Source: Eggerthellaceae bacterium (GTDB lineage Bacteria > Actinomycetota > Coriobacteriia > Coriobacteriales > Eggerthellaceae). Taken from it: DNA of 45,022 nucleotides. The notes beneath the pieces are model-generated. The model saw nothing but the letters and a program-made list of their open reading frames with translations, was not told the origin of the DNA and did not search any database. The translations under genes and the position numbers were made by a program. The stretch lies in contig JAFRLO010000007.1 of NCBI GenBank assembly GCA_017431165.1, positions 1 to 45,022 of the forward strand, in the 5' to 3' direction. Each line of letters opens with the position of its first letter. Positions within the stretch are counted from its first letter, which is position 1. This document shows, in pieces, positions 1-45,022 of the stretch.

Positions 1-48
1 ACCTCTTCGTTACCAACGAAGTGCTCTACCGAGCTGAGCTACACAGGC
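1..48 (-). tRNA. tRNA-Thr (anticodon GGT), 3' part missing
   Basis: Read on the minus strand from position 48, an acceptor strand GCCTGTG is followed by a D arm GCTCAGCTCGGTAGAGC and an anticodon stem CTTCG/CGAAG that closes the loop TTGGTAA. The anticodon is GGT, so this is tRNA-Thr. The window edge cuts the T arm and 3' acceptor strand. It lies 5 nt downstream of tRNA-Tyr and is probably co-transcribed with it. A second threonine tRNA (TGT) is at the other end of the window. Confidence 0.93.
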
Positions 49-53
49 GAAAA

Positions 54-138
54 TGGTGGGAGCGCTAGGATTCGAACCTAGGTAGGCAACGCCAACGGGT
101 TTACAGCCCGTCCCCTTTAGCCACTCGGGCACACTCCC
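54..138 (-). tRNA. tRNA-Tyr (anticodon GTA)
   Basis: This is a class II tRNA on the minus strand. The acceptor GGGAGTG starts at 138. The anticodon stem ACGGG/CCCGT closes the loop CTGTAAA (anticodon GTA). A long variable arm follows, then a T loop with TTCGAAT, and the 3' CCA is encoded (54-56). The 85-nt length and long variable arm are normal for bacterial tRNA-Tyr. It is first in a tRNA pair with tRNA-Thr(GGT). Confidence 0.96.
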
Positions 139-248
139 AAATTCGTCGCTCAATTCATGTGTATTTATAAAGCTGCCTGCTTTACGGATTCCCACTTCAT
201 GCGCTACATTTACAGCGCGTGAAGATATCGAAACCACAAAGCGTATGA

Positions 249-277
249 ATAATACGCTAGTAATCCGGGCATGTCAA
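249..277 (-). promoter_or_regulatory. sigma-70-type promoter of the tRNA-Tyr/tRNA-Thr unit
   Basis: On the minus strand TTGACA (272-277) is separated by exactly 17 nt from TATTAT (249-254), a near-consensus housekeeping promoter. The predicted start is near 242, about 105 nt upstream of the mature tRNA-Tyr. The rest of the 328-bp tRNA/nlpC interval holds only the plus-strand promoter listed next and short palindromes such as CGCATATGCG at 432-441. No gene is credible in it. Confidence 0.85.
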
Positions 278-388
278 CACTTTACACGCCTCCGGGCGTA
301 TCATTTTCTGCGAACGAAGCGGTTCGTAGTATTCGTATGAATCTTATGCGCAAAAGCGCTTCGATACTGTAAGTTGACGCGTCCAAAG

Positions 389-397
389 TGGTATGAT
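389..397 (+). promoter_or_regulatory. extended -10 promoter for the NlpC/P60 gene
   Basis: The motif TGGTATGAT is a TGn-extended -10 element, with no good -35 at 17-18 nt. It predicts a start near 404 and a leader of about 60 nt. It is the best plus-strand promoter in the interval, but the assignment is inferred. Confidence 0.45.
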
Positions 398-466
398 GCT
401 TGTTCAATATGGATGGGCGCGCGTACGTAGGCGCATATGCGTTGAGGCGCATTCGAAAGGGAGACG

Positions 467-1498
467 ATGGATTCATCGCAAAAACATATCCGCACATCGC
501 TTTTGGCGCTTTTTGTGAGCATCGTTTTAGCATGCTCTCTTGCGCCCGCCCTCGCCTTCGGCACCCCTGCTTCCGAAAAGCAGGCCGAAGCCGAAGCCGC
601 GCTCGCAACACTCAACTCCTTGCAAGAAGAACTCGACAAGGCATCCAATGATTACTTCGAGGCGCTCGCCGAGCAGGAAGCTGCTCAAGCAAAGATGGAT
701 GAGGCGCAGAAGCGCATCGATGTAGCGACCCTGCGCATCAGCGAACTGCAGACGCAGCTTTCCACCCGCGCACGCAGCATGTACCGCAATGGCGTCACCA
801 CGTTCTTCGACATCCTCCTAGGATCCTCCACATTCACGGAATTCGCCACGAATTGGGATCTTCTCGATCAGATGAACGAGAAGGACGCCTCGATGGTCCA
901 GGAGACAAAGAAGCTCCGCGCCGAAATCCAAGAGCAGAAGGATGAATTCGCGCGGCAAGAGAAAATAGCCGCTGAGAAGAAGGAAGAGGCCGAGAAGGTC
1001 AAGGACGAGGCGCAGCGTCTCGTAGACGAGATGCAAGCGACCTACGATAGCTTAAGCGAAGAGGCTGCCGCACTGCTCGAGCAGGAGCGCGCTGCCCAAT
1101 CCGCTGCCGCAGCTGCCAACGCAGTCAACTCCATCAATAGCAATTCGGGCGGCGGCAACTCCGGCTACCTCCCCCCTGCCGATGATGGCACTATCGTCGG
1201 ACGTGCAATGGCCTATGTCGGTAACGGCGAATACGTATGGGGCGCATGCAGCCCTGGCGAGTTCGACTGCTCGGGTTTTGTGAGCTACTGCCTCACCGGA
1301 TCCTATTCACGTCTCGGTACCACCTACACCTTCCTCGGATGGACTGAGGTCGACGATCCCCAGCCAGGCGATGTCTGCGTGAACGAAGGCCACTGCGGAA
1401 TCTATGTTGGCAACGGCATGATGGCGCATGCGGCCTCCCCTGGCGAAGGCATCATCGTAAGTGGCGTCCAGGGCGGCATGATCTACGTCCGTTACTAA
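467..1498 (+). CDS. secreted coiled-coil NlpC/P60 peptidoglycan endopeptidase
   Basis: A 343-residue exported cell-wall hydrolase. Residues 1-30 are a signal peptide with a long hydrophobic core ending APALA. Residues 38-210 are a Glu/Lys/Ala-rich coiled coil, as in RipA/CwlO/PcsB-type proteins. A Ser/Gly linker (about 222-240) leads to a C-terminal NlpC/P60 domain. The catalytic Cys is C268 in FDCSGF, the His is H309 in GHCGIYVG, and H321 in MAHAA is the likely third residue. The family cleaves D-Glu to diamino-acid bonds in stem peptides outside the membrane, usually at division. The start ATG has a purine-rich AAGGGAG just upstream with short spacing. VLAC at residues 19-22 is a poor lipobox, so ordinary secretion is preferred. 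It is monocistronic, with its own promoter and terminator. Confidence 0.9.
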   Translation: MDSSQKHIRTSLLALFVSIVLACSLAPALAFGTPASEKQAEAEAALATLNSLQEELDKASNDYFEALAEQEAAQAKMDEAQKRIDVATLRISELQTQLSTRARSMYRNGVTTFFDILLGSSTFTEFATNWDLLDQMNEKDASMVQETKKLRAEIQEQKDEFARQEKIAAEKKEEAEKVKDEAQRLVDEMQATYDSLSEEAAALLEQERAAQSAAAAANAVNSINSNSGGGNSGYLPPADDGTIVGRAMAYVGNGEYVWGACSPGEFDCSGFVSYCLTGSYSRLGTTYTFLGWTEVDDPQPGDVCVNEGHCGIYVGNGMMAHAASPGEGIIVSGVQGGMIYVRY

Positions 1499-1523
1499 GC
1501 ACCTTGCAAACAACGAATCCCCG

Positions 1524-1549
1524 AAGGCGCGTTTTAAACGCGCCTTTTT
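1524..1549 (+). terminator. intrinsic terminator after the NlpC/P60 gene
   Basis: AAGGCGCG (1524-1531) pairs with CGCGCCTT (1539-1546) across a 7-nt loop, followed by a T run, 26 nt after the stop codon. Confidence 0.88.
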
Positions 1550-1593
1550 GATGCAATGGCACTTGCATGCGATTCGTGACGGTTACGGCGCTC

Positions 1594-1702
1594 AAAAAGC
1601 CCCTGATGGGCTTTGGACGAGGTCGGAAACACCACATATGACAACACTAAGCACCCGTATTCTCTTATTCAACGCGCTTTGCAATCTGGGAGGAAAACCT
1701 CC
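1594..1702. other. structured intergenic segment with two extra hairpins
   Basis: Between the nlpC terminator and the putP terminator are two further hairpins. One is AAAGCCC/GGGCTTT (1596-1614), which on the minus strand is followed by TTTTT-like sequence and so resembles a minus-strand terminator. The other is GGAGG-AAAA-CCTCC (1689-1702). No ORF with a ribosome site is seen. The segment could be an extended putP 3' UTR or a small RNA ending at the first hairpin. Confidence 0.4.
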
Positions 1703-1716
1703 GACCCAGTGAAACA

Positions 1717-1753
1717 AGAGGGCGTGCGGATCTTACCGATCAGCACGCCCTCT
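1717..1753 (-). terminator. terminator after putP
   Basis: AGAGGGCGTGC (1717-1727) and GCACGCCCTCT (1743-1753) form a perfect 11-bp stem. On the minus strand it starts 23 nt after the putP stop and is followed by TTGTTT. Confidence 0.8.
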
Positions 1754-1775
1754 TTATAAGAAGCTTTTAGGATTG

Positions 1776-3434
1776 CTACAAGACGGGTTCTTTCTCGAAA
1801 AACTCGACTGCAACCTCGGTAGGCTCTACAGCGTTCGCCTCGATGGCCTTCTCGAGCGAGTCGGCCTCGAGCACGGGTTCGTCTTCCATATACGTGTCGA
1901 ATTCAGCATAGACAGACGCATCCGGCTCTTTCGTGAGCTTCGATACCAAAACGATCAGAATGCAGCTCGTCAAGAACGCGGGCAAAAGCTCGTAGATGCC
2001 GAAGATGCCACCGATAGGCTTGATCAGGTTATGCCAGATCAAAACCATGGCGGCACCGCCAAGCATGCCAGCGACAGCACCGTACTTGTTCGTACGACGC
2101 CAATACAGCGAGAAAAGCATCAGGGGGCCGAAGGAAGCACCCAGACCAGCCCATGCGTACGAGACGACACCGAAGATCGAGGAGTTCTCGTCGAATGCAA
2201 CGAAGATGCCAAACAGAAGGACGACGACGAGCGTGATGCGGGATACGACCAGAACTTGATTGTCGGTAGCATTCTTCTTGAAAATGCCGCGATAGATGTT
2301 CTCAGCAACGGACGAGCCAGTGATGAGCAGATAGGAAGAAGCAGAACTCATGGAGGCTGCTAAAATGCCGCATACAACAACGCCGCACACAAAGCTCGGG
2401 AGAATCATGCGAGAGAGGACGATGAAAATCGTCTCGGCATCAGGATTCGTGAGCAGAGCACCTGGAATGACTGCACGGCCGATGATACCGATGCCCACAG
2501 CGCAAGCCATGGAAACGACAACCCAAACGATGGCGATACGACGAGAAACCTTGACTTCCTCGTTGCTGCGAACGCCCATGAAGCGGACGAGAATCTGCGG
2601 CATACCGAAATAACCGAGACCCCAGGACATCGTCGAGATGATGGTGAGCAAACCGTAGGAAGCCGCAGAATCGAACAGAGGCATGCCGTCTTCAACCACT
2701 TGGAGACCATCAGACCCCACAGTAGGCACCGCTATCGATGTCATTGACAAGAAGCCGGGGATATCCGAGAGGAACGCGACGGCATTGTCGAATCCGGATG
2801 CAGCAACGACAGTGCCGACCACGACGACTGCGAGCGCGAAGAACATCAAGCAGCCTTGTACGAAGTCGGTTGCGACGACGGAGAGGTAGCCGCCGACCAA
2901 AGTGTAGAGGAATACGATGAGAGCACCTAAGATCATCATCGTGGAGTAGCTCAAACCGAACAGAGTATTGAACAAGCGACCGCAGGTTACGAAGCAGCTG
3001 CCGACATAGACGCAGAAGAAGATGAGAATGATGACGGCGCATACGGTGCCGACGATATTCTTCTCATCGTGGAAGCGCTTGCTAAAGAAGCCGGGGACGG
3101 TGATTGCATCGCCAGCCTTGATGGAGTAACGGCGCAGGCGCTCTGCGACAAGCTTCCAGTTCAGGTACGTGCCGATGGCAAGACCGATGCAGGTCCAACC
3201 GACATCGGAAGCGCCGCACCAGTATGCCAAGCCTGGCAAACCCATCAACAGATAGCCCGACATGTCCGATGCCTCGGCGGAAAGCGCCGTGAACCACGGG
3301 CCGACCTTACGACCGCCAAGGAAGTACTCAGACGCAGAGGAGTTCGAACGCCTCGCGTATATGAAACCAATCGAAATGACCACGATGAAGTAGATCAACA
3401 TCGCGAGCATTACCAAGAAGTCGCCAGATTCCAT
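1776..3434 (-). CDS. putP: Na+/proline symporter family permease (PutP-like)
   Basis: A 552-residue polytopic permease of the sodium:solute symporter family. The N-terminal half has the PutP hallmark FTALSAEASDMSGYLLMGLPG-type segment with the Na+-site serines, then LNWKLVAERLR. SSASSYLLITGSSVAENIYR in the middle and SYAWAGLGASFGPLMLFSLYW further on match PutP in order. About 13 membrane helices can be followed, and the last 60 residues are an acidic cytoplasmic tail. The family imports proline (sometimes other solutes) with Na+. The start is the ATG at 3434, with AGGA 8 nt upstream; a further upstream ATG adds a charged, unlikely extension. It diverges from the aminotransferase gene. Substrate is inferred from family resemblance. 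Confidence 0.9.
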   Translation of the reverse strand: MESGDFLVMLAMLIYFIVVISIGFIYARRSNSSASEYFLGGRKVGPWFTALSAEASDMSGYLLMGLPGLAYWCGASDVGWTCIGLAIGTYLNWKLVAERLRRYSIKAGDAITVPGFFSKRFHDEKNIVGTVCAVIILIFFCVYVGSCFVTCGRLFNTLFGLSYSTMMILGALIVFLYTLVGGYLSVVATDFVQGCLMFFALAVVVVGTVVAASGFDNAVAFLSDIPGFLSMTSIAVPTVGSDGLQVVEDGMPLFDSAASYGLLTIISTMSWGLGYFGMPQILVRFMGVRSNEEVKVSRRIAIVWVVVSMACAVGIGIIGRAVIPGALLTNPDAETIFIVLSRMILPSFVCGVVVCGILAASMSSASSYLLITGSSVAENIYRGIFKKNATDNQVLVVSRITLVVVLLFGIFVAFDENSSIFGVVSYAWAGLGASFGPLMLFSLYWRRTNKYGAVAGMLGGAAMVLIWHNLIKPIGGIFGIYELLPAFLTSCILIVLVSKLTKEPDASVYAEFDTYMEDEPVLEADSLEKAIEANAVEPTEVAVEFFEKEPVL

Positions 3435-3493
3435 ACCTAGATTCCTATCTCTTGTGCCTCTCCCACCGATTATAAGGTGATACCTGTATTTCA

Positions 3494-3550
3494 CCTTGCA
3501 ATCATGCTGGAATAAATTGCAAGGATTATACTTTACTTCATTAAAGTAAA
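3494..3550. promoter_or_regulatory. putP promoter region with two nested inverted repeats
   Basis: On the minus strand TATAAT lies at 3525-3530, giving a start near 3518. Just downstream, CCTTGCAAT (3494-3502) and ATTGCAAGG (3516-3524) form a perfect 9-bp repeat with 13-nt spacer, centres two helical turns apart. Just upstream, TTTACTT (3532-3538) and AAGTAAA (3544-3550) form a 7-bp repeat covering the -10/-35 spacer. These are good operator candidates. The first could also fold at the 5' end of the putP mRNA. Confidence 0.6.
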
Positions 3551-3599
3551 CGTGCTGTTCGGCTTACGAAATAGGTAGACGGAACGTAAAGGAGCAGCT

Positions 3600-3641
3600 A
3601 TGTTTGCGAACTGGGTGAATAAAGCGTTGAAAGGATACTGA
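3600..3641 (+). CDS. 13-residue leader ORF upstream of the aminotransferase
   Basis: An ATG at 3600 with an ideal AAAGGAG site 6 nt upstream opens a 13-codon frame, MFANWVNKALKGY, ending TGA at 3639-3641, only 4 nt before the aminotransferase ATG. The next gene's own AGGA site lies inside the last codons. The layout suggests translational coupling or a regulatory leader peptide. No attenuator hairpin is evident. Whether the peptide is made is inferred from the ribosome site alone. Confidence 0.5.
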   Translation: MFANWVNKALKGY

Positions 3642-3645
3642 CACC

Positions 3646-4932
3646 ATGCCCACGTATGCGGAAATGACAGCAGAAGAGCTTCTCGAGGCAAAGCGCGCGC
3701 TCTTGGCGCAATACGAAGCCTACAAGGCCAAGGATCTCAAGCTGAATATGGCACGCGGCAAGCCCGCGAGCGCACAGCTCGACTTAAGCCTCCCCCTTCT
3801 TAGCGCGATCACCTCAACAAGCGACCTGCATGCAGCCGATGGCACCGATTTGCGCAACTATGGCGTGCTCGATGGCATTCCCGAAGCCAAAGAGCTCATG
3901 GCGAGCATGCTCGACGACGACCCCGAAAACGTCATCGTATTCGGCAATGCAAGCCTTCCGATCATGTACGACACGCTTGCACGCTGCATCGATTTCGGGA
4001 CGTGCGGATCTGCGCCATGGCATACTTATGATTCGCTCATCTGGATTTGTCCAGTGCCAGGTTACGACCGCCATTTCGCCATCACCGAGGCATTCGGCAT
4101 CACGATGGTTCCCGTACGCATGGACGAGAACGGACCGGATATGGACGAGGTCGAACGCATCGCGGCATCAGATGAGCGCGTCAAAGGCATCTGGTGCGTC
4201 CCCAAATACTCCAATCCTGGTGGCGTGACCTATTCCGATGAGGTCGTGCGACGCCTCGCATCCATGGAGACCGCAGCCGAAGATTTCCGGATCTTCTGGG
4301 ATAACGCATATTGCGTCCATCATCTCTATGATGAAGCCGACAAACAGGACCAGCTTTTAGATATCGGCAAGGCATGCATCGAGGCAGGCAACCCGAATCG
4401 CTACTTCAAGTTCGCCTCCACAAGCAAGATCACATTCCCCGGTGCGGGTATCGCAGCCATGGCCGCAAGCCCCGAGAACATCGCGGAAGCAAAGAAGCGC
4501 ATAGGTATCCAGACCATCGGCTACGACAAGATCAACCAAATGCGCCACGTACTCTTCCTGAAAGACGCGCAGGGTATCGCTGCGCACATGTCGCAGCATG
4601 CAGCCATCATTCGCCCGAAATTCGAATTGGTATGCAGCAAGCTCGAAGAAGGGTTGAAGGATGCGGGAGTCGGCTCATGGACGAACCCGAATGGCGGTTA
4701 TTTCGTCTCGTTCGATGCGCCTTCAGGCACGGCCAAGCGCATCGTTTCGCTCGCGAAGGATGCTGGCGTTGTCATGACGGGCGCCGGTGCAACGTGGCCA
4801 CACGGCGAAGACCCTTACGATTCCAATATCCGCATCGCGCCAACGCTGCCCCCGCTCGAGGAGCTTGATGTCGCGATGGACGTCTTCGTATGCTGCGTGA
4901 AGCTCGCTTCGATAGAGAAGATGCTCGCGTAA
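3646..4932 (+). CDS. aspartate aminotransferase, subgroup Ic (MocR-like fold)
   Basis: A 428-residue PLP enzyme of the class I fold. It begins with a helical segment and LNMARGKPASAQLDL, typical of the Ic aspartate aminotransferases found in actinobacteria. NYGVLDG (71-77), the GNASLPIMYD segment (100-109), KYSNPGGVTY (187-196), FWDNAYCVHH (217-226) and the Schiff-base lysine K261 in STSKITFPGAG appear in the expected order. The expected reaction is L-aspartate plus 2-oxoglutarate to oxaloacetate plus L-glutamate in the cytosol. The gene follows a short leader ORF and ends at a strong terminator. A broader amino-acid or 2-aminoadipate range cannot be excluded. Confidence 0.88.
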   Translation: MPTYAEMTAEELLEAKRALLAQYEAYKAKDLKLNMARGKPASAQLDLSLPLLSAITSTSDLHAADGTDLRNYGVLDGIPEAKELMASMLDDDPENVIVFGNASLPIMYDTLARCIDFGTCGSAPWHTYDSLIWICPVPGYDRHFAITEAFGITMVPVRMDENGPDMDEVERIAASDERVKGIWCVPKYSNPGGVTYSDEVVRRLASMETAAEDFRIFWDNAYCVHHLYDEADKQDQLLDIGKACIEAGNPNRYFKFASTSKITFPGAGIAAMAASPENIAEAKKRIGIQTIGYDKINQMRHVLFLKDAQGIAAHMSQHAAIIRPKFELVCSKLEEGLKDAGVGSWTNPNGGYFVSFDAPSGTAKRIVSLAKDAGVVMTGAGATWPHGEDPYDSNIRIAPTLPPLEELDVAMDVFVCCVKLASIEKMLA

Positions 4933-4968
4933 CGAAACGGCACGTACCATACAGCATCCTATGTACAA

Positions 4969-5004
4969 GAAGGGGTCCGCAACAATGAAGCGGGCCCCTT
5001 CCTT
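4969..5004. terminator. bidirectional terminator between convergent genes
   Basis: GAAGGGGTCCGC (4969-4980) pairs with GCGGGCCCCTTC (4990-5001) through 12 pairs, one of them G-T, with a 9-nt loop and CTTT after it. It sits between the aminotransferase and the substrate-binding protein gene and can serve both. Confidence 0.88.
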
Positions 5005-5024
5005 TGCTATCGCGTATTCGTGTT

Positions 5025-6119
5025 TTATGCCGCTGGGCAGTACTTCGTGATCTCGGCATACTCCGCATCCGAGATCTTATAGCCATACATCGTCTCGAAG
5101 TAATTCTTCACAACATCTTTCGCACCGGTACCCACAAGTTCTGGATACAGAAGATGCGGCAGCCATTGCGCGCCGAGCACCTGGTTGACCGACGGAGGAG
5201 AATTCAGCCAGCCATAAGGTACGCTCGGCACCAGATAGTACTTGCCGTTCTGCACTGCGGAAAGCGACGACCAAGCGGGGTCGCCAGCGATCTTCGAATA
5301 CAGATCTGCGCTCTGAATCAACAGAACATCAGGATCCCACACGGCAAGCTGCTCGAGGCTGATCTCGTTACCGAATCCGTTGCCGACGACGTTCTCGGCA
5401 ACGATGGCGTTGTTAGCGACCATATCGATGAGAGCCGCATGGAACGAGCCTTGCGCGAGACCATGGGTCTCATCGGTCAGGAACGCAACGCTCACGCGCT
5501 TGTCATCGGGTACCTTCGCCATGGCAGCCTGAGAATCGCTTATCGCCTTCTTGCAATAGTTCGCCAACTCGCTTGCACGCTTTTCATTGCCTAAAATCTG
5601 ACCTAATGTGGTGTAGACCTGGTCGTAGGTGTCAAGCGTCGCTTCGATGTGAATGACGGGAATGCCCAGTGACTCTTGGAGTTTGTCGAGGTCCTCGACG
5701 ATGCCCTTCTTCGCCTCGCCGATATCGATGACGAGCTCCGTGCCCGCTGCAACGACCTCTTCCTTATTGAAGCTACCCTTCGTACCATACAGGGCACCGA
5801 AGACCTTATAGTTTGCGCTCTTAATGCCGAAGCATTTCTCCTCATCAGCTGTAAGCTCACTGGAAAGGCCGCACAGAACCTTCGGATCGAAGGTCATGAT
5901 AACCTGCTGGGCCATCGAGCCCGAAGGCGCAACTTTCGTGGCCTTCGCAGGAATCTCGACAGTACGGCCGCACGAATCCGTGAATTGCACGGTCTTCTGC
6001 GCGGAACCGCCTGAACCGGATGAGCATGCCCCTAACGCAAGCGCGCAGACCGCGCACAGGATGCATGCGAAGATCACGCTTACGAGTCGTGAGGTTTGAG
6101 TTGTCCTGAATGAAACCAT
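5025..6119 (-). CDS. ABC transporter substrate-binding lipoprotein (FecB/BtuF type)
   Basis: A 364-residue lipoprotein. Hydrophobic residues 11-30 end in the lipobox LGAC (C32), then a Ser/Gly linker. The mature part is a type III periplasmic-binding fold: VQFTDSCGRTVEIPAKATKV at the start, two lobes, and WDPDVLLIQ near the lobe hinge. Such proteins catch ferric siderophores, haem, cobalamin or, in MolA-like members, molybdate/tungstate, and deliver them to FecCD-type permeases. The ligand cannot be told here. The start ATG at 6119 has AAGGA 5 nt upstream and lies inside the ATPase gene, overlapping it by 40 nt. It is the last gene of the importer operon. Confidence 0.9.
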   Translation of the reverse strand: MVSFRTTQTSRLVSVIFACILCAVCALALGACSSGSGGSAQKTVQFTDSCGRTVEIPAKATKVAPSGSMAQQVIMTFDPKVLCGLSSELTADEEKCFGIKSANYKVFGALYGTKGSFNKEEVVAAGTELVIDIGEAKKGIVEDLDKLQESLGIPVIHIEATLDTYDQVYTTLGQILGNEKRASELANYCKKAISDSQAAMAKVPDDKRVSVAFLTDETHGLAQGSFHAALIDMVANNAIVAENVVGNGFGNEISLEQLAVWDPDVLLIQSADLYSKIAGDPAWSSLSAVQNGKYYLVPSVPYGWLNSPPSVNQVLGAQWLPHLLYPELVGTGAKDVVKNYFETMYGYKISDAEYAEITKYCPAA

Positions 6120-6919
6120 CTCGTTCCTTTCTTGTCCATTTTTCCCAATTCCTTTACGGGCACGCACACGCGCACCTTATCGCCATAAAGAGAAGTGACT
6201 TCCACGTCGACGCCGTAGATGGTTCCCACCAATTCCCTGGTGATGACGTCTTTGGGATCGCCGTAGGCATACAGCTCGCCTTCGTGGATGACCAAAACGC
6301 TGTCCGAATAGAGGAATGCGTGATCGGGCTGATGCGTTGATTGGATGATCGACATACCCTCGCTCGATAATTCACGCACGCAAGAAAGCACACGCACGGT
6401 GTTACCGTAATCGAGCGCACTCGTCGGCTCATCCATGATGATGGTTTTCGCGTTCTGTGCGATGGCGCGTGCAATCAACGTAAGTTGCTGTTCGCCACCC
6501 GAGATCTGAGTGTACGGGCGCTTCGCAAGATTCTCGATGCCGACTTTTTCAAGCGCGGCATAGGCACGCTCTTTGTGCTCGGCCTTAGGCTGACCGATAT
6601 ACCCGACATCGGAGGCCGCGCTCATGAGCACCACGTCGATTACATCGTAATCGAACACGGAAGAATGCGATTGCGGAATATACGCTATCTCCTTCGCGCG
6701 CTGGCGCACCGAAAGCGAACGCATATCCTTCCCGTTCACGAGAATGGTGCCCGTATAGTTTCTGTAGAGTCCGAGCAGGCACTTGAACAGCGTCGTCTTG
6801 CCGGCGCCGTTATGGCCTAGGACGTTGACGAGAGTCTTGTCGGGAATCGTGAAATCAAGCCCCTTGAGCACTTGATTGTCGCCGAAGGCGAATCCAAGAT
6901 TCTTCACTTCGATGCTCAT
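6080..6919 (-). CDS. ABC transporter ATP-binding protein (FecE/BtuD type)
   Basis: A 279-residue ATPase of the iron/B12 importer class. Walker A is GHNGAGKTT (about 35-43), the Q-loop IPQSHSS (81-87), the signature ISGGEQQ (139-145), Walker B TIIMDEPTSALD (159-170) and the switch histidine STHQPDH (194-200). It should couple ATP hydrolysis at the cytoplasmic face to transport through the adjoining FecCD-type permease. Start and permease stop overlap by 4 nt. Its last 40 nt overlap the start of the binding-protein gene in another frame, so the C-terminal tail is coding in two frames. Confidence 0.93.
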   Translation of the reverse strand: MSIEVKNLGFAFGDNQVLKGLDFTIPDKTLVNVLGHNGAGKTTLFKCLLGLYRNYTGTILVNGKDMRSLSVRQRAKEIAYIPQSHSSVFDYDVIDVVLMSAASDVGYIGQPKAEHKERAYAALEKVGIENLAKRPYTQISGGEQQLTLIARAIAQNAKTIIMDEPTSALDYGNTVRVLSCVRELSSEGMSIIQSTHQPDHAFLYSDSVLVIHEGELYAYGDPKDVITRELVGTIYGVDVEVTSLYGDKVRVCVPVKELGKMDKKGTRWFHSGQLKPHDS

Positions 6920-7968
6920 CTGAGTTTCCTCCTCGTTATCAGATAGAGGAAGAACGGAGCGCCGATGAATGCGGTCAGGATGCCGATGGGAATCTCTGCC
7001 GTCGTCAAGAGACGGGACACGTCGTCGACGATAAGCAAGAAGCCGGCGCCCATGATCATCGATGCGGGCAAAAGCCTGCGGTAATCGGCTCCGACGAGCA
7101 TGCGGCATAAGTGCGGAACGACCAATCCGACCCAACCGATCATGCCCGTCACCGCAACGCTTGCCGCAGTGACGAGTGTCGCAGCGAGGATGACGACGAG
7201 ACGAACGACCTTCGTGTTGACACCGAGGGTTTCCGCCTCCTCATCGCCCATTGTGAGAATGTTGATACGCCAGCGCATGAGATACAAAGCGACAAGGCCT
7301 AATGCCATAGGAGCGATCACCATCGCAATGTCTTTGAGATTCGCGCTGGTAAGCGATCCCATGAGCCAATACGTGATTGCAGGAAGCGTATTGGCGGGGT
7401 CGGCAATCAGCTTGGTGAACGAGACGCCGGCTGACATGAGCGAGCTTATCATGACGCCGGAAAGCACTACCACAAGAACCTTGTTGCCTCGAGCACGGCT
7501 ACTTATGAGGAGAACGAGCAATACCGCGATGATCGCGAAAACGAACGCCATTCCCGAAATCGCAACGGAGCCCCAACCGAGAAGGATGGCGATTGCAGCG
7601 CCGAGTGCCGCTCCTTGCGAGGCACCGAGGATGTCGGGTGATGTGAGCGGATTCTGGAATGTACCCTGGAACGCCGCGCCAGCAGCGGACAGGCAGCATC
7701 CCACAAGCAATGCGAGAATGATTCGCGGCAAACGGACGTTATAGAACAAAGCCTCCGCCTGAGCGGTAGCACCCGTTTCGATATCGACGAAGGGGATGAG
7801 ATTCAAAAGCATGGCAAGAGCATCGCCTGGAGCGATTGGATACCTGCCGAGAAGAAGCGAGACGCACGCAGCCGCGACCATGATGACCGTGAGCACGATG
7901 ACAACGGTGCGAGCACGCCGGTTCGTGAATACGTCAGCTGGTGCTTTTTCCCTTGGCTCGTCCGCCAT
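6916..7968 (-). CDS. FecCD-family ABC transporter permease
   Basis: A 350-residue membrane protein with roughly ten hydrophobic helices. It has the family signatures RLPRIILALLVGCCLSAAGAAFQ-type near residue 80 (the coupling arginine pair at its start), NPLTSPDILGASQGA, and GMIGWVGLVVPHLCRMLVG near residue 280. Members form a dimeric pore for ferric-siderophore, haem, cobalamin or molybdate import. It is the first gene of the operon, with ATG at 7968 and AAGGGA 9 nt upstream, behind the repeat-rich promoter at 8023-8083. Only one permease gene is present, so a homodimer is expected. Confidence 0.92.
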   Translation of the reverse strand: MADEPREKAPADVFTNRRARTVVIVLTVIMVAAACVSLLLGRYPIAPGDALAMLLNLIPFVDIETGATAQAEALFYNVRLPRIILALLVGCCLSAAGAAFQGTFQNPLTSPDILGASQGAALGAAIAILLGWGSVAISGMAFVFAIIAVLLVLLISSRARGNKVLVVVLSGVMISSLMSAGVSFTKLIADPANTLPAITYWLMGSLTSANLKDIAMVIAPMALGLVALYLMRWRINILTMGDEEAETLGVNTKVVRLVVILAATLVTAASVAVTGMIGWVGLVVPHLCRMLVGADYRRLLPASMIMGAGFLLIVDDVSRLLTTAEIPIGILTAFIGAPFFLYLITRRKLR

Positions 7969-8022
7969 GAAAACGTTCCCTTGATGATCCTTCTCTATGA
8001 TTCCATCTGAATTATCTATTTT

Positions 8023-8083
8023 TAGAATATTAAAAAAATAGAATATTCATATCAACGAAGTTTATTCCATTCCAAGAATAAAC
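8023..8083 (-). promoter_or_regulatory. promoter of the ABC importer operon with two repeat types
   Basis: On the minus strand TTGATA (8050-8055), a 17-nt spacer and TAATAT (8027-8032) form a good housekeeping promoter. A 9-nt direct repeat TAGAATATT occurs at 8023-8031 and 8039-8047, in register 16 nt apart and covering the -10 and spacer. Upstream of the -35, GTTTATTC (8060-8067) and GAATAAAC (8076-8083) form a perfect 8-bp inverted repeat. One set looks like a repressor site and the other an upstream regulator site, plausibly metal-responsive. No known box is matched. Confidence 0.7.
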
Positions 8084-8127
8084 GTCAAGGGTTTCCGAAG
8101 AAGATGTATTGGTTTTTTCTAACGGGT

Positions 8128-8769
8128 TTACTCGTGCGCTGTAAGCGTTTCAAAAAGCTTCGAAGCCGACGCCTCGTCAGGGGCGAGATCGACGATCTCG
8201 CCTTGCCAAGCTTCAGCGAAACGTTGATGCGCAAAGGAAAGCAGCCAATCGCGAACGACGATGAGAGCGTGGGGGTATGCCTTGGTCGGACCCGCATCCA
8301 GCATGGAAAGCGCGCTCGTCAATCCCCCATTGCGCTCGAGCTCCAACCTTCCCAGCTCATCGACAACGAGAAGACCGGGTTTTTCAGCTGACCCCGCTTG
8401 GGCAAAAAGCGCATCGAAATGCGCGTTGATCGCGGCAAGAGCATCCTCGGAGATATTCCATCCGAGCTTCGCTTCCCTGCTCTGGTTTGCGCGCTGCGCA
8501 TCGGCTCCGTCTACGCCCCAAGATGCTGGTCGCGCGAAGGAGATCCTCCCACGTTCGGGAAGTAGAAGCGCATCGATGCCGAGCTTTTCGTATTCACCGC
8601 ACTCACCCGCGCCGCTGGCATCAGTGATTTCTTGAGGACTGCGATGGCGCCATACCCCAGGAGTCAACACGCCACCCACCAACACGCCCGACTCCTCGAG
8701 CGAATTGAGCGTTCGCATGAGCCAACGAGTCTTCCCGACTTGGATGTCACCAGTCAATATGAACAGCAT
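8128..8769 (-). CDS. THEP1-like P-loop nucleoside-triphosphatase
   Basis: A 213-residue soluble protein. It has an N-terminal P-loop TGDIQVGKT (about residues 6-14), then VGGVLTPGVW, a middle GWNISEDALAAINAHFDAL, and the Walker B-like LLVVDELGRLEL, matching the NTPase_1/THEP1 family in order. THEP1 enzymes hydrolyse ATP and GTP slowly in vitro, and the cellular role is unknown. Some relatives sit beside metal importers or cofactor genes. It starts 6 nt after pcrA with GAGGT upstream and ends 159 nt before the importer operon, so it may be read with pcrA or feed through to the transporter. Confidence 0.72.
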   Translation of the reverse strand: MLFILTGDIQVGKTRWLMRTLNSLEESGVLVGGVLTPGVWRHRSPQEITDASGAGECGEYEKLGIDALLLPERGRISFARPASWGVDGADAQRANQSREAKLGWNISEDALAAINAHFDALFAQAGSAEKPGLLVVDELGRLELERNGGLTSALSMLDAGPTKAYPHALIVVRDWLLSFAHQRFAEAWQGEIVDLAPDEASASKLFETLTAHE

Positions 8770-8775
8770 GCGACC

Positions 8776-11115
8776 TCAGTTCCCGATTTTGACGATCGGC
8801 GCATAATCGCGCAGAAGCTTCTTCGTCTGACCAGACTTGACGAATTTGATGTGGAGCACGTCGCCATCGACCTTAGTCACCTTGCCGCGACCGAAGGTCT
8901 TATGGTCGACCTCATCGCCCACGGAAAACGTCATATGGGCAGCATCCTTCTTCCCAGCATGAGGATTGACCACATCTGTCCGCACGTAGGCATGTGAGAT
9001 GCTGCTCTGTGTGCCCGCGCCCTTACCGAATACGCGACCCTCGCCTGCCTCCGTACCCGAGCCCGAGATGCCACGGCGGCTGCCGCGCTTCTCCCAGCCG
9101 ATTCCCGCATAACCGATCGAGCCGACGCCACTCGCTTTCCTGAGCTCTGGAGGTATCTCCGAAATGAAACGCGATGGCGGATTGGCATTGGTCATGCCGA
9201 AAAGCTGGCGCGTCATCGCATTCGTCATATACAGAAGCTTACGAGCACGTGTGATGGCAACGTAAGCAAGACGGCGCTCCTCCTCAAGCCCCTCTTGGTC
9301 GACTGATGAGGAGATATGCGGGAAAAGGGATTCCTCCATGCCAGTTATGAACACGCAATCGAATTCCAAGCCCTTCGATGCGTGAACCGTCATCATAGTT
9401 ACCGCACTCGCGCCTTCGCCGAGCGTATCCAAATCGGTGCGCAAGCGTACCCATTCGATGAAATCTGCAAGCGAATCGCCGCGGAGAACGCGCGCAGGTT
9501 CACTGTCGGTATCTTCTTCATCTGCGGTCGGTGCATCATAGAACACCTCGTCGAAATCATGAGTTTGCGCGTATTCATCGACGACGCTATAGAACTCTTT
9601 GATGTTCTCGATGCGTCCGCGAGCCTCATCGGTCCTCTCCGCCTCGTATGCCTCGATCATGCCGCTCTTCGTAACGATTGCCTCGACGACCTTACGCAAT
9701 TCCCCGCTCATGCTTGCAGCTTCCTTGACCAGGTCAAAGAATTGTTTGAGTGACTTGCGTGTGGAAGACCGAAGCTCGCCTGAGGCGATGATCTCCTCTA
9801 TCGCCTGCATGAATGTGCAGTCATTCTCGCGAGCAACGCCCTCAACGTATTGAATGGTCGTCTTACCGATGCCGCGCCGAGGAACGTTGATGACGCGTTG
9901 CGCCGCCACATCGTCGGCAGGATTCACCGCAAGGCTTAAGTACGCCATCACGTCGCGTATCTCCGCGCGCTCGAAGAACCTCACGCTACCGATCAAGCGA
10001 TACGGCACGCCAGCTCTCAGAAACATATCCTCAAGCGAACGGCTCTGCGCATTCGTGCGATAGAACACAGCCATATCCGAATACGACATGCCGCCCCGGT
10101 GGAGGCGTTCGATCTCACCAGCAATCCATCGGCCTTCATCGCGCCCATCTTGCGCGGTGTATATCGAGACGAGCTCCCCTTCCTTGTTCTGGCTGAAGAG
10201 CCTCTTCTCTTTGCGGCGCTCGTTATGGGCAATAACAGCATTCGCAGCCGCAAGGATATTCTCCGTGCTACGGTAATTCTGCTCGAGCTTGACCACCGTT
10301 GCATCGGGATAGTCCTTCTCGAAATCGAGGATGTTGCGGATGTCGGCGCCACGCCACGAGTAAATCGATTGATCGTCATCGCCAACGACCATGATGTTGC
10401 GCTCTGCCTGTGCGAGAAGCTGGGTCAGGGCGTATTGCGCCTTATTCGTATCCTGATACTCGTCGACCAGAAGGTAGCGGAAGCGCCGCTGATATGCCGC
10501 GAGTACATCAGGGTTATTCTTGAGCAGGAGGTATGCGTATAAAAGCAAATCATCGAAGTCGAATGCATTCGCCTGCTTAAGACGCTGTTGCATGATCACA
10601 TAGACGCGTGCGGCGATCCTGCCAACAGGATCATGCACCGACATCTCGAATTCATCGGGTAGGATAAGCTCGTTTTTCGCCTCGGAAATGCGATTGCGCA
10701 CCGTATTTACGGGGATGCGCTTCACATCGATATCGAGCTCTTCCATGATGCTTTTGACGAGGCGTTTGGAATCATCCTCGTCGTAGATCGTGAAACGTTC
10801 GGTGAACCCGAGCACGTGCGCATTGGCACGGAGGATACGCACGCACATGCTGTGGAACGTTGAGACCCACATGCCGCGCACGCGAGGACCAACAAGGTCG
10901 CCAAGGCGCTCGCGCATCTCGTTCGCAGCCTTGTTCGTGAAGGTGATGGCTAAGATCTCCCATGGAGCGACGCCCAAATCATCGACCAAATGCGCGATGC
11001 GGTATGTGAGAACGCGCGTCTTTCCCGAACCTGCGCCCGCCAAGACAAGCAGAGGGCCATCCGTCGTCATGACAGCCTGCAATTGCGGTTCGTTCAGAGA
11101 CGAATAGTCGATCAT
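8776..11115 (-). CDS. pcrA: ATP-dependent 3'-5' DNA helicase PcrA/UvrD
   Basis: A 779-residue superfamily 1A helicase with all motifs in order: Q-motif LNEPQLQAV, Walker A LAGAGSGKT (26-34), motif Ia TFTNKAANEM, motif II VDEYQDTN, motif III GDDDQSIYSWRGA, motif IV LEQNYRS, motif V MTVHASKGLEFD and motif VI RLAYVAITRARK. The last 60 residues (VGDEVDHKTFGRGKV to the end) are the Tudor-like PcrA C-terminal domain that contacts RNA polymerase. Roles are nucleotide-excision and mismatch repair, and clearing of recombination or transcription intermediates. The upstream ribosome site is weak. It is inside the long minus-strand run, 58 nt after aroF. Confidence 0.97.
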   Translation of the reverse strand: MIDYSSLNEPQLQAVMTTDGPLLVLAGAGSGKTRVLTYRIAHLVDDLGVAPWEILAITFTNKAANEMRERLGDLVGPRVRGMWVSTFHSMCVRILRANAHVLGFTERFTIYDEDDSKRLVKSIMEELDIDVKRIPVNTVRNRISEAKNELILPDEFEMSVHDPVGRIAARVYVIMQQRLKQANAFDFDDLLLYAYLLLKNNPDVLAAYQRRFRYLLVDEYQDTNKAQYALTQLLAQAERNIMVVGDDDQSIYSWRGADIRNILDFEKDYPDATVVKLEQNYRSTENILAAANAVIAHNERRKEKRLFSQNKEGELVSIYTAQDGRDEGRWIAGEIERLHRGGMSYSDMAVFYRTNAQSRSLEDMFLRAGVPYRLIGSVRFFERAEIRDVMAYLSLAVNPADDVAAQRVINVPRRGIGKTTIQYVEGVARENDCTFMQAIEEIIASGELRSSTRKSLKQFFDLVKEAASMSGELRKVVEAIVTKSGMIEAYEAERTDEARGRIENIKEFYSVVDEYAQTHDFDEVFYDAPTADEEDTDSEPARVLRGDSLADFIEWVRLRTDLDTLGEGASAVTMMTVHASKGLEFDCVFITGMEESLFPHISSSVDQEGLEEERRLAYVAITRARKLLYMTNAMTRQLFGMTNANPPSRFISEIPPELRKASGVGSIGYAGIGWEKRGSRRGISGSGTEAGEGRVFGKGAGTQSSISHAYVRTDVVNPHAGKKDAAHMTFSVGDEVDHKTFGRGKVTKVDGDVLHIKFVKSGQTKKLLRDYAPIVKIGN

Positions 11116-11173
11116 GACTTACGAAAAGACCTTTCTTCTTACATCGAAAAGACGCATAAACGTTGCACGCAAG

Positions 11174-11944
11174 CTAACGAAGTTCACGGCCCAAGGCAGC
11201 TGCAAGCGTACGCAGCTCATCAACAAGCTGTGAAAATTGCGACAACGTCAATTGCTGCGGGCCATCGGAAAGCGCATGGGGCGGATCGGGATGAACCTCG
11301 ATCATAAGCGCATCGCATCCGGCAGCAACCGCCGCCTTAGCCAATGCTGGCACCAGATCGCTTTGCCCTGCAGGATGAGATACATCCACGCAAACGGGTA
11401 GGATGCTCAACTTGTGTACGATGGGCACCGCAGCGATATCGAGGGTAAAGCGCGTGGCAGTCTCGAAGGTGCGAATGCCACGCTCGCATAGCATCACATG
11501 CGTACTTCCCGCCGTCGTGAGGTATTCGCTCGCAGCAAGCCATTCTGAAATCGTTGCAGCCATACCGCGCTTGAGCAAAACGTGCTTGCCGCTTTTCGCA
11601 GTCGCATTGCCGACCGCTTTGAGAAGCTCGTAATTCGCCATGTTACGCATGCCGATCTGCAGGCAGTCGACGCTTTTATCGATCATCTCGACATGAGCAA
11701 CATCGACCACTTCGGTAATCGTCGAAAGCCCGAATCTCTTGCCAATAGCAGAAAGAATGGAAAGACCCTCATCGCCAAGACCTTGGAATGAGTACGGCGA
11801 GGTACGAGGCTTGAACGTTCCACCGCGCAGCCAGGAAAGACCCGCTTCGCGAATCGTCTCCGCTACGCTTGAAAGCTGCTCTTCGCTCTCGACAGCACAC
11901 GGACCGGCGATGATCGTTATGGGACGCTGCGTTTGCTCTGCCAT
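11174..11944 (-). CDS. aroF: 3-deoxy-7-phosphoheptulonate (DAHP) synthase, type I-beta
   Basis: A 256-residue TIM-barrel enzyme: IIAGPCAVESEEQL at the N-terminus, RGGTFKPRTSPYSFQGLG (40-57), QIGMRNMANYELL, VLLKRGMAATISEW, CERGIRTFE and DVSHPAGQSDLVPALAKAAVAAGCD. It condenses erythrose-4-phosphate and phosphoenolpyruvate, the first step of the shikimate pathway. It is the short I-beta form without the N-terminal regulatory ferredoxin-like or ACT extension. The stop and start with aroQ overlap (TAATG), so the adjacent chorismate mutase may supply feedback control in a complex, as known for fused AroQ-DAHP synthases. Confidence 0.94.
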   Translation of the reverse strand: MAEQTQRPITIIAGPCAVESEEQLSSVAETIREAGLSWLRGGTFKPRTSPYSFQGLGDEGLSILSAIGKRFGLSTITEVVDVAHVEMIDKSVDCLQIGMRNMANYELLKAVGNATAKSGKHVLLKRGMAATISEWLAASEYLTTAGSTHVMLCERGIRTFETATRFTLDIAAVPIVHKLSILPVCVDVSHPAGQSDLVPALAKAAVAAGCDALMIEVHPDPPHALSDGPQQLTLSQFSQLVDELRTLAAALGRELR

Positions 11945-12213
11945 TACAACTTCCTCATGACGCGCAGGATTGTATCGTAAATCTCAGCGATGTTCTCGTT
12001 ATAGAGGGGACCCTCGTTGGCATCCTGAAGCGCTTTCACGATGGATGCCTCGCGTTTCGGGACATACAGGCTCATGCCAATCTGGGCCTTAAGCTCACGC
12101 ACGGCAAGCGAAAGCGTCGCGCGATCGTTTAAAAGCTCAAGCAGTCGTCCATCGATGTTGTCGATTTCGCTACGAAGCTGCTCGATGCGTTCAATCGTCT
12201 CTTGCTCATCCAT
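11944..12213 (-). CDS. aroQ: chorismate mutase, AroQ class
   Basis: An all-helical 89-residue protein with the CM-II pattern: IEQLRSEIDNIDGRLLELLNDR at the start, LAVRELKAQIG (36-46), YVPKREASIV (50-59) and a C-terminal helix. The conserved arginines and lysine that bind chorismate are present. It converts chorismate to prephenate for phenylalanine and tyrosine. It overlaps the aroF start by one nucleotide and follows uppP by 19 nt, suggesting a paired enzyme with the DAHP synthase. Confidence 0.92.
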   Translation of the reverse strand: MDEQETIERIEQLRSEIDNIDGRLLELLNDRATLSLAVRELKAQIGMSLYVPKREASIVKALQDANEGPLYNENIAEIYDTILRVMRKL

Positions 12214-12232
12214 CTTGAGATTCCCCTTCTCC

Positions 12233-13153
12233 TTACCACAGGCCGAATGCCTTCAGGCCGAAGTAGCCGAGTACGAGCACGCCTAAGATGATGCGATACC
12301 AGCCGAATGCCGTGAAGTCGTTCTTCTTGACATAGCCGACGAGGAATTTGATTGCGAGAATGGAGACAACGAAGGATACCACCGTACCGATGCCGAGGAT
12401 GATCCACTCGGCTCCCGTGAAAGCCAAGCCATGCTTGATGAGCTTCACGATGCTCCAGCCGAACATGATCGGGATGGCTAAGAAGAACGCGAACTCGGTC
12501 GCAATCGAACGCGATGTGCCAGCAATCATCGAGCCGATGATGATGGCACCTGAGCGGGAGGTTCCCGGAATGACCGCCAAACTCTGGAAGATGCCGATTA
12601 GAAACGCCTTGCCGAAGGACATTTCCTCGAACGAATTGACCTTGAAGATCGACTCCTGTGTAGCGTTCTCGTCAAGACGCGCATGCTTGCCCCGTGGTTT
12701 TGTTTGCTCCTTTAAGGCAGCCTCGCGCTTGCGGTTGAAACGTTCCAGAACGATGAAGATGATGCCGTAGAGGATGAGCGTGCAGGAAACCACCACGTAC
12801 GCGTTCGGAGAGTTCATGATGTGCTCTTCCATCCAGTCATCGAGCAGAACGCCGACGATGCCTGCTGGAATCGTACCGATTACGACACGCGCCCAAATCC
12901 CCCACGTGTTACGACGCTCTTGGGGCGTCTTCTTGAAAGAGAACGGATTGAGCTTTTTGAAATACAGGATGATGACCGCCATGATCGCGCCCAGCTGCAC
13001 GACAACGAGGAATGTGTCGTAGAACTCCGGCGAGACATCCAGCTGTACGAATTGGTTGAACAGCATCATGTGGCCGGTCGATGAAATCGGCAGCCACTCG
13101 GTAATGCCCTCCACAATGCCGAAGAAGAATGCTTTGATTGCTTCGATGATCAT
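12233..13153 (-). CDS. uppP: undecaprenyl-diphosphatase UppP (BacA)
   Basis: A 306-residue membrane phosphatase. The first BacA motif [18 protein letters not shown] covers about residues 11-28 and the second, [14 protein letters not shown], is near residue 200. Eight or so hydrophobic segments are seen. It recycles undecaprenyl pyrophosphate to the monophosphate for peptidoglycan and other surface polymers and gives bacitracin tolerance when abundant. A charged loop of about 40 residues (near 140-185, rich in Lys/Arg/Glu) is longer than in many homologues. The ATG at 13153 has GAGGG 7 nt upstream; the TTG two codons earlier abuts the ribosome site and is unlikely. Confidence 0.95.
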
Positions 13154-13186
13154 GTTCAAACCCTCAAATCGTGCATGGGAAAAGCA

Positions 13187-14824
13187 CTATGCTTTCGATT
13201 CCCTGCCGACCAACTGCTCTGCGCCATAGCGCTGACGCAAAACGGGCTTCTCAATCTTGCCCGTAGGATTGCGCGGCACATCGGCGAAGATGATCTTACG
13301 CGGACGCTTGTAACGTGGCAGGCCCAGGCAGAACTCGTTGATGTCCTCTTCTGTCACATCCGCGAAGTCGGGCTTGAGTTCGATGACCGCCGCTGCGATT
13401 TCTCCGAGGCGCTCGTCAGGAAGACCGACGACGGCCACGTCCTTGATGGCGGGGTGCGCAGCCAAGAAGTCCTCAATCTGCACAGGGTAAAGGTTCTCGC
13501 CGCCAGAGATGATGACATCCTTCTTGCGGTCGACCAGCCAGATGAAACCCTCTTCATCTTGCATGGCCATATCGCCGGTATGAAGCCAACCGTCCACGAT
13601 CGTCTCGGCCGTTGCCTCAGGATTGTTGTAGTAGCAGGTCATGACTCCAGGGCCTAGCACGCATAGCTCGCCGACATCGCCTTGGACAACCTCAACGCCT
13701 GCTTCATCGATGATCTTCGTCTTCCAACGATAGCCGGGAACGCCAATGGCACCCACATGGTCGACGTTCTCGATGCCCAAATGCACGCAACCAGGACCAG
13801 TCGACTCGGAAAGACCGTAGTTCGTGTCGTAGTCATGATGCGGGAAGATGCTTCTCCACTTCGCAACAAGGCTGCGCGGCACAGGTTGTGCGCCGATGTG
13901 CATCAGACGCCATTGATCGAGTTCGTAATCTTCAAGCTTGATGTCGCCGTTTTCGAGGGCAAGCAGGATATCTTGCGCCCACGGGACAAGCAGCCATGCG
14001 ATGGTGCAATGCTCGCTGCTTATTGCCTCGAAGATCGACTTCGGGGTCACGCCACGTAAAAGCACCGCCTTCGAGCAGCTGATGAGACTGCCGAACCAAT
14101 GCATCTTCGCACCCGTGTGATACAGCGGTGGGATGCAGAGAAACACATCGTCGTGCGTCTGACCGTGGTGCACCTGCTCCATCTCGGCAGATTGGGTCAG
14201 ACTGAGCTGCTTATGCAGAATCGCCTTCGGGAAACCGGTCGTTCCACTCGAGAAATAGATGGCTGCGAAATCATCTTCAGTGCATGGGAGCATCGGATCT
14301 ACGCTCGAGCAGTTCGCCGCGAGTTCACCGTAGTCCTCCGCAAACGAGGGGCAATCATTGCCGACATAGAAGAACAGGCGGTTACGCTGGATCTTCGGCA
14401 TGATCTCCTCGACACGGCCGATGAACTCGGGTCCGAAGATGAGCACATCGACCTCTGCGAGGTCGAGGCAATACGCGATCTCATCAGAGGTATAGCGGAA
14501 ATTCAGGGGAACGACCGTCGCGCCGCTTTTGAGCACACCGAAATAGATGGGCAACCACTCAAGGCAGTTCATGAGCAGGATAGCGACCTTGTCATCGGAT
14601 CCGATGCCGCGGCTGATCAAAAGGTTCGCTAGACGGTTCGACTTCTCGTCGAAAACGCTCCACGTGATCTCACGGCGGTAATACTGGGTTTCGGTGCTCT
14701 CTACGAGATCGAAATCGCGCCATGTCACACGACGTGGCTCTAAAATTTCGGGGTTGATCTCGACCAGCGCGACCTCATCCCCGTGCTCGGCAGCATTACG
14801 CCTCAAAAAATCAACGATAGGCAT
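13187..14824 (-). CDS. AMP-forming acyl-CoA synthetase/ligase
   Basis: A 545-residue ANL-superfamily adenylating enzyme. Core motifs are YFSSGTTGFPKAIL (P-loop), YGLSESTGPG, GWLHTGDMAMQDEEGF, WLVDRKKDVIISGGENLYPVQIE, and the C-terminal catalytic lysine segment NPTGKIEKPVLRQ. It activates a carboxylic acid as acyl-AMP and transfers it to CoA. The closest pattern is medium- or long-chain fatty-acid and crotonobetaine-type ligases; the exact substrate cannot be read. It follows thrH by 26 nt with AGGAGAGG upstream. An inserted stretch near residues 35-55 precedes the usual WSVFDEKSNRLANLL start of the core. Confidence 0.88.
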   Translation of the reverse strand: MPIVDFLRRNAAEHGDEVALVEINPEILEPRRVTWRDFDLVESTETQYYRREITWSVFDEKSNRLANLLISRGIGSDDKVAILLMNCLEWLPIYFGVLKSGATVVPLNFRYTSDEIAYCLDLAEVDVLIFGPEFIGRVEEIMPKIQRNRLFFYVGNDCPSFAEDYGELAANCSSVDPMLPCTEDDFAAIYFSSGTTGFPKAILHKQLSLTQSAEMEQVHHGQTHDDVFLCIPPLYHTGAKMHWFGSLISCSKAVLLRGVTPKSIFEAISSEHCTIAWLLVPWAQDILLALENGDIKLEDYELDQWRLMHIGAQPVPRSLVAKWRSIFPHHDYDTNYGLSESTGPGCVHLGIENVDHVGAIGVPGYRWKTKIIDEAGVEVVQGDVGELCVLGPGVMTCYYNNPEATAETIVDGWLHTGDMAMQDEEGFIWLVDRKKDVIISGGENLYPVQIEDFLAAHPAIKDVAVVGLPDERLGEIAAAVIELKPDFADVTEEDINEFCLGLPRYKRPRKIIFADVPRNPTGKIEKPVLRQRYGAEQLVGRESKA

Positions 14825-14850
14825 GGTTCGTTCCCTCTCCTGGTTGTACG

Positions 14851-15450
14851 TTACAGGGCCGCTTTGATGGCAGCAAGCAAGTCTTCAAAGGTTTCGTATG
14901 CGGTGATCTCGGGATGGTCGGCCTTGATCTCATCGGTACTGCGGAACAGAAATCCCGCCTTGCTTGCGGCGATCATACCCAAATCGTTATAGCTGTCTCC
15001 GCTTGCGATGGTGTCGTAACCGATGGATTGGAGAGCACGTACCGTCGTAAGCTTCGTGTTGTCGGTGCGGAGAACAAAGCCCTCGATCATGCCATCGTCA
15101 CCGATTTCAAGCGTGTTGCAGAAAATCGTCGGCCAACCGAGCTTTCTCATGAGCGGAGTTGCGAACTGCTCGAAGGTATCGCTCAGCACGATAACCTGGG
15201 TAACCGAGCGAAGCTCATCCAGGAACTCCTTCGCGCCCGGCATCGGGTCGATCGTTTCAATGACATCCTGGATCTCTTTGATGCCTAGGCCATGCTCGCG
15301 CAGAACGCCGAGGCGCCAATTCATCAGCTTGGTGTAATCTGGTTCATCACGCGTGGTACGCGTCAATTCGGGAATGCCGCTCGCCTCAGCGAATGCGATC
15401 CAAATCTCGGGGACCAAAACGCCTTCCATATCCAAGCACACGATATTCAT
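14851..15450 (-). CDS. thrH: ThrH: phosphoserine phosphatase / phosphoserine:homoserine phosphotransferase
   Basis: A 199-residue HAD enzyme. The N-terminus MNIVCLDMEGVLVPEIWIAF is nearly that of Pseudomonas ThrH, with the DxE motif I (D7, E9) in place of the usual DxD. RTTRDEPDY, VIVLSDTFEQF (motif II) and AAGDSYND-like ASGDSYNDLGMI (motif IV) follow in order. ThrH hydrolyses phosphoserine and can pass the phosphate to homoserine, linking serine and threonine synthesis. The ATG at 15450 has AAAGGAG upstream; the longer frame starting at 15483 lacks family similarity in its first 11 residues. It is the first gene of a seven-gene minus-strand run. Confidence 0.93.
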   Translation of the reverse strand: MNIVCLDMEGVLVPEIWIAFAEASGIPELTRTTRDEPDYTKLMNWRLGVLREHGLGIKEIQDVIETIDPMPGAKEFLDELRSVTQVIVLSDTFEQFATPLMRKLGWPTIFCNTLEIGDDGMIEGFVLRTDNTKLTTVRALQSIGYDTIASGDSYNDLGMIAASKAGFLFRSTDEIKADHPEITAYETFEDLLAAIKAAL

Positions 15451-15533
15451 TTGCAGATCTCTCCTTTGCAAAAGACTTCGCACGTTTCCTTACATGCCCG
15501 GCGGCTCGCATAAAACCTTATTGGGCATCCGAT

Positions 15534-15563
15534 GTATTATCCCTCAACCTTTCCCAGGTTGAA
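15534..15563 (-). promoter_or_regulatory. candidate thrH operon promoter with a repeat in the spacer
   Basis: On the minus strand TTCAAC (15558-15563) is 18 nt from TAATAC (15534-15539). CAACCT (15545-15550) and AGGTTG (15556-15561) form an inverted repeat between the boxes. A similar ATAGGT/ACCTAT pair lies near 15680. The -35 match is modest. The rest of 15451-15725 holds nothing else I can support. Confidence 0.35.
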
Positions 15564-15725
15564 AAGGTCATGATGGGTAAAACCACAATCCTATCGGTCA
15601 GGCAATACTTGGCTGCACGCATCCTCTCGAAACGCTAGATTCGCAGAAGGATCCCATATTCAAAAAGCGCGCACGATGATATAGGTATTCCCACCTATGC
15701 TGCGTCAAGATAGAGCGAAGAGCAT

Positions 15726-16556
15726 TCACAGCTTTCGCAGCACAAGATATTCGTTCAGGGCGCCTGAACGTCCGTCTGATCGAAAACGTGCAACGAGTTC
15801 TGCACGTGGCGAAATCTCCTCGATAAGAGCTTCGACATCCTCGTCGGAAAAGCTGTGAGCATAGCGATACACGCCGCTTCGCTCCTGCCAGCCGAGGAAA
15901 GCGTCACCTTGCTCGAGCATATCGAAATCGAATGCATCTGCAAGGTCGATCCGTGCGAGTTCGGTCGTCTCGGCGGCCTTTCGCGCAAGGCGCTCGTCCT
16001 CCATGAAACGCCATAGCGAGACTGCAACCTCACCACCTGGGCGTACGACATCGCACAGCCGATTAAGCAAATCTGCGCGCGCCTTGCGTCCTGGCACATG
16101 ATGAAGAAATCCAAAGCAGGCGGCGATATCGAATCCCGAAAAACCCATCGGCGCACCTGCAAGCAACCTCGAGACGACATCGCATGTGCAAAACATCATC
16201 TCACCGAGAGCGAGGCTTCCTGCCAACAGCGGTTGATCAACCTCGCCTGCAAATCGCACGGACAGCCCGAACGCCTCCGAGCCAGTACGCGCAAGGGATT
16301 CGCAGGCATCGATTGCGCAGACTGCAAAAGGATAATCCCCCATCTCGTCTGATAGGAACGACTCGAAGCGCATATTCCCGCACGCCACATCCAGAATGCG
16401 GATTATATCGCCATCTGTGCGCATGGCATCGGCGGTATCGAGGCATGTCCGCCATCCCGGCCATGCCGCGCTGCGCGTATCGGAGAACGACGACGCGCAA
16501 GCGTCGTAGAAACGCTGGTTGAGTTCGTTGAGGAAGAGAGCGGTTTCGGTGTTCAT
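15726..16556 (-). CDS. Trm9/ALKBH8-like tRNA wobble-uridine methyltransferase
   Basis: A 276-residue class I SAM methyltransferase. The N-terminus FYDACASSFSDTRSAAWPGW (17-36) lines up with the Trm9/ALKBH8 signature (VY..IA.HFS.TR..PWP). Motif I is ILDVACGN (54-61), then FLHHVPGRKAR (150-160, the family's HH), VRPGGEVAVSLW (171-182), and a C-terminal FLGWQERSGVYRYAHSF (220-236) matching the Trm9 PW...YRYYH block. Trm9 turns cm5U34 into mcm5U34 in tRNA. It diverges from elp3, which makes cm5U34, and shares its promoter. ATG 16556 is 10 nt from the -10 box with no ribosome site, so a leaderless mRNA is likely; a GTG three codons earlier is possible. Function is inferred from these blocks and context. 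Confidence 0.72.
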   Translation of the reverse strand: MNTETALFLNELNQRFYDACASSFSDTRSAAWPGWRTCLDTADAMRTDGDIIRILDVACGNMRFESFLSDEMGDYPFAVCAIDACESLARTGSEAFGLSVRFAGEVDQPLLAGSLALGEMMFCTCDVVSRLLAGAPMGFSGFDIAACFGFLHHVPGRKARADLLNRLCDVVRPGGEVAVSLWRFMEDERLARKAAETTELARIDLADAFDFDMLEQGDAFLGWQERSGVYRYAHSFSDEDVEALIEEISPRAELVARFRSDGRSGALNEYLVLRKL

Positions 16557-16576
16557 AGTGCGCACTATTATATAAT
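16555..16576. promoter_or_regulatory. shared bidirectional promoter of elp3 and the methyltransferase
   Basis: ATTATATAAT (16567-16576) is a perfect palindrome that gives TATAAT on both strands. Its ends lie 9 nt from the elp3 ATG and 10 nt from the methyltransferase ATG, so both mRNAs should start at or within about 3 nt of their start codons. A second perfect palindrome, ATAGTGCGCACTAT (16555-16568), overlaps the methyltransferase start and the -10 box and is a likely operator. No strong -35 is visible on either side. Confidence 0.7.
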
Positions 16577-16585
16577 GGCTTCACC

Positions 16586-18415
16586 ATGGAAGCTATCATC
16601 CTAGATATCGCAAACAGGCTCAAAGCAAACGAGACCATCGGCGCCAACGAACTCGCACGCATCATCCGCGCGCACAACGAAGGCATCGTCGATGTCTCTA
16701 GGCATACAGCCAAAAAGAAGCTTCTTCCCTTCTATCTGCACGCCAAAAAAAACGACCCTGCTTTCTGGTCCGGACGCGGCATAGACGATGAAACGGAAGC
16801 GAAGCTTTTGAGTCTCCTGCAGGTCAAGCCGCGAAGAACCGCAAGCGGCGTTGCGACCATCACGGTCATCACAAAGCCGCATACCTGCTCGAGCGCTTGC
16901 ATCTACTGCCCGAACGATATACGGATGCCGAAGAGCTATCTCTCGGACGAACCGGCATGCCAGCGTGCTGAACGCGCGTATTTCGACCCGTATCTTCAAG
17001 TAGTCTCGCGCATGAAAGCGCTTATTGAGATGGGGCACCCGACCGACAAGATCGAGCTCATCGTACTCGGCGGTACGTGGAGCGATTATCCGCTCGATTA
17101 CCAATATTGGTTCATGACGGGATTGTTCCGTGCGCTCAATGACATGTCCGATACAGCGCTTTCAGAGGATACGGTACATGCCCAAGTGAACATGCTTACC
17201 GAGCGATATCGCCAAGCAGGCATAAGCCGCGATCGCAGCGAGCTTGTGGAGCAGACGCGCGATGTGCAGGCGCGCATCGATGCTGGAGAGCTCACATACA
17301 ACCAAGCGTTCGCCGAGCAATACGACAGCAACAGTCCGTGGTCGAACATCGCCTCATGGCAGAAGGCTAACGCTTCCGATCTAGCGGCTGAGCATGAGCG
17401 CAACCACAATGCCGGCAAGCGTGTTGTAGGACTCGTGGTGGAGACCCGCCCCGACCTCATCACGCCGACGACGCTCACCCAACTTCGGAGCTTCGGATGC
17501 ACCAAGGTTCAAATCGGCATCCAGAGCCTTGATGAAAGCATCCTGCGTGCCAACCATCGCACAATCGACCTTGAGCAATTGACGCGCGCATTCGATCTGC
17601 TCCGGCTGTTCGGATTCAAAACCCATACCCATTTCATGGTGAACCTGTACGGATCCAATCCAGAGCATGACAAAGCAGACTACGAGCGCTTCGTGACCGA
17701 TGCGCGCTTCTTGCCCGACGAAGTCAAGCTGTACCCATGCGTCTTGGTCAAAGGCACCCCTCTTGCCTCGCTATACGAATCTGGCGCATGGCAGCCATAC
17801 GATGAAGAAACGCTCATAGACGTATTGGCACATGATGTCACCATCACGCCTCCCTACACGCGCATCTCCCGAATGATCCGCGACATCTCAGCGAAGGACA
17901 TCGTCGCAGGCAGCAAGAAGACGAATCTGCGGCAACTGGTGGATGGGAAGCTTTCAAACGAGAATGCGAACGTTTCCGAAATACGCACACGTGAGATCAA
18001 TGATGCTGAAACCGTTGCGGAGACGCTTCACTTGGATGATGTTGTTTATAAGACGCATGCGACCACCGAGCACTTTCTGCAGTGGGTGACCCCAGAAGGC
18101 CTCATCGCGGGGTTCTTGCGCCTGTCGCTTCCCCACCCAAGTGCATGGGATATCTACGATGGACTGCCCACACTCCCTGATGAGGCGATGATCAGAGAAG
18201 TTCATGTATACGGGAAAGCTGCAAAACTCCATACGCTCGGCAAGGGAGCGCAGCATCATGGTCTCGGGAAAGCGCTTATCACCCGTGCCTGCGAAATCGC
18301 GCAAAAAGCAGGGTATGGGCGCATTAACGTGATTAGTGCGATTGGCACATACGAATACTATTCACGTCTAGGATTCCACGATTCCGGCTTATACCAGCAA
18401 AGAGGATTGGATTGA
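16586..18415 (+). CDS. elp3: Elp3: tRNA uridine(34) carboxymethyl synthase (radical SAM plus GNAT)
   Basis: A 609-residue homologue of the Elongator catalytic subunit. A basic N-terminal helical segment has KKKLLPFYLHAKK, then a radical-SAM domain begins with KPHTCSSACIYCPN (cluster cysteines C101, C105, C108). LIVLGGTWSDYPLDYQYWF, ETRPDLITPTTL, VQIGIQSLDESIL and YTRISRMIRDI follow. The C-terminal acetyltransferase domain has GKGAQHHGLGKALI and GTYEYYSRLGFHDSGLY. Elp3 uses acetyl-CoA and SAM to form cm5U at the tRNA wobble position. Archaeal and bacterial forms are known to act alone, which fits the absence of other Elongator genes here. It lacks a ribosome site and starts 9 nt from its -10, so it is probably leaderless. 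Confidence 0.96.
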   Translation: MEAIILDIANRLKANETIGANELARIIRAHNEGIVDVSRHTAKKKLLPFYLHAKKNDPAFWSGRGIDDETEAKLLSLLQVKPRRTASGVATITVITKPHTCSSACIYCPNDIRMPKSYLSDEPACQRAERAYFDPYLQVVSRMKALIEMGHPTDKIELIVLGGTWSDYPLDYQYWFMTGLFRALNDMSDTALSEDTVHAQVNMLTERYRQAGISRDRSELVEQTRDVQARIDAGELTYNQAFAEQYDSNSPWSNIASWQKANASDLAAEHERNHNAGKRVVGLVVETRPDLITPTTLTQLRSFGCTKVQIGIQSLDESILRANHRTIDLEQLTRAFDLLRLFGFKTHTHFMVNLYGSNPEHDKADYERFVTDARFLPDEVKLYPCVLVKGTPLASLYESGAWQPYDEETLIDVLAHDVTITPPYTRISRMIRDISAKDIVAGSKKTNLRQLVDGKLSNENANVSEIRTREINDAETVAETLHLDDVVYKTHATTEHFLQWVTPEGLIAGFLRLSLPHPSAWDIYDGLPTLPDEAMIREVHVYGKAAKLHTLGKGAQHHGLGKALITRACEIAQKAGYGRINVISAIGTYEYYSRLGFHDSGLYQQRGLD

Positions 18416-18448
18416 TCAGGCAATCCGAAGCAGCATGCGCTGCGATGG

Positions 18449-19141
18449 CTATTCCTCCTCGCCTTCCCCACCCTCGTCGACGATCTCGCCTTCTACACTC
18501 TCCTCGACGACCTCTTCGCTCGCAGGTTGCTCGACCTTCTTGAATACGACAGGCAAATCGGGGATCTTCATCGTTAGCAGGCCATCGGCAAGGATAAGGC
18601 TATAATTCTCTTTCTGAGGCTTACCCTCGTTTTGCACAATGAGTTCAACGCTTGCCTCATTGGCAGATTCCATCTTCCAGGTTCCCTGATACCGATCACC
18701 ATAGAAGTTGAATGTGCACGTGCCATCATCTGCAAGCGTAAGGTCGCTTGTAAGCCCCCATTCCTTATACAGCAGAACGTCGAACGTCGATAGCTGCTTT
18801 TCCTTAGCTGCCTTCTCCTCTTCGGTTTCCTCGGGCTTTGCGCTCTCTTCGGATTCTTCTCCGTCCTCGGATGCACCCTCTTCTCCATCGCCTTCTTTCG
18901 AAGAGGTTTCATTCGTTGTTTTCTGCTCAGGTTCGACCCCGAAGCTTACAAGCTCCCAACGACCCGCGAAAGCCGCCTTATCCTCGTTGGTGAATGCGGG
19001 TTTGCATGCGGAGCATATGAAAACAAGCAAAAAGAGGCAAAACGCGCAGACGATAAGCAGCACGGCACGTGAGGTCGGCATGCAGCGCCTTGAGGGCGCC
19101 TCGATGCCTGATATGAAACCTTCTGCCCGCATGTCATCCAT
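18449..19141 (-). CDS. acidic membrane-anchored or lipoprotein of unknown function
   Basis: A 230-residue protein, not recognised as a named family. Residues 24-46 are strongly hydrophobic and end ICSACKPAF, which may be a degenerate lipobox or a simple anchor. Residues 55-70 (FAGRWELVSFG) and 128-175 (WGLTSDLTLADDGTCTFNFYGDRYQGTWKM and after) look like a lipocalin/META-type beta sheet. These are interrupted by a 45-residue Glu/Ser/Lys-rich low-complexity stretch (about 75-118), and the C-terminus is again almost all Glu/Val/Gly. It follows the DUF1893 gene by 14 nt. AGGAG lies 11 nt before this ATG; an ATG three codons in is an alternative start. Confidence 0.7.
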   Translation of the reverse strand: MDDMRAEGFISGIEAPSRRCMPTSRAVLLIVCAFCLFLLVFICSACKPAFTNEDKAAFAGRWELVSFGVEPEQKTTNETSSKEGDGEEGASEDGEESEESAKPEETEEEKAAKEKQLSTFDVLLYKEWGLTSDLTLADDGTCTFNFYGDRYQGTWKMESANEASVELIVQNEGKPQKENYSLILADGLLTMKIPDLPVVFKKVEQPASEEVVEESVEGEIVDEGGEGEEE

Positions 19142-19155
19142 CCTACCGTTTTCTC

Positions 19156-19608
19156 CTATTGGGCATTGCCCGAAGCCATCTTCGCGAGACGCGCGACGAT
19201 CGCCTCATGCGCCTTCTTAGGATCCTCGATGCCAGAAACCGCCTCTTCCATCGGACAACAACCTGTATTCGTGCGGTTCACGATATGGTCCACCAGCTGC
19301 CCATAGCTTGCAACGATGCCAAAGCGCGAAAGCGTTTGCAATGCCGCATCGCTCATGACCATTCCGTATACCTCGCTTACGCCGAGCAGCACGTACAGAA
19401 ATGCTGCCCCGTTCCCCACCACGCGGTCAGCCGCCGCGAATCCAGCTGCATCGATACCATCGTCGAGCCATGTAAGCAACGGAGCAACCCCGCGGCGCGT
19501 GCTCGTTAAAGTCGTTTCGCCGTGCTTGAGTACGCAGGTGAGGTTACCTTCATCAAGCAATGCCCGCGCTTGTTGTAAATCCATCGATCCGAGGTTTTCT
19601 TGCCTCAT
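19156..19608 (-). CDS. DUF1893-domain protein
   Basis: A 150-residue protein matching the DUF1893 (TM1506-like, deaminase-fold) family: LQQARALLDEGNLTCVLKHGE, STRRGVAPLLTWLDDG, AADRVVGNGAAFLYVLLGV, YGMVMSDAALQTLSRFGI and NRTNTGCCPMEEAVSGIED. The biochemical role is unknown. The family has a cytidine-deaminase-like fold and is suspected to bind a small ligand. The frame stays open far upstream, but that part is antisense to dtd. ATG 19608 is chosen because GAGAG lies 8 nt upstream. It is co-directional with the acidic envelope protein and divergent from dtd. Confidence 0.75.
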   Translation of the reverse strand: MRQENLGSMDLQQARALLDEGNLTCVLKHGETTLTSTRRGVAPLLTWLDDGIDAAGFAAADRVVGNGAAFLYVLLGVSEVYGMVMSDAALQTLSRFGIVASYGQLVDHIVNRTNTGCCPMEEAVSGIEDPKKAHEAIVARLAKMASGNAQ

Positions 19609-19718
19609 CGCATTATCTCTCTCGCTCGCAGTTTGATTGCCGCATGTAGATTGCATCAAGGATAGCACAGTGCGAAGATCTGCCGCGCCAAAGAAGCGCG
19701 CCTTCGGCAATCCTCCAC

Positions 19719-19748
19719 TTGCCCGCAACAGAACATGCACGGTATTAT
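19719..19748 (+). promoter_or_regulatory. candidate dtd promoter
   Basis: TTGCCC (19719-19724), an 18-nt spacer and TATTAT (19743-19748) lie about 50 nt upstream of the dtd ATG. Both boxes match the housekeeping consensus at four or five positions. Confidence 0.5.
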
Positions 19749-19801
19749 CAGGACGGCTCTCGAGCACCGATGACGTATCGGTTGCCGTCACACAAGGAAG
19801 G

Positions 19802-20263
19802 ATGCCTGTCAGGCGCGCGATCATCCAACGAGTCAGCTCCGCAAGCGTCACGATCGACGGAAAGGTAACCGGTTCTATCGAAACGGGATACCTTATCTTG
19901 CTCGGGGTGAGCAAAACCGATACTGACGAAGAAGCGAGGAAGCTTTGGGGCAAGGTCTCGAAACTGAGACTCTTTAGCGACGAGGAAGGCAAGACGAACT
20001 TAAGCATACATGATATCGGCGGGTCGGTACTGGTGGTGAGCCAATTCACCCTGTACGCCAACTGCAAGAAGGGTAATCGCCCGTCATTTACCGATGCTGG
20101 GTTGCCCGACGAAGCGAATAGACTCTATGAAGTGTTCTTAGCGCTCGCGCGTACCGATTTGGGAGACGCATACGTAGCACATGGAAGCTTTGGAGCCGAA
20201 ATGCAGGTCGAGCTTGTAAACAATGGACCCTTCACAATCTTGCTCGATACCGATACCCTGTAA
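19802..20263 (+). CDS. dtd: D-aminoacyl-tRNA deacylase
   Basis: A 153-residue DTD-family protein. It starts MPVRRAIIQRVSSASVTIDG and has GYLILLGVSKTDTDEEA, KLRLFSDEEGKTNLSI, SVLVVSQFTLYANCKKGNRPSF and NNGPFTILLDTD in order. The SQFTLYA and NxGP motifs form the active site that hydrolyses D-amino acids (and glycine from tRNA-Ala) off tRNA. The ATG is preceded closely by AAGGA; the family normally begins at or next to the RRAIIQRV segment, so this start is sound. It is a tRNA quality-control gene near the elp3 pair. Confidence 0.94.
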   Translation: MPVRRAIIQRVSSASVTIDGKVTGSIETGYLILLGVSKTDTDEEARKLWGKVSKLRLFSDEEGKTNLSIHDIGGSVLVVSQFTLYANCKKGNRPSFTDAGLPDEANRLYEVFLALARTDLGDAYVAHGSFGAEMQVELVNNGPFTILLDTDTL

Positions 20264-20334
20264 GCAAGCATAAGCAATACGAACCGCGCAACGGCAAGCA
20301 ATGCGTAGATGAAACGCTATGGAGGCTGATACCA

Positions 20335-20610
20335 ATGTCAAATCCGATTCTTGACCTCATCGAGCAAGTTCCCAAAAGCGAGCGCCTCGGCATCGTCAAG
20401 GAAATCATGGGCTGCGCCCATACGCAAGATGCCTTAGAAGTTGCGAAGAATCACGGCATCGAACTCACCGCTCAGCAATTCGAGGATATCAAGGCGTTCC
20501 TGAAATCGAAGCCTTCTGATGCCGAACTGAAGAAGATCGTCGAGGCGGTCGTGCCGAAGATCCTCGTTGGCCCGACCCTGAAGGCGTTCAAGTCGAAACT
20601 GGGCCTTTAA
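20335..20610 (+). CDS. small helical protein, Nif11-like N-terminal half
   Basis: A 91-residue protein with a strong GGAGG site 8-9 nt before the ATG. Residues 30-55 (HTQDALEVAKNHGIELTAQQFEDIKAF) follow the pattern of Nif11 leader domains (ALxxAKxxGxxxTxxEL). No double-glycine leader cleavage site or Cys/Ser/Thr-rich core follows. Instead the tail is basic-amphipathic (KIVEAVVPKILVGPTLKAFKSKLGL), with no cysteine. A free-standing regulatory or membrane-active peptide are both possible. The stop codon overlaps the convergent helD stop. Confidence 0.65.
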   Translation: MSNPILDLIEQVPKSERLGIVKEIMGCAHTQDALEVAKNHGIELTAQQFEDIKAFLKSKPSDAELKKIVEAVVPKILVGPTLKAFKSKLGL

Positions 20611-22721
20611 GGTTTAAGAAGCGGCGTCATCTTGCCGCAGCAGAGCACGGCAACGTTATGCGTCGCACGTGAGATGGCCGTGTACAAACGGTTTTTTGCC
20701 AATTGCTCATCGGGATAGGTTGCCGCATCGGCATCCGGGATTATGACGCTATCGAATTCGAGGCCTTTGGCGAGCTTCACGCTCATGACGTTTATGCCAT
20801 CAAGGTCAAGATCGCTCGCTGAGTCTGTCAGGCAGACCGGTATTTTCTGCTCAGCAAGCAAAGCATGGATGCGTCGCGCATTCCTCCCACTCGAAGTGAT
20901 AACCGCCGCGCTTCCCTTCCGCGCGTATGCAGCCTCGACCTGCGCGATCAATCCGTCCCGATATGCCTTTTCATCATCGAATGCGATGATTACGGGCACC
21001 TCCTCGTCACGTTGGACGGATTGCACGCTGATGCGTGACTCTTCATCGAGCAACGATGCGAACAGCTCAGTGATTTGCGGCGTCGACCGATAGCTTGTCG
21101 CCAGGAAGCATTCGTCCACGCTCCCACGCGTGAGCATGAACACCTCGCGTATCTCATCGAAACTCGCGCTCGATGCGCTTATCGCCTGATGCCTATCGCC
21201 AAGCATCAGGAAATTCGCATGTGGGAAATACTCGCTAAGAAGCAGAAGCTCGGAAGCCGTGTAATCCTGCACCTCATCTATGGTCACGTAGCGTGTTTCC
21301 CTATCCGCGAAGCCCGTCAAGCGAAGCTTGATGTACGCCCATGTCACGCGGCTCAATCCCGTCACTTTCGCAAGGCGGCAACCGATGCGGTCGATGCGAA
21401 GCCAGTCAGCTTGGACAATGCGCTCGAATACGGAAGCATACTTGTCACGCAAGTATTGCTGAGAGAGCTCTATTAGTTCCTCATCGCTCATCGGGTAAAG
21501 AGGTTGGCCGAAAAGACGACGCTGCTCCTCCGCCGACATGCCAAGCAGCTCATCATGGACTTCCTCCTCACGGGAACGTGATTTGATGCGCGACTCGGTC
21601 TGTTCGAGCAGCTCCTCGACCATGAGTGAGAACACGCCGTGGCCGGAAAGACGGCTGCTCAGCTTCTTGTATAGACGCCGAAGCTGCGGGATGCTCACGA
21701 CAACCTCGTCATCCACTGCAAGCTCATAAAAGTCGTCCATGTCAAGCTCGCACGACTCCGCCCTATCTCCCAATTTGCGCAACTCGGCAACTGAGATGCC
21801 CGCATCAGCAGCCCTATCAAGCCTGCTTATGCGCGCCATCAATTCCTCTTTGGTCACAAGACGGGGATTCGCCTCCCCCAACTGCGGAAGCACGTTGTCG
21901 ATGTAAGCGCGGAAGACGGGATTCGGCGTGATGAGGCAAACCTGGGAAGGATCGAGCGTATCGCGATACGTATAGAACAGATACGCGATGCGTTGCAAGA
22001 GCACACTGGTCTTCCCACTGCCCGCAATGCCCTCGACAAGCAGAGCGGGCACATCCGGATGGCGGATCACCTGGTTCTGCTCGCGCTGGATGGTCATCGT
22101 GATCGCACCCATCTTGTCGGAGTGCGTGCGCATGAGTGCCTCGAGCAGAAGCTCATCTTGGATGGCAACCGTGGTGTCGTAATAAGCTTTGAGCGTATCC
22201 TTCTCGATATCGAACTGGCGGCGAAGCTTCAAATCGCACGTGATCGTGCGCCCGTCAGCCACATACGACGTGCGCCCGTTCTCGCGGTTGTAATACAGCT
22301 CGGCAACGGGGCTTCGCCAATCTAAGATGAAATGGCGACGATACTCATCGACCATGCCCGCCTCGCCAATGTAGAGCTCACGCGCAGGCGCATCTGGCTT
22401 GAACTGCACAGTGATCTTTGCGAAATACGGTCGCTTGAGCAGAAGCAGCGCACGCGAAAGCCTCTCGGCATTCACATCGCGGGTCAGATTGTATTGGTCC
22501 ATCAGATGATTGAGATACTCGTACTCGATGTGCATCTCGAGGCGCTGGTCGTCATCCGCGCTCCCCAAGAACAGCTCGTCGCGGAATGCCGCAAAATCCT
22601 CTCCTGCCTCCTTCGCCAAGGCATCGAGACGCGCTTCGAGAAGATCTCGAATCTCTTCTAGCTTGGCATAGGTGGTGCTCAGATGCTCTTGCTCGAGTAT
22701 GAATACTTCATCAGTCGGCAT
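20607..22721 (-). CDS. helD: HelD-like UvrD-family helicase (RNA polymerase recycling factor)
   Basis: A 704-residue superfamily 1 ATPase. The N-terminus (1-60) is a coiled coil with LEQEHLSTTYAKLEEIRDLLEARL, and the HelD-specific block YIGEAGMVDEYRRHFILDWRSPVAELYYNRENGR follows (about 116-150). Walker A is VEGIAGSGKTSVLLQRIAYL, Walker B has TIDEVQDYTASELLLL, and there are GDRHQAISA, SYRSTPQIT and MSVKLAKGLEFDSVII, with TAISRATHNVAVL last. HelD binds RNA polymerase, pries off nucleic acid and recycles stalled enzyme; related HelR proteins give rifampicin tolerance. AAGGG lies 5 nt before the ATG. The gene converges on a small gene with overlapping stops. Confidence 0.9.
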   Translation of the reverse strand: MPTDEVFILEQEHLSTTYAKLEEIRDLLEARLDALAKEAGEDFAAFRDELFLGSADDDQRLEMHIEYEYLNHLMDQYNLTRDVNAERLSRALLLLKRPYFAKITVQFKPDAPARELYIGEAGMVDEYRRHFILDWRSPVAELYYNRENGRTSYVADGRTITCDLKLRRQFDIEKDTLKAYYDTTVAIQDELLLEALMRTHSDKMGAITMTIQREQNQVIRHPDVPALLVEGIAGSGKTSVLLQRIAYLFYTYRDTLDPSQVCLITPNPVFRAYIDNVLPQLGEANPRLVTKEELMARISRLDRAADAGISVAELRKLGDRAESCELDMDDFYELAVDDEVVVSIPQLRRLYKKLSSRLSGHGVFSLMVEELLEQTESRIKSRSREEEVHDELLGMSAEEQRRLFGQPLYPMSDEELIELSQQYLRDKYASVFERIVQADWLRIDRIGCRLAKVTGLSRVTWAYIKLRLTGFADRETRYVTIDEVQDYTASELLLLSEYFPHANFLMLGDRHQAISASSASFDEIREVFMLTRGSVDECFLATSYRSTPQITELFASLLDEESRISVQSVQRDEEVPVIIAFDDEKAYRDGLIAQVEAAYARKGSAAVITSSGRNARRIHALLAEQKIPVCLTDSASDLDLDGINVMSVKLAKGLEFDSVIIPDADAATYPDEQLAKNRLYTAISRATHNVAVLCCGKMTPLLKP

Positions 22722-22759
22722 GATGCCCTTTCGAGTCGCACTGAAAAACTGGACGAACT

Positions 22760-22768
22760 AGTATAGCA
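22760..22768 (-). promoter_or_regulatory. extended -10 promoter for helD
   Basis: On the minus strand TGCTATACT is a TGn-extended -10 about 40 nt upstream of the helD start codon. No clear -35 is seen. Confidence 0.5.
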
Positions 22769-22912
22769 CGCGCAGGCATACGGACGAAAGACCCTCTATG
22801 AGCAGCCAGTCATCTGTCCGTTTCCTGCACATGCGCAAAAATCCGCTCATCGCAGCGGTTAAATCGTTATGCTTTACCCAGATGTAACGAACCACGAGAA
22901 AGGCTTGCTAAC

Positions 22913-23893
22913 ATGATTCGCATCGGTATCCTGGGATACGGCAACCTCGGTCGCGGCGTCGAACTCGCGGCCGCCAAGAACGCAGACATCGAGCTTGTCG
23001 GCATCTTCACTAGGCGCGACCCGGCATCCATCACCCCGAAAACCGAAGGCTTGCCCGTCTATAGCGCAAGCGAGCTTGCAAACCGCGCAGGCGACATCGA
23101 TGTTCTCGTCATCTGCGGAGGCAGCGCAACCGACCTGCCCACGATGACGCCTGAGTATGTGAAGCTCTTCAACGTCGTCGATTCCTTCGATACCCACGCA
23201 CGCATTCCCGAGCATTTCGCGAACGTGGACAGTGCTGCAAAAGCAACCAACCACGTGGGCATCATCTCCACGGGCTGGGATCCGGGCCTGTTCTCGCTCG
23301 CACGCCTCTATAGCAACTGCGTGTTAACCGACGGATGCGATTACACCTTCTGGGGACGCGGCGTTTCCCAAGGACATAGCGATGCCATCCGTCGCATCGA
23401 GGGGGTTGTCGATGCGCGCCAATACACCGTCCCCGTTCAGGCGGCACTCGATTCCGTACGCGCAGGCGACAATCCCGAGCTTTCGACGCGCCAGAAGCAC
23501 ACGCGCGAATGCTATGTCGTCGCCGAGGACGGCGCAGATCTGGCTGCCATAGAAAAAGCCATCGTGACCATGCCGAATTATTTCGCTGATTATGATACGA
23601 CAGTCACGTTCATCAGCCAGGAGGAACTCGACCGCGACCATGCGGGCATCCCTCATGGTGGCTCGGTCATTCGCACGGGTGTAACGGGTGATGGCACAAA
23701 CAAGCACGTGATTGAATTCTCCTTAAAGCTTGATTCGAACCCGGAATTCACGGGAAGCGTGCTTATCGCGTGCGCACGCGCAGCGGCCCGTCTTGAGAAA
23801 GACGGCCAATACGGATGCAAGACGCTGTTCGACATTCCGCCTGCGATGCTCTCCCCGCTTTCAGGAGATGAGCTGCGCGCTCATATGCTGTAA
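22913..23893 (+). CDS. ddh: meso-diaminopimelate dehydrogenase
   Basis: A 326-residue NADP-dependent enzyme: IRIGILGYGNLGRGVELAA (Rossmann), LVGIFTRRDP, VLVICGGSATDLP, VDSFDTHARIPEHF, GIISTGWDPGLFSLARLY and FWGRGVSQGHSDAIRRIEGV, all characteristic of Ddh. It aminates L-2-amino-6-oxopimelate to meso-DAP in one step, giving peptidoglycan precursor and lysine and bypassing the succinylase/acetylase branches. GAAAGG lies 9 nt before the ATG. It is monocistronic and ends at a strong hairpin. Presence of Ddh implies a meso-DAP or DAP-derived cell wall. Confidence 0.96.
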   Translation: MIRIGILGYGNLGRGVELAAAKNADIELVGIFTRRDPASITPKTEGLPVYSASELANRAGDIDVLVICGGSATDLPTMTPEYVKLFNVVDSFDTHARIPEHFANVDSAAKATNHVGIISTGWDPGLFSLARLYSNCVLTDGCDYTFWGRGVSQGHSDAIRRIEGVVDARQYTVPVQAALDSVRAGDNPELSTRQKHTRECYVVAEDGADLAAIEKAIVTMPNYFADYDTTVTFISQEELDRDHAGIPHGGSVIRTGVTGDGTNKHVIEFSLKLDSNPEFTGSVLIACARAAARLEKDGQYGCKTLFDIPPAMLSPLSGDELRAHML

Positions 23894-23915
23894 TTTCGCG
23901 CTATTCGCACGTGAA

Positions 23916-23944
23916 ACGAGGAGCTCCTTTCAGGAGCTCCTCGT
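23916..23944. terminator. bidirectional terminator between ddh and the aldo/keto reductase
   Basis: ACGAGGAGCTCCT (23916-23928) pairs perfectly with AGGAGCTCCTCGT (23932-23944) over a 3-nt loop, followed by GTTTT. It lies 22 nt after ddh and 26 nt after the convergent gene. Confidence 0.92.
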
Positions 23945-23970
23945 GTTTTGAATCGCATTTCTCGATAGAG

Positions 23971-25086
23971 CTACTCGCCGAACAACTCGACTGCGCGCTC
24001 GAGCTGAGCGATGATGTCGATATGTTGCGGGCATGCCGCCTCGCAATTACCGCACTGCAGGCATTCAGATGCCTTTGGACCACCCATTGTGTTGAACCTG
24101 TACCCGTATGTCCCGTTTCTTACGGAGAACGCATCTGCGCGATTGATTGCCTGCATGATACCAGGGATATTCATCTCAACTGGGCAGTTGTCCATGCAGT
24201 AATGGCAATTCGTGCAGGGAATCGCCTTCTGGGCAGCGTAAGCTTCTTGAGCGCGCGCGAGGATCTTGCGCTCATCGTCCGTAAACGGTTTGAAGTTCTC
24301 GAGGCTCGCGATGTTTTGCTCAACCTGCTCAAGCGTCGACATGCCGGAAAGCACAGTAATCAGATTTGGCTTCTCCCACACGAAGCGAAGCGCCCAATCG
24401 GCTGGCGTCGCATCCGTGCCCGACTCTTCAAGGATCTGCCTCACTTTCGGGAATGGATCCGCAAGCGCGCCTCCGCGCACGGGTTCCATGACGATGACGG
24501 GTTTCTCGAACTCGCAGGCAACCTCCATGCAGCGCCTCGATTGGATGCTCAAATCATCCCAATCGACGTAATTGACCTGCAGTTGCACGAATTCCATTTC
24601 AGGATGCTTCGTAAGCTGCTCTCTGAGGATATCGGCATTATCATGGAACGAGAATCCCACATGCTTGACCAATCCCTGCTCTTTAAGCCCTAAGGCGAAG
24701 TTCCACATGTCCCACTTGTCGAAATAATCGGTTCGCGTATCACCGATATTGTGCAGCAGATAGTAATCGAGATAATCAACACCGAGCGTCTCCATCGAGA
24801 TCTTGAATTGATCTTCGGCTTCCTGCTTGCTCTTCGGACCATCCCAGCATGCATTCTTCGTGGCAAGCTGGAACGCATCACGCGGGTAGCGCTCGATGAG
24901 ACATTTGCGGGTAACCTCTTCGGAATCATCGTAAACGCGCGCCGTATCGAAATACGTCAGTCCGGCAGCCAGGAACGTATCTATCATTTGCTTGATTTGC
25001 TCAAGGTCAGGGCTTTTGTCCTCAAGCCTGGGGAGCCGCATCAAACCGAATCCGAGTTTCGGGATATCCTCACCGAGATAAGCCAT
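23971..25086 (-). CDS. aldo/keto reductase with C-terminal 2[4Fe-4S] domain
   Basis: A 371-residue protein. Residues 1-280 are an aldo/keto reductase TIM barrel with LGFGLMRLPR, catalytic YFDTARVYDDSE (D47, Y52), K77 and H112 (LLHN). The C-terminus has two ferredoxin clusters: C291, C294, C297, C301 and C342, C345, C348, C352, both followed by proline. Such proteins are common in strict anaerobes, where they may couple NAD(P)H or flavin-free redox chemistry to ferredoxin-level electron carriers. The substrate is unknown. AAAGGGG lies 6 nt upstream of the ATG. It is probably monocistronic. Confidence 0.93.
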   Translation of the reverse strand: MAYLGEDIPKLGFGLMRLPRLEDKSPDLEQIKQMIDTFLAAGLTYFDTARVYDDSEEVTRKCLIERYPRDAFQLATKNACWDGPKSKQEAEDQFKISMETLGVDYLDYYLLHNIGDTRTDYFDKWDMWNFALGLKEQGLVKHVGFSFHDNADILREQLTKHPEMEFVQLQVNYVDWDDLSIQSRRCMEVACEFEKPVIVMEPVRGGALADPFPKVRQILEESGTDATPADWALRFVWEKPNLITVLSGMSTLEQVEQNIASLENFKPFTDDERKILARAQEAYAAQKAIPCTNCHYCMDNCPVEMNIPGIMQAINRADAFSVRNGTYGYRFNTMGGPKASECLQCGNCEAACPQHIDIIAQLERAVELFGE

Positions 25087-25113
25087 AACGAACCCCTTTC
25101 AAAAGCAACGAAC

Positions 25114-25905
25114 CTAGTATGTCACACTCCATAAGACAAGACCTTGTGCGGGTGCCGTCTGGCCCGCTGCCGCCCGATCGCATGCGGCGAGAGCCTCGCC
25201 TATCCACTCCTCGGGCTGCTTATGCTGCCCTACCGCGACAAGCGAGCCGACCATTGTTCGAACCATGGAATGCAGAAACGCATTCCCGCATACTGTGATG
25301 ACGAGCGCATCCTCACCCATAATACACTCATGCGCGAACTCTATGGCGCTCACATTGCGACATGTCGGCTTATCTACCGCCGAAGCCGCCTTGCAGAAGC
25401 TCTTGAAATCATGCTCCCCTATCAAACAGCGAGAAGAGCGATACATCGCATCCACATCGAGCGGCTCGGGCAAATGCCAGCTGAATCCGTCCAGAAAGAT
25501 TGGCGGAAATGTCTGCGTGCATATGAAGTATCGGTACTCACGGGATACCGCATCGAAGCGGGCCGACCACCCATACTCACGCCCGGAGAGGCTCTTTACG
25601 CTGATTGCGCGATCCGTGAGCGCATTGAGCGAAATGCGCATTCGCGAAAGGTCGATACTCCCGAACTCTTCTTCGGTCACATCGAAGCTAACGTGCTGGC
25701 AACGCGCATGCACACCGGCATCGGTGCGTCCCGCGCATGTCGTCTCAACAACGCGCTTGAAGAGGACCTCGAGTGCGACCTCGAGGTTCTCCTGCACCGT
25801 TTCATGAACGTCCTTCTGGCGTGCGAAGCCAGAAAACGGCTCTCCGTTATATGCCAACTCGATATCGAGCGTACGCGTGAAAGCGTCGCCTCTCTCCCCC
25901 GTCAT
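25114..25905 (-). CDS. truA: tRNA pseudouridine(38-40) synthase
   Basis: A 263-residue TruA-family enzyme: LDIELAYNGEPFSGFARQ, QENLEVAL, CAGRTDAGVHARCQHVSFD with the catalytic Asp in RTDAGVHA, NALTDRAISVKS, SREYRYFI, FLHSMVRTMVGSLVAVG. It isomerises uridines 38-40 in the tRNA anticodon arm. The dnaE stop and the truA ATG overlap as TGATG, so the pair is translationally coupled. A GTG codon directly upstream is in frame but is not needed. Confidence 0.96.
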   Translation of the reverse strand: MTGERGDAFTRTLDIELAYNGEPFSGFARQKDVHETVQENLEVALEVLFKRVVETTCAGRTDAGVHARCQHVSFDVTEEEFGSIDLSRMRISLNALTDRAISVKSLSGREYGWSARFDAVSREYRYFICTQTFPPIFLDGFSWHLPEPLDVDAMYRSSRCLIGEHDFKSFCKAASAVDKPTCRNVSAIEFAHECIMGEDALVITVCGNAFLHSMVRTMVGSLVAVGQHKQPEEWIGEALAACDRAAAGQTAPAQGLVLWSVTY

Positions 25906-28900
25906 CACGAAAGCACTCCTGGACCGAAGAGGCCGACCATCTCGCTTTTCAGGAGATGGTTCGTTGCATCCACCGTAATCGGCAGCTGGGCGCGAAATAC
26001 GCGACCATCCGATTGGCTTACGAACAGAATGACGCTGTCACGTCCTGGATAGAGCCGCAAGATGCGGTTAAGTTGCGCGGATTTAGTTTGATCGAAATCC
26101 GATGAACGCAGGCGCAGCTCGAGCATTGACGGAAGAGCATCGTTCTCGGAAAGCTCGATCACCTGCGCCTCATGGATGAGAATCTGGTTGCCGCGATCGG
26201 TGTGCTCGAACTTGCCCTTCACCTTGATGATCGCATCTTCCCTGATAACATCCGCGAAATCCTCGTACTTGAAGCAGATGCACTCGACATGCCCGGTAGT
26301 GTCCTCAAGTGTGAAGGTAGCCATCCTCGTACCGCGTTTTGTAAGCTTAAGCTTCACGGCACTGACCATGCCCACGAACACAGCAGAGTTGATATCCTTC
26401 GTCCGCTCTGCCAAATCTCCAAGCGTGTACTTCGTCATGCGGCTGATGGCATCCTCGTAGGGACGCAAAGGATGGTCCGACACGAAGATCTTCATGATCT
26501 CCTTCTCGTATGCCAAAAGCTGCTGCTTGGGCCACTCGATGCCGTCGGGAGCGGGCACTTCCTCCTCGAAGCCGCTTTCGGGATCGTCCCCGAACAAATC
26601 GAACATCGAGACTTGCCCGTTTTCGCGATCACGTTGGCGTTTCGAGGCGCCTTCGAGCAGAGAGGTCTCGTCGACGAAGTACATCAACTGCTTGCGCGTA
26701 TAACCCGTAGAATCGAACGCACCTGCCTTGATGAGCGATTCGAGCGTCTTGCGGTTGTAGCATTTGGCATCGAGACGGTTCACGAAATTATGCAGCGATG
26801 TGTACGGACCATTTGCCTCGCGCTCGGCGATGATGGCGTCGGCGACGTTCTGTCCTACGCCGCGCACGCCGACCAGGCCGAACAGGATGCCGTTCTCGAC
26901 GGGCGTGAACCCGGCATTCGACTGGTTCACGTCAGGCGGCAGGACAGGCGTGCCATTGTGGTTGCAGCTTGCGATGTACTTGATCAAACGATCGGTATTT
27001 CCCATGTAGCTCGTAAGCACCGCAGCCATGAACTCGTTGGGATAATGCGCCTTAAGATAAGCCGTGCGCATAACTAGAATGGCATAGGCCGCCGAGTGCG
27101 ACTTGTTGAATGCGTATTCAGCAAAATGCTCGGCATCGGACCAGATCTTTTTCGCTACTTCGAGCGAATAGCCGTTAGCTGCAGCGCCGGAATTCCAATC
27201 GTCTTCGAGCCCCTTCATGACATCGAGTTTCTTCTTGCCCATTGCCTTGCGCAGCTTATCTGCCTTTCCGGCAGAGAATCCGCACATCTCCATGGAAATC
27301 TGCATGATCTGCTCTTGATAGACGATCGTCCCGTAAGTCTCCTCAAGGATCGGACGCAAACGATCATCGTAATACGTCGCCTGCTTGCGACCCGATGAAA
27401 CCTCGATGTATTTATCGACGAAGCCGTTCTGCAAAGGACCTGGGCGATTAAGCGCGATAGAGGCTACGACGTCTGCGAAGCGCTTCGGCGGAAGCTTCGC
27501 GAACAAGGACACGTACAGTGCGCCTTCGACCTGGAACAAACCGTCCATGTTGCCGGACTGCATGAGCTTAAAGGCGCCTTCATCATCGAGGGGAATGCTG
27601 CTGGGGTCGATATCGATTCCCCGCGTGTTCTTGACATTACGGCATGCATCGGAGATGACGTCGAGCGTACGCAGGCCTAAAAAGTCCATCTTGAGCAATC
27701 CGAGATCGGGTGTGTAGTGTCCATCGAACTGCGTGATGATGCCGCCCCCCTTCGTGTCGCGCTTCATGGGCACATGGTCGCTCATAGGATCGCGGCAGAT
27801 GATGGTCGCACAGGCGTGCACACCCTCACCACGGATGTGGCCTTCGATGCTTTCCGCGGCATCGAGCACCGCACGGACGTCCTCTTCCGTCTCGTAGGCC
27901 TTCTTAAGGTCGGGATTCTTCTTCTTGGCGGCATCGATGGTGATGCCGAGCTCATCGCCGATCATCTTGCAGATGCGATCACCCGTCGAATACGGATAGT
28001 CGAGCACGCGCGCCGCATCGCGCACGGCGTTTTTCGCTTGCAGGGTACCGAAGGTGATGACCTGGGAGACATGGTCTTCGCCATAGAACTCCTTAATATG
28101 GTCGATGACGCGTTCGCGGTAACGCTGCTCGAAGTCGACGTCGATATCGGGCATCTCCACGCGTTCGGGGTTGAGGAAGCGCTCGAACAGAAGACCATTG
28201 GAAATCGGATCGAGATCGGTGATGCCAAGAGCATATGCGACGATGGCACCTGCCGCAGAACCGCGACCGGGACCCACGCCGATGCCGCGCTCACGCGCCC
28301 ATGCGATGTACTCCTGTACGATGAGGAAATACGCAGGAAAGCCCTGCTGGATGATGACGTCCATCTCGTAGTCGGCACGTTGCTGATACTCTTCAGGAAC
28401 TGGATCGCCATAACGGCGTTTCAGCCCCTCGTTGACCTTCTTGCGGAAGTAGCTCTCCTCGGTCTCGCCTTCGGGCAAGGGGAAAATCGGCAAGATCGAA
28501 TCGCGCTCGAGCTCCACATTGCACTTCTCAGCGATCTCGATCGTGTTATCGCACGCCTCGGGATACTTCGAGAGCGCAACGCGCATCTCCTCCTCGGTTT
28601 TCATATACAGCTCCGCGGACATCTTCATGCGAGGCTGCTCGTTGATAGTCTTGCCCATGCCGATGCAGAGCATGATGTCCTGCGCGGGCGCATCCTCGCG
28701 CAAAAGGAAGTGGAAATCGTTTGTCGCAACGGTCTTTAAGCCCGCAACCTGCGCGACGCGGTTGAGCATGACATTGAGCTCATCTTGCGTATGCCCGCCA
28801 CGGTCGGTCGTAAGCCCTTGGTTTTGCAGCTCGATGTAGAAATCCCCTTCATCGAAACAGCTTGCGAATCTCTTCGCCCAACCGACCGCATCCTTGAACT

Positions 28901-29387
28901 GCACCGTGTTCTCGAAATTCTCAACATGAATCTCGTCTAACCTGCGTTGGATGATGCCCGCGATGCACGCGCTCGTGCCAACGATGCCGTGCCCATACTT
29001 CTGAAGCATCGCGAACGTGGTGCGCGGCTTGTAATAGAAATTGTCGACATGGCTCTCGCTCACCAATTTGAGGAGATTATGATAACCCTCGTTGGTCTTC
29101 GCCAACAGCAAGAGATGGAACAGAGGGGGCTTGCGATCCCTGCGCAGCTCATCATCGGTCGTGAAGTACACTTCGCAACCGTAAATCGGCTTGACATAGA
29201 TGCCCGTATCCTTCTTCACGGCCTCAACCGCAGCCGCCAGCTCGGGGACACCGCTCATCACGCCGTGATCGGTGATGGCGATGGCGGGCATCCCGAGATC
29301 GGCAGCACGGCGCACCATATCCTTGATGTGCGTGAAGCCATCCAAAAGCGAGTATTCCGTGTGATTGTGCAAATGAACGAATGACAT
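25905..29387 (-). CDS. dnaE: DNA polymerase III alpha subunit, DnaE type
   Basis: A 1160-residue replicative polymerase. The PHP domain starts VHLHNHTEYSLLDG (H7, H9) and has AITDHGVMSG. The Pol III palm has VGPGRGSAAGAIVAY (371-385) and the acidic pair in PDIDVDFE (D414, D416). The fingers include DFLGLRTLDVI and MDGLFQVEGA, a helix-hairpin-helix GLVGVRGVGQNVADAII, and the OB fold FVGMVSAVKLKLTKRGTRMATFTLED. The C-terminus is short. ATG 29387 has AGGTGG 6 nt upstream; the in-frame TTG 11 codons earlier lacks one. It is translationally coupled to truA and divergent from pyrE. Confidence 0.97.
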   Translation of the reverse strand: MSFVHLHNHTEYSLLDGFTHIKDMVRRAADLGMPAIAITDHGVMSGVPELAAAVEAVKKDTGIYVKPIYGCEVYFTTDDELRRDRKPPLFHLLLLAKTNEGYHNLLKLVSESHVDNFYYKPRTTFAMLQKYGHGIVGTSACIAGIIQRRLDEIHVENFENTVQFKDAVGWAKRFASCFDEGDFYIELQNQGLTTDRGGHTQDELNVMLNRVAQVAGLKTVATNDFHFLLREDAPAQDIMLCIGMGKTINEQPRMKMSAELYMKTEEEMRVALSKYPEACDNTIEIAEKCNVELERDSILPIFPLPEGETEESYFRKKVNEGLKRRYGDPVPEEYQQRADYEMDVIIQQGFPAYFLIVQEYIAWARERGIGVGPGRGSAAGAIVAYALGITDLDPISNGLLFERFLNPERVEMPDIDVDFEQRYRERVIDHIKEFYGEDHVSQVITFGTLQAKNAVRDAARVLDYPYSTGDRICKMIGDELGITIDAAKKKNPDLKKAYETEEDVRAVLDAAESIEGHIRGEGVHACATIICRDPMSDHVPMKRDTKGGGIITQFDGHYTPDLGLLKMDFLGLRTLDVISDACRNVKNTRGIDIDPSSIPLDDEGAFKLMQSGNMDGLFQVEGALYVSLFAKLPPKRFADVVASIALNRPGPLQNGFVDKYIEVSSGRKQATYYDDRLRPILEETYGTIVYQEQIMQISMEMCGFSAGKADKLRKAMGKKKLDVMKGLEDDWNSGAAANGYSLEVAKKIWSDAEHFAEYAFNKSHSAAYAILVMRTAYLKAHYPNEFMAAVLTSYMGNTDRLIKYIASCNHNGTPVLPPDVNQSNAGFTPVENGILFGLVGVRGVGQNVADAIIAEREANGPYTSLHNFVNRLDAKCYNRKTLESLIKAGAFDSTGYTRKQLMYFVDETSLLEGASKRQRDRENGQVSMFDLFGDDPESGFEEEVPAPDGIEWPKQQLLAYEKEIMKIFVSDHPLRPYEDAISRMTKYTLGDLAERTKDINSAVFVGMVSAVKLKLTKRGTRMATFTLEDTTGHVECICFKYEDFADVIREDAIIKVKGKFEHTDRGNQILIHEAQVIELSENDALPSMLELRLRSSDFDQTKSAQLNRILRLYPGRDSVILFVSQSDGRVFRAQLPITVDATNHLLKSEMVGLFGPGVLS

Positions 29388-29409
29388 GCTCTTCCACCTT
29401 CTGTGCAAC

Positions 29410-29438
29410 CTGAAATCCAATCTGTCGAGGACTATAAT
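29410..29438 (+). promoter_or_regulatory. pyrE promoter
   Basis: CTGAAA (29410-29415), 17 nt and TATAAT (29433-29438) lie 35 nt before the pyrE ATG. The reverse strand of the same segment reads TATTAT (29434-29439), so dnaE may use an overlapping -10 in the other direction. Confidence 0.65.
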
Positions 29439-29473
29439 AGCAGTATCCGCGCCACACGTACGAGGAGGATTTC

Positions 29474-30172
29474 ATGGAGGATTACAAGCAGAAATTCATC
29501 GATTTCATGGTGGAGTCAGATGTTTTGAAATTCGGCGAATTCACGCTAAAAAGCGGTCGCCGCTCACCCTTCTTCATGAACGCCGGCGCCTACGTCACCG
29601 GTGAGCAGTTGCACCGCCTCGGGCTGTATTACGCGCAGGCGATCGAGCGGACCTTCGGACTCGATTTCGATGTCGTGTTCGGCCCTGCATACAAGGGCAT
29701 CCCCCTATCTGTGGTCACCGCCATGGGCATCTACGAGCTTTATGGCAAGCAGGTGCGCTACTGCTCGAACCGCAAAGAAGCGAAAGATCACGGCGATGCC
29801 GGAATGCTGATCGGCAGCACGCTGAAAGACGGCGACCGCGTCGTCATGGTCGAGGATGTCACCACGAGCGGCAAGTCCATCGATGAGACCTATCCGCTCA
29901 TCAAAAGCATCGCGGATGTCGACGTCATCGGACTGATGGTATCGCTCAACCGTATGGAGCGTGCGGGAAACGCATCGGATGAAGTGACCTCTGGCATGTG
30001 CGCGCTTGATGCAATCCAGAAACGTTACGGATTCCCTACGGGCGCTATCGTCACCATGGACGAAGTCATCGGCTACCTGCACAACCAGAAACGGGGCGGA
30101 CGGATCGTCATCGATGACGCTATCAAAGCCGCACTCGATGAATACTATGCGCAATACGGCATCAAAGGATAA
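29474..30172 (+). CDS. pyrE: orotate phosphoribosyltransferase
   Basis: A 232-residue type I phosphoribosyltransferase: FGEFTLKSGRRSPFFMNAGAY, FDVVFGPAYKGIPLSV, YCSNRKEAKDHGDAGMLIG (mobile catalytic loop) and the PRPP-binding VVMVEDVTTSGKSIDE. It makes orotidine 5'-phosphate from orotate and PRPP, the fifth step of UMP synthesis. GAGGAGG lies before the ATG. It is alone on the plus strand, converging with the HAD gene 3 nt away. Confidence 0.96.
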   Translation: MEDYKQKFIDFMVESDVLKFGEFTLKSGRRSPFFMNAGAYVTGEQLHRLGLYYAQAIERTFGLDFDVVFGPAYKGIPLSVVTAMGIYELYGKQVRYCSNRKEAKDHGDAGMLIGSTLKDGDRVVMVEDVTTSGKSIDETYPLIKSIADVDVIGLMVSLNRMERAGNASDEVTSGMCALDAIQKRYGFPTGAIVTMDEVIGYLHNQKRGGRIVIDDAIKAALDEYYAQYGIKG

Positions 30173-30175
30173 TCG

Positions 30176-30868
30176 TTAATTCACCATCAGCTCGCCAAAC
30201 GAGCTGATGACCATATCGCATGTCGCTTCGAGCTCCTCGCGCGTCGAAACCTCGTTTTCATCGGCCATGCCAATGACGAAGGCGCCTGCCTTCCTGGCAG
30301 TCTGCGCTGCAAGAGCAGTATCCTCGAACACAACGCAATCGGACAGTTCAAGGGGCATATCGAAACGTTTAGACAAACGGCGGGCAGCTTCGAGGAACAC
30401 CGTTGGCTCAAGCTTGCCCGCGCTGGCAAGCTCATCGCAGATGCACAGCTCGTCGAAAAAATCGATGATGTCGTTGCGCTTGAGCGCCGCCAAGAGCAGC
30501 TTGCGTTGAAGGGATGTCGCGATGGCCATCGGGAACTTTTGGCCACGTACTGCATTCAAATACTCACGCACGTAGGGCTTGAGTTCTACGGTGCCCTCAT
30601 AGAACTGCTGCGAGAGGTCGATCCATTCCTGCACGACTTCATCTGCAGTCATCCCGATATCGAAATGATCGACCACCCATGCTGCACCTGCTTCGAAACC
30701 GAGCGCGGTGATCAACTGATTATATTCGTCATCCTCAGGCAGACCATGGCGCTCGAGGAACAATCGATCGACTTCGACCCACAGACCCAACGAATCGACG
30801 AGCGTACCGTCGAAGTCGAAGATAAAGGCCCGCGGAGAGAATCCGTCGAAGGTCACCTTAAACGCCAC
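30176..30868 (-). CDS. HAD-superfamily hydrolase (beta-phosphoglucomutase-like)
   Basis: A 230-residue phosphatase/phosphomutase: motif I FIFDFDGTLVDS (near residue 15), an alpha-helical cap, motif II IATS, motif III lysine in ASAGKLEPTVF, motif IV VVFEDTALAAQTARKAGA. It belongs to the PGMB/CbbY-like subgroup; the substrate is not readable. The start is GTG at 30868 with AAGGA 6 nt upstream, located in the last codons of the MFS gene, so the two are coupled. Confidence 0.87.
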   Translation of the reverse strand: MAFKVTFDGFSPRAFIFDFDGTLVDSLGLWVEVDRLFLERHGLPEDDEYNQLITALGFEAGAAWVVDHFDIGMTADEVVQEWIDLSQQFYEGTVELKPYVREYLNAVRGQKFPMAIATSLQRKLLLAALKRNDIIDFFDELCICDELASAGKLEPTVFLEAARRLSKRFDMPLELSDCVVFEDTALAAQTARKAGAFVIGMADENEVSTREELEATCDMVISSFGELMVN

Positions 30869-30871
30869 ATC

Positions 30872-32272
30872 TTATCCTTTCGATTTATAGAAGCACAGGA
30901 TTACCATGCTTATCATGCAGAAAACAGCTACGCAGCACATCATATGCGAAAAACCGGCCATTCCAGTTCCCGATGTGATGAAACCCACCAAGAGCGCGGG
31001 TGAAAGCGTCGTCCCGATTTGACGAATGAGCGTGATGGTCGCGATGGCGACCGTGCTCTCGTCCTCCGATGTGCTCTCCAAAATCATGTAGTTGGTCGGG
31101 GCTCCCATGGAAAGACCCATGCCCAAACCGATAACGCTCAGTCCAATGACAAGCAAAAGAGAGCTGGGATGCGCCGTGACGAAGAACGCGACGAATAGGA
31201 ACCCAAGCGCTGTGACGGCCAGCCCGCCCATCAAAGGCTTCTTCGGGCCGAGACGATCGATAAGCTTACCGGAGACCAAAGGTCCTAAAAGCGAGAAGAT
31301 GCCGATTGCGGCAACGTAGTAGCCACCCGAGCCGATGGGAAGATCGAGCAAGCGTTCCGCGAACTCCGGCACGAGCGTCATCGAGATGATCATGCAGCCG
31401 ATGAAGAACGACACGCCGCAGGTCGCAAGGATCCGACGATCGTGCAGATACTCTGAATGGAAGATGGGATCTTGCGCACGCCGCTCGATGATGACGAACA
31501 ATACGATACCGATGAGCGCACCTGCAAACGGAATGAGCACATCAGACGAGATAAGGCTTTCCGCATCGAAGAAATCGACCGAACGGAAGCTTAGGAGAAG
31601 CAGAAGCACCATGATGACGAAGACGACAGCGCCGGAGATATCAAGCGCTCCCTCGCCTTCCGCAACCTCGCGTTTCGGAAGAAGGAAGGCGGCAGCGATG
31701 CCGAGCAACGCGCATACGGGGACGCTCACGAAAAACATCCAAGGCCAGCCCTCGTTACCGAATAACGCTAACAAACCGCTTCCGCAGGCAGCGCCGAACA
31801 CGTTGGAAAGACCGGTCACGGCCGCCGCAAGACCAAGCGCCATGCCGCGGCGCTCCTTAGGAAAGCTCGTGCCGATTTCGGCATTTGCCACGGGAATCAT
31901 CCCGCATGCGCCTATAGCCTGTACGATGCGGCCGAAAAGCAGAACGGGGAAACCACCGGCATAAAGCGAGATTCCGCAAAGCACTGAGCCTATGGCGAAC
32001 AAGATGACGCACGCAACAAACGCGGGCTTGCGACCATATCGGTCGGCAAGTTTACCGATAACGGGAATGAGCGCGGCATAGAAAAGCGTATATATGTTGA
32101 TCATCCAGATGCCGGTCGCATCATCGAGGCCGAAGCTTGATTGAACCACCGTGCGCACAGGCGCGACCATACCGACATATAGGCCGCCGACTAAAAGCCC
32201 TGTCAGATAGATTGCAAGGATGGCGCCGAGGCGCTTCTCAGAACCGCTCTTATACAACGTGGATGAAACCAC
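30872..32272 (-). CDS. MFS drug:H+ antiporter-like exporter (DHA2, 14 helices)
   Basis: A 466-residue membrane protein with about 14 hydrophobic segments. Motif A IGKLADRYGRKPAF is in the first cytoplasmic loop (about 72-85), FGRIVQAIGACGMIPVANAEI in the fourth-helix region and GLAAAVTGLSNVFGAACGSGL is a motif-C-like antiporter segment. The pattern is that of DHA2 multidrug exporters, but exporters of amino acids or metabolites are also in this group. The start is GTG at 32272 with AAGGG close upstream, 7 nt after metA. It sits between metA and a HAD phosphatase, so a link to methionine-pathway intermediates is possible but unproven. Confidence 0.85.
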   Translation of the reverse strand: MVSSTLYKSGSEKRLGAILAIYLTGLLVGGLYVGMVAPVRTVVQSSFGLDDATGIWMINIYTLFYAALIPVIGKLADRYGRKPAFVACVILFAIGSVLCGISLYAGGFPVLLFGRIVQAIGACGMIPVANAEIGTSFPKERRGMALGLAAAVTGLSNVFGAACGSGLLALFGNEGWPWMFFVSVPVCALLGIAAAFLLPKREVAEGEGALDISGAVVFVIMVLLLLLSFRSVDFFDAESLISSDVLIPFAGALIGIVLFVIIERRAQDPIFHSEYLHDRRILATCGVSFFIGCMIISMTLVPEFAERLLDLPIGSGGYYVAAIGIFSLLGPLVSGKLIDRLGPKKPLMGGLAVTALGFLFVAFFVTAHPSSLLLVIGLSVIGLGMGLSMGAPTNYMILESTSEDESTVAIATITLIRQIGTTLSPALLVGFITSGTGMAGFSHMMCCVAVFCMISMVILCFYKSKG

Positions 32273-32279
32273 AACACCC

Positions 32280-33203
32280 TTAAATCTCGGAGAGTTCCGA
32301 CAAATCGTATGGCGTCGCTTGATATACGTAATAATTCAACCAGTTGGTATACAGCAGCTGCGCGTGCGAACGCCATGTGGAAAGCGGCGCGCGCGAAGGA
32401 TCATCATCTGGGAAATAATGCGCCGGCACCTCGGGATCGATGCCCTTAGCCACGTCGCGCTCATATTCCAACTGGAGCGTTTCGGTATCGTACTCGGGAT
32501 GGCCGAACACGAAGAAATGGCGGCTATCGGTACTCTTCGCAATGAACACGCCCGCTTCATCCGATGCGGCGATGATCTCGAGCTTGGGATTGGCGACGAT
32601 ATCCTCTGCACGCACCTCGGTATAACGCGAATGCGGCGCGTTGAACACATCATCGAAGCCGCGTACGAGCGGCGAAGAGGGTTTGAGGACACGATGCGGG
32701 AACACACCCGAGCACTTCTTATCGAGTTCGTGCTTGTCGACGCCGTAGTGATAGTAGATGCCAGCCTGCGCACCCCAGCAGATGTGCAAGGTGGAGAACA
32801 CGTTGGTCTTGCTCCATGCCATGATGCTGCACAGCTCGTCCCAATAATCGACATCCTTGAAATCAAGGAGCTCGACCGGCGCACCCGTGATGATCATTCC
32901 GTCGAAGCGCTCTTCCTTGATCTCCTCAAACGTACGGTAGAACATCGCTAGATGCTCCTCGGATACGTTCTGCGATTCATGGCTCGCCATGCGCAGAAGT
33001 TCGATATCGATCTGCAGGGGCGTGTTGGAAAGCTTGCGCAGAATCTGCGTCTCGGTGACGATCTTTGTCGGCATGAGGTTTAAGAGTAGAAGGCGCAAAG
33101 GACGGATGTCCTGATGCATGGCGCGATGCTCGGTAATGACGAAGATGTTCTCGTTCTCTAAAACACCGGTTGCGGGAAGCAGGTCGGGAATCTTGATAGG
33201 CAT
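32280..33203 (-). CDS. metA: homoserine O-acyltransferase MetA, acetyl-CoA type predicted
   Basis: A 307-residue glutamine-amidotransferase-fold acyltransferase: [42 protein letters not shown], catalytic Cys C142 in [10 protein letters not shown], and H236/E238 in FGHPEYD. It acylates homoserine to start methionine synthesis. Residue 111, which in this family decides the acyl donor, is Glu (GAPVE), the acetyl-CoA type; succinyl-CoA enzymes such as E. coli MetA have Gly. AAGGG lies 6 nt before the ATG. It is first in an operon with the MFS and HAD genes. No SAM riboswitch is seen upstream. Confidence 0.93.
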
Positions 33204-33248
33204 AGCGGCCCTTTCTCGTTACTTTACGGTCGAAAACGTACGGTGCCC

Positions 33249-33254
33249 ATTATA
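33249..33254 (-). promoter_or_regulatory. -10 element of the metA operon
   Basis: A perfect TATAAT is on the minus strand 46 nt upstream of the metA ATG. The best -35 is only TTCCGT near 33271-33276, so an activator may be needed. Confidence 0.5.
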
Positions 33255-33301
33255 CTTGCCTTCCCGGAAAACGGAATACGGAGTGTTCCGAGATGCAAGC
33301 G

Positions 33302-33335
33302 AAGGGGGTGTCGGCTTATGCCAGCACCCCCTTTT
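33302..33335 (-). terminator. terminator after the NCS1 permease gene
   Basis: AAGGGGGTG (33302-33310) pairs with CACCCCCTT (33325-33333), with TTTT on the plus side. On the minus strand it is 33 nt after the NCS1 permease stop and shields metA. Confidence 0.75.
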
Positions 33336-33367
33336 ACGTCCGATATGTGCCTTACGGGCTTGTGCGT

Positions 33368-34792
33368 TTACACGATTTCCAGATCGTCGCGGTCACGCAG
33401 GGAGTACTTCTTGCCCCACGGAGTCATCGTGAGGATCAGGTAGCACAGGCCACCTGTAAGCAGCGTGAAACCAGAACCGGTCGTGACATAGAAGATGTCG
33501 CTGTAGATGACGCCGGTCATGGGGTTGTACACCATCAGGCCGCAGATAAGACCGACGATGACGGAAATCGCGCCGATGATGTTGACGCCACCGGGATACT
33601 TGTACGCATCGTGGCCGGGCAGCAGGAAGGCCGACTTGAGCGACAGCTTGCGCTTGCGAAGGATGAAGCAGTCGACCAAGATGATGCCGTTGATCGGGCC
33701 TTGCAGGTAGGCAGCGATGCTGATGAACGCCCCGAAGTTCTCGGAAACGCCGCCCCAGATGGTCAATCCGCTGATAAGGATAGCCATGATGATGACGAGC
33801 GCCTTGTAGGAGACCTTCGGCATTGCGGATTTGATAACCATGTCATTGACGTACAGGCCGTTGCCCATGGTGCCGATGTTAGCGAACGCGACCATGATGA
33901 GCGCGAGCAGCGAAACGCCAGGGCCGACCAGAGTCGCAAGCATAACCGTGGGATCGGAGGTGTACTCGCCGACAGCAGCGTACATGGCGAGGGCCATAAC
34001 GCCACCAAGGAATACGAAGAACGGGGCGATGAGGCCGTATGCAGCACTCGTCGACCAGTAGGCGGAACGCTCGCTGTTGCACAAACGAGGCAGAACGTAA
34101 GCCTGCGTAGACCACGAGAAGCAGAAGGCGACCATGCCCTCATTCGAATATGCGAACGCCTGGATGGGACTCTCGTAGTCTGAGAGATCCGGCTGGACGG
34201 CGGTGATGTCGGACGGCGAGACGCTGAAGCAGATGAAGAGGACGATAATGCCGACGACGAGCAATGCGGTTACCATGATACGCGATGCCCACTTGATGAC
34301 ATCGGGACCGCCGAGCGCGATGACCACGCCCAAGATGACGCATATCACGCCGAGGAACGGCACGATGACCTCGGGTATCGTCACGCCGAACACGCCAAAC
34401 AGCTGCACGAGCGAATCCCTGAACAAGTCCGCGGTAACCGCGTACCACCCGAAGTTCAGAACCGGGCAAAGAAACGCCATGACGGCCACGCCGTTCTTGC
34501 CAAGCGCGGCACGCAGCCAAATCCACAAATCGATACCATATCGCGTCGAGAACCAAAGCGGGAGCATCTCGAGCAGCATGAAGAAGAAGCCGATGCCGAA
34601 AATGGTGATGATCAACTGTTGGAAGTTGACCAAACCTGCAGAATAGGCACCCTGCTCATAGCACCATGTTGCGATCGCGAAACCGCTGGTGACCAAGAAG
34701 CAATCCCAGAATCCATACTTACGGTCGCCCTTGATGAGCGGCACGATGCCGAAGAGCGTTTCGTTTCGGATGAAGTTATCATGCTTTCCCAT
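33368..34792 (-). CDS. NCS1-family nucleobase/cation symporter
   Basis: A 474-residue transporter with about 12 helices. It starts MGKHDNFIRNETLFGIVPL and has GFWDCFLVTSGFAIATWCYEQGAY, GLVNFQQLIITIFG, GIDLWIWLRAALGKNG, NFGWYAVTADLF, and ANIGTMGNGLYVND. These fit the nucleobase:cation symporter-1 group (cytosine, purines, uracil, allantoin, hydantoin), whose fold resembles LeuT. The exact substrate is unknown. The ATG is 2 nt after the stop of a 63-residue one-helix membrane protein, with GGGGGTGA as ribosome site inside that gene. Confidence 0.85.
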   Translation of the reverse strand: MGKHDNFIRNETLFGIVPLIKGDRKYGFWDCFLVTSGFAIATWCYEQGAYSAGLVNFQQLIITIFGIGFFFMLLEMLPLWFSTRYGIDLWIWLRAALGKNGVAVMAFLCPVLNFGWYAVTADLFRDSLVQLFGVFGVTIPEVIVPFLGVICVILGVVIALGGPDVIKWASRIMVTALLVVGIIVLFICFSVSPSDITAVQPDLSDYESPIQAFAYSNEGMVAFCFSWSTQAYVLPRLCNSERSAYWSTSAAYGLIAPFFVFLGGVMALAMYAAVGEYTSDPTVMLATLVGPGVSLLALIMVAFANIGTMGNGLYVNDMVIKSAMPKVSYKALVIIMAILISGLTIWGGVSENFGAFISIAAYLQGPINGIILVDCFILRKRKLSLKSAFLLPGHDAYKYPGGVNIIGAISVIVGLICGLMVYNPMTGVIYSDIFYVTTGSGFTLLTGGLCYLILTMTPWGKKYSLRDRDDLEIV

Positions 34793-34794
34793 GA

Positions 34795-34986
34795 TTACAT
34801 CACCCCCGTCGAGAGCGTAGCGAACTCGACGATGGCGATGGATATCACCATAATGACGCCCGCGACGATCCAGTCAATCTTCTTCATACGTGTGGGGAAC
34901 TCATATCCCGGTTCTTGCATGATTGCAAGACGTTTGCTGACCTCGGCCTCGAGTTCAGCTTCAAAATCCATTTCTTCAGTAGACAC
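34795..34986 (-). CDS. 63-residue one-helix membrane protein, predicted NCS1 permease partner
   Basis: A GTG at 34986 has a perfect AAGGAGG 7 nt upstream; a GTG two codons earlier would touch that site. The protein has an acidic helical N-terminus (TEEMDFEAELEAEVSKRLAI), a PGYEFPTRMKKIDW linker with positive charges, and one membrane helix IVAGVIMVISIAIVEFATL. It is not a recognised family. The layout resembles small accessory membrane subunits of sodium:solute symporters (DUF485/DUF997 types), but those go with SSS permeases. It is 2 nt upstream of the permease and evidently coupled to it. Confidence 0.7.
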   Translation of the reverse strand: MSTEEMDFEAELEAEVSKRLAIMQEPGYEFPTRMKKIDWIVAGVIMVISIAIVEFATLSTGVM

Positions 34987-35000
34987 TTCCACTCCTCCTT

Positions 35001-35047
35001 AAATATTGAGTGTTCAATATTTTAACAGTTTTCATTTTTTTGAACAC
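35001..35047 (-). promoter_or_regulatory. overlapping inverted repeats at the NCS1 operon promoter
   Basis: AAATATTGA (35001-35009) and TCAATATTT (35014-35022) form a perfect 9-bp repeat just upstream of the ribosome site. GTGTTCAA (35010-35017) and TTGAACAC (35040-35047) form a second perfect repeat that shares its left half with the first. A TAAAAT-like -10 lies between. The rest of the 34987-35190 gap shows nothing else. Confidence 0.55.
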
Positions 35048-35190
35048 CCACATTAAGGAATGGCTCACTAACGCGTGTGAACGGACGTTTTTCGCGTGTA
35101 AATATGCCCTTTTATGAAGAGCGTATGAAAACAGAGCTATGCCCGCGATGCCACGTCGCAGGAAAAAACGATATGGGACCGATGTATGGA

Positions 35191-36372
35191 TTACTCGAGG
35201 GACTCGCCCCATACGCTGGCAAGCTCGCTTGCGCTGTGAGCATCGCTTGTGGTGATGAAACGCGCACCGCGCTCACGCAGATACTCGTAAATCGCAGGAG
35301 CTGGGTACGGCACGCTTCGCCAACCGCTTGAACGCCCATGCTGGTTGATCTCGAATGCTGCACCTGTAGCAAGGAGCGTATCGCATGCCTTTTGCCATGC
35401 TCGAACATAGCGCGGGTCGTTCTCATCGAAATAGCGGTTGCCCTCATTGTATTTAGAGAATAGATCGACATGCCCGATGATGTCGGCACCCGTGCGCTTG
35501 ATAACATCGGAGACGGTTTCGTAGTAGGCTTCCGCGAACGCAAGGTAATCGCCATCGAAGCACGCGTACGCAGCCCTCACGAACAAGTCCTCAGTCTCGT
35601 CCACCGAAACGTAGCAGTGTTTGCCATCGCGGCTAACATGCCCACCCGATGCTTGCGCGTACTCGACCGGAACCTCCACGTAGTGCGCAGAGCCGATCAA
35701 ATAATCGAAACCCGAAGGCGCGGGCTCGCTGAACATATCCTGCTCCATGCCGCACAGGATAGTGATGCGGTCTTTGTAGATCGAGGCAAGACGGCGCAAC
35801 TCCGCCTGATAGGCGGCCGCCGCGTTTTCCGCCATGCAGTATTCCGTGTCGAAGTCCGTGAACGAGTGGTCGGTGATGCCGATGGCAACAAGACCCAGCC
35901 GTATCGCCTCATCGACCATCTCTTCAGGTGATGCTTCCCCATCGCTTACGGTCGTATGCATATGCAAATCGAATTGCCCAGTCGCGTCCTCGAGAATATC
36001 GGCAAGTTTGACAGTTCGCGCCTCGTCAAAGGCCGCATCGTCGCATGACGGCATCTCGATCGGATCGGTGAAGCAACTTACCGTTCCCTTGTGGCATGCC
36101 GGACCATCGGGATGCACTTCTACAAGCAACGTATCGCAGTCGCAATCTGCCGTAATGGATACGACATGCATGAAGTTCCCGCTTGTCATGCCCTTGGTCC
36201 AGAGTTCTTGACGGCTCCTGCTCCAAAACGTCGCCAGACCCGTATTCAGGGTTATTGACAGGCTCTCGGCATTCATCCATGCCACCATGAGGACTTGACG
36301 CGTGTCGCAATCGATAAGTACGGCGGGAACGAGGCCCTTGTCGTCGTATTTGATGTCATCGATCGTTGCCAT
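35191..36372 (-). CDS. fused HisI - PHP histidinol-phosphatase
   Basis: A 393-residue two-domain protein. Residues 1-110 are phosphoribosyl-AMP cyclohydrolase: [26 protein letters not shown], and the metal ligands in ADCDCDT (D76-D80) plus C93 and C100 in [11 protein letters not shown]. Residues 134-393 are a PHP-type phosphatase: [22 protein letters not shown] (H137, H139), ITDHS (D168, H169), GMEQD (E210), GSAHY (H230), GHVDLF (H301) and TSDAH (D377, H379), as in HisJ/HisK. It should perform steps 3 and 8 of histidine synthesis. Both active sites look complete. It is last in the his operon, 41 nt after hisF. HisE is not fused or nearby. Confidence 0.9.
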
Positions 36373-36413
36373 TGCTCACCTTTTCTTTTAGGGACCTCAT
36401 CATACAGGTCGCG

Positions 36414-37175
36414 TTAAATCAGTCGGATCGGAATGCCCTCAGAAGCAAGCAGCCGTTTAAGATCCGAGATGCTCACTTCTCCGAAGTGGAAGATGCTTGC
36501 AGCTAATCCAGCGCTCACCTCGGGGACGCGCTCCCACAAGTCCACGAAATCCTGTGCACAACCGGCGCCGCCGCTTGCAACAACGGGCACGTTGACTAAA
36601 TCGCATACGAGCGCCAACAGCTCCAAATCGAAGCCGCCCTTCACGCCATCGGTATCGATGGAGTTGATGACAAGCTCGCCTGCTCCGCGGGAAACACCCT
36701 CGCTTATCCATTGAAGCGCATCGCGACCCGTATCGGTGCGTCCACCCGTGGAAAAAACATGGAAGCCATCGCCTACACGTGCGATGTCTGCGGAGAGGAC
36801 GACGCATTGATCCCCGTAGCGCTTCGCGGCTTCATCAATAAGGTCAGGATTTGCCAGAGCGCCCGAGTTCACGCTCACCTTGTCGGCGCCGCAGGAAAGC
36901 ACGCGCTCGAAGTCATCGACGGACTTGATGCCGCCGCCCACCGTGAGTGGGATGAACACGCTCGATGCCACCTCGGTGAGCGCGTCCGTGAATAGCGCGC
37001 GCTCCTCGAACGAGGCGATGATGTCATAGAACACGAGCTCATCGGCACCTTGCTCGTTGTAGAAGCGGGCAAGCTCCACAGGCGATGAGACATCTTGGAG
37101 GCCTTGGAAATTCGTGCCCTTGACGACGCGCCCGTGCTTCACATCCAAACACGGGATGATGCGTTTGGCTAGCAT
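36414..37175 (-). CDS. hisF: imidazole glycerol phosphate synthase, cyclase subunit
   Basis: A 253-residue barrel: MLAKRIIPCLDVKHGRVVKG with catalytic D11, LTVGGGIKSVDDFERVLSCGADKVSVNSGAL, QCVVLSADIARVGDGFHVF with the second catalytic Asp, and VVASGGAGCAQDF. With HisH it converts PRFAR and ammonia to imidazole glycerol phosphate and AICAR. GGAGG lies 7 nt before the ATG. It overlaps the hisA end by 7 nt. Confidence 0.97.
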   Translation of the reverse strand: MLAKRIIPCLDVKHGRVVKGTNFQGLQDVSSPVELARFYNEQGADELVFYDIIASFEERALFTDALTEVASSVFIPLTVGGGIKSVDDFERVLSCGADKVSVNSGALANPDLIDEAAKRYGDQCVVLSADIARVGDGFHVFSTGGRTDTGRDALQWISEGVSRGAGELVINSIDTDGVKGGFDLELLALVCDLVNVPVVASGGAGCAQDFVDLWERVPEVSAGLAASIFHFGEVSISDLKRLLASEGIPIRLI

Positions 37176-37900
37176 GATGGCACCTCCCCCTTTGCGACCT
37201 CGATGGCCTCTTTAAGGTCGATGTATCCCTCGTAGTAGGCCTTACCCACGATAGCGGCATACAGCCCCATATCGCGTAAGGCCTCGATGTCGGCAATAGA
37301 CGACACGCCTCCTGATGCGACGATATCCATGTTGAAGCTTTCCGCGAGATGCGCATATAGTTCGCGATTCGCGCCAGCGAGCATGCCATCCTTGGAGATG
37401 TCGGTGCAAATGATCGTGCGCACGCCAAGCTCTTCGAGACTGGCGCAGAACGCATCAGCGGCAAGACCCGAGCTCTCCGTCCAGCCCTTGATGGCGACCA
37501 TGCCATCAAGCAGATCGACGCCGACCGCAATCTTCTCGCCATACGTAGAGACTGCCTCGCGCAAAAACGCAGGGTCTTTAACCGCTGCCGTGCCTAGGAT
37601 CACTCGGCCTACACCAGCATTCAGATAAGCTTCGATGACTTCCCTGGAACGGATGCCTCCGCCCACCTCCGTAAACAAACCCGACTCTTGAGCGATAGCT
37701 CGTATCGTATCCAGATTCGGAGTATCACCGCTCTTGGCGCCTTCCAAATCGACCATGTGCAAGCACGTTGCGCCTGCATCCGCAAACGCACGGGCGAACT
37801 CGACGGGATTCTCGCTATAGATGGTCTTTTGCGCGTAATCACCTTTGATAAGGCGCACCGCGCATCCATCGATGATATCGATTGCCGGGAAGATCAGCAT
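37169..37900 (-). CDS. hisA: ProFAR isomerase
   Basis: A 243-residue barrel: MLIFPAIDIIDGCAVRLIKGDY with D8, LHMVDLEGAKSG, EVGGGIRSREVIEAYLNAGVGRVILGTAAV, IICTDISKDGMLAGANRELY with the second catalytic Asp, VVASGGVSSIADI-like IVASGGVSS. It opens the ring of ProFAR to PRFAR. AAGGAGG lies upstream; the longer in-frame extension runs into hisH. Overlaps with hisH (7 nt) and hisF (7 nt) show tight coupling. The sequence is HisA, not the actinobacterial dual-function PriA, as far as motifs can tell. Confidence 0.95.
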   Translation of the reverse strand: MLIFPAIDIIDGCAVRLIKGDYAQKTIYSENPVEFARAFADAGATCLHMVDLEGAKSGDTPNLDTIRAIAQESGLFTEVGGGIRSREVIEAYLNAGVGRVILGTAAVKDPAFLREAVSTYGEKIAVGVDLLDGMVAIKGWTESSGLAADAFCASLEELGVRTIICTDISKDGMLAGANRELYAHLAESFNMDIVASGGVSSIADIEALRDMGLYAAIVGKAYYEGYIDLKEAIEVAKGEVPSC

Positions 37901-38565
37901 GCGCTTTCCGCCTCCTTTATAAGATTGCAGAACGCGGTCAGAATCTGTAGGCCCACTTTGCCGCTCTTCTCCGGATGGAACTGGCAACCGAAGACGTTAT
38001 CCTTCTGCACCGCAGCCGTAACGGGCACATCGTAATCGGCCACGGCAATCGTGTTTGCCGCGCATTCAGTCGCATAAAACGAGTGCACGAAATACACGTA
38101 GGCGCCCTCGCCCACTTCGGCGAGCAAAGACCCGCCAGATTGCCCGAGGCCGTCTTTGCACGCATCTTCGCCGCTTGTAAGATGCAGCGCATTCCAACCG
38201 ATGTGCGGTACGAGCGTTTCGGGGTTAACGACCTCTTTTAATGAGCGCACCTCGCCCGGGATAAGGCCCAATCCCTGATGCTCACCGTATTCGTAGCTTT
38301 TATCGAACAGCATCTGCATGCCAAGGCATATGCCAAGCAAAGGCTTTCCGCTTTCGGCAATCTCGATGACGACTTTATCGAGTTCGGTCTTCCGCAAGGC
38401 ATCGATTGCATCGCCGAATGCGCCCACTCCGGGCAATACGACCGCATCGGCAGCACGCAAGATGTCAGGATCGCTTGTAACGCATACGTTTTGGCCTATG
38501 GCTGAGAACGAGCACCTAAGCGAGTACAGGTTCCCAACCCCGTAATCGACGATGGCGACGTTCAT
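37894..38565 (-). CDS. hisH: imidazole glycerol phosphate synthase, glutaminase subunit
   Basis: A 223-residue class I glutamine amidotransferase: VAIVDYGVGNLYSL, VVLPGVGAFGDAIDAL, the nucleophile in GKPLLGICLGMQMLF, HIGWNALHL, YFVHSFY and the GCQFHPEKS His/Glu pair. It frees ammonia from glutamine for HisF. An extra 15-20 residue segment (TSGEDACKDGLGQSGGSLL) precedes the YVYFVHSFYA block. It starts within the hisB stop (TAATG). Confidence 0.96.
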   Translation of the reverse strand: MNVAIVDYGVGNLYSLRCSFSAIGQNVCVTSDPDILRAADAVVLPGVGAFGDAIDALRKTELDKVVIEIAESGKPLLGICLGMQMLFDKSYEYGEHQGLGLIPGEVRSLKEVVNPETLVPHIGWNALHLTSGEDACKDGLGQSGGSLLAEVGEGAYVYFVHSFYATECAANTIAVADYDVPVTAAVQKDNVFGCQFHPEKSGKVGLQILTAFCNLIKEAESAC

Positions 38566-39239
38566 TACAGGCTTCCCTTCGACGAGGGCACGACACCAGC
38601 TGCTTGCGCTTCTTTGTCAACAGCAACAGCCTGGCGCAGGGCACGTGCGATGCACTTGAACGCACATTCGATGATGTGATGCGAGTTCGTTCCCGCCAAC
38701 TGTTGGATGTGCAGCGTGATGTTCGCATTGCGCACAAAACCCAACCAGAACTCCTCCACCAGCTCGGTATCGAAAGTACCGACCTTCTCCGTGGGGATGA
38801 ACAGCCCATACGCTAACAGATCGCGACCCGAGATATCGACCGCAGACAAGATGACTGGTTCTTCCTCGCCACCTTCCGCTTGATCTTCTGCACGCTCAAC
38901 GGCTTCGCGGATGGCAACTTCGCTCATGCAGAGCGCCTCATCCATCGGGAGCACCATGAAACCATAGCGCGCGATGCCCGCCTTGTCGCCGATTGCCTTG
39001 GCAAAAGCCTGGCCTAAGCAGATGGCGATGTCTTCGGTCGAGTGGTGATCATCCACATAGGTATCGCCTGTGCATTTCACGTCCAAATCGAAATTGCCGT
39101 GCACACAGAGAAGCGTCAGCATGTGGTCGAGAAAACCGATTCCTGTGTCGATGCTCGCTTTCCCCGAACCATCGAGGTTGAGCGTAAGCGCCACATCGGT
39201 CTCGGCGGTAATGCGGCGGATGTCAGTGATTCGATTCAC
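38565..39239 (-). CDS. hisB: imidazoleglycerol-phosphate dehydratase with acidic insertion
   Basis: A 224-residue HisB: GIGFLDHMLTLLCVHGNFDLDVKC (33-56), DDHHSTEDIAICLG (63-76), PMDEAL (98-103), AVDISGRDLL (133-142), EFWLGFVRNANITLHIQQLAGTNSHHIIECAFKCIARAL (163-201). The metal-binding histidines and acidic residues are in place. Between DEAL and VDISGR, normally 4-5 residues apart, there are about 26 extra residues, mostly Glu/Ala/Gly (about 105-131). GTG start at 39239 with AAGGAG 7 nt upstream. It dehydrates IGP to imidazoleacetol phosphate. Confidence 0.94.
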   Translation of the reverse strand: MNRITDIRRITAETDVALTLNLDGSGKASIDTGIGFLDHMLTLLCVHGNFDLDVKCTGDTYVDDHHSTEDIAICLGQAFAKAIGDKAGIARYGFMVLPMDEALCMSEVAIREAVERAEDQAEGGEEEPVILSAVDISGRDLLAYGLFIPTEKVGTFDTELVEEFWLGFVRNANITLHIQQLAGTNSHHIIECAFKCIARALRQAVAVDKEAQAAGVVPSSKGSL

Positions 39240-39259
39240 GGAACAACTCCTTCCTTGGC

Positions 39260-40318
39260 CTAGCCAAGCAATTCTTTCAACGTGTCGAGCAGTGTCTGCA
39301 TCTGCTCGGGCGTCCCTATCGATATGCGATTGTAATCGCAGATTCTCTCATTGTCGAAGTGGCGTACCAGAATTCCCCGCTCTTTAAGCGCATGGTAGAG
39401 CTCCCCTCCTGCCATCTTCGGCGTACGAGCAAACACGAAGTTAGCGTATGAATCGGGCATCTCGAAGCCTAGAGTCTTAAGCCCGTCCACCGTGAATGCG
39501 CGGGTCTCTTCGATAGCGGTGCAGTTATCGCGAAACGCATCATCATCCGCAAGCGAACCCAAGCCGTACGCGACGGTCGCGTTATTCACGTTATAGGGAT
39601 TGATTGAATTACGTAGCGTATTCAAATCGGCAATGAGCTCAGTGCAACCAATGGCGAAACCTAAGCGGGCCCCTGCCAAGGACCGACTCTTCGAAAACGT
39701 ACGCGTAACTAAAAGGTTATCGTATTTCCTGATGAGCGGCACTACTGTCTCTCCCCCGAAATCTATGTACGCCTCATCGATGACGACAACGTTTTCGGGA
39801 TTGGACTCTATGATGCGCTCAATGTCGGAAACGCCCAAGAGCACGCCCGTTGGCGCATTCGGATTAGCGATGAATATGGTTCCCTTCGCATCAAGGTAAT
39901 CTTCGGGATTGATTTGAAGATCGTCGGTCAAGGGAATCGTTTCATACGGGATGCGGCACATGTCCGCGAACACGGGATAGAAACCATACGTGATATCGGC
40001 GAACACTGCTGGCGTCTTTTCATCGCAGAATGCCGAAAACGCTAGGTACAGCGCCTCATCAGAGCCGTTTACAGCCATCACCTCGTCAGCAGAAACACCG
40101 ATAGACTCTGCGAACGCACGGCGAAGCTCGCCGTATTCCGGATCGGGATAGAGCTGTAAGGGGCGAAGCGATGCGAACGCGTACGCCAAGGCTGCTTTTG
40201 AAAGCCTAAAAGGCGATTCGTTGGTATTGAGCTTGATATAGCGCTCTATGTCGACGGGCTGCTCGCCGGGAACGTAAGGCGTAAGGTTCGCCCGTGTTTG
40301 ACTCAAGTACTTCGACAT
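39260..40318 (-). CDS. hisC: histidinol-phosphate aminotransferase
   Basis: A 352-residue PLP enzyme: YIKLNTNESPF, YPDPEYGELRRAFAESIGV, NGSDEALYLAF, IANPNAPTGVLL, VVIDEAYIDFGG and the lysine segment RTFSKSRSLAGARLGFAIG. It converts imidazoleacetol phosphate to histidinol phosphate with glutamate as donor. ATG 40318 has AAGGAG 5 nt upstream; the GTG two codons earlier is blocked by that site. It starts 2 nt after the hisD stop. The stop codon is TAG. Confidence 0.95.
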   Translation of the reverse strand: MSKYLSQTRANLTPYVPGEQPVDIERYIKLNTNESPFRLSKAALAYAFASLRPLQLYPDPEYGELRRAFAESIGVSADEVMAVNGSDEALYLAFSAFCDEKTPAVFADITYGFYPVFADMCRIPYETIPLTDDLQINPEDYLDAKGTIFIANPNAPTGVLLGVSDIERIIESNPENVVVIDEAYIDFGGETVVPLIRKYDNLLVTRTFSKSRSLAGARLGFAIGCTELIADLNTLRNSINPYNVNNATVAYGLGSLADDDAFRDNCTAIEETRAFTVDGLKTLGFEMPDSYANFVFARTPKMAGGELYHALKERGILVRHFDNERICDYNRISIGTPEQMQTLLDTLKELLG

Positions 40319-40320
40319 GC

Positions 40321-41604
40321 TCACTCCTTAACACCGTGCGTGCGGATCAGCGCACTTGCGGCGTGACCGGTAAGTCCTTCTTTGTTCGCGAAGAGTGCGA
40401 TGCCCTCCGCAACATCGGCCAGCGCATCTTTCGTGTAGTAAATGAACTGGGATTTCTTAATGTAATCATCGACGCTCAAAGGACTCGAGAAACGCGCTGT
40501 CCCGCTCGTTGGCAGCGTGTGGTTCGGTCCTGCGAAGTAGTCGCCAAGCGCCTCGGGGCAATTGCGGCCCAAAAAGATGCTTCCCGCGTTCTTCACGGCA
40601 TCAAGCCACTCGAATGGATCCTCTACGCACAATTCCAAATGCTCGGGAGCGATTTGGTTCGCGATATCGATGGCACTTGCCAAGTCGTCCGCAACGATGA
40701 TCTTGCCATTGTTCTCGATGGAAGCGCGGGCGATCTCCTCACGAGCGAGAAACGGCAATTGCTCCTCAATCTGCGCTTGCACAGCTTTCGCGAGCTCTGC
40801 GGAATCGGTAACAAGCACGGCGCTCGCCATCTTATCATGCTCAGCTTGGCTTAAAAGGTCGGCTGCAACATGGGCAGGGTCCATCTGCCCATCAGCAACC
40901 ACAAGGATCTCGGAGGGGCCTGCGATCATATCGATTGATACGACACCGAACACTTGGCGCTTCGCCTCGGCAACGAAGGCATTACCGGGACCGACGATCT
41001 TATCGACACGGGGAACGGTTTCAGTACCGTATGCGAGCGCGGCGATGGCCTGCGCCCCGCCGACCTTATAAATCTCATCGATGCCCGCCTCGTTCGCAGC
41101 TGCAAGAATTGCAGGATTGACCTTCCCATCCTTACCAGGAGGTGTGGTCATCACGACACGAGGGCAGCCGGCAATCTTTGCCGGAATCGCATCCATGAGC
41201 ACGGTTGAGGGATATGCCGCTGTACCACCGGGAACATAAAGGCCAACACGCTCAATCGGCATGATCTTTTGCCCGATGACGATGCCGCCTTCCTTTTCGA
41301 GCTTAAAGCCCTCGCGTACCTGTGCCGCATGAAAAGTGCGGATGTTCTCTGCAGCTGCATGCAGTACCTCTAAGAACTCGGGATCGACAGACAAAAGCGC
41401 TTCACCGATCTCCTCAGGCGATACCCGCAAATCACTAAGCGCGACTTTATCGAAGCGCTCCGTGTATTCGTAAAGCGCATCGTCACCGCGCTCGCGCACG
41501 GTTTCGATGATGTCGGTGACGATATCGGTCACGCTTGCAGTAGTCTCATTTCGAGCAAAGATCTCCTCGAAAGACACCTCTCCGCATTTGAGGATACGGA
41601 TCAT
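40321..41604 (-). CDS. hisD: histidinol dehydrogenase
   Basis: A 427-residue enzyme: ERVGLYVPGGTAAYPSTVLM, YKVGGAQAIAALAYGTETVP, DKIVGPGNAFVAEAKRQVFG, IDMIAGPSEILVVADG, LSQAEHDKMASAVLV (Zn and substrate residues), APEHLELC and GPNHTLPTSGTARFSSPLSV. It oxidises histidinol to histidine in two NAD-dependent steps. ATG 41604 has AGGA 7 nt upstream; the 10-residue upstream extension is basic and not conserved-looking. It follows hisG by 4 nt. Confidence 0.97.
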   Translation of the reverse strand: MIRILKCGEVSFEEIFARNETTASVTDIVTDIIETVRERGDDALYEYTERFDKVALSDLRVSPEEIGEALLSVDPEFLEVLHAAAENIRTFHAAQVREGFKLEKEGGIVIGQKIMPIERVGLYVPGGTAAYPSTVLMDAIPAKIAGCPRVVMTTPPGKDGKVNPAILAAANEAGIDEIYKVGGAQAIAALAYGTETVPRVDKIVGPGNAFVAEAKRQVFGVVSIDMIAGPSEILVVADGQMDPAHVAADLLSQAEHDKMASAVLVTDSAELAKAVQAQIEEQLPFLAREEIARASIENNGKIIVADDLASAIDIANQIAPEHLELCVEDPFEWLDAVKNAGSIFLGRNCPEALGDYFAGPNHTLPTSGTARFSSPLSVDDYIKKSQFIYYTKDALADVAEGIALFANKEGLTGHAASALIRTHGVKE

Positions 41605-41608
41605 CTCT

Positions 41609-42235
41609 TTATCCTTTCTGCATCGTGAGCGCACCGATGAGTTTTAGAATGCGTTCGCGTTTGAATTCGTAATTCGCTTTGTTAGCGATCAGCCGGGCGC
41701 TGATCGGCTCTACATCCTCGATGACCTCGAGGCCATTCTCTTTAAGCGTCTGACCTGTTTGCACGATATCGACGATAACATCGGAGAGACCCAATACCGG
41801 TGCGAGCTCGATGGAACCGTTGAGCTTGATGATATCGATATCGCGTCCAATCGACTCATAATACGCACGCGTGCAATTGACGTATTTGGTCGCCACACGC
41901 AACACCGAACGACCATCGTCGGAAAAACCCTTGCGGGCGGCAACGGCGAGCTTGCAGTTACCGATGTCGAGATCCATGAGCTCGTAGACATCGGGCGATT
42001 GCTCCATCAGGCAATCCTTGCCGACGATGCCGACATCAGCGGCACCGCGCTCGACATAGACGCCTACATCAGCAGGCTTCGCCCAGAAATAGCGAATGCC
42101 AAGCTTATCGTTCTCGAAGATAAGCTTTCTGCTATCCTCCTCGAGGCCTTCGCAGGCATAGCCTGCCGAAGCGAGAATGGCATATGCCTCATCACCAAGA
42201 CGGCCTTTGGGTAGCGCGATATTAAGCATCTGCAT
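41609..42235 (-). CDS. hisG: ATP phosphoribosyltransferase, short catalytic form
   Basis: A 208-residue HisG-S: LNIALPKGRLGDEAYAILASAG, YFWAKPADVGVYVERGAADVGIVGKDCLME, LDIGNCKLAVAARKG, VATKYVNCTRAYYES and LSDVIVDIVQTGQTLKENGLEV. It joins ATP and PRPP in the first, feedback-controlled step. The regulatory C-terminal domain of long HisG is absent, so HisZ is needed for activity and feedback in this form. ATG 42235 has AAGGAGG 6 nt upstream and lies within the hisZ 3' end, overlapping it by 14 nt. The upstream hisZ carries a stop codon. Confidence 0.94.
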   Translation of the reverse strand: MQMLNIALPKGRLGDEAYAILASAGYACEGLEEDSRKLIFENDKLGIRYFWAKPADVGVYVERGAADVGIVGKDCLMEQSPDVYELMDLDIGNCKLAVAARKGFSDDGRSVLRVATKYVNCTRAYYESIGRDIDIIKLNGSIELAPVLGLSDVIVDIVQTGQTLKENGLEVIEDVEPISARLIANKANYEFKRERILKLIGALTMQKG

Positions 42236-43163
42236 TAGAAGCCTCCTTCGCAAAGCTACCGAGCGCGTCCACAGACACTGCGAATCCGACTGCATTGCCA
42301 GACTTACCCAGCTTGCGCATGAGTTTGTCATACTGGCCACCTGAGAGCACCTCTGTCGGAACACCGAGCACATAGCCTTGGAAAACGATGCCGTTGTAAT
42401 AGGACGTATCGTTCATAAGCGAGAAATCGAAGCGCAGTGTTTCTAAGATGCCTTCGGCATCGAAAGCGTCGATGATAGCTTTGATGATGCTGATGGCTTT
42501 CCCGTCAAAAGCCTAGGCTTCGAGCCATGCAGGAAGGTCGGCGGTAAAACCGTCGTAGTTGAGAAGCGAAAGCAGATCGCTAACCTCATCAGAGGGGATA
42601 TCGCAGCTTGCGCACAAACGCTCGAGCTCATGATAGTTCTTACGAGCGATGAACCCATAGATTGCCTGTTGGTCAACCGAAGGGAGATTCCAAGACTCAA
42701 CGATGCTAGACACGAGATCAAGATATGTAACGATAAGCTTATTATCAGAGGAAATACAGGCAAGGCTTGATGCAGCAAGAAGAAGCACATCGATGACGCA
42801 TTGCTGATCAACGGCGCCAAGGCATTCAATTCCCGACTGCATGAGTTCCTTGAAAGCTCCCGTGCCCTGGGAGACACGGTAAACATTCTCGTCGTAGCAA
42901 ATTTTTGCAAGCTCATCAGGGTTGAACCGACAGTTCCTAACAAGCGAAAGAGTGACATCGGGCTTTAATGCCATAAGTTTGCCATTTGTATCAGTAAACG
43001 AAATGACATTATCCGAGATGAGGAATTCCTTATTCGTTGCGTACAGGTCATACGGCTCGAATTTGCTCATCTTATAACGCTTGTACCCTTTTGAACGGTA
43101 CAAAGCACGAAGGGAGAACACTAAACTCTCTTCGTAGCTCATTAATGAATCATCGATATACAC
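42222..43163 (-). pseudogene. hisZ: ATP phosphoribosyltransferase regulatory subunit HisZ with in-frame TAG
   Basis: A HisRS-like frame broken only by one TAG at 42513-42515. The part before it has YKRYKMSKFEPYDLY, FTDTNGKLMALKPDVTLSLVRNC and YDENVYRVSQGTGAFKELMQSGIECLG, the class II synthetase-like core. After the TAG the same frame runs on with FDFSLMNDTSYYNGIVFQGYV and VLSGGQYDKLMRKLGKSGNAVGFAVSVD, the family C-terminus. No frameshift is needed. The natural start is GTG 43163 with AAAGGAG 6 nt upstream. TAG ends other genes here (putP, hisC, truA), so wholesale recoding is unlikely. It may be a nonsense mutation, an assembly error or read-through. Base composition looks AT-richer than the rest of the operon. 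Confidence 0.82.
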
Positions 43164-43194
43164 GAAGTGCTCCTTTGCATGCATTGCCGTGCGT

Positions 43195-43278
43195 ATTATA
43201 CGCGGTCTGCGCATCGTGCGTCTGCGCTTCCTGGTTAATAACATATTGATACTTTAGCACAGTAGAGTGCTAAAGTAT
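43195..43278 (-). promoter_or_regulatory. his operon promoter and 12-bp inverted repeat
   Basis: TATAAT on the minus strand (43195-43200) is 32 nt before the hisZ start. Upstream, ATACTTTAGCAC (43249-43260) and GTGCTAAAGTAT (43267-43278) form a perfect 12-bp repeat with a 6-nt spacer. The half-site core TTAGCAC resembles the HrcA CIRCE half-site, but the gap between GCAC and GTGC is 6 instead of 13 nt. No T-box or His leader peptide was found. The remaining 43279-43376 holds nothing I can name. Confidence 0.6.
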
Positions 43279-43376
43279 AAAGATATCGGCAGGCGGTTAG
43301 ATGGAATGAACACACAGGAATGAGGTTGCTGTGATCGGAGGTGTGCCATCCCCTACTTCGAATAGCACCGCTTAAT

Positions 43377-43412
43377 GAAAAAACGGATCGAATGATTACG
43401 CATCCGATCCGT
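43377..43412 (-). terminator. terminator after tRNA-Thr(TGT)
   Basis: On the minus strand ACGGATCG (43405-43412 plus-strand cgatccgt) pairs with CGATCCGT (43383-43390) over a 14-nt loop and is followed by TTTTTT (43377-43382), 8 nt after the tRNA CCA end. Confidence 0.9.
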
Positions 43413-43419
43413 GGTTTCG

Positions 43420-43494
43420 TGGAGCCAGTGACAGGAATCGAACCCGCAACCCACAGATTACAAATCAGTTGCTCTACCGTTGAGCCACACTGGC
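43420..43494 (-). tRNA. tRNA-Thr (anticodon TGT)
   Basis: Minus strand: acceptor GCCAGTG/CACTGGC, D arm GCTCAACGGTAGAGC, anticodon loop TTTGTAA (anticodon TGT), T loop TTCGATT, encoded CCA (43420-43422). Discriminator base is T. A monocistronic tRNA with its own terminator. The interval from 43495 to 43711 holds only a TAGAAT-like -10 at 43550-43555 for this tRNA. Confidence 0.95.
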
Positions 43495-43705
43495 AAATCG
43501 TCTGTGCCCTTCCTAGGAATCATCCCCTATCGTGCACGCAACGTGCGTCATTCTACCACAGAAAACGAGTTTGGCCTGTACATGTTCCGCTAAATGATAA
43601 CCGCAACTTCACAACCTCGTCTTTCATCAATATTCCGTTTCCTGCCAGAACATGGCGTTCCCTTCGTTCTAGTCCTTTCTAACACGAGCTTTAACAGCAG
43701 ATGAA

Positions 43706-43736
43706 TAAAGAGAGGGCCCGCATTTTGCGGGCCCTC
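43706..43736 (-). terminator. terminator after the LPXTG protein gene
   Basis: GAGGGCCCGC (43712-43721) pairs perfectly with GCGGGCCCTC (43727-43736) over a 5-nt loop. On the minus strand it is followed by TCTTTATT, 47 nt after the stop codon. Confidence 0.88.
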
Positions 43737-43783
43737 ATATCGCTTCAGAATGGCTCAGAATTACATCTGCTCTATGCCTATCC

Positions 43784-44959
43784 TTATGCTACAACCTCTT
43801 CGTCATCGCGCATCCTGTGACGAGCGATCACGAGCGCAAAGAGCGAGAGCAACGACATACCGCCCAGTAGTCCTGCGGTGGTGCCACGGTCATCACCGGT
43901 CTTCGGCAGAGCAGGCTTCTCAGCATTCTTCTCCCACTCGGCGGTAAAGGTATGATCTTCTGTGACCGTGTAGGTATCGCCAGGCTGATACTCAGAGCCG
44001 CGCCAGTACAGGAACGTGTAGCCTGCGCGCTCGGCTGCCTCAATGATGGTGATGTCTACGCCGCCGATCTTATCGACCTCGACGGTCATCACGTACGGCT
44101 CTGTGCTACCGCGTACGATACCGCCGTTCGGATCGAATGTAATCTTGTACTCGGCAGGCTCGATGGTCAGCTTGCCATCGTTCACCGTGATCTCGTAGTT
44201 CGGGTTGTCAACATAAGTTGCGGTGATAGCATATTCGCCAGCATCCTCGCCTTCCTCGCGGTTGTACTCGATGCCGAGGCTCTCCTCGGTATCAGAACCT
44301 TGCAGTCCCTCAACCTTGCTGGTGAACTCGGGATCGTCCTCACCAAGCTTCTTGGTCTTATCGTCAACCGTGATGGTAAGAGGCGCAGACGTAATTTGAT
44401 AAGTCGTCGTCATGACACCATCGTAGTTGCCAATACCCGTGATGGTTACGATAACGGTTCCGACGTTAGTCGTATCATCACTATAGGTAATTATGCAATC
44501 GGTGCCTTCCTTGAGTTCCTTGCCAGTCTCCTTATCAGTAATGGTAACTGGTTGCTTCTGGGACTCACCGTTGTAGACCGTATCGTCAGGACCTTCAACC
44601 GTAAAGCGTGAATCGGGATCAACTGGAGGAGTCGGCGGGAGAACGACGGCGTAATAGAAAGTATGCTCGTTCGTACCAACCGTAATCTCAATTTGAGCCG
44701 TGGTCGGAGCAACAGCAGTGAATCCACTCACATCCTTCGCTGCGATATCGACAATAGTGCCAAATGTCTGATTTTCAGCAACCGTAGGTTCAGTAATATC
44801 CTTGCCCGATGCGAGCTCGACATAGAAGACCGAGTAGTTCAGGTCTGTACGTACCACAAACTTGGCCGTGTACTCGGTGTCGTCGTAGTTGCCGGCATCG
44901 GTCTTGTTCAGGTTGGCATAGGCTCGGAAGGCACCTTCACGGATACATGAGCGAAATCC
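43784..44959 (-). CDS. LPXTG cell-wall surface protein, 5' part missing
   Basis: An open frame of 391 codons with no credible start: a TGA precedes 44959, and the first likely native residues are GAFRAYANLNKTDAGNYDD. It holds beta-rich modules: YNGESQKQPVTITDKETGKEL with GIGNYDGV, an MBG-like domain (SAPLTITVDDKTKKLGEDDPEF to KLTIEP), and an InlB-type repeat (KITFDPNGG to YTVTEDHTFTAEWEK). The C-terminus is a sortase signal: LPKTG, a hydrophobic helix and a charged tail RHRMRDDEEVVA. Such proteins act in adhesion or host contact. Signal peptide and N-terminal domains are absent. The frame meets an unrelated frame near 44910-44959, so this looks like a truncated or rearranged gene. Confidence 0.75.
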   Translation of the reverse strand, partial: GFRSCIREGAFRAYANLNKTDAGNYDDTEYTAKFVVRTDLNYSVFYVELASGKDITEPTVAENQTFGTIVDIAAKDVSGFTAVAPTTAQIEITVGTNEHTFYYAVVLPPTPPVDPDSRFTVEGPDDTVYNGESQKQPVTITDKETGKELKEGTDCIITYSDDTTNVGTVIVTITGIGNYDGVMTTTYQITSAPLTITVDDKTKKLGEDDPEFTSKVEGLQGSDTEESLGIEYNREEGEDAGEYAITATYVDNPNYEITVNDGKLTIEPAEYKITFDPNGGIVRGSTEPYVMTVEVDKIGGVDITIIEAAERAGYTFLYWRGSEYQPGDTYTVTEDHTFTAEWEKNAEKPALPKTGDDRGTTAGLLGGMSLLSLFALVIARHRMRDDEEVVA

Positions 44960-45021
44960 TCACTACCCCCGCCCTTGGTGCTGGACGGCACGCGCATGGC
45001 GCCCGGTCCCAGAAGCTCCTT
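44908..45021 (-). pseudogene. tail fragment of a possible M20-family amidohydrolase
   Basis: From the window edge a minus-strand frame reads KELLGPGAMRVPSSTKGGGS, then EDFAHVSVKVPSEPMPT and a TGA at 44908-44910. GGSEDFAHVSVKVPS resembles the conserved SEDF segment near the C-terminus of M20 peptidases and amidohydrolases (AbgB/HipO type), which should continue for about 50-70 more residues. It stops just where the surface-protein frame becomes native-looking. The call is tentative because only 37 residues are visible. Confidence 0.4.
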
Positions 45022-45022
45022 C

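Follow-up and report, generated by a model that had tools for sequence, protein, structure and literature searches.

A solitary elp3 gene paired with a Trm9-like methyltransferase gene in Coriobacteriia and a likely minimal bacterial route to mcm5U34

The window, which is the whole 45,022-nucleotide stretch of Eggerthellaceae DNA that was analysed, was found to contain an elp3 gene and a Trm9-like methyltransferase gene, together with an adjoining thrH-type gene. The features of the locus were as follows.

14851..15483, minus strand: thrH-type phosphoserine phosphatase/homoserine phosphotransferase (TIGR02137/NF010109 over cut-off)
15726..16565, minus strand: Trm9-like SAM-dependent methyltransferase, 279 aa as listed, expected by inference to methylate the carboxylate of cm5U34
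16557..16585, no strand: divergent intergenic region between Met4 of the methyltransferase and the elp3 ATG, about 29 bp
16586..18415, plus strand: elp3, 609 aa radical SAM/GNAT enzyme, expected by inference to make cm5U34 in tRNA

The two genes had been described in the first-pass annotation as a complete elp3 divergent from a methyltransferase gene, and both open reading frames were found to be intact at the stated coordinates and placed head to head. The probable start of the methyltransferase was Met4 at base 16556 (MNTETALFLNEL..), in register with the starts of its relatives, and the start codons are given as about 29 bp apart because the methyltransferases of the relatives begin at this fourth residue. 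The short region between them is likely to be a regulatory region shared by both genes.

The Elp3 of the window was found to be full-length, with a match to TIGR01211 at E=1.8e-121 and 406 bits, against a curated cut-off of 350 bits, and its top PDB match was the bacterial Elp3 5l7j (E=1.1e-77). Cys101, Cys105 and Cys108 formed the CX3CX2C motif of the radical SAM cluster, which was present in all 58 of the relatives' Elp3 sequences that were read. The residues K155, K345, E538 and Y591 were aligned with K77, K193, E386 and Y441, respectively, which are named as active-site residues in the Elp3 of D. mccartyi (PMC6367351). The window Elp3 thus shares the cluster cysteines and the active-site residues with the D. 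mccartyi enzyme (5l7j), whereas it differs by a longer N-terminus, by an insertion and by the loss of the Cys zinc motif. In the Elp3 of the Coriobacteriia (window and L034-L113) the radical SAM domain was longer by an insertion of about 60-80 aa, and the zinc motif of D. mccartyi Elp3 was not found in the alignment of the Elp3 of this class, in which xEIRxRE replaces CxCIRCRE. In the Elp3 sequences from outside the class the insertion was absent and the zinc cysteines were kept in the alignment. The zinc motif was reported to be absent from eukaryotic Elp3 (PMC6367351), and it can therefore not be taken as defining for Elp3. The activity of a solitary Elp3 is established in archaea and some bacteria (PMC6367351, PMC13315578).

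The methyltransferase was found to contain all of the motifs that had been quoted for it in the first-pass annotation, namely FYDACASSFSDTR..WP, LHH, VRPGGEVAVSLW and the C-terminal GW..YRYAHSF. They are not considered to be chance resemblances, since they make up the columns that do not vary among the 115 members of the family and since the two genes form a conserved pair across the class. With Trm9/ALKBH8 (Trm9-Trm112 of yeast and ALKBH8-TRM112 of animals, the cm5U34 carboxyl methyltransferases) the enzyme shares the N-terminal F-S-x-T-R-x-x-x-W, the HH motif, the D-x-x-x-x-W lid and the R-Y-x-H...N C-terminus, and, by inference, action on the product of Elp3. It differs from them in being bacterial, in the absence of a convincing Trm112, in the replacement of Y243 by Cys/Ala and in the lack of a fused AlkB or RRM domain. 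In yeast Trm9 the mutations R29A, H115A, R241A, Y243A and N271A reduced tRNA affinity and kcat (PMC5372719). When these positions were mapped via the 5cm2 alignment and the published Trm9 numbering, they corresponded to R31, H155, R234, A236 and N271 of the window methyltransferase. Four of the five (R31, H155, R234 and N271) were invariant in the 115 bacterial sequences, and the N-terminal TR..W and the C-terminal R-Y-x-H / N motifs of the Trm9 type were invariant or nearly so in the same set. The Tyr of Trm9 position 243 was not kept; the position was occupied by Ala236 in the window, by Cys in 100 of the 115 sequences, and by Tyr and Phe once each.

Profiles of the family were needed for its placement, as a single-sequence phmmer search of the PDB was uninformative (Trm9 at E=0.88) and only the family profile resolved the kinship. 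A 29-member profile searched against 177,635 PDB sequences ranked Yarrowia Trm9 (5cm2_Z) first at E=1.1e-5, and a profile of six members from outside the class again ranked 5cm2_Z first (E=1.9e-20), with an alignment that covered residues 25-222 including the C-terminal lid; the other listed matches ended earlier. With a 109-member profile Trm9 scored 44 bits (chain 5cm2) and 38 bits, and the E. coli controls scored 22 (UbiG), 18 (CmoA), 6 (CmoM), 4 (UbiE) and 2 bits (CmoB). The out-of-class profile gave 75-85 bits for Trm9 and 35 for the runner-up UbiE. The yeast Trm9 sequence used beside the PDB chain in these comparisons was approximate, with a numbering off by one, and the basis of the conclusions is the 5cm2 chain. 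The first-pass annotation had named a closest kinship with UbiE/menaquinone or small-molecule families as the result that would refute it, and the profiles placed the methyltransferase nearest to Trm9 instead. At the level of sequence, homology of the window methyltransferase to Trm9 was established.

The AF2 model of the methyltransferase had a pLDDT of 94.4. Foldseek with this model placed Trm9 second, with many class I methyltransferases scoring alike. A second structure aligner placed METTL6, which is a tRNA methyltransferase, at the top with many others close to it; Trm9, whose crystal chain is short, was absent among the best 50. The fold comparison alone is not decisive, since neither aligner separates the class I methyltransferases.

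The close relatives of the methyltransferase were found in Eggerthellaceae and other Coriobacteriia (Collinsella, Olsenella, Slackia, Atopobium, Adlercreutzia and Enorma). Among the best 80 related loci, of which two were labelled as other groups and may be mis-binned, elp3 was contained in 76 and was divergent with the methyltransferase gene in 72. A sample of 248 genomes was drawn from the class, all at least 90% complete except the window's own bin (66.6%). Both genes were contained in 149 of them, Elp3 alone in two, neither gene in 97 and the methyltransferase alone in none; a further nine methyltransferase matches, at E of about 1e-5 to 1e-3, were regarded as generic and excluded from this count. 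The co-occurrence gave a Fisher p of 8e-68, the significance of which is overstated because the genomes share ancestry. Within genera the two genes were gained or lost together: one genome (G162) contained both genes and its congener G028 neither, and another (G094) contained neither and four congeners both. In 135 of the 143 pairs with coordinates the genes lay no more than 4 kb apart. In two genomes (G030 and G009) both genes were present far apart on one contig, and the association is thus not only one of neighbourhood. In a phylum-wide sample both genes were contained in the identical 22 of 246 genomes. Six of these 22 carriers were outside the class, with Elp3 at about 600 bits and a more distant methyltransferase at 73-91 bits, and four of these genomes had the two genes together on one contig, directly divergent in three and separated by a single open reading frame in the fourth.

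Of the class genomes with neither gene, which make up about 40% of the sample, four (G004, G008, G028 and G032) were also found to lack MnmE and MnmG.

These results bear on the possibility that the methyltransferase acts on a quinone or another small molecule and merely stands beside elp3. It is in keeping with this that the Pfam and NCBIfam libraries gave only generic class I methyltransferase matches for the window enzyme, with no specific family found in either, and that many small-molecule methyltransferases appeared in the rankings by structure only. The curated UbiG profile, however, gave 16.6 bits against a cut-off of 103 and UbiE was not among the listed matches, the UbiE and UbiG scores of the 109-member profile stayed below those of Trm9, and the conserved motifs were those of the Trm9 type. 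A merely neighbouring enzyme would also leave it unaccounted for that no genome of the 248 contained the methyltransferase without Elp3, the unlinked cases included. This reading is regarded as very improbable.

Other routes to a modified wobble uridine were searched for in 60 relatives. No match over cut-off was found there for MnmE or MnmG and no convincing CmoB, the few CmoB matches over cut-off being partial and low-scoring. Trm112 was searched for with a profile of 40 positions, by which a short Zn protein could be missed; no match was found in the window's own genome or in two congeners, and nothing convincing in the 60 relatives, in which seven weak partial matches fell in long open reading frames. 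The first-pass annotation had noted no other Elongator gene and no Trm112-like gene in the window, and for Trm112 this absence was found to extend to the own genome and the two congeners; a further Elongator gene was not seen in the window on re-examination either. Since MnmE, MnmG and a convincing Trm112 are missing from the 60 relatives, the wobble uridine is likely to be modified by way of the pair, and, with MnmE, MnmG and a convincing CmoB absent, the cm5U made by Elp3 is the carboxylated U34 to be expected.

An enzyme of the CmoM type, converting cmo5U34 to the methyl ester mcmo5U34 without relation to the chemistry of Elp3, was also considered. CmoM of E. coli likewise methylates the carboxyl group of a modified wobble uridine (PMC7694415), so that the likeness in chemistry is real, but its substrate is cmo5U and it belongs to another subfamily, far below Trm9 in profile score (6 bits vs 38-44). 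In addition, CmoB was not convincingly found in the 60 relatives, and the strict dependence of the methyltransferase on Elp3 would be unexplained. Hardly any likelihood is left to this reading. The CmoM-like, UbiE/UbiG-like and small-molecule identities were all rejected on the profile scores and the co-occurrence.

The preferred reading, that of a minimal pathway in which Elp3 makes cm5U34 and the Trm9-like enzyme converts it to mcm5U34, probably free of Trm112 and in replacement of MnmE-MnmG, is held with good confidence. The first step would be performed by Elp3 alone, without Elp1, 2 and 4-6, by the use of acetyl-CoA and radical SAM chemistry to attach a carboxymethyl group to U34 at C5. 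The methyltransferase is then predicted to bind the cm5U34 anticodon nucleotide in its Arg31/His155/Arg234/Asn271 pocket and to move the methyl group of SAM to the carboxylate, probably without a Trm112 partner, and the pair would in this way take the place of the missing MnmE-MnmG route. Modification of the wobble base of tRNA by the pair is almost certain and mcm5U is its probable product, the chemistry being inferred and not measured; no nucleoside analysis of any carrier organism was found in the literature. The two-gene reading of the first-pass annotation was thus supported by the profiles, the near-perfect co-occurrence and the absence of MnmEG and CmoB, with the mcm5U product remaining an inference. 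The identity of both genes, the homology to Trm9, the conservation of the pocket residues, the linkage and the absence of the alternative routes from the searched relatives were observed, and cm5U34 as substrate, mcm5U34 as product and the independence from Trm112 are inferred from the chemistry of known families.

Eukaryotic Trm9 requires Trm112. The need for Trm112 belongs to the eukaryotic complex and not to the catalytic chemistry, and the bacterial methyltransferase probably works without it, as inferred from its absence in the searches.

The methyltransferase may also act on the U34 derived from Elp3 with an end product other than mcm5U, such as a ribose- or C-methylated cm5U, or with the ester as an intermediate, for example on the way to an amide. 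The Elp3 of the class is divergent in its insertion of about 60-80 aa and its lost zinc motif, and its product could therefore differ from cm5U; one of the five Trm9 pocket residues differs as well. Against such a product stand the four remaining tRNA-binding positions of Trm9, all of which are invariant, and the position of Trm9 as the closest solved relative. In yeast, ncm5U is reported to accumulate in trm9 mutants (PMC3110198), so that the ester is not required there as an obligatory precursor of the amide. A product of this kind is considered unlikely, although not as remote as the identities rejected above, and mcm5U34 is retained as the preferred product.

Homologues of Elp3 and Trm9 were reported in archaea in 2008, as HVO_0574/HVO_2888 in Haloferax and as clustered genes in Sulfolobus solfataricus (PMC2584109). 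The archaeal Elp3-Trm9 genes follow the same two-gene logic and are sometimes clustered, a likeness that concerns the gene logic only, without direct sequence comparison; the window pair differs in being bacterial, and Trm9-Trm112 was reported for archaea (PMC7694415, citing van Tran 2018). Because the archaeal clustering was already known, the pair is regarded as a bacterial variant of a known pathway and not as a new pathway, and what is new is that the same logic is met in a domain from which it had not been described, apparently without Trm112. In a review, cmnm5U/mnm5U were assigned to bacteria, and cm5U and mcm5U to the archaea and the eukaryotes (PMC7694415). According to another, from 2017, no gene resembling the Trm112-dependent methyltransferases, Trm9 included, was detectable in bacteria (PMC5372719), and this is contradicted by the pair. 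In the open-licence literature no description of a Trm9 from bacteria, or of bacterial mcm5U, was found.

For the Coriobacteriia and some other actinobacterial lineages as a whole, the production of mcm5U34, a wobble nucleoside of the eukaryotic type, by no more than two proteins, a solitary Elp3 together with a Trm9 that is independent of Trm112, in replacement of MnmEG is favoured, with somewhat less assurance than the minimal pathway itself. The carriers within the class Coriobacteriia are gut and rumen bacteria, and an exception to the bacterial cmnm5U/mnm5U rule is predicted for cultured Olsenella, Collinsella, Slackia and Atopobium. If true, the pair would offer a two-protein system for the study of cm5U34 methylation without the accessory subunits of Elongator or Trm112, would show how the wobble uridine is treated in bacteria without MnmEG, and would give a name to a methyltransferase left unnamed by the curated libraries used (Pfam and NCBIfam).

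The thrH-type gene was found to adjoin the pair in the window, on a second contig of the same bin (C26) and in 15 of the 80 related loci; no functional reason for this was seen and thrH is probably not part of the pathway. The second contig was found to contain a further thrH-elp3-methyltransferase set (L003 3729-7097), in which Elp3 was about 50% identical and ThrH 63% identical to the copies of the window. Whether this set is a paralogue or comes from a co-binned relative or contamination is unresolved, as the contig of the congener that corresponds to it extends over only 4.7 kb. The carB gene that neighbours the set was 87% identical to one of the two carB genes of a congener.
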